64,000 nucleotides of DNA from an uncultured Pelagibacteraceae bacterium (GTDB lineage: Bacteria; Pseudomonadota; Alphaproteobacteria; Pelagibacterales; Pelagibacteraceae). The notes below the pieces were generated by a model. The model searched no databases and was not told the DNA's origin. It was given only the letters and a program-made list of their open reading frames with translations. Each line of letters begins with the position of its first letter. Position 1 is the stretch's first letter. A program made the position numbers and the translations under genes. Below, in pieces: positions 1-64,000 of this stretch. Location: positions 1 through 64,000 of the forward strand of contig CACNFA010000003.1 in NCBI GenBank assembly GCA_902619675.1, read 5' to 3'.

Positions 1-87
1 AGAGATGAAGCCTATGCAAAAGAAAACAAGCTTGGCTTATGGGAAGGATCTTTCATGATGCCAGAAAAATGGAGAAAGCTTAATTAA
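1..87 (+). CDS. C-terminal end of a truncated ORF, thermonuclease (SNase)-like
   Basis: Frame 1 reads RDEAYAKENKLGLWEGSFMMPEKWRKLN* to TAA at 85-87; resembles SNase C-termini. Confidence 0.5.
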   Translation, partial: RDEAYAKENKLGLWEGSFMMPEKWRKLN

Positions 88-107
88 TTTCTAGTATAAA
101 TTAGTAA

Positions 108-707
108 GTGATTCATTTTAAAAAAATTATATTAATTTTAATTTTATTTATTCTTACCGCATGCTCTTCGATTCCAAAAAATACGCAAAATAGTTGTGCA
201 ATTTTTGAGGAAAGATATCTTTGGTATAAACATACAAAAGCCTCGTATGAAAGATGGGGAGCACCTATTCATTTACAATTAGCCTTTGTCAAAAAAGAAA
301 GTGACTTCAATTGGTTAGCTAAACCACCAAGGACTAAACTTTTCAAAGTCATACCTTTTAAAAGGCCATCATCTTCATTTGGTTACTCGCAAGCAGTTAA
401 AGGAACTTGGGAGCAGTATAAACGAGAAACAAATAATCCTTTAGCAACTAGAGCTAGATTTAAAGACTCAGTAGACTTTATTGGGTGGTACATTAATAAA
501 ACAAATAAAATACTGAAAATTTCAAAAAAAAATGCATACAAACAATATCTGGCTTACTACAAAGGATGGGGTGATTACAAAAATTACTCAAAAGATAAAA
601 AAGCTATAATTTATGCAAGGTCAGTCAAAGATATGGCAAATAAATATAGGAAACAATTAACGCTCTGTAAAAAAAATTTAGATAAAAATAAGTATATTAT
701 TTTTTAA
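108..707 (+). CDS. Lipoprotein with lytic-transglycosylase-like (SLT) domain
   Basis: Lipobox LTACSS; KKESDFNW and SSSFGYSQAVKGTWEQYK resemble SLT motifs. Confidence 0.6.
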   Translation: MIHFKKIILILILFILTACSSIPKNTQNSCAIFEERYLWYKHTKASYERWGAPIHLQLAFVKKESDFNWLAKPPRTKLFKVIPFKRPSSSFGYSQAVKGTWEQYKRETNNPLATRARFKDSVDFIGWYINKTNKILKISKKNAYKQYLAYYKGWGDYKNYSKDKKAIIYARSVKDMANKYRKQLTLCKKNLDKNKYIIF

Positions 708-3700
708 GTTGTTTTTGTAATTCAATTTCAACAGCATCTATTCTTTGCGTGCCTTTACCAACAATTGTATAAACAGTAGGAATGACATATAGAGTAAAGA
801 AAGTAGAGAATAACATGCCTCCAAATATTGTTATTCCTACAGTTAACCTACTTGCTGCACCTGGGCCTGTTCCTAATATTAGAGGAAGGACACCGATAAT
901 AGTTGAAATACTTGTCATCAAAATTGGTCTTAATCTTATTGAAGCCGCCTCAAATACTGCAACTTCTAAATTTTTGCCCTCTTTTCTCAATTGATTAGCA
1001 AACTCAACTATTAGTATTCCATTTTTAGCAGACAAACCAATTAATATAATTAAAGCTATCTGACTATAAACATTTAATGAGGATCCAACTACTAAAATAC
1101 CAATTAATCCTCCTAGTATTGCCATCGGCACAGTTAACATTATTGTAAGCGGATGCCTCCAACTTTCAAACTGAGCACTCATCGCCAGATAAGCAGTAAC
1201 TAAAGCCAGCGCAAATATTACATATAACTCAGTATTAGTTTTTTTATATTCTTCACTTTCACCCTTATAGGCAATTCTTGCTTGGGGAGTATTTTGCTCT
1301 ACAACATTGACCAAAAATTTTAAAGCTTGATCTAAGGAATAATCCCCGACAAGTCTCGCAGAAATTGTAACTGCTTTTTGTCTATTATATCTTGCTAAAA
1401 ACGGAGATTGACCTTCTTCATTGTAATCTACCAAGTTAGATATTGATACAAGTTTACCATTATTTTTTGATCTAATAAAAACTTTACTAATACTATCAGG
1501 CTCTTGTCTGTCTTTTAAATCGCCTTGTAAAATAATTGAATATTCTTTTCCATCCCTCGTAAAATTTGTAACTCTTTTTGACCCAAAGATCGTTTCTATA
1601 GTTTTGCCGATATCTTCTGTGGAAACTCCTAAGTCTGCAGCTTTTTTTTGGTCAATTTTTACATTTAATTGTGGTTTGTTTAAATCAAAGTCATCTTGTA
1701 TAGAAGTAAGACCTGGATTTTTCCTGGCTTCACTTTTAATGATTTCTTTCCATTGAATTAATTGGTCGTAAGTATTTCCTAGAATCACAAATTGTACTGG
1801 ACTTTCAATTCCTCCAGTTCTTATACCTTGAGGCATTATTGGAAAAGCCAAAACACCTGGGACCTTACTGATCTCTCTAAAAGACTCTCGCATAATTTGT
1901 ACTCCATGACGGTCTCTTTTTTTCCAAGGTTCTAAAAGAACAATAATGAAACCACTGTTAACTTGTTTTGCAGACTTTCCAAAGCCAGGGACACGCATAA
2001 TCAATCGTCTATATTCTCCATCTCCAACTTTTGGCAATAATAAATTTTCAATTTCTTCAGCTCGATCCTTTGTAAAATTAAAGCCAGAACCTTGTGGGGC
2101 CTTTACAATTATAAAAAAAGCACCCCTATCTTCAGGAGCAATTAATTCTTTTTTAGTAAAATTAAAAAAGAAAATAGTTAGTGCAAGCGTTGCTAATAAA
2201 AAAATTGTGATTGTTTTTCTTTTTTTTATCCATTCCAGTAAAGAAATTTTATAAAGATAAGTAAGTTTATTTAGTAAATTTTCAAATTTTAAAACAGTTT
2301 TGGACTTTTTCATATTTTTTTGAAGAAACTTACTCGCTAGCATTGGACTCAATGATAGGGCGACAAAGCTAGATATAATAACTGCTGAAGCAAGAGTGAT
2401 AGCAGTTTGTGTAAATAAAACACCTGTAATCCCTTTTATAAATATCAATGGAATAAAAACTGCAACAAGTACAACTGTAGTTGCAATTATTGCAAAAGAA
2501 ACCTGTTTAGCTCCCTTGTAAGCTGCGACTAAGGGAGTATCTCCCAACTCAATTCTTCTCACAATATTTTCGAGCATTACAATTGCATCATCTACAACTA
2601 TTCCTATCGCAAGTACTAAAGCCATTAATGTAAAAAGGTTTATTGAAAAATCAAAAATATAAATAGATAGGAAAGTTGAAATTAAAGAGACTGGTAAAGC
2701 AATTATTGGTACTATTAATGCTCTTACATTACCTAAAAACAAATAAATTATAATTGTTACTAAAATTAGAGCAATTATAAGAGTTTTATAAACCTCTTTA
2801 ATTGCAGTTTTAATATAATTACTTCTGTCAAAAGATACTTCTAGAGCTGTTCCAGGCGGAAGACTCGGTTCTAATTCTTTAATTTTGTTTTTAATTCCAT
2901 TTGCTACAGCAATAGTGTTTGCATCAGACTGTTGATATATTCCAATTCCTACAACTTGTTTACCGTTTCCTTTAAAAATAGTCCTGGTAGACTCTGCTCC
3001 TAATTCAATTCTTGATACGTCAGATAGAGTGATTATTGATCCGTCTTTTGATCTTTTAAGAGGTAAGTTTTTATAATTTTCTACATCTTCGTAGGCTTTA
3101 TCAAGTTTAATTGTTAAATCTATATCTCTAGACTCAATTCTTCCTGCTGGAAACTCCACATTTTCTCTTCTTAAAACTGCCTCAACCTCTTGAGTAGTCA
3201 GATCCCTTGCCGCTAGAGCTAAAGGGTCGAGCCAAACTCTCAACGATAACTCTCTCTCTCCACCAAGTCTCACTCTACCTACGCCATCAACTGTCGAAAA
3301 AGTATCTGTTAAATATCTATCTGCGAAATCAGTAAGTTCTAAATCAGTCATTGTATCTGAACTGAAAGATAACCACATGGTAGTACGCATTTGACCACTT
3401 TGTTTGAAGATTTCTGGTTGATCTGCCCCTTCGGGTAAATTATCTAAAACTCTAGAAACTGAGCTTCTAACATCATTAGCCACATCATCTAAATCTAAAT
3501 TATTTTCGAATGTTAATGTTATCCTGGAACCCTCGTCTTCACTGAAAGAATCAATCGTTTCTAATCCGGGGGTCCCACCAACAAAATCCTCAATTTTTTG
3601 AGTAATTTGGGTATCTACAATTTCAGCAGATGCACCTTTATATTCAGTTTGAATAGTTACTACAGGTGGTTGCACATCTGGTAGTTCATCTGTAGGTATT

Positions 3701-3792
3701 TCTTGAAAAGTTATAAGACCAAAAATAACTAGAATTAAACTCATCACAGAAGCAACAACAGGTCTTTTTATTGATAGGTCTGTTAAAAACAT
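697..3792 (-). CDS. RND-family efflux transporter permease (AcrB/MexF-like)
   Basis: 1031 aa, N-terminal FLTDLSIKRPVVASVMSL, repeated TM blocks typical of HAE1 RND pumps. Confidence 0.93.
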   Translation of the reverse strand: MFLTDLSIKRPVVASVMSLILVIFGLITFQEIPTDELPDVQPPVVTIQTEYKGASAEIVDTQITQKIEDFVGGTPGLETIDSFSEDEGSRITLTFENNLDLDDVANDVRSSVSRVLDNLPEGADQPEIFKQSGQMRTTMWLSFSSDTMTDLELTDFADRYLTDTFSTVDGVGRVRLGGERELSLRVWLDPLALAARDLTTQEVEAVLRRENVEFPAGRIESRDIDLTIKLDKAYEDVENYKNLPLKRSKDGSIITLSDVSRIELGAESTRTIFKGNGKQVVGIGIYQQSDANTIAVANGIKNKIKELEPSLPPGTALEVSFDRSNYIKTAIKEVYKTLIIALILVTIIIYLFLGNVRALIVPIIALPVSLISTFLSIYIFDFSINLFTLMALVLAIGIVVDDAIVMLENIVRRIELGDTPLVAAYKGAKQVSFAIIATTVVLVAVFIPLIFIKGITGVLFTQTAITLASAVIISSFVALSLSPMLASKFLQKNMKKSKTVLKFENLLNKLTYLYKISLLEWIKKRKTITIFLLATLALTIFFFNFTKKELIAPEDRGAFFIIVKAPQGSGFNFTKDRAEEIENLLLPKVGDGEYRRLIMRVPGFGKSAKQVNSGFIIVLLEPWKKRDRHGVQIMRESFREISKVPGVLAFPIMPQGIRTGGIESPVQFVILGNTYDQLIQWKEIIKSEARKNPGLTSIQDDFDLNKPQLNVKIDQKKAADLGVSTEDIGKTIETIFGSKRVTNFTRDGKEYSIILQGDLKDRQEPDSISKVFIRSKNNGKLVSISNLVDYNEEGQSPFLARYNRQKAVTISARLVGDYSLDQALKFLVNVVEQNTPQARIAYKGESEEYKKTNTELYVIFALALVTAYLAMSAQFESWRHPLTIMLTVPMAILGGLIGILVVGSSLNVYSQIALIILIGLSAKNGILIVEFANQLRKEGKNLEVAVFEAASIRLRPILMTSISTIIGVLPLILGTGPGAASRLTVGITIFGGMLFSTFFTLYVIPTVYTIVGKGTQRIDAVEIELQKQLKK

Positions 3793-3799
3793 TTTGATT

Positions 3800-4666
3800 T
3801 TAAGGGTTAATAATTTTTACTTTAGCTTTACTTCTAACTTTTGAAACACCTTCACTCACAACTACGTCACCTTCATTAATTCCTGCTAAAACGGATACTC
3901 TGCCGAAATTTCTTTTTCCTATTTGAATATTCTTTTTTTCAGCTATTTCATCTTCTACAATATAAACAAATGCAGTGTTGCCTTGTATTGTAACAGCACT
4001 TTCTGGCACTCCGATTTCTTCTGTTTCGTCATAAATTATTTTTATGGTCATGAGTTGTCCGGGTATTATTTCAAATTTTGAATTGTCCACTAACACTCTT
4101 GATAAAATTGATCTAGTAGATGGATCAATACGAGAGCTTATTGTTTCAACCTTTCCATTAAATACTTTGTTAAACGCTGAACTCGTAATTTCTGCTTTTA
4201 ACCCTGGTTTTAAAACGCTTACGTAATTTTCAGGAATTTTAATGTCAATTACGACTCTCTTTAAATCATCAAGAGTAACAATTAAACTTTCTGTTCCTAG
4301 TACACCCTGAGCTATTTCTCTTTTTCCCAACTTTCCCTCAAAATCAGCAAGAATATTAGAGCCATCTCGAAGGTTCAAAATAATCTCTCCTTCTTTTACA
4401 AATCTATTATCAATATTTAGTTTACCTAAAATGTCACTTTTTTTAATTCTATAAGATTTTGAATTTTGAGCTATAGCTGTACCAAAAGTTTCAATGCTAT
4501 TATAAAAAATAGATTTTTCTACTTTTGTTACAATTACTCCAGGAGCAGGCCTAATACTAAATTTTTTTTGAAAATGTAATCCGATAAAATGACGAGCAGC
4601 TATAATTGCAAAAATAGCAATAAAAAAAACGATTAAAAAAGTCTTAAATTTAGTTGAAGTTTTCAT
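3800..4666 (-). CDS. RND efflux periplasmic adaptor (membrane fusion protein)
   Basis: 288 aa, signal anchor, HlyD/MFP-type sequence, adjacent to RND permease. Confidence 0.88.
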   Translation of the reverse strand: MKTSTKFKTFLIVFFIAIFAIIAARHFIGLHFQKKFSIRPAPGVIVTKVEKSIFYNSIETFGTAIAQNSKSYRIKKSDILGKLNIDNRFVKEGEIILNLRDGSNILADFEGKLGKREIAQGVLGTESLIVTLDDLKRVVIDIKIPENYVSVLKPGLKAEITSSAFNKVFNGKVETISSRIDPSTRSILSRVLVDNSKFEIIPGQLMTIKIIYDETEEIGVPESAVTIQGNTAFVYIVEDEIAEKKNIQIGKRNFGRVSVLAGINEGDVVVSEGVSKVRSKAKVKIINP

Positions 4667-5480
4667 TATTTTTTAAACCGTACTCAGCCCACGAACCATC
4701 GTATATTTTTGGTTTTTTATCAGTTATTAAAGAATTAGCTAGTCCTAAAATGCAAGCCGTGATACCTGAGCCGCAGCTAAAAGCTATATCTTTACTAGTA
4801 GATATTTTTCTAACTTTAAAAATATCAATTAATTCCTCCTTTTTTTTAAAAGATCTATCTTTATTAATTAACAATTGAAACGGTAAATTTTTTGACCCCT
4901 CTATATGACCACTTTTCATTCCCTTTCTAGGTTCAGGCTCCAGTCCTAAAAATCTCTTTTCTCCTCTTGCATCAACTAATTGAAATTTATTGTTTTTAAT
5001 ATTTTTATTAATTTGATCTTTGGTTATCACCAAAGACGACTCCTCCGATGCTTTATATTTAGTTTTTGTTACCTTAATTATTTCTTTTGATACTGGTTTT
5101 TTCTCACTAAGCCATTTATTGAAATTTCCATTTAAAACTGAAATCAGATCAGGATTATGTCCAAAATAAATAAACATGTACCAAACTCTACAAGCACTGA
5201 ATACATCAGAATTGTCATAAACAATTATATGATCAGAATTTTTAATCCCAAGGTTAGCAACAATTTTTTCCCAATCATTTTTAGAAGGTAACATATGAGG
5301 TAATGGCGAATCCTGATTTGAATATTTATCTATGTCAAAAAAAATTGAATTTTTGATATGATTTGTTTTAAATTCCTCCTCTGCATTTCTTTCGGAATTA
5401 GGAAGGTGCCAAGAAGCATCTAGTATTTTAACTTTATCTATATTTTTTTCTAACCAATCTAAAGAAACTAATTGTTTCAT
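4650..5480 (-). CDS. Sulfurtransferase (rhodanese, 3-mercaptopyruvate type)
   Basis: Two rhodanese-like halves, active-site loop CGSGITAC. Confidence 0.88.
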   Translation of the reverse strand: MKQLVSLDWLEKNIDKVKILDASWHLPNSERNAEEEFKTNHIKNSIFFDIDKYSNQDSPLPHMLPSKNDWEKIVANLGIKNSDHIIVYDNSDVFSACRVWYMFIYFGHNPDLISVLNGNFNKWLSEKKPVSKEIIKVTKTKYKASEESSLVITKDQINKNIKNNKFQLVDARGEKRFLGLEPEPRKGMKSGHIEGSKNLPFQLLINKDRSFKKKEELIDIFKVRKISTSKDIAFSCGSGITACILGLANSLITDKKPKIYDGSWAEYGLKNNENFN

Positions 5481-5926
5481 TATTTATTCTTTTCAATATA
5501 CTTTTGATGATATGTCTCGGCTTTACAATAATTCCTTATTTTTGAAATATTTGTTTGGATCCTCCCATCAAATTTTTTGTTATATTCACCCAGGATCTCT
5601 AATGCATCTTTTTTTTGTTCTTCTGTCTCATAGAAGATTTCACTTCTATATTGAGTCCCAATATCAGGAAATTGCATATCTTTTTGTGTTGGATCGTGCA
5701 TTTTAAAAAACAAATCTAATATCTTTTTAAAAGAAATTTTATTCTCATCAAAAGTCAACCTGACAACTTCTGCATGACCTGAATTTCCAGTACACACCTC
5801 TTCATAGGTAACGTTATCACTTTGGCCACCTGCATAGCCTACTTCTGTATGAATTATACCCGGTTTAGATTTAAAGTTTTCCTCAGGCTTCCAAAAACAT
5901 CCAAGTGCGAGTGTACATTTCTGCAT
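5480..5926 (-). CDS. msrA: Peptide-methionine (S)-S-oxide reductase
   Basis: GCFW catalytic motif, GYAGG, QYRSEIFY. Confidence 0.92.
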   Translation of the reverse strand: MQKCTLALGCFWKPEENFKSKPGIIHTEVGYAGGQSDNVTYEEVCTGNSGHAEVVRLTFDENKISFKKILDLFFKMHDPTQKDMQFPDIGTQYRSEIFYETEEQKKDALEILGEYNKKFDGRIQTNISKIRNYCKAETYHQKYIEKNK

Positions 5927-5965
5927 AAGTTAATTAATATATTTTGAAGTAGAAAGGATAGTAAA

Positions 5966-6847
5966 TTGTTAACCCAAAATCAAATAGGCGTATTGTACAT
6001 GGTAGGAAGTGTAATTTGCTTTTCTATAATGGATATTTGCGTAAAATGGCTTGATTACTATCCTGTTGGCCAAGTTTTATTTTTAAGATTCTTTATTGGG
6101 TTTATCCCAATTTTTTTTATTATACCAAGAGATAAAATATTTAGTTTTTATAAAACGTCTAGACCTGGTCTGCATGCGTTCCGTGCAATTTCTGGAGCCG
6201 CAGCAATTATTGCTTTATTTATTGGATTAAGAGAACTACCATTAGCAGATGTAGTATCATTAACTTTTGGTGGTCCGATATTTGTAACTGTAGCTTCAAT
6301 ATTTTTTTTATCTGAAAGGGTTGGAATAAAAAGATGGTCAGCTGTATTTTTAGGTTTTATTGGAATGTTAATGATTGTGCAACCTGCTTTTATAGATTTA
6401 AATTATTTCTATATTACCCCAATAGTGTTTTGTATTTTCTTTGCGTGCGTAGCTATTAGCGTAAGATCTTTATCAAAAACAGAGCCTAATTATACGATAG
6501 CGTTTTATTTTACTTTTCTTTGTACTTTACTTGGTCTTGGATCTATATTTTTCGTGGAGTGGAAATTACCAACATTAATAGACTTAATTATATTTATTGT
6601 AATGGGTTTATGCGGAAGTATAGCAAATCTTCTATTAACACAAAGTTATAGACTAGCCGAAGCATCATTGGTTACACCAATTAAATATTTGAGTCTCGTG
6701 TTTGCAATTGTATTTGGATTTTTAATTTGGAGTGAAGTGCCCAAGATTTTGACACTATTTGGAGCACTATTAGTCATTGCAAGTTCGTTAATAATATTTG
6801 TGAGGGAAACTCAACTTAAAAAACAAATAGATAACCCAAGAGTATGA
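5966..6847 (+). CDS. DMT/EamA-family transporter
   Basis: About 10 TM helices, EamA-like repeats. Confidence 0.85.
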   Translation: MLTQNQIGVLYMVGSVICFSIMDICVKWLDYYPVGQVLFLRFFIGFIPIFFIIPRDKIFSFYKTSRPGLHAFRAISGAAAIIALFIGLRELPLADVVSLTFGGPIFVTVASIFFLSERVGIKRWSAVFLGFIGMLMIVQPAFIDLNYFYITPIVFCIFFACVAISVRSLSKTEPNYTIAFYFTFLCTLLGLGSIFFVEWKLPTLIDLIIFIVMGLCGSIANLLLTQSYRLAEASLVTPIKYLSLVFAIVFGFLIWSEVPKILTLFGALLVIASSLIIFVRETQLKKQIDNPRV

Positions 6848-7467
6848 GAAAGCCAAGATATTGGAATAAGGCAAAATCTGTTTTGTCTAAAAAAGATAAA
6901 GTAATGAAAAAATTAATCAATTCTTACAAAGATGGAGCACTTGTAACAAGAAATGATGTTTTTTTTTCACTTTGTAAAAGTATTATTGGCCAGCAAATAA
7001 GTGTAGCTGCAGCTAATTCAGTCTTTTCCAGATTTGAGAAAAGTTGCAAAGGAAAAATAAATGCAAAAAATGTAAATAAATTATCTTCTAAATCTTTAAA
7101 AAAATGTGGGTTAAGCAGACAAAAAGTGAGAGGTATAAAAGACTTAGCAAAAAAAATTATCAAAAATGAATTTAAACCACATTTGATAAAAAAAATGACT
7201 GATGAAGAAGCCATCGAATATTTATCTAACCTAAGGCAAATTGGAAGATGGTCTGCTGAAATGATTTTGCTTTTTACATTTAATAGGTCAAATATTTGGC
7301 CATTACAAGACATAGGTTTACTTAGAGCAATTTCAAATAATTATAAAAAAAAATATTTTCCACCAAAGACTTTTTTAAAAAAACTATATAAAAAATTTAG
7401 TCCTTATTGTTCAGTTGCTACCTGGTATTTATGGAGATCAATAGACGACGAGCCAATACAGTATTAA
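6844..7467 (+). CDS. DNA-3-methyladenine glycosylase II-like (HhH-GPD)
   Basis: SLCKSIIGQQIS and LRQIGRWSAEMILLF ... LQDIGLLRA helix-hairpin-helix pattern. Confidence 0.85.
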   Translation: MRKPRYWNKAKSVLSKKDKVMKKLINSYKDGALVTRNDVFFSLCKSIIGQQISVAAANSVFSRFEKSCKGKINAKNVNKLSSKSLKKCGLSRQKVRGIKDLAKKIIKNEFKPHLIKKMTDEEAIEYLSNLRQIGRWSAEMILLFTFNRSNIWPLQDIGLLRAISNNYKKKYFPPKTFLKKLYKKFSPYCSVATWYLWRSIDDEPIQY

Positions 7468-7537
7468 TTTAATTGAAAATATTTGCTATTATTAAATTCT
7501 CTTTTTCAAATATTTCTATTTTTTTGAATTTAATTTT

Positions 7538-8404
7538 TTACTCAGACTCAATTTCTTCAATCAAAAGTTTTAAATCGTTCTTTGTCATTGGTTTATCAAA
7601 TTTTGAAGCAAGAGCATCGAAAGTATCTAAAATAGACATTTCTAATTTAATCTCATTTTTTAAAGGTAGAAAATAATAATTTATTAGTGGGAATGGTAAA
7701 ATTATTTTTGATAAAAATCTTCCCAAAAAACCAAATTTTTTTTTAAGAAAAGTATCTATTCTGATAAATTTTGGTATATAAAAGTTTATAAGGCTATAAA
7801 GTTTTCTAGGTGACATGTGTTTTGTAAAATTTCTCCAAAAATATTTTGGGTTTATTAAGTGTAGATAAAAATCTTTAGCTTTAGTAACATCTAAAGTTAG
7901 TTTACCTCCCTTTTTTAAGTACGAAACACAATTTTGAATAATTTTCTTTTGATTATCTACATTTTGAAGAACACCATATAATACGACAAAGTCAAATACG
8001 TTACTTTTAAAAATATTTTCGTTAGCATTAGTTTTAATAAAATAAACATTATTTATATTTCTTTTAAAATTATTCTTATGATTTATTTTTATTGAGTCAC
8101 TCGAGTCTATGGTAACAATATTAGCTTTAGTCTGTAATAGTATTTCTGTAAATTTTCCAGCTCCAGAACCTACCTCCAATAGGTATTTTCCATCCAAATC
8201 TTCCTTTTTCCACTTACTGTTATTATAAAATCTATCTTTATTCAGATTCAATTTATTAAAAGAATCAAATTGAATTAGAGGGTGTCTTTTATATTCTTCA
8301 AAGAAACTATTACTATAATGTTTTTTATTTTCACTGAAATCTAATAAATATGAATCCTCTAATTTAGATAGGTTCTCATCTAGCAATAATTTTTTTAAAT
8401 TCAT
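7538..8404 (-). CDS. Class I SAM-dependent methyltransferase
   Basis: LLEVGSGAGKFTEIL motif I, VTIDSSDS. Confidence 0.8.
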   Translation of the reverse strand: MNLKKLLLDENLSKLEDSYLLDFSENKKHYSNSFFEEYKRHPLIQFDSFNKLNLNKDRFYNNSKWKKEDLDGKYLLEVGSGAGKFTEILLQTKANIVTIDSSDSIKINHKNNFKRNINNVYFIKTNANENIFKSNVFDFVVLYGVLQNVDNQKKIIQNCVSYLKKGGKLTLDVTKAKDFYLHLINPKYFWRNFTKHMSPRKLYSLINFYIPKFIRIDTFLKKKFGFLGRFLSKIILPFPLINYYFLPLKNEIKLEMSILDTFDALASKFDKPMTKNDLKLLIEEIESE

Positions 8405-8431
8405 TTAATTAAAATAATAAATGATCTTTAA

Positions 8432-8719
8432 TTATACACCCTCAATTGTTAAATGCTGTCGTTCTGCAAATCCAATTAATATATTATGGGCTTCCTGATA
8501 CTCTTTAGATTTATAAAATTCGTTCGCATCATTATAAGAAGGGAACTCTATAATAACAGTTCTTGGTGATTTTTCCCCCTCATTAAAAGTTGACCTTCCG
8601 CCTCTAACTAAAAATTTTCCCTTAAACTTTTCAACTGCTACTTTAGCTTTTATCGCATATTCCTTTAGCTTCTCGTTGTTGCTTATATTTTTATAAACAC
8701 AAACTACATAACCTTTCAT
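8432..8719 (-). CDS. DUF1330-family protein
   Basis: 95 aa, GYVVCVYK...RGGRSTFNEGEKSPRTVIIEFPSYNDA. Confidence 0.75.
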   Translation of the reverse strand: MKGYVVCVYKNISNNEKLKEYAIKAKVAVEKFKGKFLVRGGRSTFNEGEKSPRTVIIEFPSYNDANEFYKSKEYQEAHNILIGFAERQHLTIEGV

Positions 8720-8752
8720 TTACAACTCCTTTAAAATAAATTATTTTTCTTC

Positions 8753-9280
8753 ATGGCAGATAAACTTATCATTGATTGGAAAGAGTACAATCTTATCGTT
8801 GAAAAATTAGCTATTCAAATTCATAAAAGTAAATTTAAACCAAATTTACTAATAGGTATTATGCGAGGTGGTGCGCCAATAATTGATGTTTTAAGCAGAG
8901 TCTTTAAAATAAAATGTGCATATTTAGCCGTTGAGTCGTACTCTGGAGAGGGCACTGAAGATCAACAAGGAGATCTGGTTTTTTCAAGAGAAATGAGTTC
9001 GACCGTACAAGATATGAAAGGTAATATTTTGTTATGTGATGATTTATCAGACACTGGCGTCACACTTAACAAAAGCATTGATTGGTTAAAAAACTATCCT
9101 CCAATTAGAGGAAAGATAAGTGAGATAAAAACTGCAGTTTTGTGGAAGAAAAAAGATTCTTCTTTCGAGCCAGATTTTTGTGCAGAAAGATTAAATGGTA
9201 ATCCTTGGATAGTTCAGCCGTTTGAACACTACGAGGAAATTAGAGTAGAAGACTTAATTAAAAAACATCTAAAAAATTAA
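8753..9280 (+). CDS. Purine phosphoribosyltransferase-like protein
   Basis: PRTase motif ILLCDDLSDTGVTL; convergent with NCS2 permease. Confidence 0.82.
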   Translation: MADKLIIDWKEYNLIVEKLAIQIHKSKFKPNLLIGIMRGGAPIIDVLSRVFKIKCAYLAVESYSGEGTEDQQGDLVFSREMSSTVQDMKGNILLCDDLSDTGVTLNKSIDWLKNYPPIRGKISEIKTAVLWKKKDSSFEPDFCAERLNGNPWIVQPFEHYEEIRVEDLIKKHLKN

Positions 9281-9301
9281 AGGGCCAGCTTCACTGGCCC
9301 T
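9281..9301. terminator. Bidirectional hairpin between convergent genes
   Basis: AGGGCCAG-CTTCA-CTGGCCCT. Confidence 0.7.
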
Positions 9302-9308
9302 AAAATTA

Positions 9309-10619
9309 CTAAGCTACGTAAAAACTTATTACGCTAAATACTGCAATTACCCAAATAGCCGGAGAGGTTTTACCGAATTTTCCAGTAAATATTTGGATTA
9401 GTGCGTATGAAATGAACGCCAATGCAATACCGTTAGAGATACTGTAAGTAAGTGGCATAGTTATCATTGCAACTACCGCCGGACCAGACTCAGCTATATC
9501 ATTCCACTCAATATCTGTAATGTTTCTGACAAACAATATCGCAACATACAATAAAGCTGCGCCATCAATTTCTTTTGGCAGACTTGTTGCTAATGGCGAG
9601 AAGAATAAACACGCTAAAAAGAGAACTCCAATTACTAATGATGTCATTCCGGTTCTTCCTCCTGCTTTTACTCCAGCACCAGACTCCACATAACTTGTAA
9701 CTGTTGTTGTTCCCATCATTGCACCTGCAACTGTGCCAACGCTATCAGATAGCATTGCTTTATTTATATCTTGCACCTTACCTTTTTTATCTACTTTACC
9801 AGCCACATTTGCAACAGATGTTAAAGTTCCAGCTGTATCAAAAAAATCTATGAATAATAAAGTAAAGACTATTGATGCCATACCAGCTGTTAATGCTGCT
9901 TTAAGATCAAATTCAAATAAGTAAGTCATAGGTGGTATAGATCCAACTACTCCATTGAATTTAGCTAAACCTGTAGCCCACGCAATGATACTAAATAAAA
10001 GAATACCTATTATTATATTCCCTCTAATTTTCATTTTCTCTAAAACAATCATAAACACAAAAGCTAAGCAACCAAGAAGCACTAAAGGATTTTTAATATC
10101 ACCAAGAGTAACAAGTGTTACCGGATGATCACCTACAACACCCATTATTTCTAAACCGATGATAGCTAAGAACAATCCTATTCCAGCTCCAATTCCAAGC
10201 TTTAAACTTTTTGGAATTGAATTGATTAACCAAGCTCTTAAAGGTGTTAACGATATTGCCAAGAAGATTACTCCAGCGACTAAAACCGCTCCTAAAGCTG
10301 CTTGAGGTGTATACCCCATTCCAGCTACAACACCGTAGGCAACAAAAGCGTTTATCCCCATTCCAGGTGCTAATCCTATTGGCCATGTTCGTCCATGAAA
10401 CGCCATTATGAAACAAGCAACAGCTGTTGCTAAAATAGTGGCAGTGAAGACCGCACCAAAATCAAAAAAACCTTTTTCTGTTCCAGCGAATTCACCAGAC
10501 AAGATAAAAGGATTTAAAAACATTATGTAAGCCATAGTAAGAAAAGTCGTTACTCCGGCAATTACTTCTGTTTTAAAATTTGTTTTATGTTTTCTATATT
10601 CAAAATATTTTTCCATCAT
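9309..10619 (-). CDS. NCS2-family purine permease (guanine/hypoxanthine type)
   Basis: 436 aa, FKTEVIAGVTTFLTMAYIMFLNP, FFDTAGTL. Confidence 0.92.
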   Translation of the reverse strand: MMEKYFEYRKHKTNFKTEVIAGVTTFLTMAYIMFLNPFILSGEFAGTEKGFFDFGAVFTATILATAVACFIMAFHGRTWPIGLAPGMGINAFVAYGVVAGMGYTPQAALGAVLVAGVIFLAISLTPLRAWLINSIPKSLKLGIGAGIGLFLAIIGLEIMGVVGDHPVTLVTLGDIKNPLVLLGCLAFVFMIVLEKMKIRGNIIIGILLFSIIAWATGLAKFNGVVGSIPPMTYLFEFDLKAALTAGMASIVFTLLFIDFFDTAGTLTSVANVAGKVDKKGKVQDINKAMLSDSVGTVAGAMMGTTTVTSYVESGAGVKAGGRTGMTSLVIGVLFLACLFFSPLATSLPKEIDGAALLYVAILFVRNITDIEWNDIAESGPAVVAMITMPLTYSISNGIALAFISYALIQIFTGKFGKTSPAIWVIAVFSVISFYVA

Positions 10620-10753
10620 AAAAATTAAACCTCCGTTTAAATTTATTACTCTATAAATGTAGTAAAATCTTAACTAAATCGATCATAGCTGTCTCGATTC
10701 AACCCACAGTAAATATATCTGTTTATAACTTTTCGTTATAAAATGAGGCTAAA

Positions 10754-11059
10754 ATGAAAAAATTATTTTTTGGGATTTTATACACATTATTTTTAATTTC
10801 TCTGAGTGGATGTCAAACAGTTTCTAAAAAAATTGAAGATACCACTGTTCAAGAGGAAAAAGAATTAAGCAAATGGCTAAACAAACCTGAGGAAGGTCTT
10901 AAAAGTTTTTATGGCCAGCCAGATAAAATTGAATTCTTAAAAACAAGAAATAGAAATTATGTTTATATTACCGAAAAATATAAAATTAAGTGTGTACGTA
11001 AGTTTGAGGTAAATCCAAGGAATATAGTGGTTGGTTTTAGTAGTAAAAACTGCTTTTAA
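10754..11059 (+). CDS. Small lipoprotein
   Basis: Lipobox LSGC after a hydrophobic N-terminus. Confidence 0.6.
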   Translation: MKKLFFGILYTLFLISLSGCQTVSKKIEDTTVQEEKELSKWLNKPEEGLKSFYGQPDKIEFLKTRNRNYVYITEKYKIKCVRKFEVNPRNIVVGFSSKNCF

Positions 11060-11064
11060 TTACC

Positions 11065-11083
11065 TGCGGAGTAAAACTCCGCA
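11065..11083. terminator. Hairpin between convergent genes
   Basis: TGCGGAG-TAAAA-CTCCGCA. Confidence 0.6.
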
Positions 11084-11095
11084 AGTAAGGAAAAC

Positions 11096-11539
11096 TTATT
11101 TGATTTCAATAAGTCTTTTTTTCTTAATTTCTGGGATGATTTTCCTACAAGAAATAGTTAACAAACCATCTTTAAGTTCAGCACCATCTACTTTTACATC
11201 ATCAGCAATTGTAAACGATCTTGCAAAAGATCTTTGCGATATTCCTCGATGAATAACTTCATCACCATCATTTTCTACAGTTCTTTTAACGTCTTTTGTT
11301 TTTACTGTTAAAAGATTATCTTCATATTCAACTTCAACATCATCTTTGTTAAAGCCAGCAACTGCTACTTCAATAGCATACTTATCTTTGCCTGCTTTTC
11401 GGATGTTATATGGCGGGTAATTGCTTTGAATAGCAAGACTGCCATTACCTAACATAGACTCGAACTGATCAAACATATCGTCGAATCCAATGCTAAAAGG
11501 TTTAAGTGAATTAAAGATCGATAGATCCTTACTTGTCAT
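11096..11539 (-). CDS. Hsp20/alpha-crystallin small heat-shock protein (IbpA-like)
   Basis: Alpha-crystallin domain; start placed at MTSKDLS behind AAAGGAGG-ATAT-ATG rather than at the upstream ORF start. Confidence 0.92.
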   Translation of the reverse strand: MTSKDLSIFNSLKPFSIGFDDMFDQFESMLGNGSLAIQSNYPPYNIRKAGKDKYAIEVAVAGFNKDDVEVEYEDNLLTVKTKDVKRTVENDGDEVIHRGISQRSFARSFTIADDVKVDGAELKDGLLTISCRKIIPEIKKKRLIEIK

Positions 11540-11590
11540 ATATCCTCCTTTGTTAGCAAGGTTTAAAGTCAGTCCCATTTGGCAACTGAC
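11540..11590 (-). promoter_or_regulatory. Candidate ROSE-like RNA thermometer in hsp20 5' UTR
   Basis: Minus strand: GTCAGT..ACTGAC hairpin (11590-11568), then CCTTG-CTAA-CAAAGG (11561-11547) overlapping the Shine-Dalgarno AAAGGAGG. Confidence 0.5.
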
Positions 11591-11596
11591 AATAAA

Positions 11597-11625
11597 TATA
11601 TGGGAATTATTTTTATTTTTTCAAG
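11597..11625 (-). promoter_or_regulatory. Sigma-32 (RpoH)-type promoter of hsp20
   Basis: Minus strand CTTGAAA-N14-CCCATATA, close to RpoH consensus CTTGAAA-N13/14-CCCCATNT. Confidence 0.75.
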
Positions 11626-11629
11626 ATAG

Positions 11630-13714
11630 TTATTTTATAATTTTTGCAGATTTTAAAATGAAAGAATATTCCTCAGCCAATTCTGTGATCGCATTGTCGC
11701 GACCAGACATTCCACCATGACCTGCCGCTTCCATTTTGCATTTTAGCAATTGATTATTATTATCAGTTTTTAAATCTCTTAGCTTTGCTATATATTTAAC
11801 TGGCTCAGAGTAAAGAACTCGATTGTCAAACAAAGATGTAGTTATAAGCATAGGTGGATAATCTTTTTTTTCAATATTATTATATGGAGAATATGACAAA
11901 ATATATTCAAAGAATTCTTTACTTTTAATTGGATTTCCCCACATCTCCCATTCACCTGGAGTTAAAGGTAACTTTTCATTAAGCATTGTAGTCATTACAT
12001 CTACAAAAGGTACTAAAAGTAACATTGAAAAAAATAATTCTGGAGCAATGTTAGCTACACCTGAACCCGTAAGTCCCCCAGCTGAACCTCCATAAAAACA
12101 AATACCACCTTTATAAGTATATCTTTGTTCAATTAAATGGTTTGCACATGCTATATAATCTAAAAAAGTATTTTTTTTTAATTTCTTTTTACCTTCCGTA
12201 TGCCAAACGTCGCCCAAGTCGCCACCGCCCCGTACGTGAGCTATTGCAAAAGTAATACCTCTATCTATCAAACAAAATCTAGAAGCGCTAAATGATGGGG
12301 AGATGCTATGTTTGTAAGCACCATAAGCATATAGTAAGACTTTGGATTTTCCATCTTGTTTTGAATCTTTTAATCTTACTAAACTAATCGGAATCATTCG
12401 ACCATCATGAGATTTAGCTTTAATTCTTTCCACCACATATTTACTTGGATCATGTCCAGATGGAATTTCTGTTTCTTTAACTAATTTTTTTTCTTTAGTA
12501 AGGATATCATACTCATAAACTCGTCCTGGAGTTGCCATACTCTCCCAACCAACTCTAATCTTTGTTGTATTTGTATTTCTCTGCATTAATGAAATTCCTG
12601 GAACACCAATTGCTTCATCTGAAATCTTAATTTCTTCCTCTTCGTTATTTTTAATGTTTCTTATAAAAAGTTTTGGGATAGCATCAGACTTTTCTGATCT
12701 TAGAATATAATCATCTAAAAATTCTAATCCACCAATAACAGTCTCTTTTTTAGCAGGTATAAAAACTTCAAATTTATCTATTTGATTAGTCTTACATCTT
12801 AGTACTTTATAATCCCTAGCCTCTTCATTTGTGTGTACGTAAAAATAACCTTGCCATGAGTCTATCGAATAACGAACGTCATTTTTTCTTTTTTGAAAAA
12901 GAGTAGGATTAATTTCTTTAGCATCAGTGGAAAAAAAATATTCTTCAGTTGTGATGTGATCGGAAGTCCCAATAATGAAATATTTTTCATCAGAAGTAAT
13001 ACCAATACCACAAGTAAAAGTTTCATCTTTTTCCTCAAATATTAGCTGATCTTGATTGGTCGATGTTCCAAGGACATGTTTAAAAATTTGTCTTGGTCTA
13101 TGATATTGATCTAATTTTGAATAGAAAAAACTTTTGCTATCTAAAGCCCAAGTTACACTACCACTAGTATTTTCAATTATATCTTTCTCATTTTTTCCAG
13201 TTCTAAGATCTCTTAAATAAATCGTATAATATTCCGATCCCTTTAAATCGAGAGAATAAGCAAAAAAATTATCACAATAAGAAGTACTCACAGTTCCAAC
13301 CCCAAAGTATTCTGAACCGGATTTCTTCTTTTCTAAATCACCATCAAAAAAAACTTCCTCAGGCTTAGAGCCATCAATGAGTTGCCTTATTCTTTTACCG
13401 TAATTACCTTTGGCCTCTGTTTTAGACCAATAATAATATCTTTTATCTTTATATTTTAATCCAGTATCGTCTAATTTAATTTTTCCTTTGATTTCTTTGA
13501 ATAAATTTTTCTGTAGTTCTTTTACGTCTGCAAAGTAATCTTCGGTTATTTTGTTGTTAGCTTCTATGTAATCTTTGACTTCAGTATTCAATTTTTTTGG
13601 GTCCTTTAAAACATCAAGGATATTTGGTTGATCTACCCAAGAATAATCATCTTCTAGTGGAATGCCGTGATAATTTTTCTTAGTCTTTATTTTTTTAAGT
13701 TTTGGTATATTCAT
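11630..13714 (-). CDS. ptrB: S9 prolyl oligopeptidase / oligopeptidase B
   Basis: 694 aa; GGSAGG nucleophile elbow, HVRGGGDLGDVWH, C-terminal AAGHGGMSGR. Confidence 0.9.
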   Translation of the reverse strand: MNIPKLKKIKTKKNYHGIPLEDDYSWVDQPNILDVLKDPKKLNTEVKDYIEANNKITEDYFADVKELQKNLFKEIKGKIKLDDTGLKYKDKRYYYWSKTEAKGNYGKRIRQLIDGSKPEEVFFDGDLEKKKSGSEYFGVGTVSTSYCDNFFAYSLDLKGSEYYTIYLRDLRTGKNEKDIIENTSGSVTWALDSKSFFYSKLDQYHRPRQIFKHVLGTSTNQDQLIFEEKDETFTCGIGITSDEKYFIIGTSDHITTEEYFFSTDAKEINPTLFQKRKNDVRYSIDSWQGYFYVHTNEEARDYKVLRCKTNQIDKFEVFIPAKKETVIGGLEFLDDYILRSEKSDAIPKLFIRNIKNNEEEEIKISDEAIGVPGISLMQRNTNTTKIRVGWESMATPGRVYEYDILTKEKKLVKETEIPSGHDPSKYVVERIKAKSHDGRMIPISLVRLKDSKQDGKSKVLLYAYGAYKHSISPSFSASRFCLIDRGITFAIAHVRGGGDLGDVWHTEGKKKLKKNTFLDYIACANHLIEQRYTYKGGICFYGGSAGGLTGSGVANIAPELFFSMLLLVPFVDVMTTMLNEKLPLTPGEWEMWGNPIKSKEFFEYILSYSPYNNIEKKDYPPMLITTSLFDNRVLYSEPVKYIAKLRDLKTDNNNQLLKCKMEAAGHGGMSGRDNAITELAEEYSFILKSAKIIK

Positions 13715-13727
13715 ATATGGAAATTAT

Positions 13728-14240
13728 ATGAATTTGTTTTTATTAGGAATTATCATATTTGTCATCGTTTATTTATTTTTAAATTGGTTTGCAAAAACTA
13801 GTTCAAAGAAAATAGCTACTACCATAAAAAAAATCGCAATTTATATATCTTTAATTCTTGCTGTTCTATTTACAATAGGTGGTAAATTCATTTTTAGTCT
13901 ACCAATGTGGTTGATTTTACTCTCTGGGCTTAAGATAAAAGGATTTACTGTGCTACAATTTTATCAACTTTTTAAATTAATCCAGTTCATGAAAAACAAT
14001 GCTGGAAGGTTTTCACAAGGACAATTCGGACAATCCCCTGGCTCATCAAGTCTTACATCAGAAGAGGCTTATAAATTATTGGGTCTTAAAAAAGGAGCAA
14101 GCAAAGAAGAGGTGTTGAAAGCTGCTAATCAGCTTCAAAAAAAAATCCATCCAGATATGAATAGAGATGTTAAAACTGAGAGGTTAAGCCAACTAGTTAA
14201 TGAGGCAAAAGATAAAATCATTAAAAGTGATTTTAGTTAA
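13728..14240 (+). CDS. Membrane-anchored J-domain protein
   Basis: N-terminal TM, C-terminal EEAYKLLGLKKGASKEEV...HPD. Confidence 0.85.
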   Translation: MNLFLLGIIIFVIVYLFLNWFAKTSSKKIATTIKKIAIYISLILAVLFTIGGKFIFSLPMWLILLSGLKIKGFTVLQFYQLFKLIQFMKNNAGRFSQGQFGQSPGSSSLTSEEAYKLLGLKKGASKEEVLKAANQLQKKIHPDMNRDVKTERLSQLVNEAKDKIIKSDFS

Positions 14241-15192
14241 GTAATAGATTAATCGATTTATCAAATACTTGATCAAAAGAAATCTTTTCAGCACCTAAAG
14301 TATCATGAGTTGTACTTTCCTCTGTCTCGCCCTCAGGAACAATTATTTCAATGTTTTCAGAATATTTACCATAAGCTTGAACCGGACTATCCATAAATAG
14401 AGCTAGACATTTTATATTTAATGCAGATGAGATATGAAGCCATCCAGTGTCGTTACCAATATATAAATCACAATTTTTAATAATTGGTAGTGTTTCTTTA
14501 ATTTTTAAGTCTTTAAATGAAGTGCATTTATCTTTTATATTTGAATTAAAAATTTCACTAATCAGCTCTATGTCGTTTTTACCAGCAGCAATGTAAAATT
14601 TAGATGGCACTATTTCATTTATCTTTTCGCATAATTTAATATAGTTTTTTATAGACCACCTTTTTGTAGGTCCGCTAGCAGAAATACCCAAACAAATATG
14701 TTTAAATCCTTTAGTAAATTTACTCCTAGTTTTTTCAATTTTTTCTTTATTAAGTTGCAAGTTTGGCTGTGTGGAAATAATTGCACCCAACTCATGCTCA
14801 GTAAAGATTTTCGCAGAAGTCACAATATTATCTTTTTTTCTAAATAATGGATATTGAGATATTTTTTTGATCCCAGCTAGTTTTGAAATTAAAAAATATC
14901 TTAATGAACTACTGAAGATAAATACTTTATCGAATTTTTTTTCTCTTAATTTTTTCGCAAGATCAAAAAAGCCAGATAAACCGTCGTGAGATCCAGTGTT
15001 TGTGCTTGTTCTTTCTAAAGTGATAATCTCATTAATTTGCTCATCATCAATTAAAAGATCGCTTGCTCTTGAATTCTCTTTCACCAAAAGGGAGACCGGT
15101 GAATTGTAATTTTTAGAGATTGCATGGATATATGGAAGATAAATAACCATATCTCCCATACCAATTTTTGGTTGTATTACTAAAACTTTCAT
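14233..15192 (-). CDS. Glycosyltransferase family 9 (heptosyltransferase-like)
   Basis: IQPKIGMGDMVIYLPYIHAI; IGNDTGWLHISSAL. Confidence 0.85.
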   Translation of the reverse strand: MKVLVIQPKIGMGDMVIYLPYIHAISKNYNSPVSLLVKENSRASDLLIDDEQINEIITLERTSTNTGSHDGLSGFFDLAKKLREKKFDKVFIFSSSLRYFLISKLAGIKKISQYPLFRKKDNIVTSAKIFTEHELGAIISTQPNLQLNKEKIEKTRSKFTKGFKHICLGISASGPTKRWSIKNYIKLCEKINEIVPSKFYIAAGKNDIELISEIFNSNIKDKCTSFKDLKIKETLPIIKNCDLYIGNDTGWLHISSALNIKCLALFMDSPVQAYGKYSENIEIIVPEGETEESTTHDTLGAEKISFDQVFDKSINLLLN

Positions 15193-15236
15193 TTTAATTT
15201 TTAATATAACTTAGATAAAATAATTTAGGTAAGATT

Positions 15237-16121
15237 ATGATCAAAAAAGGGGTTTACGCCGCGAGTTTGAGTATCCTTAACAAGGAAAAAACTTTAAATA
15301 TCGATTTAACAATTAATCATGCAGTTGATGCAATCAAAAATGGCTTACATGGTGTATTTTTTTTTGGTTCAACTGGACAAAGTCAATTAATTTCTATTAC
15401 AGAAAAAAAAGAATTTATCGCAAAAATCTCAAATCATAAAATGAGAAAACAATTTTTTTTAGGCACGGGATGTAATTCTCTTAATGAAAATATAGATTTA
15501 ATAAAATATGCAATGGAATATGACTTTAGGGATTTTTTAATCATGCCTCCAGCTTATTATAAAGGAAACACTGATGATGGTGTGTTAGACTTTTACTCAA
15601 GTATTATAAAATCAGCACCAAAAATAAAAATTATTCTTTATAATTTTGAAAAACTAAGTGGCTATAAGTTTTCTTCTGAAGCAATTACAAGATTAGTTAA
15701 ATTATTTCCAGAAAATATAGTAGGCTGCAAAGATTCGAGTTATAACTTATTTGAGACATTAAAATTAAAAAACTTTTTAATGTTTCCTGGTTCAGAAGCA
15801 AAATTATTAAAAGGCTTAAAACTTGGATGCTCTGGATGCATCTCAGCTGTAACGAATGTTACACATTCACTTGCTAGGCAAGTATTTGATGATTTTGAAG
15901 GTAGGAAAAATCAAACTAAAAATGAGCAATTAATTGCAGTAAGAGAAACTTTTGATCAATATAATTTGATATCAGCATTGCATAGTTTTCATTCGTTAAA
16001 AGACCAAAATTATAGGAATATACTACCTCCACTAACTTTACTGAGTGAAGATAAACAAAAGGAACTTATTAAAAAATTGAAAGGATTAAAATTTACATTG
16101 GAAAAAAATAAAGCAGCATAA
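15237..16121 (+). CDS. DapA/NAL-family lyase (dihydrodipicolinate synthase-like)
   Basis: FFGSTGQSQLIS; ILYNFEKLSG; VGCKDSS. Confidence 0.85.
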   Translation: MIKKGVYAASLSILNKEKTLNIDLTINHAVDAIKNGLHGVFFFGSTGQSQLISITEKKEFIAKISNHKMRKQFFLGTGCNSLNENIDLIKYAMEYDFRDFLIMPPAYYKGNTDDGVLDFYSSIIKSAPKIKIILYNFEKLSGYKFSSEAITRLVKLFPENIVGCKDSSYNLFETLKLKNFLMFPGSEAKLLKGLKLGCSGCISAVTNVTHSLARQVFDDFEGRKNQTKNEQLIAVRETFDQYNLISALHSFHSLKDQNYRNILPPLTLLSEDKQKELIKKLKGLKFTLEKNKAA

Positions 16122-16123
16122 AC

Positions 16124-17329
16124 ATGATTCTAGCAAGGATATTTTCAAAAATTTATAAAAAAGGAGGCATAATATTAATTGATGCCAGGGGACAAAAATA
16201 TATTTGCGGAAATCCAAAAAAAGAAAAACCAATTACATTAAAACTTTTAAAAGGTAATTTAGAATGGAAATTATTAATTGATCCTGAACTAGAATTTCCT
16301 GAGGCATATATGAGAAATGAGATCATTATTGAAAATGCATCTTTAAAAGATTTTTTAATGGACTTAATAAAAAATCTTGGTAGAAATGAACTTTCAACAG
16401 CGAGCTTAATCACAAAAAAAATCTATCAAGCTTGGAGATATCTAACAAACTTTAATTTACCTGGTAAGTCCCGAAAAAATATAGAGCATCATTATGATAT
16501 TGGTGGAAAAAAAGGTGAACAACTTTATGATATTTTCTTAGATACGAAGCATAGATTGTATTCGTGCGCTTACTGGAAAGACGACACTAAAACTCTCGAA
16601 GATGCTCAGCAAAATAAAATAGAACATATTGTAAAAAAACTTGATATTAAAGAGGGTTCAAAAGTTCTTGAAGTTGGTTGTGGTTGGGGTGGTATGGCAC
16701 TTGAAATAGCTAAACAAAAAAACTGTGAAGTCACCGGTATTTCTTTAAGCAAAAATCAAATTATGTATTGTAAAGAAAAGGCAAAGGAGCTTGGATTAGA
16801 CAATCAAGTAAAATTTGAACTAATCGATTATAGAGAAGTGAAAGGAAATTATGATAGGATTTACTCAGTTGGTATGTTTGAACATGTAGGTAAAAAATTT
16901 TACTCTACTTTTTTTAAAACAATGAATCGATTACTGAAAGATGATGGTCTATTTTTGTTGCACACAATTGGAGTAGTAGACAAACCATCGCCTCCTAATA
17001 AGTTTATAAATAAATATATTTTTCCAGGGGGAGTCTGTCCATCTTTTAGCCAAATAATAACGCCTTTAGAAAAGACAGGATTAATAGTAGCAGATTCTGA
17101 GACACTTATAAGACATTACGATAAAACATTAGAAAGCTGGTTAGAAAGGTTCTTAAATAAAAAAAATCTTGTCAAAGATTTGTTTGACGAAAAATTTGTA
17201 AAAATGTGGGAATTTTATTTAGCTAGCTGTGCCGCTGCCTTTAGATATCGTGATCTTGTTGTTTTTCAATTACAAATTGTCAAGAACTTTCAATCAGCTC
17301 ATAGAACAAGAGACTATATATATTCATAA
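16124..17329 (+). CDS. Cyclopropane-fatty-acyl-phospholipid synthase family
   Basis: HHYDIGG...LYDIFLD...YSCAYW; VLEVGCGWGGMALEIA. Confidence 0.92.
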   Translation: MILARIFSKIYKKGGIILIDARGQKYICGNPKKEKPITLKLLKGNLEWKLLIDPELEFPEAYMRNEIIIENASLKDFLMDLIKNLGRNELSTASLITKKIYQAWRYLTNFNLPGKSRKNIEHHYDIGGKKGEQLYDIFLDTKHRLYSCAYWKDDTKTLEDAQQNKIEHIVKKLDIKEGSKVLEVGCGWGGMALEIAKQKNCEVTGISLSKNQIMYCKEKAKELGLDNQVKFELIDYREVKGNYDRIYSVGMFEHVGKKFYSTFFKTMNRLLKDDGLFLLHTIGVVDKPSPPNKFINKYIFPGGVCPSFSQIITPLEKTGLIVADSETLIRHYDKTLESWLERFLNKKNLVKDLFDEKFVKMWEFYLASCAAAFRYRDLVVFQLQIVKNFQSAHRTRDYIYS

Positions 17330-17332
17330 AAA

Positions 17333-17353
17333 CTGTTATTAAATTAGTAACAG
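17333..17353 (+). promoter_or_regulatory. Hairpin directly upstream of the Lys-rich ORF start codon
   Basis: CTGTTA-TTAAATTAG-TAACAG, 1 nt before ATG 17355. Confidence 0.4.
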
Positions 17354-17354
17354 C

Positions 17355-18590
17355 ATGAAAAGAAAGAAAAAAAAACTTAAGAAAAATAAGTCAATTAAAT
17401 CAAAAAGACTTAAATCTAGAAAATCTGTTAAAAAAAGAAAAAAAGTTTTTAAAAAAAAATCAAAAAAAAATAGAACTGTCAAAAAAAGAAGAAAAAAAAC
17501 TAAGATTCGAAAAAAGAAAATTATTTCATCAAGAACAAAACTTAAAACACAAAAAACAAGAACAAAACTTAAAACTCAAAAAACAAGAATGGTGGTTTCG
17601 AGCATTTTAAGTTTAAGTGATAAAATTAAATCAATGTTAAGATTTAATTTTAATCTAGATAAATCTCTACAGAATTTTTTTCAAGGTATTTCAAATAGAG
17701 TTTTAAATATAAAGAAAGTCATTCAAGAGGAAAGAGAAAAACAAAAACGAGAAAAAATAAAGGAAATGGAGAGAGAAAAAAAAGAGACCAAGAAACGTTT
17801 TATGCAACAAGAGGAAATAGCATTAAAAGCAAAAGCTTTGGAGCTTAAAGAGGAAAAAGAATTAAGTCGTCAATTATCAATCGATCTAAAAAGATTTTTA
17901 CGCGAGGATCAAGCTGAACTTAGAAGAGAGCGGGCAGAAAAACAAAGGAGGTTTTTAGAACAGATTAAACTTGAAAAGAAAATTAAGGGTTTTGTTCTTA
18001 GAGAGGAAAAAGAGGTTCAAGCTCTTTCAAAATATGTTTTAAATCAACAAAGAGAGTCCTACGAAGAAGTCAAGCTCCGAATAGACAAGATTAAAGAAAA
18101 ATATAAAGCTTTAAGACAACAAAAAGTTGAAGAAGCAATTAGAGAACGACTATCTCAATTTGGTGTAGAAGTAAAAGATAGTGATACTAAAGAAATATTA
18201 TTAGAGAAAGAGAGAGTTTATAATGAGGAGAGAGAGAAGGTAGAGTATGCATTAGAGTCTTTCTATAGGGCTTCCCATTCACTTTGTTTCATGATTTCAA
18301 AAAGGTATTTAAGCAAACACCTGCCAATAATGAGGTGTATAGACAAAAGGATTGAAGAGTCAGCAATATATATAAAATGGGATGATACTCCTGAAGATGA
18401 GTGGCTCATTTGCATTTATTTAAAAGATGACTCTCCCACTGAGGGGATTGTTATTGAGGACAAGACCGATCCAGAAAAAAATATTTCAAAAGAATTTCAG
18501 AAAGATCAGATTTTTAATGCATCGGATTTTATGGTTGACTCACTTACTGCTTTACTTGAGAGAGAAAGAAATAAAAAAAAAGCTAGTTGA
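17355..18590 (+). CDS. Protein with Lys/Arg-rich N-terminal tail followed by a coiled-coil region
   Basis: First ~75 residues dominated by K/R; remainder E/K/R-rich coiled-coil-like. Confidence 0.8.
   Translation: MKRKKKKLKKNKSIKSKRLKSRKSVKKRKKVFKKKSKKNRTVKKRRKKTKIRKKKIISSRTKLKTQKTRTKLKTQKTRMVVSSILSLSDKIKSMLRFNFNLDKSLQNFFQGISNRVLNIKKVIQEEREKQKREKIKEMEREKKETKKRFMQQEEIALKAKALELKEEKELSRQLSIDLKRFLREDQAELRRERAEKQRRFLEQIKLEKKIKGFVLREEKEVQALSKYVLNQQRESYEEVKLRIDKIKEKYKALRQQKVEEAIRERLSQFGVEVKDSDTKEILLEKERVYNEEREKVEYALESFYRASHSLCFMISKRYLSKHLPIMRCIDKRIEESAIYIKWDDTPEDEWLICIYLKDDSPTEGIVIEDKTDPEKNISKEFQKDQIFNASDFMVDSLTALLERERNKKKAS
17531..17584 (+). repeat. Two tandem 27-bp repeats encoding RTKLKTQKT
   Basis: AAGAACAAAACTTAAAACACAAAAAAC / AAGAACAAAACTTAAAACTCAAAAAAC, one mismatch. 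Confidence 0.9.
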
Positions 18591-19662
18591 TGAGATCATT
18601 TAATTTTTTAATCTCACCAATTTTAAATATAATTGCCTCTTCTTTTTTGTAACCAAATTTTTCGGCATTTTCTTTAAACCTTACAGGAGGTTCCCATATC
18701 GGTTCCAAACTTAATATTGCTGTTCCCCAATGCATTCCTATAATTTTTTTTACTTTTAAATCTTTCATTAAAGATAAAAGTTCTTCAGGATTTGCGTGAG
18801 CTGTAGATTTGTCCTTGACTGGAACAATTGGATAAAAATTGTAGGCGCCCAAATTTCCAAAACCCAGATCGATAGGGCCAAACTTTTTTCCTAATTCCTT
18901 GTAAAAGGGTGCTGGTCCAGTATCGCAAGCAAAAAAGATTTTTTTATCTTTGTATTCAATTAAAAAGCTCCCCCAAAGTGATCTATTTGTATTTCCATCT
19001 CCCCAGATCCACCGTTTGGACCAATGTTGACTTGGAAGCATTGTAATCGTGATTTCATCATTAATTTTGATTTTATCAAACCAATCCATTTCTTTAACAG
19101 TATCTTTTCTATATCCATTTTTTGTGAAATACTTTCCAAGCTTAAGAGGCACAAGAACTTTAGCATTTTTATAAGGAAAGTTTTTTATCGTACGAATACT
19201 CATGTGATCATAATGATTGTGTGTCAGTAAAAATAAATCTATTTTGGGAAGTTCTTTAAGATTCAAAGGGGACTCCACGTATTTTTTGGGACCAAATACC
19301 ATAGGTCCATAATTCTTTTCGAAAACTGGATCAGTAATAATTGTAGTATTTCCAAGTTTAATTATAAAGCTCGCGTGATCAAGCCACATCACGTATGAGT
19401 CAGATTTATGTTTTTCTAGATTTTTTAAAACTATATCTTTATCAATTACATGTTCAGGTGGATAATCGATCTTAAGTTTCTTCTTTTCCTCCCTAAAAAC
19501 TTTCCAATTCCATTTAAAATTAGGATCTCTCTTTGGACCCCCTTCAAGATTTCTAAAAGCATATAATTTTCCGTCTTTATAAATATGATGATAAGGTTTT
19601 TCCATAGCTTTTAAATTAATACTAAATAAAAATAATATACACAGAATAAGGGGTATTCGCAT
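18583..19662 (-). CDS. Metallo-beta-lactamase fold hydrolase (UlaG/NAPE-PLD-like)
   Basis: LTHNHYDHMS; signal peptide MRIPLILCILFLFSINLKA; start at ATG 19662 preferred over TTG at 19683. Confidence 0.85.
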   Translation of the reverse strand: MRIPLILCILFLFSINLKAMEKPYHHIYKDGKLYAFRNLEGGPKRDPNFKWNWKVFREEKKKLKIDYPPEHVIDKDIVLKNLEKHKSDSYVMWLDHASFIIKLGNTTIITDPVFEKNYGPMVFGPKKYVESPLNLKELPKIDLFLLTHNHYDHMSIRTIKNFPYKNAKVLVPLKLGKYFTKNGYRKDTVKEMDWFDKIKINDEITITMLPSQHWSKRWIWGDGNTNRSLWGSFLIEYKDKKIFFACDTGPAPFYKELGKKFGPIDLGFGNLGAYNFYPIVPVKDKSTAHANPEELLSLMKDLKVKKIIGMHWGTAILSLEPIWEPPVRFKENAEKFGYKKEEAIIFKIGEIKKLNDLIN

Positions 19663-19672
19663 ACCCCTTATT
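19645..19672 (-). promoter_or_regulatory. 12-bp perfect hairpin overlapping the start codon of the MBL-fold gene
   Basis: Minus strand AATAAGGGGTAT-GCGA-ATACCCCTTATT; ATG spans stem/loop. Confidence 0.55.
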
Positions 19673-19700
19673 AGCACAGACAATTAAATTTAAAAGGAAA

Positions 19701-19904
19701 TTAAATATCTGAACAGTTAGATTTATTTATTCTCTTATCAAATGATTTAATCGCTTCTTCTGAGACAACCCAAACATACGAGCTTTCTTTTAAACCATTC
19801 TCATCAGCAGCTGTACATCTTTTTCCAAATTTTACTTTGGCCATGTTGCCTCCTGCACAATTAGTTAACATTAGCAACAAAATTAAAGTAGATAATATTT
19901 TCAT
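19701..19904 (-). CDS. Small lipoprotein
   Basis: 67 aa, lipobox LTNCAGG. Confidence 0.6.
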   Translation of the reverse strand: MKILSTLILLLMLTNCAGGNMAKVKFGKRCTAADENGLKESSYVWVVSEEAIKSFDKRINKSNCSDI

Positions 19905-20012
19905 ATTTTAAAGTTAGACTTAGAGTCTGTGCTTAGCTTGGCAAAATTTGGACCAAAAAAAGAAATTGAAACTTTATTGAATAAGATAAACTTTAGCTTT
20001 ATGATTAAAATT

Positions 20013-20405
20013 ATGTCTAAAAGCCATATTTACAAACTGAAAGTATTTGTTGAAGACGTTGATTTTGGTCGCGTGTTTTACTCTAGGTACCTTCAGTATA
20101 TTGAAAGGGCTAGGACAGAACTTATCCACGAAAAATTTGGACTTACTTTAACTCAACTTATGAATGAGCATGAAATAATGTTTGTCGTTAGAGAATGCAA
20201 TATAAAATATCTAAAATCTGCAGTTTTTGAGGATAATTTAAGTATCGAAACAACAGTTTTAAAAAAAACTAACGTAAGATTAAATTTGCTTCAAGAAGTT
20301 AAAAGAGATGGGGAAGTTCTTGTTAGCGCAGAAGTGGAGCTAGCAGTAGTAGATCGAAGTGGGTCAATAAAAAAACTTTCTAAAGATTTTTTCACAAAAA
20401 TTTAA
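20013..20405 (+). CDS. ybgC: Acyl-CoA thioesterase, YbgC/4HBT family
   Basis: EDVDFGRVFYSRYLQYIERARTELI; start at MSKSHIYK. Confidence 0.85.
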   Translation: MSKSHIYKLKVFVEDVDFGRVFYSRYLQYIERARTELIHEKFGLTLTQLMNEHEIMFVVRECNIKYLKSAVFEDNLSIETTVLKKTNVRLNLLQEVKRDGEVLVSAEVELAVVDRSGSIKKLSKDFFTKI

Positions 20406-20517
20406 ATTTGGCTAAGAAACGCCTAATATCTGCCTAAATTTTCGTTATAAGCTATATTCAACTCAAGTTTGCATATTCAGCAATACTCATAGGGTTAAAA
20501 ATAAACTAAAAAGAGTT

Positions 20518-20640
20518 ATGAGAATTAAACAACTTAAAAAAAACAAGTTCAAGAGTAACATAAATAAGAAATTCAAAAAAATTTCTCTTTTCGAACTTCA
20601 AAATAGTCCAAAATTTCTAAATTTTAGAGTTCGAGCATAA
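20518..20640 (+). CDS. Possible 40-aa basic microprotein
   Basis: ATG..TAA: MRIKQLKKNKFKSNINKKFKKISLFELQNSPKFLNFRVRA; followed by terminator hairpin. Confidence 0.4.
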   Translation: MRIKQLKKNKFKSNINKKFKKISLFELQNSPKFLNFRVRA

Positions 20641-20659
20641 TCTTTCCTCCTAAATAAAC

Positions 20660-20690
20660 CAATGGCTTAATCTAATTAGGCCATTGTTTT
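20660..20690 (+). terminator. Rho-independent terminator
   Basis: CAATGGC...GCCATTG followed by TTTTT. Confidence 0.7.
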
Positions 20691-20716
20691 TATATCAATA
20701 ATTGTTAAATTAATCT

Positions 20717-21208
20717 GTGAAAACTAAGAAACAAATTAATAATAAAGTAGCCATCATTATGGGGTCGCAAAGCGACTATACCGTAATGAAAGAATGCGAA
20801 AAAATTCTCAAATTACTTAAAGTTAAATACCAAACTCTAATAGTCAGTGCGCACCGAACTCCAAAGCGAATGTTTCAATTTGCAGAAAAAGCGAAAAAAA
20901 ATGGATTTGGTGTAATTGTAGCAGGAGCAGGCGGAGCCGCACATTTAGCTGGTATGGTCGCTTCTTTAACCACCTTACCTGTTTTAGGAGTGCCAATAGA
21001 AACGAAAAAATTAAAAGGTCTTGATAGTCTTTTATCAATGGTTCAAATGCCTAAAGCAGTCCCAATAGGATGTCTTGCAATAGATGGAGCTTTTAACGCT
21101 GGTTTGCTCGCAGCTTCAATAATTGGTAATTTAGACACAAAAGTAAAATCAAATTTGGAAAAATGGAGAAGACTCCAAACTCAATCAATTAAAAAAAAAC
21201 CTAAATAA
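20717..21208 (+). CDS. purE: N5-carboxyaminoimidazole ribonucleotide mutase
   Basis: IMGSQSDYTVM, SAHRTP, AGAGGAAHLAGM, VQMP. Confidence 0.95.
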   Translation: MKTKKQINNKVAIIMGSQSDYTVMKECEKILKLLKVKYQTLIVSAHRTPKRMFQFAEKAKKNGFGVIVAGAGGAAHLAGMVASLTTLPVLGVPIETKKLKGLDSLLSMVQMPKAVPIGCLAIDGAFNAGLLAASIIGNLDTKVKSNLEKWRRLQTQSIKKKPK

Positions 21209-21211
21209 TAA

Positions 21212-22255
21212 ATGTCTGATATCACTTTAGGGATTATAGGTTCAGGACAATTAGGTTCACTGCTTTGTCAGGCAGCTAAAAAGCTTGATGTTAAAACAGT
21301 AGTTCTATCAGATGATGAACAAGGACCTGCACAAAATTATTCTAATGAATTTATTTATTCAAAATATGATGATGAAAATAAGATTAAAGAATTTATTGAT
21401 AAAGTCGATATCGTAACCTTTGAATTTGAAAATATACCAATAGATATTTTGAATAAAATAGAGCTTAAGAAAAAAGTTTTACCCAAACCTGAAATAAATA
21501 AAATAATTCAAAACAGAAAGTTAGAAAAAACTTTTGTTAATGATTTAGGTATTAAAACTACAGATTGGGCCTTTATCGAACAAGCTGGAGATGTCGAAAA
21601 GAATAAAAATTTATTACCTGGAATTTTGAAATCAAACACACTTGGTTATGATGGACACGGGCAGTTTGTTTTAAACTCTCTCGATGATGTAAAAAAAGAT
21701 TGGTGCTTCACAGCTGATTATATTTTAGAAAAGAGGGTAAACCTCAAGAAAGAAATATCAGTTGTAATTACAAGATATTTAAATGGTGAAACTTATATTT
21801 ACGAACCCATAGAAAATGTTCATAAAGACCAAATCTTAAATTATTCAAAAATCCCAGCAGGCATAAATAAAGAAATTTTTACTAAAGCTCAGAGTAATGC
21901 AAAACTCATCTCAGAAAAATTAGATTATGTTGGCACGATGTGTGTTGAATATTTTATCGACCAAGATGATAATTTGTTAGTTAATGAAATTGCTCCAAGA
22001 GTTCATAATTCAGGTCACTTAACAATAAATGCATTTTCCTTTAGTCAGTTTTCTGGACATGTGGCAGCCGTGTGTAATCTTGGTTTAAAAAAAGCTGAAA
22101 AAATTTCTAATGCTGAAATGTTTAATATTTTAGGAAAAGATATTGAAACTTATAGATCAAAAACATTTAATAAAGATGAATTCTTTTATGACTATGGAAA
22201 AAAATCTATTAAAGATAAAAGAAAAATGGGACATCTTACGGTTTTAAAAAAATAA
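21212..22255 (+). CDS. purK: 5-(carboxyamino)imidazole ribonucleotide synthase
   Basis: GSGQLG, TFEFENIP, LGYDGHGQ, NEIAPRVHNSGHLT. Confidence 0.95.
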   Translation: MSDITLGIIGSGQLGSLLCQAAKKLDVKTVVLSDDEQGPAQNYSNEFIYSKYDDENKIKEFIDKVDIVTFEFENIPIDILNKIELKKKVLPKPEINKIIQNRKLEKTFVNDLGIKTTDWAFIEQAGDVEKNKNLLPGILKSNTLGYDGHGQFVLNSLDDVKKDWCFTADYILEKRVNLKKEISVVITRYLNGETYIYEPIENVHKDQILNYSKIPAGINKEIFTKAQSNAKLISEKLDYVGTMCVEYFIDQDDNLLVNEIAPRVHNSGHLTINAFSFSQFSGHVAAVCNLGLKKAEKISNAEMFNILGKDIETYRSKTFNKDEFFYDYGKKSIKDKRKMGHLTVLKK

Positions 22256-23065
22256 TTATTTAATTGTTATTCTATGCATAACTCTTCTGCAGTTTTTTAT
22301 TTCACTTGCCATATGCAGAATACTTAAATTATCCCAAACACAGATATCATTTTTTTTCCACTCATATGAAAATATGAACTCTTCTTTGTTTACGTGATCT
22401 ACTAAATAATTTTTCAAATATTCAGCTTCGTCTTCTTTTACATTTTTAATCTTCATTAAATGTCCTGGAGATACATAAAGAGTTTTCTTTCCATCTACAG
22501 TAATAACTATTGGATGTTCGGCCTCCATAGTTTCTGAAGATTTTATTCCCATTTCTTTTTCTCGTTCAAGTCTTGTAATTGCTATCGGACCTGCCGATGA
22601 AAAAACTCCAGTAGCGTCTTTAATTTTTTCTTTAATGTCGTCTGGTAATTTATCGTATGCATTAAAGCCTGATGCGAATATAGTATTACCTTGGCCAACT
22701 GGTATTTCCATACCCATTAACATTGTATATCTCGGTCTATCATTAGCTAAATAACTTGTATCCTGATGAAGCCAGCTAGAGCCAAAACTTAAATTTTTAT
22801 CATCAGGCTTTCTTTCGATTACATTTATAAATGGAAATTTTTCATCTAAACCTTTAAGTCTTGGATACACTACAGGTTGACCTATTTTCTTTGCAAAATT
22901 TTGATAAGTTTCAGGATCAAGATTTTGTTCTTTTATAAATATAACTCCGTATTTATTTAAAATCTTTTTTATTTCTGTTGCCTGATCTTGATCTAGGGAT
23001 TTTAAATTAATGTCGTTGATATAAGCTCCAACATTATTTTTTCCCGGTGAGATAGATAAATTCAT
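22256..23065 (-). CDS. TauD/TfdA-family Fe(II)/2OG dioxygenase
   Basis: WLHQDTSY (HxD) and C-terminal RRVMHRITI. Confidence 0.88.
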   Translation of the reverse strand: MNLSISPGKNNVGAYINDINLKSLDQDQATEIKKILNKYGVIFIKEQNLDPETYQNFAKKIGQPVVYPRLKGLDEKFPFINVIERKPDDKNLSFGSSWLHQDTSYLANDRPRYTMLMGMEIPVGQGNTIFASGFNAYDKLPDDIKEKIKDATGVFSSAGPIAITRLEREKEMGIKSSETMEAEHPIVITVDGKKTLYVSPGHLMKIKNVKEDEAEYLKNYLVDHVNKEEFIFSYEWKKNDICVWDNLSILHMASEIKNCRRVMHRITIK

Positions 23066-23692
23066 TTAGTTCAAAGGTTTAATTAAAGCAGGGTCATTAT
23101 TTACTGGATTATTAACATCTTTTGATATCTCATGAAACTTTAAATTGGGTGGTTTAATAGAGTTTAATATTTCCATAGCGTCTTTTTTAATGTTCAAATA
23201 ATTATTAATCTGGCTTTGATTAATGATCATTGGCTCTCTATGATGGATGGTGCTAATTTTTTCAGTAGCCTCTCTAGTAATTATACAAAACTGGTCATTC
23301 TGATATATCCCGGCAAAATACATTAATTCATCGTCCTCTTTTGAAAAATAATAGGGAGTTTTTGTTTTGTCTTCTCTCTTCCATTCATAGTAACCATCAG
23401 CTGGAATAATACATCTTGATGTCTGGATAAGATTCTTAAAAGTAACTTTTTCCATTAGAGTTTCTCTTCTTGCATTAATTAGGGGGGAAAATTTATCTAA
23501 TTTTTTAGACCAATTAGGTACTAACCCCCACTCATAAAGCTCAAGGGCCTTACCATTTGAATAGGATTTAATTATTGGCAACTTTTGAGTTGGATGTGCA
23601 TTATAGTTATCTGTATCCTCTACTTTTATATTTGTTTTTACCAAATCAGCGGTTTTAGTAACTGGTTTTCGAATACTATATCTTCCACACAT
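23066..23692 (-). CDS. SRAP-domain (YedK/HMCES-like) protein
   Basis: MCGRYSI, WGLVPNW, NARRET, CIIPADGYYEWK. Confidence 0.92.
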   Translation of the reverse strand: MCGRYSIRKPVTKTADLVKTNIKVEDTDNYNAHPTQKLPIIKSYSNGKALELYEWGLVPNWSKKLDKFSPLINARRETLMEKVTFKNLIQTSRCIIPADGYYEWKREDKTKTPYYFSKEDDELMYFAGIYQNDQFCIITREATEKISTIHHREPMIINQSQINNYLNIKKDAMEILNSIKPPNLKFHEISKDVNNPVNNDPALIKPLN

Positions 23693-23802
23693 TATTTATT
23701 TTTTCTCTCTCTTTTAAGCTTTCTTTTTTCTTTAAAAGATAACTTTGCTTTTTTCATAAAGCTTCTATCTTTTTGACTTTTACCCGAATATCTTTTTGAC
23801 AT
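23692..23802 (-). CDS. Small basic protein (36 aa)
   Basis: Minus-strand ATG..TAA: MSKRYSGKSQKDRSFMKKAKLSFKEKRKLKRERKNK, abutting the SRAP gene start. Confidence 0.45.
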   Translation of the reverse strand: MSKRYSGKSQKDRSFMKKAKLSFKEKRKLKRERKNK

Positions 23803-23804
23803 AA

Positions 23805-24641
23805 TTATTCATCTATTATTTCATGAAATTGTTCACCTAGTCCATCTACTTTTAAGTGAAGTTTGTCACCTGTCTTTAGGAATTCAGGTTTTTCCATTTC
23901 CAATGCCGTACCAGCTGGTGTTCCGGTAGTGATAATTGTCCCAGGATACAAAGTCATAAATTGACTTAAATGAGAAATTAAAAAATTGAAATTGAAAATC
24001 ATTCTTTCTGTATTTCCAGTTTGTCTTCTGTTACCATTTACATCTAACGTTAAATTAATATTTTTTAAGTTTTTTATTTCATCTCTAGTTACAAGATAAG
24101 GCCCAGTTGGTCCTGCTATAGATTTACCTTTAATCCATTGACCTCCCCTTTCTTTTTGCCAAGACCTTTCAGATATGTCATTAACGATACAATAGCCAAA
24201 TACATAATCTTGGGCATTTTCTTCTTTAATATATTTGGCTTTCCGACCGATAATCATGCCAACTTCAACCTCGTAATCCATTTTACTTGCAGACTTAGGT
24301 TTTATTATTTTATCGTTAGGACCCTGAATACATCCAGAGCTTTTATTGAAAACAATTGGTTCAGTAGGTAATTTTGATTTGGTGCCTTCCGCATGTGCTT
24401 TGTAATTTAAACCTATTGCTAAAAAATCTACAGGATTTGAGATGCAAGCTCCAATTCTAATTTTTGAGTCAATCTCTTTTAGACCTACAAGATCAATCGC
24501 TCTTAACTTATTAAGTGTTTCATCGTTTATTGTTTGAGGATTTAAATCTTTAATATGATCGGAAAGATCTCTAATTTTATTATTACTGTCTAAAGTAGCA
24601 ACAATTTCATTGCCAATCTCACCAACTCTTAATAATTTCAT
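23805..24641 (-). CDS. Fumarylacetoacetate hydrolase family protein
   Basis: IGLNYKAHAEG, DYEVEVGMIIGRKAKYI, TGTPAGTAL. Confidence 0.9.
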   Translation of the reverse strand: MKLLRVGEIGNEIVATLDSNNKIRDLSDHIKDLNPQTINDETLNKLRAIDLVGLKEIDSKIRIGACISNPVDFLAIGLNYKAHAEGTKSKLPTEPIVFNKSSGCIQGPNDKIIKPKSASKMDYEVEVGMIIGRKAKYIKEENAQDYVFGYCIVNDISERSWQKERGGQWIKGKSIAGPTGPYLVTRDEIKNLKNINLTLDVNGNRRQTGNTERMIFNFNFLISHLSQFMTLYPGTIITTGTPAGTALEMEKPEFLKTGDKLHLKVDGLGEQFHEIIDE

Positions 24642-24665
24642 GAAATAATTTTAACTATGACATAG

Positions 24666-25112
24666 TTATTTTACAAATCTTTTAATTCTTTCTTCTGTAG
24701 TCGTATCAGGACCACCATAAGGGGTCTCGTAACTGTTCGATTTCGTGAGAACATCTATACCTTTTGTAAATATAAAAATGAAAAAAATTATAAAAAAAAC
24801 TGCAAATATTTTTGCTGGATTATAATTACCTGATTGAAAAACACTGACAGGTTGCTCTTGTTTTTTATGAAAAAACTTAAAGGTTAAGTAAACAGCAATT
24901 ATTAAGCCTATGTGCGCCATAACTACTCCTGCCCATCCGAATATAAAAGAAGTAACGCTAAAAACATACAAACTAAAAACAGTAGACCAAACAAAAGACA
25001 AGACTATTAAAATTTGTAGCCTTACAGATTTTGGTAAGCTCCTCAGATCATTCTTGGAATCATCAAACATGATATTAGCAGCTTCTGACATCCAATTTTT
25101 AAAACTTTCCAT
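24666..25112 (-). CDS. Hypothetical membrane protein
   Basis: 148 aa, about 3 TM segments. Confidence 0.6.
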   Translation of the reverse strand: MESFKNWMSEAANIMFDDSKNDLRSLPKSVRLQILIVLSFVWSTVFSLYVFSVTSFIFGWAGVVMAHIGLIIAVYLTFKFFHKKQEQPVSVFQSGNYNPAKIFAVFFIIFFIFIFTKGIDVLTKSNSYETPYGGPDTTTEERIKRFVK

Positions 25113-25150
25113 ATTTATTTTATATACTTTTTAAATTGAAATTAAAATTA

Positions 25151-25735
25151 TTATAAATTTTGCACTAGTTTTCTTACTTTTTGCATATGTGAATTAAATT
25201 TTTCTTGAGTCATACCTGGTAAAACCTCATAAAATCTTATGTAGGTTGTTTCCATGCCACCAAGCTTTAAAACACCTGCTTTAATTCTTCTAAATGGAAT
25301 ATTTTGAAACCAGGTTTGTATTGAAAACCAATTTCCACCGTAAGACATTGACATTATAGCTTTTCTTCCTTTCATCGCACCAGCAACAGGATAGCCCCAA
25401 TTACCAACAAGTCTTTTGAATGAGAAAAACCATTTCGGAGCTAAAGTTAAATCAATCCAATTTTCTAAAATTGCAGTTGCTCTAAGATTGTAACATGGTG
25501 AAATCATAAACAATACATCGCTTGCTTCTAATCTTTTTCTATAATCTAAAATTTGATCATTTGGTCCAGAACCGTCAAAAAAAGGAATTGGTTTTTCCTC
25601 ATGTAAATTAATTAAGTCAACTTGATGACCTAACTTTTTTGCCTCTTTAATAAAAGTATCTCTTACAGAAGCATTAAATGATTTTTTTATATCATGATGG
25701 CCATAAACGATAAAAATTTTTTTAGACATCTTCAA
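25151..25735 (-). CDS. NAD(P)H oxidoreductase, flavodoxin-like (MdaB/KefF type)
   Basis: VYGHHDIKKSFNASVRDTF, FMISPCYNLRATAILENWIDL. Confidence 0.82.
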   Translation of the reverse strand: MKMSKKIFIVYGHHDIKKSFNASVRDTFIKEAKKLGHQVDLINLHEEKPIPFFDGSGPNDQILDYRKRLEASDVLFMISPCYNLRATAILENWIDLTLAPKWFFSFKRLVGNWGYPVAGAMKGRKAIMSMSYGGNWFSIQTWFQNIPFRRIKAGVLKLGGMETTYIRFYEVLPGMTQEKFNSHMQKVRKLVQNL

Positions 25736-25887
25736 TTCTCTATATCATTTTTTTCATTTTTTCGTATAAGAAATCCCGAACCTATCCCCACTGCAATAGC
25801 TGATATTATCCACGAATATTCTTGTTCGCTGAAAAGCACTAATAGACCAAATCCTATAATGATGATTCCTAAAAGCTTATTATCCAT
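25732..25887 (-). CDS. Small single-pass membrane protein (51 aa)
   Basis: Minus strand MDNKLLGIIIIGFGLLVLFSEQEYSWIISAIAVGIGSGFLIRKNEKNDIEN*. Confidence 0.5.
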   Translation of the reverse strand: MDNKLLGIIIIGFGLLVLFSEQEYSWIISAIAVGIGSGFLIRKNEKNDIEN

Positions 25888-25920
25888 TGACAAATATAAA
25901 CCTTATATTAAAGTTTACTT

Positions 25921-26000
25921 ACCCATCTGTCATGGGAAAAAAGACGCGGCATTCGACATGCCGAACCTATAAAGGGTTGCAAAGTCGGTAGAAATGAAAG
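25921..26000 (+). ncRNA. Candidate structured leader (cis-regulatory RNA) upstream of a small basic protein
   Basis: Hairpins CCCAT-CTGTC-ATGGG, CGGCAT-TCGAC-ATGCCG, AACC..GGTT; loop CGAC complementary to GTCG at 25984-25987 near the SD AAAGGAG. Confidence 0.45.
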
Positions 26001-26008
26001 GAGTTGCT

Positions 26009-26200
26009 ATGGATAGATTTAGCAAACTGTATGGAAATTCTGCCGTAAAAAAAGCTGAGCAGAAACTTTCAATGCAGTTAAGCAAAAATAAAAAAGCGCC
26101 AGACAGCACAGCGCACGGAAGCCACGGATATTTAATCAAATCCGGAAAAAATTCTGGCAAAATTTTAAAGCATTTAAAAAAAGATAAAAATCAGCTTTAA
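26009..26200 (+). CDS. Small basic hypothetical protein (63 aa)
   Basis: Start at ATG preceded by AAAGGAG-TTGCT; MDRFSKLYGNSAVKKAEQKLSMQLSKNKKAPDSTAHGSHGYLIKSG. Confidence 0.7.
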   Translation: MDRFSKLYGNSAVKKAEQKLSMQLSKNKKAPDSTAHGSHGYLIKSGKNSGKILKHLKKDKNQL

Positions 26201-26212
26201 AACTTTTATAGG

Positions 26213-26234
26213 GTGGGGACTTTTAAATCCCCAC
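26213..26234 (+). terminator. Terminator hairpin
   Basis: GTGGGGA-CTTTTAAA-TCCCCAC. Confidence 0.6.
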
Positions 26235-26256
26235 TCAAGTCTTTATTATAATCCCA

Positions 26257-27342
26257 ATGGAAAAACAAAATTTCTATGATCTAAGTTTTAATCATCTTAA
26301 AACCTTTTTAGTTGAAAAAGTAGGTGTTCCCGAAAAGCAAGCTAAGATGAGAAGCGAACAAATGTTTAATGCAGTCTATAAAAAAAATATCAAATCTTTA
26401 GATGAACTCACAACTTTTAGTTTAGATTTAAGAGAAAAAATAAAAGATTTAATTAGCTTAGATAAACCAAAAGTTATTGACATTCAAAAAAGTAAAGATG
26501 GAACTATTAAACTATTATTAGAGTTGAAAGATAAAAGAAATGTGGAAACAGTATTAATTCCAGATAAAAATAAAAGTCGATACACAATATGTTTATCTGT
26601 ATCGGTTGGATGTTATTTAAGTTGCGATATGTGTGCTACTGCTCAAATTCCAAAAAAATTAGTTAGAAACTTATCAGTTTCAGAAATAACCTCTCAAATT
26701 ATTCTAAGTAAAGAATATTTAAAAGATTGGAAAACAAGCGATAAGCAAATTAAAACTCAAGTGATAATGGGTCAAGGAGAGTCGGGTTACAACTTAGATA
26801 ATTTAAAAACATATATAGAAATTGCGAAAAATAAAAATGCTTTAGATTATGGAAGAACTAGAATAACTGTTTCAAGTGTAGGATTATGTAACAAAAAAGA
26901 TGAACTTAGTGTGATAGAGTGGATTGGTAGAAACGTAGATACATATCTTGCAATTTCTTTACATAGTTCAATAAATTCTCAGCGTGATAAGTTGATGCCT
27001 ATTAATAAAAAGTTTTCAATTGATAGTTTGATACCAGAATTAAAAAAATATTATGAAATAACTAAATTACCAATATTTATAGAATATATTGCCTTAGAGG
27101 ATAATTTATCAGATGAGCATGCTAGAGCTTTAGTTTCAATAATGAGAAAGGTTCCAAGCAAACTAAATTTGATAGAATTTAATCCTTTGGAAAATAGAAC
27201 TTATAAAGCTGCATCTAAAGAAAAAATAGAAAAGTTTTCCAAAATAATTCAAGATAATGGATTTTTAGCTTTATTTCGTAAATCTAAAGGAAGAGATATC
27301 CACGCCTCATGTGGTAGTTTAGCCTTAAAAAAAATTAATTAA
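26257..27342 (+). CDS. rlmN: RlmN/Cfr-family radical SAM methyltransferase
   Basis: GCYLSCDMC (CxxxCxxC), KLVRNLSVSEI, AISLHSS, ASCGSL. Confidence 0.85.
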   Translation: MEKQNFYDLSFNHLKTFLVEKVGVPEKQAKMRSEQMFNAVYKKNIKSLDELTTFSLDLREKIKDLISLDKPKVIDIQKSKDGTIKLLLELKDKRNVETVLIPDKNKSRYTICLSVSVGCYLSCDMCATAQIPKKLVRNLSVSEITSQIILSKEYLKDWKTSDKQIKTQVIMGQGESGYNLDNLKTYIEIAKNKNALDYGRTRITVSSVGLCNKKDELSVIEWIGRNVDTYLAISLHSSINSQRDKLMPINKKFSIDSLIPELKKYYEITKLPIFIEYIALEDNLSDEHARALVSIMRKVPSKLNLIEFNPLENRTYKAASKEKIEKFSKIIQDNGFLALFRKSKGRDIHASCGSLALKKIN

Positions 27343-28292
27343 TGTTTAAAAATCTAGAAATTTTTTTAGGAGCAACTGTTGCCGACGCTGCTACCAGACC
27401 CCTTCATTGGGTTTACGATCCAAAAAAGTTAAAAAAATATATTAAAAATAAAAAAGAAATAGCTTTTCTAAAAAAAAATCGAAGTCCTTTTTATTCAATC
27501 AAAACCGGTAATGTTTCTGGTTATAATGATGTAGGGCAGGTAATGTTTCGAACAATATTATCTACAAAAAAAAAGTCTGATATACTTAAAAATTTTAAAG
27601 CAAACATTATAAAAAACTTTGGCCCAGGTTCTGCTTATTGGAAAAATTTAAAACTAAGAAAAAAATATAAAAAAGTAAAGTGGCGAAAACCTATGAATGG
27701 CCCGTGGATACATCAAAATATTTTAGAATCAATAAAAAATATCAAAGCTAAGAAGAATATTACAGGAGGCACCAAGGTGAACGAATCTGATGGATATTGC
27801 GCGGCTTTACCTTACTTTCTTTATAATAAGTCTGAAAAAGATATTAAAAAAGTTATTGGGAGTGTTGCCAACTCAAAGATAAATGAGACACACGCTTTGG
27901 CTAAATTAAAAATAATAGATTTAGCAAACAATGGTGATAAAAACCCTGTCAAAACTTTTGTCAAAAGATATCGAAAAAACAAATATTTTAAAGAAGTAAT
28001 TATAAATACTAAGAAAGTTATAAAATTAAGAAAGCAGAATCATGTAAAAGTTGTTAGAAAATTTGGTAAAGCATGTAGTTATCCTGGAACGTATATGGGA
28101 TCGATTCACGCAATTCTTTCTTCAAAAAGTTATAAATCAGCAATCATCAAAACAATTAAGGCTGGAGGATGTAACTGTAGCAGAGCCAATTTTGTTGGAG
28201 CTTATTTTGTAGCATTTAAAGGTTTAAAGAATATCCCCAACCACTGGATTAAAAAAACAAAAGTCGCAAAAGAAATAAGCTGCAATTTTTAA
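27342..28292 (+). CDS. ADP-ribosylglycohydrolase-family protein (crystallin J1-like)
   Basis: LGATVADAATRPLHWVYD; AGGCNCSRANFVGAYFVA. Confidence 0.75.
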   Translation: MFKNLEIFLGATVADAATRPLHWVYDPKKLKKYIKNKKEIAFLKKNRSPFYSIKTGNVSGYNDVGQVMFRTILSTKKKSDILKNFKANIIKNFGPGSAYWKNLKLRKKYKKVKWRKPMNGPWIHQNILESIKNIKAKKNITGGTKVNESDGYCAALPYFLYNKSEKDIKKVIGSVANSKINETHALAKLKIIDLANNGDKNPVKTFVKRYRKNKYFKEVIINTKKVIKLRKQNHVKVVRKFGKACSYPGTYMGSIHAILSSKSYKSAIIKTIKAGGCNCSRANFVGAYFVAFKGLKNIPNHWIKKTKVAKEISCNF

Positions 28293-28313
28293 AATTAGTG
28301 CTATTAAGTAATC

Positions 28314-29297
28314 ATGTCTACTGTTGGAGGTTTATTCTCGGGTATTGGAGGTATTGAAACTGGTTTTGAAAAAGCTGGTTTTAAAATTCTTTGGTCAAAT
28401 GAAAATGATCCTTATAGCGTCCGAAGTTTTCAACATAACTATAAACATAAACTTTATCCTGATGATATAAGAAAATTAAATTTTAAGAAAATTAAGCCCG
28501 TTGATGTTTTAGTAGGGGGTTTTCCTTGCCAAGCTTTTTCTGTGGCCGGTTACCGAAAAGGATTTAGAGATCCTAGAGGTAATTTATTTTTTGAGATTTG
28601 TAGGGCGATTACTGAATTACCTAAAATGCCAAAAGCCATAATGTTAGAAAATGTAAAAAACATAAGAGGACATGACAACGGTAAAACTGCAAGAGTGATT
28701 ACAAAATCTTTAAGGGAATTGGGTTATTCTGTATTTTGGAATTTATTCAATACCTCTATACACACAGATATTCCACAAAACAGAGAAAGAACTTTTATAA
28801 TTGGTTTTAAGGACGAAGCTGACTGGGACTTTGAGCCGAACAAAAAAACTAGTAGCTCAATTTTCAATAGCCATTTACCTTTAGTAAAAAGCAAAGCAAA
28901 AAAAAAATTAAAAGAAATGTTTGATAAAGGCGATATTGATGAGAGATATTATTATAAACAAGATGCTTACATGTACAAACATTTGAAAAAGGCAATCGTT
29001 TCTAAAAATACAGTTTATCAATGGAGAAGAGTTTATGTTAGAGAAAACAAGAGTGGTGAGTGTCCAACTCTAACTGCCAACATGGGAACTGGTGGTCATA
29101 ATGTACCTTTAATAAAAGATGATTTAGGAATTAGGAAATTGACACCTCGAGAATGTTTAAATTTTCAAGGTTTCCCTAAAAGTTTTAAGTTTCCAGATGA
29201 TATGCCAATTTCACAAAGGTATAAGCAGGCAGGAAATGCTGTTACGGTAAACTTAATTCAAAAAATTGCTAAGATTTTAAATAAATCAATTGCTTAA
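28314..29297 (+). CDS. C5-cytosine DNA methyltransferase (type II)
   Basis: Motifs GLFSGIGGIETGFE, GGFPCQAFSVAG, LENVKNI, QNRERTFIIGF, LTPRECLNFQGFP, KQAGNAVTV. Confidence 0.95.
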   Translation: MSTVGGLFSGIGGIETGFEKAGFKILWSNENDPYSVRSFQHNYKHKLYPDDIRKLNFKKIKPVDVLVGGFPCQAFSVAGYRKGFRDPRGNLFFEICRAITELPKMPKAIMLENVKNIRGHDNGKTARVITKSLRELGYSVFWNLFNTSIHTDIPQNRERTFIIGFKDEADWDFEPNKKTSSSIFNSHLPLVKSKAKKKLKEMFDKGDIDERYYYKQDAYMYKHLKKAIVSKNTVYQWRRVYVRENKSGECPTLTANMGTGGHNVPLIKDDLGIRKLTPRECLNFQGFPKSFKFPDDMPISQRYKQAGNAVTVNLIQKIAKILNKSIA

Positions 29298-29909
29298 ATC
29301 TCCTTCAAATATAGGTTTCAGTTTTAGAGGCTCTACTATTTTTGCTCTTACATCAAATCTTGGGCGTTGACCTGTTTTTTGTGCTTTTTGCTTAACAGTT
29401 TCCCTTTCATTAACCATCGTATTATCAATTTGAGCGTTTGAAATTTCATAAATTTTATATTTACCGTCAATTTTTTTATCCGCAAAAAAATCTATAAAAT
29501 AATAGATATCCTGCTCAGAACGTGGCCCGAATTGACTAGGACCGCTAGATGAAGACCCTTTTATTTGAATTCTTTTTTTAGTTTTTTCATCAAAACAATC
29601 AAAAGAAGTTGAGAAATTACTTCCTTTGTGACTTATTAGTTTTCCTATTTTAAGATCTAAGCAAACTATAGCTTCAGATAAAGCCTCAGGTAAGTTCACA
29701 CTTCTTGTTGCGTATAAATCTTTTTTAAGCGTCTCGCTCAAAGTTTTCCACATATTAAAACTATTTTTTAATATTTCTTTGTCTGATTCCTCAAAGTATA
29801 AAAGATTTAAAGTAATAACTTTTTTGCCCTTTTTTAATTTAAATTTTTTATTTTTCACTTTATTATTATGACATTTGATATTTAAGGTTTCAAAAAGATA
29901 ATTTCCCAT
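29286..29909 (-). CDS. Putative type II restriction endonuclease, Bsp6I-like
   Basis: Convergent with and overlapping the MTase by 12 nt; FDCFDEKTKKRIQIKGSSSSGPSQFGPRSEQD resembles a PD-(D/E)xK-type D..QxK core; Bsp6I assignment from memory. Confidence 0.7.
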   Translation of the reverse strand: MGNYLFETLNIKCHNNKVKNKKFKLKKGKKVITLNLLYFEESDKEILKNSFNMWKTLSETLKKDLYATRSVNLPEALSEAIVCLDLKIGKLISHKGSNFSTSFDCFDEKTKKRIQIKGSSSSGPSQFGPRSEQDIYYFIDFFADKKIDGKYKIYEISNAQIDNTMVNERETVKQKAQKTGQRPRFDVRAKIVEPLKLKPIFEGDLSN

Positions 29910-30070
29910 AAATTGTAGGATTAAATATTAAAATTTTTTTATTGACTTTAAAAATAAAGTGTTTATATTAAGAATCATTAACGAACGCATATATATTGTT
30001 TTAGATTGTGGTTTTGTTGAAAAAAATTTTCCTCACATCACATTATGCGGTCATAACAGAAAGGTAAGTT

Positions 30071-30454
30071 ATGTCTGACTATAAAAAGACAAAAAAAGGC
30101 AAAGGCAAAAAAAGCAATAATATTGTGCCTTTGAAGAAAGATCTTCAAGTTATTAGCAATGACAATCCTGTTGATGCTAAACAAGCTGAGATCGATCGAT
30201 TAAACGACCATGTAAAGGAGGCTTTTAAGAATTTAGCTGAGTTTACGGATGGTTGTAAATTAAATAACAGCGAGATGTGGTACAATATTTTATATTTTGC
30301 AAAGCAAAGAGCGATACATACCATTCCCTTCGCTGATTTTAAAATAAATGATGAAAACTCTAGTTTAGAGGTCACTGAAAACTACGTAAAGTTTTACAAT
30401 GAGCACTATCCCGAGCTTTTCGTTAATAAAGAAAAAAACCGTCAATTACATTAG
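30071..30454 (+). CDS. Hypothetical protein with Lys-rich N-terminus
   Basis: 127 aa ORF with SD AGAAAGG, first of a same-strand cluster. Confidence 0.6.
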   Translation: MSDYKKTKKGKGKKSNNIVPLKKDLQVISNDNPVDAKQAEIDRLNDHVKEAFKNLAEFTDGCKLNNSEMWYNILYFAKQRAIHTIPFADFKINDENSSLEVTENYVKFYNEHYPELFVNKEKNRQLH

Positions 30455-30462
30455 GAGGAAAA

Positions 30463-30651
30463 ATGGCAGATAATACAAAATTTAAATCAGTTTCTGTAGC
30501 AATAGGTAATTATAATAAGTTGGTAGAATTATCTAAGGGCAAGATAACTACTGCTAATCTAAGTATTAGCAAAACAATAGAGTGTCTTGTTACTAAAGCA
30601 TATAACGAAACTTTAGCAGAGGATAAAAATGATAAATTTACTCAGTCTTGA
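30463..30651 (+). CDS. Small protein, possible ribbon-helix-helix (Arc/CopG-like) domain
   Basis: SD AGGAGG; FKSVSVAIGNYNKLVELSKG...SISKTIECLVTKAY. Confidence 0.45.
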   Translation: MADNTKFKSVSVAIGNYNKLVELSKGKITTANLSISKTIECLVTKAYNETLAEDKNDKFTQS

Positions 30652-31681
30652 GATCCTCATAGGGTTAATTGCTGGAATTTTTATTGGCTGGGTCCTAAAA
30701 AATCTATTTTCTAAAAAAGAAAATTTGGGGGATCTAGCCAGTAATTTAAAGGCGTTAGAGACTAAAATAGATGGGTATCATACAGCAAATACTTCTGAAC
30801 GTGGTTCTTTAAAAACTATTTTAGAAGATATTAAGAAAGGCGAAGCAGATGTAGTTAAATCTGCTGAAGATATTAAAAGAACTCTTGTTACAGGTGGATC
30901 TCAAAACCAAGGCTCATGGGGGGAGCTGGTTTTAAAAAGAATTCTAACAGAAAACTTAAGATTTACTGAAGGGGAAGAATTTGAAGTACATAAAAGTTTT
31001 AATGAGGAGGATGGAAGAAAAATCCCAGATGTTATTATACATTTTCCCGATGGCAGAGATGTAATAGTAGACTCAAAAGTTTCTTTAAAAGCTTGGGATG
31101 AATATGTGAATGCTACTGATGAAAGAGAAAAAGAAGATGCACTTAAAAGACATAAGCTATCACTTCAAACGCATATTGATACGTTAGCGAAAAAAAATTA
31201 TCAAGGTATTAAAGGAATAAAAACTATTGATACAGTTGTTATGTTTTGCCCTAACGAGTCAGCTATTTCTATTTTACCTAGACAAGGCGGTAGTAAGTTA
31301 TTTGAATACGCAATAAAAAATAAAATAACTCTAGCATCACCTAGTATATTCTATTACATGTTAAAAACAGCAGAGTATTCTTGGAGAGCAGATAAACAAA
31401 GCAAAAATGTTGCTGATATTATTAAGTTAGCTAATCTTGTTAGTGCTCAAGCAGTAGATATTTACGGAAGTGCCAAAAAAGCTCAAGAAGCTATTTCCAA
31501 CGCGTCTGGCAAAACTGCTGAAGTGATGGAAAAAATTCAAGATGGAGCTGGAAGTTTCCTTAGCAGAATACAAAGAATGAATAAGCTAGGTCTTTCTCCT
31601 AAAAAACAAGTTCCAATAGAAGTAGAGGAAGACGAGAGTGAAGTTGTCAAAATAGAAGATAAGAAAAGGAATATAAAGTAA
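30629..31681 (+). CDS. rmuC: DNA recombination protein RmuC
   Basis: GSWGELVLKRILTENLRFTEGEEFEV, VIVDSKVSLKAWDEY. Confidence 0.93.
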   Translation: MINLLSLEILIGLIAGIFIGWVLKNLFSKKENLGDLASNLKALETKIDGYHTANTSERGSLKTILEDIKKGEADVVKSAEDIKRTLVTGGSQNQGSWGELVLKRILTENLRFTEGEEFEVHKSFNEEDGRKIPDVIIHFPDGRDVIVDSKVSLKAWDEYVNATDEREKEDALKRHKLSLQTHIDTLAKKNYQGIKGIKTIDTVVMFCPNESAISILPRQGGSKLFEYAIKNKITLASPSIFYYMLKTAEYSWRADKQSKNVADIIKLANLVSAQAVDIYGSAKKAQEAISNASGKTAEVMEKIQDGAGSFLSRIQRMNKLGLSPKKQVPIEVEEDESEVVKIEDKKRNIK

Positions 31682-33159
31682 TGCCTAATATAGCAGTACT
31701 AGACTATGAGGCTCAATCAGCCTCGACATCTTACGGAAAAATTATTTCTGTAACAGGAATTCTTTACAACGATCAATTTCAAGAGCTAGACCGTTTTGAA
31801 TTATTCTGTAGAAATGTCCTAGGGTATATCCCAGATCCTTATAGTCTTTGGGTTAATAAAGGTTTAAAGAAATTAAAAGACTCTAACATGAGCCATTACC
31901 AACTAATGCTGGAAATGCACAAAAAAATAAATCAATGGTCACCTTGTATTTGGGCGACGTGGAATGGACACGGGTATGATTATCCACTTTGTGAGAAAGA
32001 AAATTATAGATCTCTTTTACCTATATACATTTTAAAAACAAATGGTAATGAAGCAGCAGATTTCTTGCCATTTGCAAGAGCAGCAAAACTTTTCTATCCT
32101 AAGTCTCTTGAAACTTCTTACTCAAGTTCTAACAATCCCGTATTTAAACTCGAGGATTTGGGAATGAAAAATTTTCCAGAAACAGATAAAAGTAAATTTC
32201 ATACAGCCACGCAAGATGTAGAAATCACAGCCAAAGTCATGAATAAAGTAAAACAGACAGCGAAACCTATCTTTGACTCCTCATTAATGACCATCTCTAA
32301 GCAAAAGGCCAAAGATCAAATTGTGAATAATAAAATGTTTACTACAGCTCTTTATTACTTTGGTAAATCAAGACCCTTTGCCTGTACGTATTTATTCGAC
32401 CACCCAGAATATACTTGGCCCATGGTTTATTGTCTTGAAGTGGATCCAAAGGAGTTAATACAATTAGATTTTAAATCATTAAAAGAAAAAATGAAAAAAC
32501 CGGGAAAATTTATTCGACCCATACCTTTGAAACATCCAGTAATTCTCCATGAAAGTTATGCGTTAAAATCAGAACCTTTTAGGACTCTAGGTTTAGATAA
32601 ACTTAAAGAGCGAGCTGAATTAGTTAGAAATAGCCCAACTTTTATAGAAAATCTTAAAAGAGCAGTGAAAGAAAATGCAGAGGAGAAAAAATTGAAATAT
32701 AGTTCTAAGGAAGACGAACGTACTGCTAACGATCCACATAATCAATTATATAGTGGAGGGTTTTTAGATAAAAATAGTCCTGACTACGATATCATTCAGA
32801 AATTTCATACCTTAGATTGGGACAAAAGGTATGAACAAGTGATGAAAATAAAGGATCCAAGATTTAAGTATTTTGGAGAAAGATTAATATATCAAAATGA
32901 ACCAGAAGCTTTACCTTCAGAAGCTTATCAAAGGATTCATAAAGAAACAGCTGAAAGAGTTTTGAGGCTAGAGGAAAAAAACTTTACTACAATTCCAATG
33001 GCAGAGCATTTAATTGATAGTATACGAGCTGAAAAAGACGTACCCAAGGAAAAATTAGACTACATGAATGAAGTTGATGAAATGATTAAAGAAATGAGAA
33101 TTATATTCGAGAAAGCTTTATCAGGACAATTCTCAACTAAAAAAAAGGATATAGCTTGA
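31681..33159 (+). CDS. DEDD-family exonuclease, exodeoxyribonuclease I (SbcB)-like
   Basis: VLDYEAQSAS, WNGHGYDYP, FKLEDLGMKNF, HTATQDVEITAKVM. Confidence 0.75.
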   Translation: MPNIAVLDYEAQSASTSYGKIISVTGILYNDQFQELDRFELFCRNVLGYIPDPYSLWVNKGLKKLKDSNMSHYQLMLEMHKKINQWSPCIWATWNGHGYDYPLCEKENYRSLLPIYILKTNGNEAADFLPFARAAKLFYPKSLETSYSSSNNPVFKLEDLGMKNFPETDKSKFHTATQDVEITAKVMNKVKQTAKPIFDSSLMTISKQKAKDQIVNNKMFTTALYYFGKSRPFACTYLFDHPEYTWPMVYCLEVDPKELIQLDFKSLKEKMKKPGKFIRPIPLKHPVILHESYALKSEPFRTLGLDKLKERAELVRNSPTFIENLKRAVKENAEEKKLKYSSKEDERTANDPHNQLYSGGFLDKNSPDYDIIQKFHTLDWDKRYEQVMKIKDPRFKYFGERLIYQNEPEALPSEAYQRIHKETAERVLRLEEKNFTTIPMAEHLIDSIRAEKDVPKEKLDYMNEVDEMIKEMRIIFEKALSGQFSTKKKDIA

Positions 33160-33160
33160 A

Positions 33161-33466
33161 ATGAATTCAGGTAATTATTTTTACAATTTAAGATTTATTT
33201 TAAAAGAAAAACAAGAATGTTTAGAATATTATCAAGATTCTATAAAACTTAATAATCTTCAGAAAAAAGCTAACTTGCAATTATTCCGCCAAAAACCTTT
33301 GAGCTATTTAGTTCGTTTTATAATTTATTTACCGATTAATTTAATTAGAATATATAAAAATACGAACAATCAGTATTTTATGATGAAATTAAGAAATGAG
33401 ATAGAAGTTTTAAAATTTGAAATCAAAAAAATCCAAAAACAATCTCAAAATGTTATAAACAGGTAG
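33161..33466 (+). CDS. Hypothetical protein
   Basis: 101 aa, directly downstream of the exonuclease-like gene. Confidence 0.5.
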   Translation: MNSGNYFYNLRFILKEKQECLEYYQDSIKLNNLQKKANLQLFRQKPLSYLVRFIIYLPINLIRIYKNTNNQYFMMKLRNEIEVLKFEIKKIQKQSQNVINR

Positions 33467-33523
33467 CCATTTTAAATTAGTAAAAAATTTGACTTTAACT
33501 GATTTGATTATTAAAAATTCATT

Positions 33524-33884
33524 ATGCCAATAAAAAAAGTTTCAGATAATACATTTAAAAAAGAGGTTTTAGAAAATTCTAAACCAGTTGTTGCTAAGTT
33601 CGAAGCCAGCTGGTGTGGTGTTTAGTCCCCTCATTTTAAATGGGGGGATGATTTCAAAAGGTCCATGTAAACAACTTACTCCAATAGTCGAAAAAATATC
33701 AGACGAAATGACAAATGTTGATTTTGTATCTTTAGACATAGAAGAAGCAGTTAATGTTAGCACCGAGTTTTCAATACGCTCAGTGCCGCAAATGTACATT
33801 TTAAAAGATGGAAAAGTAGTTTCACAAAAAGTTGGAGCCTCAGATTACAATACAGTCTCCGCTTGGATAAAAGATAACGTCTAG
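33524..33884 (+). CDS. trxA: Thioredoxin, interrupted inside WCGPC by a 43-nt insertion (bypass element, or disrupted gene)
   Basis: 33524-33619 encodes MPIKKVSDNTFKKEVLENSKPVVAKFEASWCG; GTT TAG follows; 33663-33884 encodes PCKQLTPIVEKISDEMTNVDFVSLDIEE...DNV*. Confidence 0.85.
33620..33662 (+). other. 43-nt hairpin-bearing intervening sequence with GGT codons at both boundaries
   Basis: GGT|GTTTAGTCCCCTCATTTTAAATGGGGGGATGATTTCAAAAGGT|CCA; stem TCCCCTCAT/ATGGGGGGA. Confidence 0.85.
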
Positions 33885-35134
33885 TTCTGATTTAATATAT
33901 TGCCACAGTTATAGAGGCTACCAAAACATACTATAAGCTTTTTTTCTTTACTACTAATTTTTGTCAAAGCAGTTTTAAAATTATCAGCTACTTCAGAAGC
34001 AATATTATTTCGAGACGCAATTTTATTTAGCAGGTCTGGATTGACCGAATTTTCATTTTCTATAGGCATTGTAACTACTTTTTTAAATATACCTTTTAAA
34101 TTTTTTAGAAATAAATCGGGTTCTTTGTTTTTAGACATAGCCCAAATACCGTATATAGGTAATTTTATTGTTTTAAGATACTTATATAAATTAAGACTAT
34201 CTGCAGGGCTATGTGCTCCATCAATCATTATAGTCTCATTTTTGTGAAGCTTATTTTTAATTTTTCCATGGTTTAAATATTGATAACGACCTTCAAATTT
34301 AAGTGATGGTAAAGTTTTTTGGATAATCTTTTTATCAATATTAAGATCAAGAGCTACTTTGATGGCTAAACAAACATTTTCGAACATACCTTTCGAATAA
34401 ACATTTTTAGTATTGAGAGAAATTTTTGTACTTTTGTCCAGGTAATAATATGAATTACCAGCTCTGACTATTTTCCAAGCGCTAGGATAAACTATATTAC
34501 TTTTGTTATTTTTAAGGTGAACTTTTATTTTTTTTAAAACATTTGGAGTTTGTTTTGATATATAAATTCTTCCAAAATGACTTAAATAAGCAACGTCCTC
34601 TTTAATAACTTGATCCAAAGTTTTTATTTTTAAAAAATTTAAATGTTGTTTATTGATATTTGTACAGATCTGAATCTTTGGAAAATCAGTAATATTATTG
34701 CTGTCGAGTTTCCAAAAACAACCTGTTTCCATAATATTATAGTCAGCATTAATCTTAGAAGCATTGATAATGTAAACTAAAGTCAGACACTCAAAAACAC
34801 TTAAAGGAATCTTTAATTTTTCGATCTCTTTAATTGTTTCTCTAATTTTTTTATGAGAGAGATATTCGTTACCTATATAGAATCTTTCACTTATATCTTT
34901 AATTGACGGACTGACGTGTGCTGTTACAGTTTGATTATTTGCTTCAATAAACGATCTTAACGTATGTAAAGTTGTGAATTTTCCAGATTCCCCTACTACA
35001 TTTATTATATTTTTTAATCTTCTTTCTGGATTTCCTAATAGATTAAGAGCAAGCTTTATCCTTTTAAGACCAAACTTAACAGATTTATTAAATAATTTAT
35101 GATTAGCTAGCTGATTGTAGATCAACTTTGACAT
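33881..35134 (-). CDS. folC: Folylpolyglutamate/dihydrofolate synthase family (divergent)
   Basis: Position after accD; GESGKFTT, HVSPSIKDISERF, DGAHSPAD, FGSLYNCG. Confidence 0.8.
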   Translation of the reverse strand: MSKLIYNQLANHKLFNKSVKFGLKRIKLALNLLGNPERRLKNIINVVGESGKFTTLHTLRSFIEANNQTVTAHVSPSIKDISERFYIGNEYLSHKKIRETIKEIEKLKIPLSVFECLTLVYIINASKINADYNIMETGCFWKLDSNNITDFPKIQICTNINKQHLNFLKIKTLDQVIKEDVAYLSHFGRIYISKQTPNVLKKIKVHLKNNKSNIVYPSAWKIVRAGNSYYYLDKSTKISLNTKNVYSKGMFENVCLAIKVALDLNIDKKIIQKTLPSLKFEGRYQYLNHGKIKNKLHKNETIMIDGAHSPADSLNLYKYLKTIKLPIYGIWAMSKNKEPDLFLKNLKGIFKKVVTMPIENENSVNPDLLNKIASRNNIASEVADNFKTALTKISSKEKKLIVCFGSLYNCGNILNQN

Positions 35135-36056
35135 TAGATGTTGACTCAGCTTTAGCTTCGATTTCTGATTTTTTAAGAAGAACTCTAATTAGATTTGTAA
35201 TTTTTTCTCTTATTTCCATTCTAGAGTCAAACGCTCCATCAATCATACCATGATCAACAATGCTTGAGGCTTGACCAAAGTCTTGAGGAAGTTCATGGCC
35301 TTTGTTTACAGATTGCGAAACTCTTTTTCCTGCGAACAGCATGTTTTCACTTTTTGGTGACTCAGCAAAAATAAAGTCATTACCATAAACATTACAAAAT
35401 GTACCACCCGTGACTTTCGAGCCACAAATACCAATTGTTACAATTCCAGCATCTTTTAACATATTCATTGCCATCATCTGGACTGGCATATTTTTCAATG
35501 AATTTAGATTTCCAGTTACAGCCATTCCCCCACTTTGATAAAAAGAAACTACTGCATCAACTTTTTCATTAAGAGCCGTTTGAATTCCTGAAATTAAATG
35601 CTCACCCTCTCTTTGAGTTAAAGCGCCGCCACCATGTTGAAAATTGTAACCAAAAGCAATTATTTTAAGTCCGTTGACTGTTCCTTTAGCTGCAAGAATA
35701 GCACTTTGTTGACCAGTTTTCTTTTTGTAAGCATTATATTTATCAATAAATTTCTTATCTCCAATTTTAAAATTTAGAGGGTCTGGATCTGCCCATTCGG
35801 GACACTCAATTAATTCGTACTCTCCATCATCAAAAAACATTTCTGAAAATCTTATTTTTGGATCTAAATCAAAATGATGTGAACATTTACAAACATTAAA
35901 ATTTTTTCTCAAATCTTCCTTTAACAACATTTGGCTACAACCAGGACAATTAATCCACATGCTATCATCTTGATCTTTCCTCGAAGGTCTTTCCCGCTTA
36001 AAAGTTTGTTTTGCTTTTTCTACAAAACTTTGTAATTTTTTTTGAATCCAATTCAT
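35103..36056 (-). CDS. accD: Acetyl-CoA carboxylase carboxyltransferase beta subunit family (divergent)
   Basis: CPGC..CKC zinc-ribbon region; SGG and TGG pairs; FAGKRVSQSV..LPQDFGQASSIVDHGMIDG; operon position. Confidence 0.82.
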   Translation of the reverse strand: MNWIQKKLQSFVEKAKQTFKRERPSRKDQDDSMWINCPGCSQMLLKEDLRKNFNVCKCSHHFDLDPKIRFSEMFFDDGEYELIECPEWADPDPLNFKIGDKKFIDKYNAYKKKTGQQSAILAAKGTVNGLKIIAFGYNFQHGGGALTQREGEHLISGIQTALNEKVDAVVSFYQSGGMAVTGNLNSLKNMPVQMMAMNMLKDAGIVTIGICGSKVTGGTFCNVYGNDFIFAESPKSENMLFAGKRVSQSVNKGHELPQDFGQASSIVDHGMIDGAFDSRMEIREKITNLIRVLLKKSEIEAKAESTSNVKVDLQSAS

Positions 36057-36853
36057 AAAATTTTATTTCTAAGATTGTACACAACTTTATCTAACTTTGT
36101 GACAGGATTTTGTCTCATTTTGAGTGAATTAGTAATAGTTTTACACAGCAAACTGCCTACAACTAGGCCATCTGCAGATTTAAGAGATTTTATAGTCTTT
36201 TCAGTGATTCCAAAACCAATAACTAAGTTTTTCTTGTAGTTAATTCTTTTAATTTTTTTGTAGTTCTCTAAAATCCTTCTTGGCGATACTTTAAGTTTAC
36301 CCCCAGTGGTTGAAAGCATTGATATATAATAAACCATATCATGGGAGTCTTTTATAATTTTCTTCATTCTATCTTTTGTTGTTGTAGGCGCTAAAAGTTG
36401 AATAAAATTTATTGATTTCTTTTTACATTTTTTTGCAAAATCTTTATTTTCTGGCCAAGGCAAATCCACACAAATAATTCCAGAGACACCTGATTTTTTA
36501 CAATCTTTTAGGAATTTATTCTCTCCATAATTAAAAATCATATTGTAATATCCCATTAATATAATCGGCTTTGAGGATTTGGTATTCTTATATTTTTTTG
36601 CAAGTCGAAATATATCTCTCATTTTAAAACCATTTTTTATTGCCCTAAAGGAACTTGTCTGAATGTCTGCGCCGTCGCCAATTGGAGTCGAGAATGGGAA
36701 TCCAATTTCCGCTAGGTCGACGTGAGGAGATATAGATTTTAAAATTTTTAAAGATTTTTTGATGTTAGGATCTGAGGAAACTGTATACGAAATTAATGCT
36801 GGTCTATTTTCTTTTCGGCATTTTTCAAATGCTAATTGTATTTCAGATTTCAT
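36053..36853 (-). CDS. trpA: Tryptophan synthase alpha-chain family (divergent)
   Basis: AEIGFPFSTPIGDGADIQ; TIM-barrel; adjacent to trpB. Confidence 0.85.
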   Translation of the reverse strand: MKSEIQLAFEKCRKENRPALISYTVSSDPNIKKSLKILKSISPHVDLAEIGFPFSTPIGDGADIQTSSFRAIKNGFKMRDIFRLAKKYKNTKSSKPIILMGYYNMIFNYGENKFLKDCKKSGVSGIICVDLPWPENKDFAKKCKKKSINFIQLLAPTTTKDRMKKIIKDSHDMVYYISMLSTTGGKLKVSPRRILENYKKIKRINYKKNLVIGFGITEKTIKSLKSADGLVVGSLLCKTITNSLKMRQNPVTKLDKVVYNLRNKIL

Positions 36854-38091
36854 CTTACGTATGATCCTAATCTTTTTTTAATTATATCTCTGTCTTTGAA
36901 GCTGTCGCCGCAACTATTTACTATTATCACTGTATCTTTACTCAATTTTGGCGCAATTTTTATTGCCTCTGCAAAAGCATGAGCTGGTTCAAGTGAAGGT
37001 GAAATATTTTCCATACTAGAAACAAGTTTATAGGCGCTTAAAGCCTCTTCGTCAGTCGCCGAAGTATATCTAGCACGCTTTGTATCCTTTAAAAAACAAT
37101 GGAGTGGTGAAATTCCACTATAGTCAAGTCCAGCCGAAATAGAGTCAGTGAGACCTATCTGACCATCTTTATCTTGGATAACATATTGAGCTGCCCCATG
37201 TAGAATTCCAATTTTTGAATTATTTGTAAGTGGTGCAGCATGTAATTTACTTTTTTTAGGTCCACCAGCCTCTATTCCTACAAATTCAACTTGTCTTTTA
37301 TCATAATCCATAAATGAACTCCAAAATCCGTAACTTGAAGAACCTCCTCCACAAACATTTAATAATTTTAAACGTCTAGGAATTTTTCCAAATTCATCTT
37401 TAATTTGAACTATAAGCTCTCTAGAAATTTGAGAAGTTGAATATCCGCAAATCTTTACAAAGATATTTGGTCCGACTGTGCTACCTACTACGAGGTGAGA
37501 TGTTAAACAGTTAGCTACCCAATATCTCATGCACTCACTGACCGCATCAATTAAGGTTTGACTTCCTGAGGTAACAGGAACTACTTCAGCTCCAAATTTT
37601 TTCATAGCATCTACATTGGGTTTTTGTCTTTTAATATCCTTTACGCCCATAAAAATTTTACACTTCAAACCAAATTTTTTAGCGACCATAGCAAGTGTCT
37701 TTCCGGCCATACCTGCTCCAGTGTCCCCACAGACAAACTTTTTCCCTGCTCTTTTTGCTATTAAGCAATGAACAATTGCATTATAAATTTTATGAGCTGT
37801 GCCTGGGTTCTCAGAAACAACTTTTGCCCATATTTGAGCTCCGCCTAAATGATCAGTTATTTGGTTTAATGGTATTAGGGGCGTTGGGGTACCTACGTAG
37901 TTTTCAAAATAATAGTCTCTTTCTCTGATAAAACTTTTATCTTTTCTAAGTTTTGAAAATAGCTTTTCTAAGTCTTCAATCGGTTTTTTAAGTGTTTCTG
38001 GAACAAAATTTCCTCCAAATTTACCACCCCACATACCGTTTTTATCGTGTTGATCAATTAAAGGTATACCTTTTTTAATTTTCAAGCTCAT
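36850..38091 (-). CDS. trpB: Tryptophan synthase beta-chain family (divergent)
   Basis: TAHKIYN (PLP Lys), GDTGAG, KDIKRQKPNV, CGGGS, SISAGLDY. Confidence 0.88.
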   Translation of the reverse strand: MSLKIKKGIPLIDQHDKNGMWGGKFGGNFVPETLKKPIEDLEKLFSKLRKDKSFIRERDYYFENYVGTPTPLIPLNQITDHLGGAQIWAKVVSENPGTAHKIYNAIVHCLIAKRAGKKFVCGDTGAGMAGKTLAMVAKKFGLKCKIFMGVKDIKRQKPNVDAMKKFGAEVVPVTSGSQTLIDAVSECMRYWVANCLTSHLVVGSTVGPNIFVKICGYSTSQISRELIVQIKDEFGKIPRRLKLLNVCGGGSSSYGFWSSFMDYDKRQVEFVGIEAGGPKKSKLHAAPLTNNSKIGILHGAAQYVIQDKDGQIGLTDSISAGLDYSGISPLHCFLKDTKRARYTSATDEEALSAYKLVSSMENISPSLEPAHAFAEAIKIAPKLSKDTVIIVNSCGDSFKDRDIIKKRLGSYVR

Positions 38092-38689
38092 TTACTTTTT
38101 TAATAAATTTTTTTATTTTTGAATGATCTTTGTATCCTATTTGTTTATCTAATTCCAAACTACTCGACAAATCACAAAAGTTAACTCCTAATTTTGCAAT
38201 ATTTTCAATGTTATTCTGAGAAATTGATCCTGCTAGGGCATATTTTTCACCTTTTGGAATTTTAGCGATTAAATTTTTCGGAAACTCAATTGATTTTTCC
38301 ATACCTGGTGTATCGAACAAAATAATGTCAGCGTTTTCGTATTGTTTATAATATTCTATGTCAGATTCATCTTGTATCTTAATAGCTTTAATTACCTTCA
38401 AGCCCATCGATTTGATTTCATCCACTCTCTCCTTTTTTTCTGACCCATGAAGTTGAATATAATCAAAGTTTCCTAAAATTACTTCTTTTATAAATTCGTC
38501 TGTTGGATCAACTGTGACAGCAGTAAAAAAAGAATTTTGTTTGTCATATAATTTTAGTTTATGAACATCCTCTAAGTTTAAGTTTCGGGGAGATTTTTTG
38601 TAAAATACAAATCCTAGTAAATTTACTCCAAGATCAATGCAAAGCTGTACATCTCTGACTGGGTTTAAGCCACAAACTTTTATTCTCAT
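38075..38689 (-). CDS. trpF: Phosphoribosylanthranilate isomerase
   Basis: KVCGL, LLGFVFYKKSPRN, IQLHG, GYKDHSKIKKFI. Confidence 0.88.
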   Translation of the reverse strand: MRIKVCGLNPVRDVQLCIDLGVNLLGFVFYKKSPRNLNLEDVHKLKLYDKQNSFFTAVTVDPTDEFIKEVILGNFDYIQLHGSEKKERVDEIKSMGLKVIKAIKIQDESDIEYYKQYENADIILFDTPGMEKSIEFPKNLIAKIPKGEKYALAGSISQNNIENIAKLGVNFCDLSSSLELDKQIGYKDHSKIKKFIKKVNELEN

Positions 38690-38690
38690 C

Positions 38691-39362
38691 CTAATTAAGT
38701 TCTCTGATAAGTTTCTGTATATTCTTCTTAATGTTACTTGTTAGGCTTCTTCCCATAACTATTCCTGTAGCACCATTTTGAAAAGCCTGTTTTGGCGTCA
38801 TGACTCTTTTTTGATCACCTTTGCTATCCCCTGATAATCTTATCCCAGGAGTAATTATTTCTTTTTTAAAAATTTTTTTCACAATCTTAATTTCTTGAGG
38901 ACTACATACAATAGCATCTAATTTTGCTTTTGCAGCTAATTTAGCTTGATGAAGAACCAATCTTTTTACTTCTTTATTGAATCCAATCTCTCTTAAGGAC
39001 TTATTATCTAGTGAAGTAAGTATAGTAACACCAACTAATTTAGTTTTTCCAGATACTTTTTTTGCAGCTTTTAGCGCATTATAACCAGAACTGATATGAA
39101 TTGTGATGTAATTAAAATTTAAGTCTTTGACTGCTCTTATCGCGGAAGCACAAGTATTAGGTATATCTGCAAGTTTGTAATCTCCAAATGTAATTTTGTT
39201 TTTAAGATGAGATACGAATTTTCTACCATCTCGAGAGTTTAAAAACTCCAAACCAAATTTATATCCAAATTTTATTTTCGGTATCTGTGTAAATTTTATT
39301 ATTTGATTTATTTTTTTTGTGCTTGTTGTATCGCAGGCAATAAAAATCGTTGGTAATTTCAT
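38691..39362 (-). CDS. pyrF: Orotidine 5'-phosphate decarboxylase
   Basis: DYKLADIPNT (DxKxxD), TPGIRL..GDQKRVMTP. Confidence 0.93.
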   Translation of the reverse strand: MKLPTIFIACDTTSTKKINQIIKFTQIPKIKFGYKFGLEFLNSRDGRKFVSHLKNKITFGDYKLADIPNTCASAIRAVKDLNFNYITIHISSGYNALKAAKKVSGKTKLVGVTILTSLDNKSLREIGFNKEVKRLVLHQAKLAAKAKLDAIVCSPQEIKIVKKIFKKEIITPGIRLSGDSKGDQKRVMTPKQAFQNGATGIVMGRSLTSNIKKNIQKLIRELN

Positions 39363-39640
39363 TTATTTATTAATTCTTTAAGCTTTTTACTTGCTTTAAA
39401 TCTTACTTTATTTTTTTCTGGAACATATATCAATTGAGAAGTTTTGGGATTACGTGCGTTTGGCTTGGCTCTTATTTTTTTAACAAAAAAAGTACCGAAA
39501 CCTCTTAATTCAACTTTCTTACTTTGCTTTAAGGCTTTTTCAATACTTTCTGTGAAAATATCGATAATAGCTTCTAATTGAGAATTATTTAGTTGAGGGT
39601 TTTTTTGTTTGAGTTTTTTGATGATCTCTGGTCGTGACAA
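39359..39640 (-). CDS. ihfB: Integration host factor beta / HU family
   Basis: VELRGFGTFFVKK...NARNPKTSQ; next to rpsA. Confidence 0.9.
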   Translation of the reverse strand: MSRPEIIKKLKQKNPQLNNSQLEAIIDIFTESIEKALKQSKKVELRGFGTFFVKKIRAKPNARNPKTSQLIYVPEKNKVRFKASKKLKELINK

Positions 39641-41371
39641 TTATTTATCTTTTTTTCCTTTTTTGCCTTTACCCATCGCCTGTTTAAATATTCCAGCAAG
39701 CGTGGCTCCTGATTTTGTAGCATTTTCGCCAAATTTTTGTATAAGTGTCTTCTCCTCGTCTAGTTGTGCCTGTTTAACACTAAGTTTAATCGACCTAAGT
39801 TTTAAATCTAGAGATACAATTTTTGCATCAAGGGCGTTCCCCGGTGAAAACACCTCAGGACGCTGATCAGCAGTGTCTTTGGCCAAGTCAGCTTTTCTAA
39901 TTGTTGCAATTAGTTTTTTGTCTTTATCTATTGCTACTTTAACCCCAGTTTTTAATACTTCATGAATTCTAGTAGTAATAATATCACCCTCTTTTTTCTT
40001 ATTTTCTTTGAACCAATTTAAAGGATCTTTTTCTAATGCTCTTTTTGAAAATCTAATTTTTTCATCTTTAATCTCTATAATTTTTACACTCATAACATCG
40101 TTTTTTTTATACTTTTTTAAATTCTCAACGTTTTCATTAAAATCAAGCTCCTTAAAATGCAACATGCCCGATAGTTTTGTGTCTATAAGCTCAGCGAATA
40201 TAGCTTTATCAGTTATATTTGTGATTTTTATTTTTACTTCTTTTCCGATTTGATCTTTGACTTTATTCCAAGGATTTTCTATTTCTCCGTTATCTTTATA
40301 AGATAGTGAAATTCTTTTAGATTCTTTCTCTATGCTAACAATTTTAAATTTTGCTTTCTGCGATACTGAAAAAATTTTACTTGGCTTAACGTTTCTATTG
40401 GTCCAGTCCATCATAGAAGAATGGCAAAGGCCTTCCACATTTTGATCAATGGAAATAAATGCACCGAAATCAACTATTTTACTTACCGTACCCTCATAAA
40501 CTTCACCCACTTTATATTTCTTTTCTATGTTTTCAAACGGATCTTCGGTAAGTGCCTTAACAGAAGCGGATACGCGGTTTGTGGCCTTGTCTATTTTGAT
40601 TATACGAACTTTTAACTGATCACCTATAGAAACTAAATCTGATGGTTTTTTTACACGAGAATGTGAAAGGTCTGATACATGCACCAACATTTGTATGCTT
40701 TTATAAGTACAAAATACCCCCCATTCATTGATTGCGTGTACTTGTGATGTAACTATATCATTTTCTTTAATTTCTTTTAAAGCTTCAGTTATTTCTGCAT
40801 TTTTACTTTTTTCTAAAACAGCTCTTCGAGAAACCGAACAATTTCCTCTAGCCTTATCAAGACGTACAGGTAAAACTTTTATTTTAGTATTCAGAAGATG
40901 ATCTACTTTTTTTAATGGGCGCGTATCTAGCTGCGAAGATGGAAGAAAGCATGGTAATGAGCCGTCAAACGCATAAAAAATATATCCACCTTTTATACGT
41001 GTACGAACTTCACCAGTTATCTCTTCTTGATTCTCAAAAGCTTTCACTACACGGTTCCACGCACCTAATCGTCTCGCTTTATCCCTAGAAACAATTATTT
41101 CTCCCTTAAAACTCTCCAGACGATCTATGAAAATTTCTGTTGTTGATCCAACCTTAAGTTTTGAGAGTTCGTCTTTAAATTCCTCAATAGGTATCATACC
41201 CTCCATTTTTGCATTTTTAATATCTAAAATTACATAATTCTTTGTAATTTCAGACACAGTAGCTTTAATGATTTGATTTTCTTTTGGTAATTCCTTGAAT
41301 TCTTTGTCTAAAAGTGACTGGAATTCTTTGTGTAGCGGTGAAGAGTCTTTGATCCCTTGTTCAGAAGACAT
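39641..41371 (-). CDS. rpsA: 30S ribosomal protein S1
   Basis: Multiple S1 domains; SVSRRAVLE; synteny cmk-rpsA-ihfB. Confidence 0.94.
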   Translation of the reverse strand: MSSEQGIKDSSPLHKEFQSLLDKEFKELPKENQIIKATVSEITKNYVILDIKNAKMEGMIPIEEFKDELSKLKVGSTTEIFIDRLESFKGEIIVSRDKARRLGAWNRVVKAFENQEEITGEVRTRIKGGYIFYAFDGSLPCFLPSSQLDTRPLKKVDHLLNTKIKVLPVRLDKARGNCSVSRRAVLEKSKNAEITEALKEIKENDIVTSQVHAINEWGVFCTYKSIQMLVHVSDLSHSRVKKPSDLVSIGDQLKVRIIKIDKATNRVSASVKALTEDPFENIEKKYKVGEVYEGTVSKIVDFGAFISIDQNVEGLCHSSMMDWTNRNVKPSKIFSVSQKAKFKIVSIEKESKRISLSYKDNGEIENPWNKVKDQIGKEVKIKITNITDKAIFAELIDTKLSGMLHFKELDFNENVENLKKYKKNDVMSVKIIEIKDEKIRFSKRALEKDPLNWFKENKKKEGDIITTRIHEVLKTGVKVAIDKDKKLIATIRKADLAKDTADQRPEVFSPGNALDAKIVSLDLKLRSIKLSVKQAQLDEEKTLIQKFGENATKSGATLAGIFKQAMGKGKKGKKDK

Positions 41372-41374
41372 AAA

Positions 41375-42016
41375 TTATTTTAAAACTCTTTCCACATGTT
41401 TAATCATTTTATTTAACATAGCTTGTTTATTTAATTTTTTTGTGTCCACCAATACTGCATTTTTAGCTTTTTTTAAAGGGCTATGTTTTCTTTTTTTGTC
41501 AGAAATATTCCTTAATTTTAAAGCTTTTTTTACATTGTTATAATTAATTTTTATCCCTCTTTTTTTTAATTCTAAAAATCTTCTTTTAGCAGCTGTCTCT
41601 AGGTTACACTTGAAGAAAAATTTTACATCTGAATCTGGTAATATTTTTGTTGAAGCATCTCGGCCCTCTAAAACACAGCCCTTACTTTGTCGTATAAATT
41701 TAATTTGATATTTCTTAAGTATATTTCTTACTGATAATATTTTTGCTATTTCAGCGCTATGTGACGAAATTTTTGGAGTATGTAAGTTTATTTTACTTAG
41801 TTTATTATAATTTAAATTTTTAAATCTTTTTTTTAAAAATAAGATTTTATTTTTTGGGCTATGTTTTAAAATTAAATAACTTGAATATCTATAAAGAAGC
41901 CCGCTAGATAAAAATTTGAGGCCGTATTTTTTTGCAATCATTTTTGCGCCAGTAGTTTTGCCAGTAGCTGCACCACCATCGCAAGTAATTCTTAAGTTTT
42001 TACTTAGAGATTTCAA
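41375..42016 (-). CDS. cmk: Cytidylate kinase
   Basis: CDGGAATGKTT P-loop, VLEGRDASTKILPDSDVKFFF. Confidence 0.9.
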   Translation of the reverse strand: MKSLSKNLRITCDGGAATGKTTGAKMIAKKYGLKFLSSGLLYRYSSYLILKHSPKNKILFLKKRFKNLNYNKLSKINLHTPKISSHSAEIAKILSVRNILKKYQIKFIRQSKGCVLEGRDASTKILPDSDVKFFFKCNLETAAKRRFLELKKRGIKINYNNVKKALKLRNISDKKRKHSPLKKAKNAVLVDTKKLNKQAMLNKMIKHVERVLK

Positions 42017-43343
42017 ACTTTGCTCCTAAAGTTTTCATAATTTTTAAAAAAGAAGGTGATGATGTGAACACTGTTTCAAAATTCTTTATTTTTGTTCGTG
42101 CTCCTGTTAAAACTGCTAAAATTAGTGACGACATATAAATCCTATGATCAGCTAAAATCGGAACTGCAATTCTTTTACTACTCGCATTAAAAGAACCCTT
42201 GCCGTAAATTTTTATTTCATTCTTAGTTGATATACTTTTAATACCAATTTGTTTTAAAATTTTTTGCATTTCTTTAATTCTATTACTTTCTTTATTTGCT
42301 AAACCTTGAATACCTTTAAAGATTGATATTCCTTTTGTAAGTGCCGCTATAACAAATAATATAGGATATTCATCTGTTGCTTTTACATAATATTCTGAAC
42401 CAGCTTTAATAGGTTTAATTTTACAACTATTTACAATTATATCTCCTCTTACTTCATTATTCTCTTTACGAATGTTTATAAAATTTATTTTTGCACCATG
42501 TTTTTTTAGAAGTTGATAAAAACCAGTTCTTGTTGTGTTTAAGCCAACATTTTTAATTTTTAGAAATGATTTCTTATTTAATAATGTAAGTGCTGTAAAA
42601 AAAGCTGCTGACGATGGATCACCAGGAACATTAATACTCATAGGAGCTAAGAATCTTTTACCAAAAATATTTATCAATTTTTTTTTACCTTTTTTAACCT
42701 TTAAAACTTGAGAATTTTTTATAAGCATATTTTCTGTGTGATCTCGACTTTTCTCATTTTCAATAATTGTGGTAATCCCATAAGCATTTAATCCTGCTAG
42801 GAGGACAGCGCTTTTAAGCTGGGCAGAGACTCCCGCAAAATATTTTATGCCTATAGGCATTTCTGATGAAATTAATTTTAAGGGAAAATAAAATCTGCTT
42901 TTTGGAAGGAAGCTTGCTCCAAATTCATTCATTAATAAAATCAATTTTTTCATATTTCTTTTGTTTAAAGAAGTATCACCTTTCATTTTAATTTCTAAAT
43001 TTGGAGTTGTGGAAAGAATACCAATTAATAGTCGTGCTAAAGTACCTGAATTTCCAAAATCTAATTGAAGATTTTTTTTTGAAAATAAGGACCCCAAACC
43101 TTTACCATATATGTAATATTTTTTTTTTCTCTTTAAAATTTTTACACCTAAATTTTTAAGACACTTTATTGTTGAAAAAACGTCATCCGACTCTAAGACA
43201 TTTTTTACTGTTGAGATATTTTGGCTTATGGCTCCAATTAAAAAACTTCTTATAGAAATTGATTTATCCGAGTCTACTTTTATAATTTTGTTATACGGAC
43301 CTATATTTTTTCTAATTTCTACATTAAAACTTTTTTTTGACAT
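42000..43343 (-). CDS. aroA: 3-phosphoshikimate 1-carboxyvinyltransferase
   Basis: SDKSISIR, GNSGTLARLL, SAQLKSAVLLAGL, RDHTENML. Confidence 0.94.
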   Translation of the reverse strand: MSKKSFNVEIRKNIGPYNKIIKVDSDKSISIRSFLIGAISQNISTVKNVLESDDVFSTIKCLKNLGVKILKRKKKYYIYGKGLGSLFSKKNLQLDFGNSGTLARLLIGILSTTPNLEIKMKGDTSLNKRNMKKLILLMNEFGASFLPKSRFYFPLKLISSEMPIGIKYFAGVSAQLKSAVLLAGLNAYGITTIIENEKSRDHTENMLIKNSQVLKVKKGKKKLINIFGKRFLAPMSINVPGDPSSAAFFTALTLLNKKSFLKIKNVGLNTTRTGFYQLLKKHGAKINFINIRKENNEVRGDIIVNSCKIKPIKAGSEYYVKATDEYPILFVIAALTKGISIFKGIQGLANKESNRIKEMQKILKQIGIKSISTKNEIKIYGKGSFNASSKRIAVPILADHRIYMSSLILAVLTGARTKIKNFETVFTSSPSFLKIMKTLGAKFEISK

Positions 43344-43348
43344 TACTT

Positions 43349-44104
43349 TTAAGAAAATTGTGTTCCGAAATAATGCTCTATTGCTTTTGAAGATTTTAAT
43401 AGTTCTCGAGAAGTACCTTCTGCAATCACAGTATGTTCGCCCAACACGTATGATCTATCTGTGATATCGAATAAGTTTTTCACATTATGGTCAGTTACTA
43501 AAATTGCAGTTCCACTAGATTGAATTTTTAAAATATATTTTTGGATATCCTGAATGACTAATGGGTCTAGGGCAGCTAGTGGTTCATCCAGCAAAACAAT
43601 CTTTGGTTTATTTATCATCACTCTTGCCATCATAAGTCTTCTAATTTCTCCACCAGATAGGACTGAGGCATTTAGAGTCCGTAAATGTTGTAAGTTAAAT
43701 TCGTCTAAAAGCTTTTCAGTAATTGCTTTTTGATTATCAACTCCCTGTATTGAAATTTGAGCAATACCTAAAACGTTATCATATACAGACATGTTAAAAA
43801 CACTTCTTTGTTGAGGTAGATATCCTAAACCTTCTTTTGATCTTAAATGTATTGGAATTTGTTCAATTGATTTATTATTTAAAAATATTTTCCCCCCTTC
43901 GACATTTTGTTCTCCAATGCACATTGAAAAAAGTGTTGTCTTTCCACATCCATTAGGTCCTAATACCCCAACACACTCACCTGGAAAAACTTTAAGTGAC
44001 AACTTTTTTAAAATTGGTCTTCCGTCAAAAGATTTACTTACGTCTTTGACTTCGAATATTGGTTTATCCTTTTTAAATTTTAAAATTCTAAAACCTTTTT
44101 TCAT
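43349..44104 (-). CDS. lptB: LPS export ABC transporter ATP-binding protein
   Basis: GPNGCGKTTLF, LSGGEIRRLMMAR, VTDHNVKNLFDITDRSYVL. Confidence 0.92.
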   Translation of the reverse strand: MKKGFRILKFKKDKPIFEVKDVSKSFDGRPILKKLSLKVFPGECVGVLGPNGCGKTTLFSMCIGEQNVEGGKIFLNNKSIEQIPIHLRSKEGLGYLPQQRSVFNMSVYDNVLGIAQISIQGVDNQKAITEKLLDEFNLQHLRTLNASVLSGGEIRRLMMARVMINKPKIVLLDEPLAALDPLVIQDIQKYILKIQSSGTAILVTDHNVKNLFDITDRSYVLGEHTVIAEGTSRELLKSSKAIEHYFGTQFS

Positions 44105-44706
44105 TTTATATTTACCTCAGCATTGACCTTACTTTCATTAAATGAAGCTATATTTAATGTTTGTTTTTTTATATCAAATAAAAGTTTGTCCGCAACCATA
44201 GTTCCTTTTATATCTTTTATTCTAACATTTTCTGTAATAGATAAAAAACTTCCTGAATTAGAATATTCAGCTTTTTCAGCAAAAAGTTCACTTCCTTGGT
44301 AATTTGCCCTTAAATTTCCGTTGAAAAACATATCTAGCGTTTTATTGTTGTATGTCCCCTCATTTGAAATAACATTCAAAACAGTTCCATCTTTAAAATA
44401 AAAAACTGCTTCAACAAATTTCATATAAACTATTTCTTGACTCTCTTTTTTAGTTGAAGCTTCTTTTGATTTCAGAATATAGCGATTTCCTGCAAGATCT
44501 AAGCCGGAATATTCTATATTAAAAAAAACATCACTTTGTTCAGACTTTTCAGTTAACTGTTGCTCAATTTTTTCTTGGGTTTCTTTAGGTATTATTTCTC
44601 CTGTTTCAGATTTATCTCTCTTAGCATATGTAAAAATAATAATTAGCGCACCAAATAGAAGCAAGCTCAATTGAATAATAATTAGTCTCTTTTTTCTACT
44701 CATCAT
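44101..44706 (-). CDS. lptC: LPS export periplasmic protein LptC-like
   Basis: N-terminal TM, OstA-like beta repeats; between kdsD and lptB. Confidence 0.75.
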   Translation of the reverse strand: MMSRKKRLIIIQLSLLLFGALIIIFTYAKRDKSETGEIIPKETQEKIEQQLTEKSEQSDVFFNIEYSGLDLAGNRYILKSKEASTKKESQEIVYMKFVEAVFYFKDGTVLNVISNEGTYNNKTLDMFFNGNLRANYQGSELFAEKAEYSNSGSFLSITENVRIKDIKGTMVADKLLFDIKKQTLNIASFNESKVNAEVNIK

Positions 44707-45680
44707 TTTATTCCATCACGTAAAAGAAAATGTATATGAATGATTCCTTTCAAAAGCTTATTTGTTTTTTTATAATTCTTATCTGTTACTACAAGCAAGC
44801 TTGTTATTTTTTTTTCATTCATAATTGCAAGTGCTTTTGAGGCTGGCATATTTTCGTTTACTACTAGTGGATTTTTACTCATAAATTTTTCAATTTTATC
44901 ATTATAATTATTTTTAATTTCTCTTCTTAAATCGCCATCAGTGACAATTCCTTTGATATATTTATTTTTTAAGACAACAATTATTCCAAGTTTCTTTTGG
45001 TTCATTATTTTAAGAGCAGTTTTAAAATTTTTATCGTAATTTATAACTGGCATTTTTTTTCCTGTGACCATTATGTCTTTAGCTAGAAGCAATGAATTTC
45101 CAATATTTCCACCCGGATGGTAGATCTTAAATTTTTCTTTGGAGAATTTTTTTTGATATATTGCTGTTGTTGCAAGACAATCCCCTAATAATAAAGTTAA
45201 AGATGTACTTGATGTCGGAACCATTCCGGTAATATCCGACTCCTTCACCTTGGGTAAAATCAATTTTACATCACTTGCTTTCAATAAAATACTATCTGGT
45301 TTTGACGCCACACCAATTATTTTTATTCTGTACCTGTTTGCATATTTCAACATATTTGCTAATTCTAAAGTGTTACCTGAGTAGGAAAAAATAATTAAAA
45401 TATCTTTTTTTTCAATTTGCCCCATATCTCCATGTAAAGCTTGCGCAGGATCACAGAAGAAACTTGGAATACCTACACTTGAAAAAGTTGCAGAAATTTT
45501 TCTTGCTATTAGACCAGATTTACCTATACCCGCAAAAATGACTTTACCCTTGCAATTTAAAATCAAGTCTATTGCTTTGATAAAAGAGTTATTAAAGATT
45601 TTATTAATTTTTTTTAATTCATTGATTTGAATAGAGGCTGCTTTTTTAGCGAGTGCAATGTATCTCTTTTTATTCATCAA
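44703..45680 (-). CDS. kdsD: Arabinose-5-phosphate isomerase (SIS + CBS domains)
   Basis: FAGIGKSGLIARKISATFSS, HPGGNIG, CBS pair. Confidence 0.9.
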   Translation of the reverse strand: MMNKKRYIALAKKAASIQINELKKINKIFNNSFIKAIDLILNCKGKVIFAGIGKSGLIARKISATFSSVGIPSFFCDPAQALHGDMGQIEKKDILIIFSYSGNTLELANMLKYANRYRIKIIGVASKPDSILLKASDVKLILPKVKESDITGMVPTSSTSLTLLLGDCLATTAIYQKKFSKEKFKIYHPGGNIGNSLLLAKDIMVTGKKMPVINYDKNFKTALKIMNQKKLGIIVVLKNKYIKGIVTDGDLRREIKNNYNDKIEKFMSKNPLVVNENMPASKALAIMNEKKITSLLVVTDKNYKKTNKLLKGIIHIHFLLRDGIK

Positions 45681-46300
45681 TGTTCGAATATATCCTCTTT
45701 AAATCCTTTTTGATCTAACTCTACTCTAGTATCTAGAAAAGCTAAACATTTTTTGAATACATCAATTCTATTTTCCCTAACAAGCATACTTTCTAATTCG
45801 GATTTTATTTTATGAAGAAATATAACATCATTAGCTGCATAATCTAACTGCTTGTCAGTGAGTTTATCAATATCTTTATTCCAATCACTACTTCCGTATC
45901 TTTTGTCTATAGACTTATTACAAAACTCTTGAACCAAATTTTTTAAACCATGTCCATCTGTATAAGTTCTTACAATTTTTGAAGCAATCTTTGTATCAAA
46001 AATATTTTTCACTTTGCATTTTAGAAAAAATTCTAAGGCATTTTTATCAAAACGTAAAAAATGTCCAATTTTTAAAATTTTTTCATTTTCTAAAATGGAA
46101 ACTAAATTCGGAGCTTTATAACTATCTTTGTTTGGTTGGATTATATAAACGTTACCTTTTTCGTCGCAGATTTGTATAAGACTTAACTTATCTCTCTCAG
46201 GTATTTGCAATCCTGTAGCTTCAGTATCTATTGCAACACTATTTTTAAAAGAGGATGCAATCTCTGAAGTAATGTCCTCTTTTATCTTAGTAATTTTCAT
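45677..46300 (-). CDS. Ribonuclease D-like 3'-5' exonuclease
   Basis: AIDTEATGL, IGHFLRFDKNAL, DTKIASKIVRTYTDGHGLK, YAANDVIFL; start at MKITKIKED. Confidence 0.88.
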   Translation of the reverse strand: MKITKIKEDITSEIASSFKNSVAIDTEATGLQIPERDKLSLIQICDEKGNVYIIQPNKDSYKAPNLVSILENEKILKIGHFLRFDKNALEFFLKCKVKNIFDTKIASKIVRTYTDGHGLKNLVQEFCNKSIDKRYGSSDWNKDIDKLTDKQLDYAANDVIFLHKIKSELESMLVRENRIDVFKKCLAFLDTRVELDQKGFKEDIFEH

Positions 46301-46317
46301 ATATAAGTTTAAATACC

Positions 46318-47262
46318 ATGAAAAATCAAATTTGCACAATCCTTGGTGGTGGTGGTTTTATAGGGAGATATCTTGTTCGAAATTTGTCCAAGAAAAATTA
46401 CCGTTGCATAATCACCACAAGAAAAGCCTTTCAAAAGGGGTATTTAAAGACTCAGGCAACGCCAGGCGCAATAGAACTCTTAGATTGGAACCCAAATAAT
46501 TTTTCAGATTTGAAAGAAGCCATTAAAAATTCAGATGTAGTCGTAAATTTAATTGGCATCCTCTTTGAGAATAGAAAACAAAAATTTTATAATATTCACT
46601 CAAAAATTCCTGAGACTGTCGCTAAGATTTGTTCAGACTCAGATGCAAAGAAATTTATTCATGTCAGTGCTATCGGTGCTAATGATAAATCAAAATCCCT
46701 ATATCAAAAATCAAAATTTCTGGGGGAGCAAAAAGCACTAGAGAATTTTAAAAAAACAGTAATCATAAGACCAAGTGTCGTTTGTGGTCCAGAAGATAAT
46801 TTTACTAATCTTTTTTCAAAATTAAGCATATTACCTGTTATTCCAGTTGTAGGAAAAAATTATAAGTTTCAACCAATCTTAGTTTCTGATGTCGTAAGCT
46901 CCATTGTAAAAGCTATTGAAACTAAAAATAACGAAAGTAAAATTTATGAAATAGGAGGACCAAAAATAATTAGTTTTGGAGATATGGTTAAGTCAATTTT
47001 ATCAACTATTAACAAAAAAAGATTCGTTGTTGAAATGCCAATGCCTCTTGCAAAAATACAGAGTACCATTACAGATTTTCTCCCTTTACCTCCGATTTTA
47101 ACTAGAGACCAATGTGAAATTTTGTCTGAAGCAGATAATGTTGTTTCCAATAATCATCTAACACTAAAAGATCTTGATATAGACCCAGTAGACGTTGAAG
47201 CAGAGATGAAAAAATGGTTATGGAGATATAAAGACGGCGGTCAGTTCGCTAAAGCACAATGA
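46318..47262 (+). CDS. NAD(P)-binding protein, complex I NDUFA9-like
   Basis: ILGGGGFIGRYLVRNLSKKNY; VIIRPSVVCGPEDNF. Confidence 0.87.
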   Translation: MKNQICTILGGGGFIGRYLVRNLSKKNYRCIITTRKAFQKGYLKTQATPGAIELLDWNPNNFSDLKEAIKNSDVVVNLIGILFENRKQKFYNIHSKIPETVAKICSDSDAKKFIHVSAIGANDKSKSLYQKSKFLGEQKALENFKKTVIIRPSVVCGPEDNFTNLFSKLSILPVIPVVGKNYKFQPILVSDVVSSIVKAIETKNNESKIYEIGGPKIISFGDMVKSILSTINKKRFVVEMPMPLAKIQSTITDFLPLPPILTRDQCEILSEADNVVSNNHLTLKDLDIDPVDVEAEMKKWLWRYKDGGQFAKAQ

Positions 47263-47603
47263 AAAGTATAAGTTTATTTAGTGGATATATTTATTTAATT
47301 CTTGCAATCATAACAGGTATTGCCACTAACGGTTTTCTCAAAACTACTGAAAGTTTTACTAAGCTCTTACCAACAATTTTTTGCATCACAAGTATTGTTG
47401 TTTGTATTTTTTGTTTATCTAGAGCAATGACTATAATACCTGTAGGATTTACTTATGCCACTTACGGAGCATTAACGATAACTGCAGTTACATTATTTGG
47501 AATATTTAAATACAATCAAACTCCTAATCTTTATGGTACTGTTGGATTAATTTTAATTGTTTCAGGAGTTATACTTTTAAACCTTTTTGGTAAATTAAAG
47601 TAA
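47259..47603 (+). CDS. SMR-family multidrug transporter (EmrE-like)
   Basis: 114 aa, 4 TM, FTYATYGALTITAVTLFGI. Confidence 0.85.
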   Translation: MKSISLFSGYIYLILAIITGIATNGFLKTTESFTKLLPTIFCITSIVVCIFCLSRAMTIIPVGFTYATYGALTITAVTLFGIFKYNQTPNLYGTVGLILIVSGVILLNLFGKLK

Positions 47604-47604
47604 A

Positions 47605-47628
47605 CCCCTGATGTTTTTAAATCAGGGG
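47605..47628. terminator. Hairpin between convergent genes
   Basis: CCCCTGAT-GTTTTTAA-ATCAGGGG. Confidence 0.65.
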
Positions 47629-47647
47629 CATTTAATTACATTATAAA

Positions 47648-47845
47648 CTAATTATTTAAAGATGCTGTGATAGGTTCTTTATTTTTGTTAGCTCTTTTTT
47701 CAGCGATTTTTTTCTCGATACTAGCTATCTTTAGATCAATCTTTGATAGTTTTTTTTGTTTAGTGCTTATCTTATTTTTAAGCTTATCGATTGATTTTAG
47801 TATTTTTTTCTTTTTCTTTTCGTTTTTTTTTAACTTTTTTTTCAT
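47648..47845 (-). CDS. Small Lys-rich coiled-coil protein
   Basis: 65 aa, SD AGGAGG just upstream. Confidence 0.55.
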   Translation of the reverse strand: MKKKLKKNEKKKKKILKSIDKLKNKISTKQKKLSKIDLKIASIEKKIAEKRANKNKEPITASLNN

Positions 47846-47947
47846 ATTGTTCCTCCAAAAAAGAAAAATCTAAAATAATCTAAAAAATTTTTCAAATGAA
47901 ATTAAGAAAAATCTTTTAAACTAAAAGTTGAAAAAATTTAGAAAATC

Positions 47948-48844
47948 CTACGGAACTAATAAATTTATAAATCTCTCTGTTTTTTGGATCTCAAGACTGT
48001 TTACGTAACCACAATTTTCACCATCAACCTGTGATAGAACTTTATTGTTTACACCATTTATTTTTAATCTGTTCAATTCTTTTTTAATTACACTTTTTGC
48101 AGGAGTTAAGTCGCCTTTGGTTAAAATTAACCAAACATAATAAAGTAATTTTATTCTGGTCAGGTCTTTAAATATGTAAGCCACTATCCTGTTTTCAAAT
48201 ATATTGGTATCATTTGTTATAGAATGGGGACCAGCATAGTATTTTGAATTAGTACATAAAATCCAATCAGCCATAATTTTTTCATTATCTACCTCAACCT
48301 CCATTTTATTATTTTTTAAAAATAAAAAATGCTGAAAACCTTTTAAAGCGAAAATTACTTTTCCAAGATACTTTTTAATATTAGTATTTATGGACTCAAC
48401 AATTCGAGAGTCAAAACCTACACCAGCCATCAAGAAAAAGTACTTATCATTTATTTTTGCTAATGAAATTTTCTTATGATTATCTGATACTAGGACGTTG
48501 TAAATCTCCTCCGCCTTTTTCTTAATTTGAGTTTCTATTTGTAAAATATTTGCAGTGCCAGCAGGTATGTATCCAACTAATTTGTCTTTTAGATTATCAC
48601 TTTTAAACATTTCATTAATACCAAAACATACGCTCCCGTCACCGCCAGCAAATACTAACCGATCAAATTTTTTATTAGACAATTCTTTAAATACATTCCT
48701 TGCATGATCTTCGCTTTCAGTTTTAAAAAGATCTACAATATGATTTTTTTCTAAAAGATTAATGACCTTGTTAATTAATTTAAGTTTTCTACCACCTGCT
48801 GCATTTGCGTTAAATATCACCGCAAAATTCAATTTTTTATTCAT
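47948..48844 (-). CDS. Diacylglycerol kinase-family lipid kinase (YegS/LCB5-like)
   Basis: NANAAGGRKLK, FAGGDGSVCFGINEM, IPAGTANIL. Confidence 0.9.
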   Translation of the reverse strand: MNKKLNFAVIFNANAAGGRKLKLINKVINLLEKNHIVDLFKTESEDHARNVFKELSNKKFDRLVFAGGDGSVCFGINEMFKSDNLKDKLVGYIPAGTANILQIETQIKKKAEEIYNVLVSDNHKKISLAKINDKYFFLMAGVGFDSRIVESINTNIKKYLGKVIFALKGFQHFLFLKNNKMEVEVDNEKIMADWILCTNSKYYAGPHSITNDTNIFENRIVAYIFKDLTRIKLLYYVWLILTKGDLTPAKSVIKKELNRLKINGVNNKVLSQVDGENCGYVNSLEIQKTERFINLLVP

Positions 48845-48845
48845 A

Positions 48846-48863
48846 TTTTAACAATTCTGTAAC
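48846..48863 (+). promoter_or_regulatory. Putative Pho box upstream of plcP-agt-like operon
   Basis: TTTTAAC-AATT-CTGTAAC; weak first half-site. Confidence 0.4.
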
Positions 48864-48908
48864 ATATTTATGATTCTACTTTTACTAGAGATTCGTTTTA
48901 TAAAAAAT

Positions 48909-49724
48909 ATGGAAACAATTCAAACTAAATCTAAGGGAAAGATTTTAAATTACAAAAGCATCTTTATTTCCGACTTGCACCTTGGGCATAGAAAAAGTGC
49001 AGCAAACAAATTATTAGAATTTTACAAACATTCAAGGTCAGAGAATTTATATCTTGTTGGTGATATCATTGATGTTTGGGCTTTAAAAACAAAATTTTAC
49101 TGGCCTCAAGAACATAATGATGTGATTCAAAAAACATTAAGAAAAGCAAGACATGGAACAAAAGTAAAATATATTGTTGGAAATCATGATGATGTCTTCA
49201 GAAAATTTTTACCATTACATTTTGGCGATATTGAAGTTGTAAATAGAGCCATACATGTAAGCTCAGATAATAAAAAGTATATTGTTGTTCATGGTGATGC
49301 CTGGGATGGAGTCATGAAATATGCTCCATGGTTATCAAAAGTAGGAGCTGTCGCTTATAGTTTTTTACTTGAGTTTAATGTTGTTATCAATTTTTTTAGA
49401 AGATTATTTAAAAAGGGTAATTGGTCTTTAGCAAAATATTTAAAACACAAAGTAAAGAACGCTGTAAAATATATAGGTGATTATGAAAAAACTTTAGCAA
49501 TTTATGCTAAAAGAAAAAATGTTGATGGCATAATTTGCGGCCATATTCATCATTCTGCCGATCAAGTCTTAGATGGTGTGAGATATTTAAATTGTGGTGA
49601 TTGGGTAGAAGGTGCAACTTTCTTAGTAGAACATTTTGATGGTCGCATGGAAGTTATTGACTGGGACAAAATCAGAGGTGATGTTGTTGATTACGAGCCG
49701 TATCTAAAAGTAGTAAATAAATAA
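48909..49724 (+). CDS. plcP: Calcineurin-like metallophosphoesterase, PlcP-like (UDP-diacylglucosamine pyrophosphatase family)
   Basis: ISDLHLGH, LVGDIIDVW, VGNHDD, VVHGD, CGHIHH; followed by a GT; start at METIQTK. Confidence 0.75.
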   Translation: METIQTKSKGKILNYKSIFISDLHLGHRKSAANKLLEFYKHSRSENLYLVGDIIDVWALKTKFYWPQEHNDVIQKTLRKARHGTKVKYIVGNHDDVFRKFLPLHFGDIEVVNRAIHVSSDNKKYIVVHGDAWDGVMKYAPWLSKVGAVAYSFLLEFNVVINFFRRLFKKGNWSLAKYLKHKVKNAVKYIGDYEKTLAIYAKRKNVDGIICGHIHHSADQVLDGVRYLNCGDWVEGATFLVEHFDGRMEVIDWDKIRGDVVDYEPYLKVVNK

Positions 49725-50732
49725 ATGAAGATTTTAATCGTTACTGATGCCTGGTATCCGCAAGTGAACGGTGTTTGTAGAACTTTAAAAAATCTTGGCG
49801 ATGAATTAAAAAAAATTGGACATCAGGTTGAATATATTGAACCTAATCAATTTTTTACTGTGCCAATGCCAAAATATAATGAAATAAAACTTTCTCTTAA
49901 TGTTTGGCCTAGAGTAGGCAGATTAATTTCTAAAGCTGATGCTGACATAATTCACATAGCTACAGAAGGTCCGATAGGAATATTTGCAAAAAGATATTGT
50001 GTAAAAAGTAAGCTTAAGTTTACCACGTCTTACCATACTCAATTTGATAAATATTTGAAGCTATACTATCCTTATTTGCCAATTAAGCTTGCTCAAAAGT
50101 TCCTTAAAGGATTTCACTCAAAGGCGGAAAAAATTTTAGTAACAACTCAGTCGATGAAAGATGAACTTCAAGAAATTGGTTTTGAAAAGGATAAGATGGT
50201 TGTTTGGACTAGAGGAGCAAACCACGGGGCATTTCAAAAGCCTAAAAAGATTAATTTAGAGTATAAAAGACCAATTTATCTTTATGTGGGAAGAGTATCT
50301 ATTGAAAAGAATATAAGAGCATTTCTGGATTTAGATTTAGAAGGTACGAAATTAGTTGTCGGTAAAGGACCTGATTTAGATAAACTAAAAAAAGAATATC
50401 CTGAAGCGATATTTAAAGGAGAGAGAACAAATGGTGAGCTTGCAAGTTACTTTGCTTCTTCTGATGTTTTTGTTTTCCCGAGCAAAACAGATACTTTTGG
50501 AATTGTAATTATAGAAGCTTTAAAATGTGGATTGCCAGTAGCCGCTTACCCAGTAGCAGGACCAAAAGATATTTTTAACGGTACAAACATTGGCTCGTTA
50601 AACAACGATCTTAAAAAAGCAGCACTTGAAGCTCTTAAGTCAGATAGAAGCGCTTGCATTGAGCATGCAAAAAAATATACCTGGGAAAATTGCGCAAAAA
50701 TCTTTTTAAATAGTGCGGTATCAAACCGCTAA
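49725..50732 (+). CDS. agt: GT4/GT1-fold glycosyltransferase, Agt-like diacylglycerol glycosyltransferase
   Basis: TDAWYPQVNGVCRTL; FVFPSKTDTFGIVIIEALKCGLPVAAYPV; contiguous with PlcP-like gene. Confidence 0.75.
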   Translation: MKILIVTDAWYPQVNGVCRTLKNLGDELKKIGHQVEYIEPNQFFTVPMPKYNEIKLSLNVWPRVGRLISKADADIIHIATEGPIGIFAKRYCVKSKLKFTTSYHTQFDKYLKLYYPYLPIKLAQKFLKGFHSKAEKILVTTQSMKDELQEIGFEKDKMVVWTRGANHGAFQKPKKINLEYKRPIYLYVGRVSIEKNIRAFLDLDLEGTKLVVGKGPDLDKLKKEYPEAIFKGERTNGELASYFASSDVFVFPSKTDTFGIVIIEALKCGLPVAAYPVAGPKDIFNGTNIGSLNNDLKKAALEALKSDRSACIEHAKKYTWENCAKIFLNSAVSNR

Positions 50733-50774
50733 AAAATATTTCTTTAGTCTATATCTTTAAAGTATAATCAAATC

Positions 50775-51971
50775 ATGGAATTATTATTTTACTCTCTTGC
50801 TGGAATAATTGTGATCGTAGTAATTGCAGTATCCAGAAAATCAATTGTAGCAGGTATGGAGGCAAGATCCGATATTAAGAGAGAGAACAAACCAAGTAAT
50901 AATGAAGAGGGAATAGAAGACATCACCAATGAAAATATTGAAAAAACTAATGAGCAAGTAAAGATTATAAATCAAATCGATGATCTAATTTTAATTGTAG
51001 ATAAATTTAAAAATATCAAATTTTTTAATAGTAGTGCAAAAAAAAAATTTGGAGAAAATAATTTAAATAAGCACGTGGCTACTTTATTGAGAGTTCCTGA
51101 TTTACTCCAAAATATTGATTTAGTGCTTTTAAAAAAAGAGACAATTACTATGGATTTAGAATTATCCTCTCCCTCATTTCAGTTCTTTAAAGTTCATCTA
51201 TTCTCTGGACCGACCTCATATGTCGATGATCCTGACTCAGTTGTTTTATTTCTAAAAGATTTAACTGATATTATAAAAGCGCAAAGGTTCAAATCTGATT
51301 TTGTAGCCAATGTAAGCCATGAACTTAAAACGCCTTTAGTTTCTATTAAAGGATTTCTAGAAACTATAAGCGGACATGCGAAAGATGATTTAGAAGCACA
51401 AAAAAAATTCATACCGATAATGCTTGAGCAAGCTGATAGGATGGAAAGCTTAATTAAAGATTTACTTTCATTAAGTAGAATTGAGTTAGAGGAACATATA
51501 CAGCCTCAAGATAAAGTAAATTTAAAAGAAATTTTAAGTAACGTTGAAGACATCCATCAAAAAAATTTAAAATCTTTTGAATTTAAAAATAATGTAAAAG
51601 ATGATTTCTTTATTAAAGGCGATCATGAAAAATTAATTGAAGTTTTTTCAAATATTATTGATAACAGTATAAAATATTCAGAAAAAAATAAAAAGATCGA
51701 GGTTAATTGTGGGCAAGGTACTGGAAAAGTAATAGGAGACTCTTATACCGTGTCCATTAAAGATAATGGTATTGGAATTCCAACTGAACAACTTCCGAGA
51801 ATTACAGAAAGATTTTTTAGAGTTGATGCAGCTAAAAGTAAAAAAGTTGGTGGCACTGGACTTGGAATGGCGATCGTGAAGCACATTGTTAATCAGCATA
51901 GAGGTGAGTTAGAAATAAAAAGTGAGACTCAAAGGGGCACCGAAATAAAGGTTCACTTTTCTAAATTTTAG
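50775..51971 (+). CDS. phoR: Phosphate regulon sensor histidine kinase
   Basis: FVANVSHELKTPLVSIKGFLETI; HATPase_c motifs; upstream of pst. Confidence 0.9.
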   Translation: MELLFYSLAGIIVIVVIAVSRKSIVAGMEARSDIKRENKPSNNEEGIEDITNENIEKTNEQVKIINQIDDLILIVDKFKNIKFFNSSAKKKFGENNLNKHVATLLRVPDLLQNIDLVLLKKETITMDLELSSPSFQFFKVHLFSGPTSYVDDPDSVVLFLKDLTDIIKAQRFKSDFVANVSHELKTPLVSIKGFLETISGHAKDDLEAQKKFIPIMLEQADRMESLIKDLLSLSRIELEEHIQPQDKVNLKEILSNVEDIHQKNLKSFEFKNNVKDDFFIKGDHEKLIEVFSNIIDNSIKYSEKNKKIEVNCGQGTGKVIGDSYTVSIKDNGIGIPTEQLPRITERFFRVDAAKSKKVGGTGLGMAIVKHIVNQHRGELEIKSETQRGTEIKVHFSKF

Positions 51972-52034
51972 CAAATATCACAATTTTATTAAATTATGTC
52001 TTGAGATAGACAGCAAAATAGTTAAAATTCTAGT

Positions 52035-52646
52035 ATGACTAGAATAACAAATTATATAATTCTGGTTTTATTAACTTTAACTTTTACAACTGTTAAGGCA
52101 GATGTAAACTTAATTGAGAAAACTTTACGTTCTCAACCTCTTACAGTTTTTGATCTTGGACTTTTAAGACTTAAAAACGATCTTAGGCAAGCTAAAAACG
52201 ATTTAGTTCTTGAAGTAGATAATAAAAATGTATCTACAATTTATACTGAAGCTTTATTTTCTAGAAGAGACGATGGAATTCAATTAATTGTGTCAGCACC
52301 GATGAGCACTCATTTAAATGCTAACTCGTACATGGTGGACTCAATTAAATGTAGAAAAATTTTTGAAAAAGTTAAAAATAATCTTTTAAAAGGACAAAAC
52401 GAGAGCAATATGATTCACTCAAAAGCTGCATCTTATTTAAGTGAAGTATTCACCGCTCCAACACAATGGAATGCTTGGAGATATGATAAAGGTTTTACAC
52501 AAAAATTAGTTAACTTTGTACAACTAGAAGTTACATTAAAGCCAACTCAATCCTACGCAGTTAAAAATAAAGTAAGACCTTTTAGTTGCGGAGGGTCTTT
52601 AGCCTCTGATTATCAACAAATCGAGATAACTAGAAAGTTCAACTAA
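52035..52646 (+). CDS. Exported protein of unknown function between phoR and pstS
   Basis: 203 aa with N-terminal signal peptide. Confidence 0.6.
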   Translation: MTRITNYIILVLLTLTFTTVKADVNLIEKTLRSQPLTVFDLGLLRLKNDLRQAKNDLVLEVDNKNVSTIYTEALFSRRDDGIQLIVSAPMSTHLNANSYMVDSIKCRKIFEKVKNNLLKGQNESNMIHSKAASYLSEVFTAPTQWNAWRYDKGFTQKLVNFVQLEVTLKPTQSYAVKNKVRPFSCGGSLASDYQQIEITRKFN

Positions 52647-52667
52647 AAAGTTATCATTTTAATAAAT

Positions 52668-52685
52668 TTGTAACACATCTGTAAT
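52668..52685 (+). promoter_or_regulatory. Pho box upstream of pstS
   Basis: TTGTAAC-ACAT-CTGTAAT, two 7-mers separated by 4 nt (PhoB consensus CTGTCAT-N4-CTGTCAT). Confidence 0.65.
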
Positions 52686-52753
52686 ATTTAAGAGTCCTCT
52701 TAATTCTATGAATCCAATGTTTGTTAATTAATTAATAAATGAAAGGATAAACA

Positions 52754-53758
52754 ATGAGAAAACTATCAATCGCTTTGGCTTCATTAGTTGCAATGTTAGT
52801 TGTAACTTCTGCTCAAGCTAGAGATCAGATTAAAATCGTAGGTTCTTCAACTGTATTCCCTTATGCAACAATCGTTGCTGAAAGGTTTGGTTCGTCTGGT
52901 AAATTTAAAACACCAGTAATCGAGTCAACAGGAACAGGTGGTGGAGCTAAATTATTCTGTGCCGGTGTTGGTACAGAGCACCCAGACGTAACAAATGCAT
53001 CTAGAGCCATGAAGGCTAAAGAGTACGCGCTATGTCAAAAAAATGGTGTTGAAGAAATCGTAGAGATTACAGTTGGTAATGATGGAATAACGTTAGCTTA
53101 TTCTAAAGATGCTAAACCAGTAAACTTTACAAAAAAACAATTATGGGCAGCATTAGCAAAAGAAGTTGCTAAAGATGGTAAGTTAGTACCGAATCCATAT
53201 AAAAAATGGAGCGATATTGACTCTTCATTACCAAACTACCCAATTAAAGTGATGGTACCTCCAGGAACATCAGGAACAAGAGATGCCTGGAATTCATTAG
53301 TAATGAAAAAAGGTATCGATGATGCTTCTAAAAAAGCTGGCGCTAAATATAAAGCACTAAGAGAAGACGGTGCGGTAATTGAAGTTGGTGAAAACGACTC
53401 ACTAATTATTCAAAAACTAGCTGCTGATAAAGAAATGTTTGGTTTCTTTGGTTTCAGTTATTTCTTAGCTGCAAAAGATAAATTGCAAGCTGCAAGCATT
53501 GAAGGTGGTCAACCAAGCTTAAAATCTATTCAAGATTATAGCTATGCAGTTGCAAGACCTTTATTCTTCTATGTGAAAAAAGCTCACGTGGGCGTTGTAC
53601 CTGGCTTACATGAATTCGTAAAAGAGTTCACAAGTAAAAAAGCTATGGGTAAAAAAGGTTATTTAACTGATATCGGGCTAGTACCCCTAGATGGCAAGTT
53701 ATACAAAACATCTAGAACTAACGCTACGAAGTTAGTTAACATGCCTGCTAAGAAGTAG
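52754..53758 (+). CDS. pstS: Phosphate ABC transporter substrate-binding protein
   Basis: IKIVGSSTVFPYA..ESTGTGGGAKLFCAG; MVPPGTSGTRDAWNSL. Confidence 0.95.
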   Translation: MRKLSIALASLVAMLVVTSAQARDQIKIVGSSTVFPYATIVAERFGSSGKFKTPVIESTGTGGGAKLFCAGVGTEHPDVTNASRAMKAKEYALCQKNGVEEIVEITVGNDGITLAYSKDAKPVNFTKKQLWAALAKEVAKDGKLVPNPYKKWSDIDSSLPNYPIKVMVPPGTSGTRDAWNSLVMKKGIDDASKKAGAKYKALREDGAVIEVGENDSLIIQKLAADKEMFGFFGFSYFLAAKDKLQAASIEGGQPSLKSIQDYSYAVARPLFFYVKKAHVGVVPGLHEFVKEFTSKKAMGKKGYLTDIGLVPLDGKLYKTSRTNATKLVNMPAKK

Positions 53759-53773
53759 TAGTATCAATTAAAC

Positions 53774-53800
53774 AAAAAGGGGGTATTTTACCCCCTTTTT
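53774..53800 (+). terminator. Intra-operon terminator/attenuator between pstS and pstC
   Basis: AAAAAGGGGGTA-TTT-TACCCCCTTTTT. Confidence 0.8.
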
Positions 53801-53817
53801 ATCTCTGGAAGCTCAAT

Positions 53818-55194
53818 ATGAATTTAATACTTGTAACTTTTATTATTCTCTTAGCTTTCACAAGTTATTATTTCGGTAGAAAAAAAGCTCTAGTTATTCA
53901 ATCATCACAAAGACTTACGGCATTACCAAAATTTTATGGATATTATTTAGCTGCTTGGTGTGCTGCACCAGCATTAATAATTTTTGCTCTTTGGTCAGTT
54001 TTTGAACCATCAATAGTTAAAACATTTATTTTACAAGATTACACTGATCAGAACTTAACTAAAAATGAGCTTCAGCTTATTTACACAAAGGTTAAAGCAT
54101 TAGCCGCAGGAACTTACACGGGAAATATTACTAATTTTCTAGATGAGTCTGCTAATAAGTACATTCAATTAAAAGGAATAGCTAACAGCGCTAAAGTAGC
54201 AATTATTTTAGCAATTTTAATTTTCTCTCTGAGTTTTGCATATAGATCTGTTCAGAAAAATGATCGCATGAGAGAACCAGTAGAAATTTTTCTTAAATGG
54301 GTGTTATTTGTTGCATCATTAGGCGCAGTTTTAGTTACAATTGGAATAGTTTTTTCACTTTTATTCGAAGCGATTAGGTTTTTTCAAGCAGTAAAAATCT
54401 TTGACTTTATATTCGGAACTCATTGGTATCCTGCTAAAACTTTTGTAAGAGATGGTCAACCAGATCCTGAATTAATGAAGGATGCTTTCGGAGCTGTGCC
54501 TTTATTTGCTGGAACTTTTTTTATTGCTTTTATTGCAATGTGTGTTGCCATCCCCATAGGTTTGCTGAGTGGGATATATCTATCTGAGTATGCTGGAAGA
54601 GGTGTAAGAAAATATGCTAAACCTATTATTGAGATTTTAGCTGGTATTCCAACAGTGGTATATGGTTTTTTTGCAGCTTTAACCGTCGGTCCTTTTGTTA
54701 AAGAAATAGGTAATGCTATGGGCTTAGAAGTTTCAGCGGAGAGCGCTTTAGCTGCAGGAGCAGTTATGGGAGTAATGATAATTCCTTTTATTTCAAGTCT
54801 AAGCGATGACGTTATGACGGCAGTACCTCAAAATTTAAGAGATGGAAGTTACGCAATGGGCGCAACAAAATCTGAAACTGTAAAAAAAGTAATTTTTCCA
54901 GCAGCCCTACCTGGTATCGTAGGTTCGATACTTTTAGCAGTATCGAGAGCGGTGGGAGAAACAATGATTGTTGTAATGGCCTCAGGACTAGCGGCTAATC
55001 TTACAATGAATCCACTTGAGTCAACTTCTACCATTACAGCGCAAATTGTAGTAATTTTAATTGGAGACCAACAATTTGGAGATCCAAAAACTCAATCAGC
55101 TTTTGCATTAGGAATATCTTTATTTATAGTAACTTTATTCTTAAATGTAATCGCTCTTTCAGTTGTTAAAAAATATAGGGAAAAATATGAATAG
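53818..55194 (+). CDS. pstC: Phosphate ABC transporter permease PstC
   Basis: Binding-protein-dependent permease; LLSGIYLSEYAGRGVRKYAKP; order in pst cluster. Confidence 0.93.
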   Translation: MNLILVTFIILLAFTSYYFGRKKALVIQSSQRLTALPKFYGYYLAAWCAAPALIIFALWSVFEPSIVKTFILQDYTDQNLTKNELQLIYTKVKALAAGTYTGNITNFLDESANKYIQLKGIANSAKVAIILAILIFSLSFAYRSVQKNDRMREPVEIFLKWVLFVASLGAVLVTIGIVFSLLFEAIRFFQAVKIFDFIFGTHWYPAKTFVRDGQPDPELMKDAFGAVPLFAGTFFIAFIAMCVAIPIGLLSGIYLSEYAGRGVRKYAKPIIEILAGIPTVVYGFFAALTVGPFVKEIGNAMGLEVSAESALAAGAVMGVMIIPFISSLSDDVMTAVPQNLRDGSYAMGATKSETVKKVIFPAALPGIVGSILLAVSRAVGETMIVVMASGLAANLTMNPLESTSTITAQIVVILIGDQQFGDPKTQSAFALGISLFIVTLFLNVIALSVVKKYREKYE

Positions 55195-56458
55195 TTTTAA
55201 GAAAAATTTATTAAAAAAAAGATATAACGCTGAAAGAAGATTTCAATGGTATGGCAAAATAGCTATAGGATTAGCTTTAAGCTTTTTAGCAGTTTTTATG
55301 TTTCAGATATTTTCAAAAGGTTACTCAGCTTTCCAAAAAACTTGGATAGTAACAGAAGTTCATTATGATAAAGAATTACTTTTAATCGATGCAGAAAGCC
55401 CATCAAAAGATGATTTAGAAAATGCAGACTATTATGATGTTGCTTACAAAGCTATGACCTCATTAGATCCTGGACTTCCTGAAGAAGAGGATCGTCAATT
55501 GATACAAATGGTTTCGTATAAATATGAGGCAGAGGTTAAAGATCTACTTTTAAAAAATCCAGACTATCTAGGTAAAATAGTGCCCATAAAATTAACAGCT
55601 TCTGATGATGTTGATCAAGTTCATAAGGGAAATTATCCAAGAGATATTCCTGAGGAGAATAGAAGAGTAAATGATTACCAGTTGCAGATTTACGATATGC
55701 TTAATGAAAGAGGAGATATTTTATCAGAGTTTAACATTAGTTTTTTTACAAGTCCTGATTCAAGAGAGGCAGAACTAGCAGGTATAGCTAGCTCGTTTAT
55801 GGGAACAGTTTTTAGTATACTAGTATGTTTAGCGTTTTCATTTCCTGTTGCAGTGTTAGCTGCAATTTATCTCGAGGAATTCGCACCAAAAAATAAATTT
55901 ACAGATTTTATAGAAGTAAACATTAATAATTTAGCAGCTGTTCCATCGATAGTATTTGGTTTGCTAGGTCTTGGTGTTTTATTAGCAGTTTTTAATTTAC
56001 CAAGATCGACACCACTTGTTGGAGGAATTACTTTGTCTCTTATGACATTACCAACAATAATTATTGCTGCAAGAGCTTCTTTAAAAGCTGTTCCCCCAAG
56101 TATAAGAGAAGCTGCTTTAGCGATGGGTGCAAGTAATATGCAAACAACCATGCATCATACTGTGCCACTATCAATGCCTGGAACTTTATCTGGAACGATA
56201 ATTGGCTTGGCTCAAGCTTTAGGGGAAACAGCCCCTTTAATTTTAATAGGAATGGTTGCTTTTGTGAATACAATACCTGGTACGCCAGTTGATCCTGCTG
56301 CAAGTTTACCAGTTCAGATATATATATGGTCAGAAAGTGCTGAGAGGGGTTTCGTTGAAAAAGTATCTGCATGTATTATGGTGCTTCTAGCTTTTTTAAT
56401 TTTAATGAACTTGGCAGCTCAAATCGTTAGACACAAATTTGAAAAGAAATGGAGTTAA
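55187..56458 (+). CDS. pstA: Phosphate ABC transporter permease PstA
   Basis: AAIYLEEFAPKNKFTDFIEVNINNLAAVPSIVFGLLGL; ATG 55187 overlaps pstC stop. Confidence 0.93.
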   Translation: MNSFKKNLLKKRYNAERRFQWYGKIAIGLALSFLAVFMFQIFSKGYSAFQKTWIVTEVHYDKELLLIDAESPSKDDLENADYYDVAYKAMTSLDPGLPEEEDRQLIQMVSYKYEAEVKDLLLKNPDYLGKIVPIKLTASDDVDQVHKGNYPRDIPEENRRVNDYQLQIYDMLNERGDILSEFNISFFTSPDSREAELAGIASSFMGTVFSILVCLAFSFPVAVLAAIYLEEFAPKNKFTDFIEVNINNLAAVPSIVFGLLGLGVLLAVFNLPRSTPLVGGITLSLMTLPTIIIAARASLKAVPPSIREAALAMGASNMQTTMHHTVPLSMPGTLSGTIIGLAQALGETAPLILIGMVAFVNTIPGTPVDPAASLPVQIYIWSESAERGFVEKVSACIMVLLAFLILMNLAAQIVRHKFEKKWS

Positions 56459-57214
56459 ATGAGTAAAATAAAAGCGGAAAATGTAAATGTTTATTACGGA
56501 TCCAAACAGGCATTATTTGACGTCTCTATAGATATAGCAGAAAAAGAAGTTACAGCTTTAATTGGACCATCTGGGTGTGGAAAGTCTACTTTCTTAAGAT
56601 GCTTGAACAGGATGAACGACGTCATAGAAATTTGTAGAGTTGAAGGCAGTATTAAAATGGACAACCTAGAACTGAATTCAAGAAAGTTAGATGTTGTGAG
56701 ACTTAGGGAGAACGTTGGTATGGTTTTTCAAAAACCCAATCCATTCCCTAAAACAATTTATGAAAATGTAGCTTATGGTCCTACTATTCACGGTATTGCA
56801 CAGAGCAAAGAAGAAATGGATCAAATAGTTGAAACAAGTTTGAAAAAAGCTGCCTTGTGGAACGAAGTTAAAGATAGACTTGATGAAATCGGAACTGGCT
56901 TATCAGGAGGTCAACAGCAACGACTATGTATTGCTAGAGCTATATCTGTAAGTCCAGAAGTGATTCTTATGGACGAACCATGTTCAGCGCTTGACCCAAT
57001 AGCAACAGCTCAAATTGAAGAACTTATAGATGATCTTAAAAAAGAGGTCACAATTGTGATAGTTACCCACTCAATGTCACAAGCAGCTAGGGTATCTCAA
57101 AAAACAGGTTTCTTTCATTTGGGAAAACTTATAGAATTTGGACCAACAGATAAAATATTTAAAAATCCTGAAAATCAGCAAACTCAGGATTATATTACAG
57201 GAAGGTTTGGTTAA
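56459..57214 (+). CDS. pstB: Phosphate ABC transporter ATP-binding protein
   Basis: [33 protein letters not shown]. Confidence 0.96.
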
Positions 57215-57894
57215 TGAGTGAAAAACCGCACATTGTAAAATCTTACGAAGAGCAACTTCAGTTATTAAAAGATACAATAGTGAAAATGGGAACTGGAGTT
57301 GAGAAACAGCTTGAAAACACTATTCAATCTTTAGTTAAAAAAGACATTAGTTTAGCAGAAAAATCTATCAAAGATGACGAATTGACTGATAAGTATGAAA
57401 TAAATATAGAAGAGCAAGTTGTAAATTTGATTGCCTTAAGGCAACCTATGGCAATAGATTTAAGAGAAACAGTTGTTGCCTTAAAAGTTTCTTCAGACTT
57501 AGAGAGAATTGGTGATTTAGCAAAAAACATCTCAAAACGATTAACTAAAATTGGAACTGATTTACCTAATGATATTACTAAAAATTTCGAAATAGCTGGT
57601 TTAAAAGCATCAAAACAAGTCAATGCAGTTTTAAATTCGTATTTACATAGAGCTAAAGATACAGCAGTAAATGTTTGGAATTCTGATGAAGAAATAGATC
57701 AAATGACTAATTCTAATATGGAAGCTGCAGTAAAGCATTTAGAAAAAAATAAAAACGATGTACAAAAAGTAACCCAACTACTTTTCATGCTTAAAAATAT
57801 TGAGAGGATTGGAGATCATGCAACCAATATTGCAGAGCAAGTTTATTTTCTGATTACAGGAGATTATTTAGAGGGAGACCGACCAAAAGGATAA
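57214..57894 (+). CDS. phoU: Phosphate uptake regulator PhoU
   Basis: Two PhoU helical repeats: DLERIGDLAKNI, NIERIGDHATNIAEQV. Confidence 0.95.
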   Translation: MSEKPHIVKSYEEQLQLLKDTIVKMGTGVEKQLENTIQSLVKKDISLAEKSIKDDELTDKYEINIEEQVVNLIALRQPMAIDLRETVVALKVSSDLERIGDLAKNISKRLTKIGTDLPNDITKNFEIAGLKASKQVNAVLNSYLHRAKDTAVNVWNSDEEIDQMTNSNMEAAVKHLEKNKNDVQKVTQLLFMLKNIERIGDHATNIAEQVYFLITGDYLEGDRPKG

Positions 57895-58577
57895 TGAGGG
57901 CAAATTTATTCATTGTTGAAGATGAAATACCCATCGTAACTTTACTTAAATACAATTTAGAAAAAGAGGGTCACAAAGTTGATTATGCAGTCAATGGAGA
58001 AGACGCTATTAGAAATATAAAGGAAAAAAATCCTGATTTAATTTTATTAGATTGGATGTTGCCAGATATTTCAGGTGTTGAAGTCTGTAAAAATTTGAAA
58101 AGAAGCAATCTTCACAAAAATATCCCAATCATTATGTTAACAGCCAAAGGTGAGGAAGAAGACAAACTTAAAGGATTTGAAACAGGAGCTGATGACTACG
58201 TAACTAAGCCATTCAGCCAAAAAGAACTTATTGCAAGAGTTAACGCTTTATTAAAGAGATCTAAACCAAGTGTTGCCGCTGATGTTGTAGTATTTGAGGA
58301 TCTTAAAGTAGATAGAGTTCAACGAAGAGTTTATAGAGCAGATAAACAAGTTATAGTCGGCCCAACCGAATTTAAACTAATTGATTTTTTAATAAAGAAT
58401 CCAAAAAGAGTATATTCGCGTGAGCAACTTCTAAATTCTGTATGGGGAGATGATATTTATGTTGAGTCCAGAACTATAGATGTTCATATAAGAAGACTAA
58501 GAAAAGCAATAAATATTGATGGCAAGAAAGATCTTATCAGAACAGTAAGATCTGCTGGCTATTCCTTAGATGTTTGA
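57894..58577 (+). CDS. phoB: Phosphate regulon response regulator PhoB
   Basis: Receiver DWMLPDISG, TAKGEEEDK; OmpR-type wHTH RTVRSAGYSLD. Confidence 0.95.
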   Translation: MRANLFIVEDEIPIVTLLKYNLEKEGHKVDYAVNGEDAIRNIKEKNPDLILLDWMLPDISGVEVCKNLKRSNLHKNIPIIMLTAKGEEEDKLKGFETGADDYVTKPFSQKELIARVNALLKRSKPSVAADVVVFEDLKVDRVQRRVYRADKQVIVGPTEFKLIDFLIKNPKRVYSREQLLNSVWGDDIYVESRTIDVHIRRLRKAINIDGKKDLIRTVRSAGYSLDV

Positions 58578-59083
58578 AGATCTTTTGGCTTTATAAATGA
58601 TATTAATTTTCCTTTAACTTTTGATAACTTTTCCCAATCATTGAAATTAAAACTTACTTCAGCAACGGCTGCAGTAGGAAATTTTCTTTTTAAATTTTCA
58701 AATTGTTCGGAGTTTTCTTTAAGACAGATTCGATTTATGAGTTCACTAATTGAAGGTTCATGATTGATTAAAAGTAGAGTTTTATAATTATCAACTGTTT
58801 GTTTTAAGATATGAATAATTTCATCCTCACTAGCATGATAAAGCGCTTTTTTTTTAATAATTTTCTTAAAACTGATTTTTTCTGACAATATATTTAATGT
58901 TTGTATTGTCCTTTTTGAGGATGAGCAATAAACTAAATCAAATTTTAACTTCTTTTTAATAAAAAATTCACAAATTAATTTTGCTGAATTTTCCCCTCTT
59001 TTATTCAATGGCCTGTCATGATCATCTAAATCTGGAAAATCCCAACTAGATTTAGCATGTCTCATCGCATATAATTTAAACAT
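58559..59083 (-). CDS. Histidine phosphatase, SixA-like
   Basis: AMRHAKSSWDFPDLDDHDRPLNKRG. Confidence 0.88.
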   Translation of the reverse strand: MFKLYAMRHAKSSWDFPDLDDHDRPLNKRGENSAKLICEFFIKKKLKFDLVYCSSSKRTIQTLNILSEKISFKKIIKKKALYHASEDEIIHILKQTVDNYKTLLLINHEPSISELINRICLKENSEQFENLKRKFPTAAVAEVSFNFNDWEKLSKVKGKLISFIKPKDLQTSKE

Positions 59084-59105
59084 ATTTTTAATTTAACATT
59101 TAAAT

Positions 59106-61232
59106 ATGTCGAAAGCATCATTTTCAGAAAAAGCTAATATTAGCAATCAACTCATAAACAGAGAATTATCTTGGCTTCAGTTTAATGATCGTGTTTTAGA
59201 AGAATCAAAAGATAAAACAAATCCTCTATTTGAAAGAGTAAAATTTTTATCAATCGCAGGTACAAATTTAGATGAATTTTTTATGGTAAGAGTCGCTGGA
59301 CTTTTTAATCAAATTAAAGATGGTTTTGACGAATTAAGCGCAGATGGATTAACTGCAGAGGATCAATTGAATAGGGTCGTATTAAAAACTAAAGAACTAT
59401 TAAAGAAGCAAAACGAAGCATTCCTAGAGTTGAAAAAAGAGCTATCGAAAGAAAAAATTTTCATTCGAAAAATGTCAGAACTAAATAAGAAGGATCTTAT
59501 GTATCTAAGAGAATATTTTCAGGAAACAATTTATCCTATAATAACACCTACTGCCATTGACCCATCACATCCCTTTCCTTTTATACCAAATAAAGGCCAA
59601 GCAATTTTACTAAGAATGACTAGAATAAAAAAAAAAAGAGAACTAAATGCAATTATAGTTATACCAAGAGCACTTCCAAAATTTGTATCTCTAAACAATT
59701 CTGAAACAATAAATGAATTTGTCACAATTGATGACGTAATTTGTAAATTTGCTAATGAAATATTTCCAGACCATAATATCGAGGCAAGTTTGCAGTTTAA
59801 AATAATTAGAGACAGCGAAATTGAAATAGATGATGAAGCTGCTGATCTTGTGAGATATTTTGAAAAAGCAATTAAGAAAAGAAGAAGGGGAAACGTAGTT
59901 AAACTCGAAGTAATCACTAATTCAAACAAAAAACTTTTAAATTTTATTTCAAAAAAATTTAAAATGGATGAAGATCATATTTATGAGGTTGAAGGATTGG
60001 TTGGAATACAAGATATAGATGAAATTTGTAAAAAGAAAGATCCAAAGCTGAGATTTAAAAAGTTTAATCCTAGAGAAGTTGAAAGATTGAAGGAATTTGA
60101 TGATAAATTTTTTTCAGCTATAAGAAGTAAAGATTTTGTTGTACACCACCCTTTTGAAACTTTTGATGTAGTAATTCAATTTTTAGAAGCTGCAGCAAAA
60201 GATCCCAAAGTTATCGGTATCAAACAAACTTTGTATCGAACCACACCTGACTCTCCTATCGTAAAAGCACTAAGTAGAGCAGCAGAAAACGGAAAAGTTG
60301 TTACAGCCGTAATAGAAATAAAAGCTCGATTTGATGAGGAAGCTAATATTGAATTATCTAGGAAACTAGAGAAAGCTGGCGTTCAAATTGTTTACGGATT
60401 CGCAAAATATAAAACGCATGCAAAGGCAAGTTTAGTTTTAAGAAAAGAAGGAGCTAAAACGCGAAGCTATGTTCACTTAGGTACAGGAAACTATCATCCA
60501 ATTAACGCAAAAATTTATACTGACTTATCACTGTTTAGCTCTAATCAAGACTTGGCCAAAGATGTCGAAAAATTTTTCAATTATGTAACTGGTTATGCAA
60601 AACCAAAAAAATTGAATAAAATTTTTATGTCTCCATTAAATAGCAGGAATTTTTTTGAAGAAAAAATTGAAAATGAAATTGTAAATGCAAGTAAAGGAAA
60701 ACCTGCAGAAATATGGGCAAAAATGAATTCTCTTGTAGACCCTGGAATTATTAAGAAATTTTATGAAGCTTCAAACGCAGGAGTAAAAATAAATTTATCA
60801 GTAAGAGGAGTGTGTTGCTTAAGACCTGGAATTAAAGGTCAATCTGAAAATATAAAAGTAAAAAGCCTTATTGGCAGATTTTTAGAACACTCAAGAATTT
60901 ATTGTTTTGCAAATGGTAGTTCTATGCCCTCTCGAGAGAATCAGGTATATATTTCATCTGCAGATTTAATGCCTAGAAATTTAGATAGAAGAATTGAAAT
61001 TATAATTCCGATAGAAAACAATACTGTGCATGAGCAAATTTTAGATCAAATTATGTTAGCTAACTTTAAAGATAAATCAGAAACATGGTATTTAGATAGT
61101 TTGGGAAACTATCATAAAGAACAAGAAAAAGGCTTTTCCGCACATTCCTATTTCATGAAGAACCCAAGTTTATCAGGTCGTGGTAAGTCAATTTTAAGAG
61201 CTAAACCTCAAAATTTAAGATTAGTAAAATGA
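59106..61232 (+). CDS. ppk1: Polyphosphate kinase 1
   Basis: NRELSWLQFNDRVLEE; HPFETFDVVIQFL; KTHAKASLVLR; HLGTGNYHP. Confidence 0.97.
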   Translation: MSKASFSEKANISNQLINRELSWLQFNDRVLEESKDKTNPLFERVKFLSIAGTNLDEFFMVRVAGLFNQIKDGFDELSADGLTAEDQLNRVVLKTKELLKKQNEAFLELKKELSKEKIFIRKMSELNKKDLMYLREYFQETIYPIITPTAIDPSHPFPFIPNKGQAILLRMTRIKKKRELNAIIVIPRALPKFVSLNNSETINEFVTIDDVICKFANEIFPDHNIEASLQFKIIRDSEIEIDDEAADLVRYFEKAIKKRRRGNVVKLEVITNSNKKLLNFISKKFKMDEDHIYEVEGLVGIQDIDEICKKKDPKLRFKKFNPREVERLKEFDDKFFSAIRSKDFVVHHPFETFDVVIQFLEAAAKDPKVIGIKQTLYRTTPDSPIVKALSRAAENGKVVTAVIEIKARFDEEANIELSRKLEKAGVQIVYGFAKYKTHAKASLVLRKEGAKTRSYVHLGTGNYHPINAKIYTDLSLFSSNQDLAKDVEKFFNYVTGYAKPKKLNKIFMSPLNSRNFFEEKIENEIVNASKGKPAEIWAKMNSLVDPGIIKKFYEASNAGVKINLSVRGVCCLRPGIKGQSENIKVKSLIGRFLEHSRIYCFANGSSMPSRENQVYISSADLMPRNLDRRIEIIIPIENNTVHEQILDQIMLANFKDKSETWYLDSLGNYHKEQEKGFSAHSYFMKNPSLSGRGKSILRAKPQNLRLVK

Positions 61233-62734
61233 AACCAGAATTAAAAAATCTTTTTAAATTTCAGTCTAATAAAAAGTCTAAGCAAGCCATAATAGATCTT
61301 GGATCAAATTCAGTAAGAATGCTCATATACGATAATTTTAAAATTTCTCCAATCCCAGTCTTTAATGAAAAAGCAGTTTGCAAACTTGGAAAAAATTTAG
61401 ATAAATCTAAAAAACTAAATCCCGATGGAATTAAAGGTTCTTTAAAAGTTCTAAATAGATTTAAAGAAATTTTAGATATTTCAGACGTTCAAGATTTAGA
61501 AATTATTGCAACAGCAGCTTTTAGAGAGGCCACTGATGCAAGTGAATTTTTAAGAGAAATTGAAAAAATATTTAATAAAAAACCACTAGTATTATCTGGC
61601 GAGGAAGAAGCAAGAACATCAGCAAATGGTGTAATGGTAGGATTTGATGAAGTAGATGGATTAGTTGCAGATTTAGGAGGTGGAAGTTTAGAACTTGCCA
61701 GAGTTTCTAAAAATCAAATTTTTGAAACAACCTCTTTACCTCTTGGAGTATTAAGACTTGAAAATAATCCTATTATAAAAAAAAGAAATTTGGGAAAATA
61801 TGTTAAAAAACTTTTAAGAGATGAAAAATGGCTTTCTAAAAAGAAATTTAAAAATATTTATTTGGTAGGAGGGACTTGGAGATCATTATTTAAATATCAT
61901 CTCTTTAAAGAAAAACACCCATTACATATTTTGCATCAATATAAACTCTCAAAAGATGTAGCAGTAAAATACTTAAATAGAATTTCAAAATTTAATAAAT
62001 CATCTTTGAAATCAATGGAATATATTACTAAATCTAGAACTCCCTATTTACCTTTTAGCTCTATAATACTAAACGAAATAATTGAAGCAGCAAGCCCCTC
62101 AAAAGTTATTTGCTCAATCAGTGGACTGAGAGAGGGACATATGAATACAATTATAAACCAAGGAATGAGCGAGGATGAAATTTTCAAATTAAAAACTGAC
62201 GGTATATCTTTTAAAAAAGGGGACTATGGAAAGAGTTTTGAGAAATATTTTAATTTTATTTCACCATTATTTGAAGACAACGAATATTTTAATCGAAGAT
62301 TACTAACCTTGGCTTGCATCTTAAGTAAAATGGATTGGGGCCTAGGAGCTTTTCAAAAAGCAGAATTAGTTTTTATGGAAGTGTTAAATACTCCATTACT
62401 AAAACTAGAACATAGAGATAGAGTAAAAGTTGCATCAGCAAGTTTTTGGAGACATTGTGGCTTAAAATATAATCCGAATTATCAGTTTTTATCCTTATTA
62501 AATAACAACGAAATTTTATCCTCAAAGCAAGTGGGATCTGCTTTAAGATTAGCAGAGTCACTCACTAGCATGTCTTCTTTGTTGTTAGATGAATTTAAAA
62601 TTTATAAAAGAAATAAGACTATTTTTTTGAAAATACCTAACAATCATAGCGATATTGTCTCAAAACAAGTAACTAAAAGACTTAAAAACCTGGCAAGAGA
62701 GATGAATGTCGACTCCAATATCATTTATTCTTGA
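61229..62734 (+). CDS. ppx: Ppx/GppA family exopolyphosphatase
   Basis: AIIDLGSNSVRMLIYD; DLGGGSLELARV. Confidence 0.93.
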   Translation: MKPELKNLFKFQSNKKSKQAIIDLGSNSVRMLIYDNFKISPIPVFNEKAVCKLGKNLDKSKKLNPDGIKGSLKVLNRFKEILDISDVQDLEIIATAAFREATDASEFLREIEKIFNKKPLVLSGEEEARTSANGVMVGFDEVDGLVADLGGGSLELARVSKNQIFETTSLPLGVLRLENNPIIKKRNLGKYVKKLLRDEKWLSKKKFKNIYLVGGTWRSLFKYHLFKEKHPLHILHQYKLSKDVAVKYLNRISKFNKSSLKSMEYITKSRTPYLPFSSIILNEIIEAASPSKVICSISGLREGHMNTIINQGMSEDEIFKLKTDGISFKKGDYGKSFEKYFNFISPLFEDNEYFNRRLLTLACILSKMDWGLGAFQKAELVFMEVLNTPLLKLEHRDRVKVASASFWRHCGLKYNPNYQFLSLLNNNEILSSKQVGSALRLAESLTSMSSLLLDEFKIYKRNKTIFLKIPNNHSDIVSKQVTKRLKNLAREMNVDSNIIYS

Positions 62735-62798
62735 AAATTAATAAATCTTTAACTTAATTTAAATATTTTTTTAGCATTTATATATTATTAACTGATTA

Positions 62799-62866
62799 AC
62801 AGTCTCCCAACTGTGTTGTTAATTAATTAGCCCATCAGCCCAAGGTATCAATATTTCCTTGGGCTG
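62799..62866 (+). ncRNA. Candidate small RNA with CTCCCA loop
   Basis: ACAGT-CTCCCA-ACTGT hairpin then 10-bp CAGCCCAAGG/CCTTGGGCTG hairpin in the ppx-aqp intergenic region; no clear U-tract. Confidence 0.3.
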
Positions 62867-62874
62867 GCCTCCAA

Positions 62875-63522
62875 TTACAAAATAATTTTTCTGATTAAAT
62901 AGACAGCCAATATTCCACCAAGCATCTCAGCAATGATATAGCTAGGAGTATTTAAGTAACTAATTCCAGTAAATGTGTCTGTAAAAGTTCTTGCGATTGC
63001 TACCGCTGGATTTGCAAATGAAGTTGAAGAGGTAAACCAATACCCCGCTGTTATAAAAGTAGCTACTGATGAAGCGACCGCAAGTTTGCCGCTCTTTAAA
63101 GATCCAAATATCACAAAAATTAATCCAAAAGTTGCAATGATCTCAGCTGTAAAAATATTTATTCCAGGTCTAATCTTCTGTGAAAGCTGCAACAAAGGAA
63201 GATCAAACATAAAATTTGCTAACATTACCCCTAACATGCAACCTAAGATTTGAGCAGAGATATAAGTGATAATTAAATTTTTTTTAATCTTGTTGGTAAA
63301 ATACATTGCTAACGTAACGACAGGATTGAAATGTGCGCCGGAGATATCACCGATTGAAGTAATCAGAACAAATAATCCTGCACCTGTAGCTAAAGTATTC
63401 GCTATTAACATTACAGCGATATCATCAGTTAGATTTTGAGCCATAATACCTGAACCAACAATAATCATGACTAAAAAACAACTTCCTATAAATTCACCAA
63501 TAAATATCTTTTTACTTTTCAT
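62875..63522 (-). CDS. MIP-family aquaporin/glycerol facilitator (AqpS/GlpF-like)
   Basis: SGAHFNPVVTLA and SFANPAVAIAR NPx boxes; 6 TM; next to arsC. Confidence 0.9.
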   Translation of the reverse strand: MKSKKIFIGEFIGSCFLVMIIVGSGIMAQNLTDDIAVMLIANTLATGAGLFVLITSIGDISGAHFNPVVTLAMYFTNKIKKNLIITYISAQILGCMLGVMLANFMFDLPLLQLSQKIRPGINIFTAEIIATFGLIFVIFGSLKSGKLAVASSVATFITAGYWFTSSTSFANPAVAIARTFTDTFTGISYLNTPSYIIAEMLGGILAVYLIRKIIL

Positions 63523-63955
63523 TTTTTACCCAATGTTTAATTTTTTCATTAATTATATTATAAGTTTCTTCAGCTATTAAATTTATTTTATCTTTATTTT
63601 TAGTTTTTTTAATTTTTTCAACAGGGTCCGCGATGTCCCAGTGCGTAATGGTCTTTTTTTTGGGCCATACAGGACAAACTTCTTTATTGGCGTTATTACA
63701 AACTGTAATCACGTAATCAATATCAATATCACTTTTTAAAAATTCATCAAAATTTTTCGAATAATACGTGGCTAAATTAAATTTTTTTCCTTCAAGATAC
63801 TCTTTAATGTAGGGATTGATTTTCCCTGAAGGATTACTTCCAGCGCTAAATGCGATGAATTGATTTCGGAAATTATTGTTTACAATACTTTCCGCTATTA
63901 TGCTTCTCGCAGAGTTTCCAGTACAAACAAATAATATTGTTTTTATTTTCCTCAT
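63512..63955 (-). CDS. arsC: Thioredoxin-coupled-type arsenate reductase (LMW-PTP fold)
   Basis: FVCTGNSARSIIAE; VITVCNNANKEVCPVWP. Confidence 0.88.
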   Translation of the reverse strand: MRKIKTILFVCTGNSARSIIAESIVNNNFRNQFIAFSAGSNPSGKINPYIKEYLEGKKFNLATYYSKNFDEFLKSDIDIDYVITVCNNANKEVCPVWPKKKTITHWDIADPVEKIKKTKNKDKINLIAEETYNIINEKIKHWVKNEK

Positions 63956-64000
63956 AAAAAATGTATTGAAGTGTCCCGAATTTACGGAACCAAAATTTGA

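What the first reader, a model, noticed from the sequence alone, without database searches (positions are those of the whole stretch)
33524..33884. Thioredoxin split inside WCGPC by a 43-nt hairpin segment with matched GGT codons: possible chromosomal translational-bypass (byp-like) element
Seen: frame from ATG 33524 ends ...FEASWCG-V-stop (GGT 33617-33619, GTT, TAG 33623-33625). Thioredoxin resumes at CCA 33663 (PCKQLTPIVEK...DNV*) in a different frame. The intervening segment is 43 nt (not a multiple of 3), ends in a second GGT (33660-33662), and folds as TCCCCTCAT-tttaa-ATGGGGGGA. Skipping from GGT to GGT yields an intact 105-aa thioredoxin. Established: T4 gene 60 and yeast mitochondrial byp elements use matched take-off and landing codons (GGA) flanking a non-coding gap with a hairpin; T4 also has a stop just after take-off. 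The rest of the gene shows no decay. Inference: bypass or RNA removal, a tiny insertion with a 3-bp GGT duplication, or gene disruption/assembly artefact.
Basis: partly seen in the sequence, partly recalled or inferred. Interest (0 to 1): 0.88.

Follow-up and report, generated by a model that had tools for sequence, protein, structure and literature searches.

The report
Ribosome-skipped hairpin splitting SAR11 thioredoxin
In at least 16 species of SAR11 ocean bacteria the gene for thioredoxin is interrupted, inside its catalytic motif, by a 41-52-base hairpin with a stop codon, yet both halves stay under strong selection, so the cell probably makes its ribosomes skip (or otherwise removes) the hairpin, as phage T4 does in gene 60.

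Summary
The only recognisable thioredoxin in this SAR11 (Pelagibacteraceae) genome stops at TAG two codons after WC-GGT. It resumes out of frame 43 nt later at GGT-CCA, after a hairpin.

I found the same arrangement, at the same WC|GPC site of the same exonuclease-trx-folC locus, in 15 more genomes of at least three genera. Gaps are 41-52 nt, in all three frame classes. The hairpins differ strongly, and in the major subtype the stem covaries (6 of 16 pairs changed on both sides, 100% of cells paired). An in-frame stop always lies 2-3 codons after the first Cys codon. In that subtype TGA, TAG and TAA replace each other while the opposite arm compensates.

Both halves are under strong purifying selection (dN/dS mostly 0.03-0.1). 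Seven genomes have no start codon that could make a second chain containing the motif. Closely related intact alleles exist. Each genome has one element, only in trx; RtcB ligase is absent.

Best reading: a chromosomal, T4-gene-60-like translational bypass (about 60%); the joined product is likely (about 85%), its mechanism inferred. The matched-GGT argument holds in this genome but not generally. Excision from the mRNA is the main rival.

The parts
33524..33619 (+). N-terminal half of thioredoxin (MPIKKV...FEASWCG)
   Evidence: Pfam PF00085 7e-6; dN/dS 0.10 against G023
33617..33619 (+). GGT (Gly), proposed take-off codon
   Evidence: sequence; inference from comparison of 16 loci
33623..33625 (+). 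in-frame TAG stop, one codon after take-off; a stop lies 2-3 codons after TGY in all 16 loci
33620..33662 (+). 43-nt non-coding gap (41-52 nt in relatives)
33625..33649 (+). hairpin, 11 bp (33625-33635 / 33639-33649); compensated change in G023
33660..33662 (+). second GGT, proposed landing codon (GGC in G023, AGC in G137/G168/G141)
33663..33884 (+). C-terminal half of thioredoxin from CCA (PCKQLTP...KDNV, stop)
   Evidence: Pfam PF00085 8e-15; dN/dS 0.04 against G023
31681..33159 (+). upstream exonuclease gene (Exonuc_X-T_C), syntenic neighbour
33881..35134 (-). downstream folC-like gene, syntenic neighbour (name from synteny and similarity among loci; no Pfam match below 0.001)
   Evidence: synteny

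Best explanation
The segment is a programmed translational-bypass element in the resident trxA gene of several SAR11 lineages. Shown: the gene is split inside WC|GPC by 41-52 nt carrying an immediate stop and a selected hairpin, both halves are under selection, and no alternative start makes a second chain in many genomes. Inferred: the ribosome reaches the codon before or at the stop, stalls at the stop/hairpin, its peptidyl-tRNA releases the codon, the hairpin refolds behind it, and it re-pairs (two or three base pairs) with an NGN codon 5-12 nt beyond the stem. It then continues to give full-length thioredoxin with a CXPC-type active site. In this genome the step would be GGT (33617) to GGT (33660), resuming at CCA.
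For: Same site and synteny in 16 genomes of at least 3 genera. Both halves conserved, dN/dS mostly 0.03-0.10. Gap lengths fall in all three frame classes, so frameshift or readthrough cannot be the common mechanism. An in-frame stop is the 2nd or 3rd codon after TGY in 16/16; about 0.22 is expected per independent lineage at this base composition. In the CGA-stop subtype the stop is TGA, TAG or TAA, with the 3' arm compensated at the same columns (columns 9-10; 0/500 shuffles reach the covariation score). This argues that the stop itself, and therefore translation, matters. The 5' arm carries TGT-CGA-stop just as T4's take-off stem carries GAT-GGA-TAG. All gaps are below 56 nt, up to which T4 sliding stays processive (PMC11194080). 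The codon before CCN has middle G in 16/16. No RtcB, no Rfam match, one copy per genome.
Against: No RNA or protein data. Take-off and landing codons match fully or by wobble in G000, G023, G153, G582 and G544, but only 2 of 3 bases in G137/G168/G141. In the CGA subtype the take-off codon is ambiguous (TGT, giving CGPC by poor pairing, or CGA, giving CRGPC or CRPC). In G000, G023, G582 and G544 the stop is one codon after the presumed take-off codon, not adjacent as in T4. No T4-like nascent-peptide signal was recognised by eye. Exact excision would always give CGPC.
Confidence: 0.6

Rival explanations
1. The hairpin is removed from the mRNA, a mini-intron of 41-52 nt, by an unknown nuclease plus ligase or by self-cleavage, always leaving a TGY-GGN-CCN-TGY (CGPC) junction.
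For: One excision restores CGPC and frame in all 16 loci without any codon-matching rule. The stem base pairs with the 5' boundary (TGGTGT) and ends 5-12 nt before the 3' boundary. Closely related empty alleles are exact.
Against: No bacterial splicing of this kind is known to me; no Rfam ribozyme or intron match; RtcB absent from all 11 split genomes tested. It gives no reason for a stop at codon 2-3 kept by covarying TGA/TAG/TAA.
Confidence: 0.2
2. The two halves are made as separate chains (termination, then re-initiation) and assemble into a split thioredoxin.
For: In G000 an in-frame ATG follows a G-run just before the C-terminal half. Both halves are conserved. Fragments of E. coli thioredoxin can reassemble (from memory).
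Against: Seven genomes in at least five lineages (G023, G153, G582, G544, G378, G379, G213) have no ATG/GTG/TTG between the last upstream stop and the PC codons; in G378 a TGA directly precedes GGA-CCC. Re-initiation further down would lose the second active-site Cys.
Confidence: 0.1
3. Broken gene: pseudogene, or a selfish palindrome with thioredoxin supplied by another gene.
For: Genomes are incomplete (G000 80.7%), so a second trx could be missing.
Against: Low dN/dS on both sides within three independent split groups. Recurrent at the same codon. G168 (95% complete) shows only the split trx plus weak 177-aa TlpA/DsbE-like relatives. The element is found nowhere else in the genomes.
Confidence: 0.06
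4. Assembly or sequencing artefact.
For: All sources are draft genomes, at least partly metagenomic or single-cell.
Against: Same site in 16 separate assemblies with different but internally compensated hairpins; one record is named as isolate AG-918-M15.
Confidence: 0.02

Closest known systems
Phage T4 gene 60 programmed translational bypassing (50-nt gap)
   Same: Non-coding gap of similar length (41-52 vs 50 nt); stop at or just after the take-off site; take-off codon and stop inside the 5' arm of a stable hairpin in the CGA subtype (T4 GAT-GGA-TAG-CC-UUCG...); frame differs before and after; middle G shared by proposed take-off and landing codons.
   Different: Chromosomal, in a cellular redox gene; longer stems (10-21 bp); landing codon often only partly matched; stop not adjacent in four loci; no recognised nascent-peptide signal; no homing-endonuclease gene seen beside the loci that I read.
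Bypassing elements (byps) of Magnusiomyces capitatus mitochondria
   Same: Short non-coding inserts in conserved genes, not always with perfectly matched codons (PMC5009743).
   Different: Byps are numerous (81 in one mitochondrial genome); here one copy per genome, always in trx at one site, in bacteria.
Self-splicing group I/II introns or archaeal bulge-helix-bulge introns
   Same: Precise interruption of a conserved active-site motif; exact empty alleles exist.
   Different: 41-52 nt only; no Rfam hit; no RtcB.
Prevotella loescheii adhesin 29-nt hop (reported; not followed up, see PMC5009743)
   Same: Chromosomal bacterial gap in a coding sequence.
   Different: Single unconfirmed case; here a recurrent family backed by comparative evidence.

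Membership tests
T4 gene 60-type programmed bypass | one protein made from two ORFs separated by an untranslated gap retained in the mRNA | not testable with these tools
   no RNA or protein data; selection on both halves is only consistent with it
T4 gene 60-type programmed bypass | stop codon directly after the take-off codon | tested here: inconclusive
   direct in G137, G168, G141 and G153, and in the CGA subtype if CGA is the take-off; one codon later in G000, G023, G582, G544
T4 gene 60-type programmed bypass | take-off hairpin beginning at or before the take-off codon | tested here: inconclusive
   stem starts 2-6 nt before the end of TGY in 11 loci (met), 7-9 nt after it in the 5 fam1/1b loci including the window
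[quoted passage not shown]
   GGT/GGT in the window; GGT/GGC, GGG/GGA elsewhere; GGT/AGC and the CGA subtype only partly matched
T4 gene 60-type programmed bypass | gap short enough for processive sliding (<=56 nt, PMC11194080) | tested here: met
   41-52 nt in 16/16
T4 gene 60-type programmed bypass | nascent-peptide stimulator (KKYK-like) in the first ORF | not tested
   no obvious difference between split and intact N-terminal halves seen by eye
Mitochondrial byp elements | multicopy inserts spread over many genes of one genome | tested here: not met
   only trx, one per genome
Group I/II or other known ribozyme introns | covariance-model match | tested here: not met
   no Rfam match near any gathering score
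Endonuclease + RtcB splicing (tRNA/HAC1-like) | RtcB ligase in the genome | tested here: not met
   0 of 20 genomes including all 11 split genomes of the genus; control genomes rang; other ligases not tested
Thioredoxin (trxA) | PF00085 over cut-off with CXPC motif when the halves are joined | tested here: met
   91.4 bits, cut-off 23.5

The most novel reading that the evidence does not exclude
A hitherto undescribed class of bacterial mini-intron: 41-52-nt hairpins precisely removed from trx mRNA in SAR11 by an unknown, RtcB-independent machinery, recurrently placed in the thioredoxin active-site codons.
Probability: 0.2. Interest if true: 0.97.

Novelty: new variant of a known kind. Interest (0 to 1): 0.87.

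Why it matters
High-efficiency bypassing is established for essentially one phage gene and one group of yeast mitochondria; the review read here calls for cases outside inactivating inserts. A family of at least 16 natural variants in a household gene of SAR11, among the most abundant marine bacteria, would supply the comparative data that T4 cannot: which codons, stems and spacings are needed, and whether bypass serves a purpose. Annotation pipelines presumably call such genes broken, so other cases may be hidden. If RNA removal proves right instead, it would be a new kind of bacterial splicing.

Tried and rejected
(1) Repeat or mobile element: exact, near and covariance searches found no copy outside trx; weak R2 hits in other genera look like intergenic, terminator-like palindromes. 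(2) Simple frameshift or readthrough: gap lengths mod 3 are 0, 1 and 2, and G023 has a TGA in the resuming frame. UGA/selenocysteine: stops are TAA, TAG and TGA. (3) Split protein: no starts in seven genomes. (4) Stop reassignment: TAA, TAG and TGA all end ORFs in the window (34/9/13). (5) Known RNA: no Rfam hit. (6) RtcB splicing: absent. (7) Phage origin: only <60%-identity phage thioredoxins; viral contigs gave only distant relatives. (8) 38 genus members without a trx hit: six had folC; three of these have intact divergent trx (CSPC/CAPC/CSAC), the rest were cut or uninformative. (9) Number of origins: folC and trx trees need 6 and 7 changes (at least 5 and 4 forced by supported branches), but alleles recombine and trx is short, so gain and loss cannot be separated. 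(10) Literature: no paper found on this.

Full report
OBSERVATION. The ATG frame at 33524 reads to WCG-V-TAG (stop 33623-33625). Thioredoxin resumes at GGT-CCA (33660) in another frame. The 43 nt between fold into a hairpin (33625-33649, -15.5 kcal/mol). Joined across the two GGT codons the gene encodes 105 aa and scores 91.4 bits against PF00085; the halves score 26.4 and 55.1. The genome (958,907 bases, 80.7% complete) has no other canonical thioredoxin. The remaining PF00085 hits are two 177-aa TlpA/DsbE-like frames (naming by length and similarity, inference). No second copy of the segment exists.

RECURRENCE. Among 169 genomes of the genus, ten more carry trx split at the same place: G023; G137, G168, G141; G091, G172, G112, G088, G153; G134. 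A pattern for TGGTGY...GGNCCNTGY with a 30-56-nt gap over 397 family genomes found five more in two other genera: G582, G544, G378, G379 and G213. All were verified as thioredoxin by reading both halves. The locus is syntenic, exonuclease-(small ORF)-trx-folC, in split and intact genomes and across genera. This is therefore the resident trx. Close intact relatives exist: G115, G067 and G132 at 84-85% identity to a split sequence, and G124, G142 and G097 at 61-63%.

ANATOMY. After the first active-site Cys codon the sequences read: G000 GGT-GTT-TAG; G023 GGT-TTT-TAG; G137/G168/G141 GGT-TAA; G153 GGG-TGA; G582/G544 GGG-GAG-TAA; G134/G091/G172/G112/G088 CGA-TGA; G378/G379 CGA-TAG; G213 CGA-TAA. 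Then comes a hairpin of 10-21 bp, a spacer of 5-12 nt, an NGN codon, and CCN-TGY. The distance from TGY to that NGN codon is 41, 43, 45, 46, 48, 49, 51 or 52 nt, covering all three classes mod 3. The stop is the 2nd or 3rd codon in every case; at 30% GC about 22% of random inserts would have one that early.

In the CGA-type subtype (with G153) the stem runs back into the TGGTGT exon codons. Counted on the five distinct arm sequences, all 80 cells pair, and 6 of 16 pairs change on both sides. The covariation score is 0.575 against 0.300 in shuffles (0/500) and at most 0.138 when slid. The variable columns include the 2nd and 3rd bases of the stop: TGA, TAG and TAA each face a compensated partner. 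Selection therefore seems to keep both the pairing and the stop. Six of the loci gave an earlier covariation count. G000 and G023 also differ by a compensated pair.

SELECTION. dN/dS of the two halves is 0.10 and 0.04 (G000-G023), 0-0.06 in the G137 group, and mostly 0-0.10 in the G091 group; one pair reaches 0.20 on two changes. The split gene is functional. G168, 95% complete, has no other canonical thioredoxin in the searches made.

MECHANISM. Decay, artefact, frameshift, readthrough and a two-chain protein are excluded as the common explanation (see rejected list). Two remain: translational bypass and removal from the mRNA. For bypass: the conserved and covarying stop, which only a translating ribosome would read; the T4-like architecture (T4 stem GATGGATAGCC-TTCG-GGCTATCTAT with take-off GGA and stop TAG in its 5' arm, 50-nt gap, against GTGTCGATAGTCCCC...GGGGACTATCGATAC); gap lengths within the processive range of T4 sliding (PMC11194080); and an NGN codon at the landing position in 16/16 (five of the 16 were found with a pattern that required it). 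[quoted passage not shown] For removal: one cut restores CGPC everywhere, and codon matching is imperfect. RtcB is absent from every split genome tested and no ribozyme family matches.

UNCERTAIN DETAIL. In the CGA subtype I cannot tell whether take-off is at TGT (product CGPC, poor pairing in G134 and G378) or at CGA (tRNA-Arg with inosine would fit the middle and third base of the NGH codon in all eight CGA loci, but gives CRGPC; landing on GGN gives CRPC). Intact relatives vary at this residue (G, Q, N, S, E), so it is not fixed. Proteomics would settle it.

WHY THERE? Unknown. The trx locus looks like an allelic hot spot (strongly divergent trx and exonuclease alleles). T7-like phages elsewhere recruit host thioredoxin (general knowledge), so an arms race or protection from a nuclease, as proposed for T4 gene 60 (PMC5009743), are ideas only.

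LIMITS. Nearly all data are draft genomes with one genome per species; there are no RNA or protein data. The family-wide search required GGN and its list was truncated, so counts are lower bounds.

Noticed in passing
window 28314-29909: C5-cytosine methyltransferase (PF00145) next to an opposite-strand Bsp6I-like restriction endonuclease (PF09504): a complete-looking type II restriction-modification pair, which I would not expect in a streamlined SAR11 genome.
   Followed up: partly
trx loci L039, L163, L166, L231, L232, L233: Intact thioredoxins at the same locus vary at the normally invariant active site: CQPC, CNPC, CSPC, CAPC, CSAC, CEPC, some with a non-Trp residue before the first Cys.
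   Followed up: partly
window 31681-33159; L037, L156, L163, L166: The exonuclease upstream of trx is about 58-91% identical among a few genomes (G000, G023, G153, G132, G151) but about 33% to most others in the genus, which suggests allele exchange around trx.
   Followed up: no
L207-L209, L212, L213, L221, L223-L225: Intergenic palindromes (for example TGAGCCCAC...GTGGGCTCA) resembling the hairpin of the CGA-TGA subtype sit at one recurrent intergenic position in another Pelagibacteraceae genus; they look like terminators.
   Followed up: no
L149, L148 (G168, G137): folC is only about 30% identical to that of the window in the G137/G168 group although the trx halves are about 60% identical, so trx and folC histories differ.
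   Followed up: no
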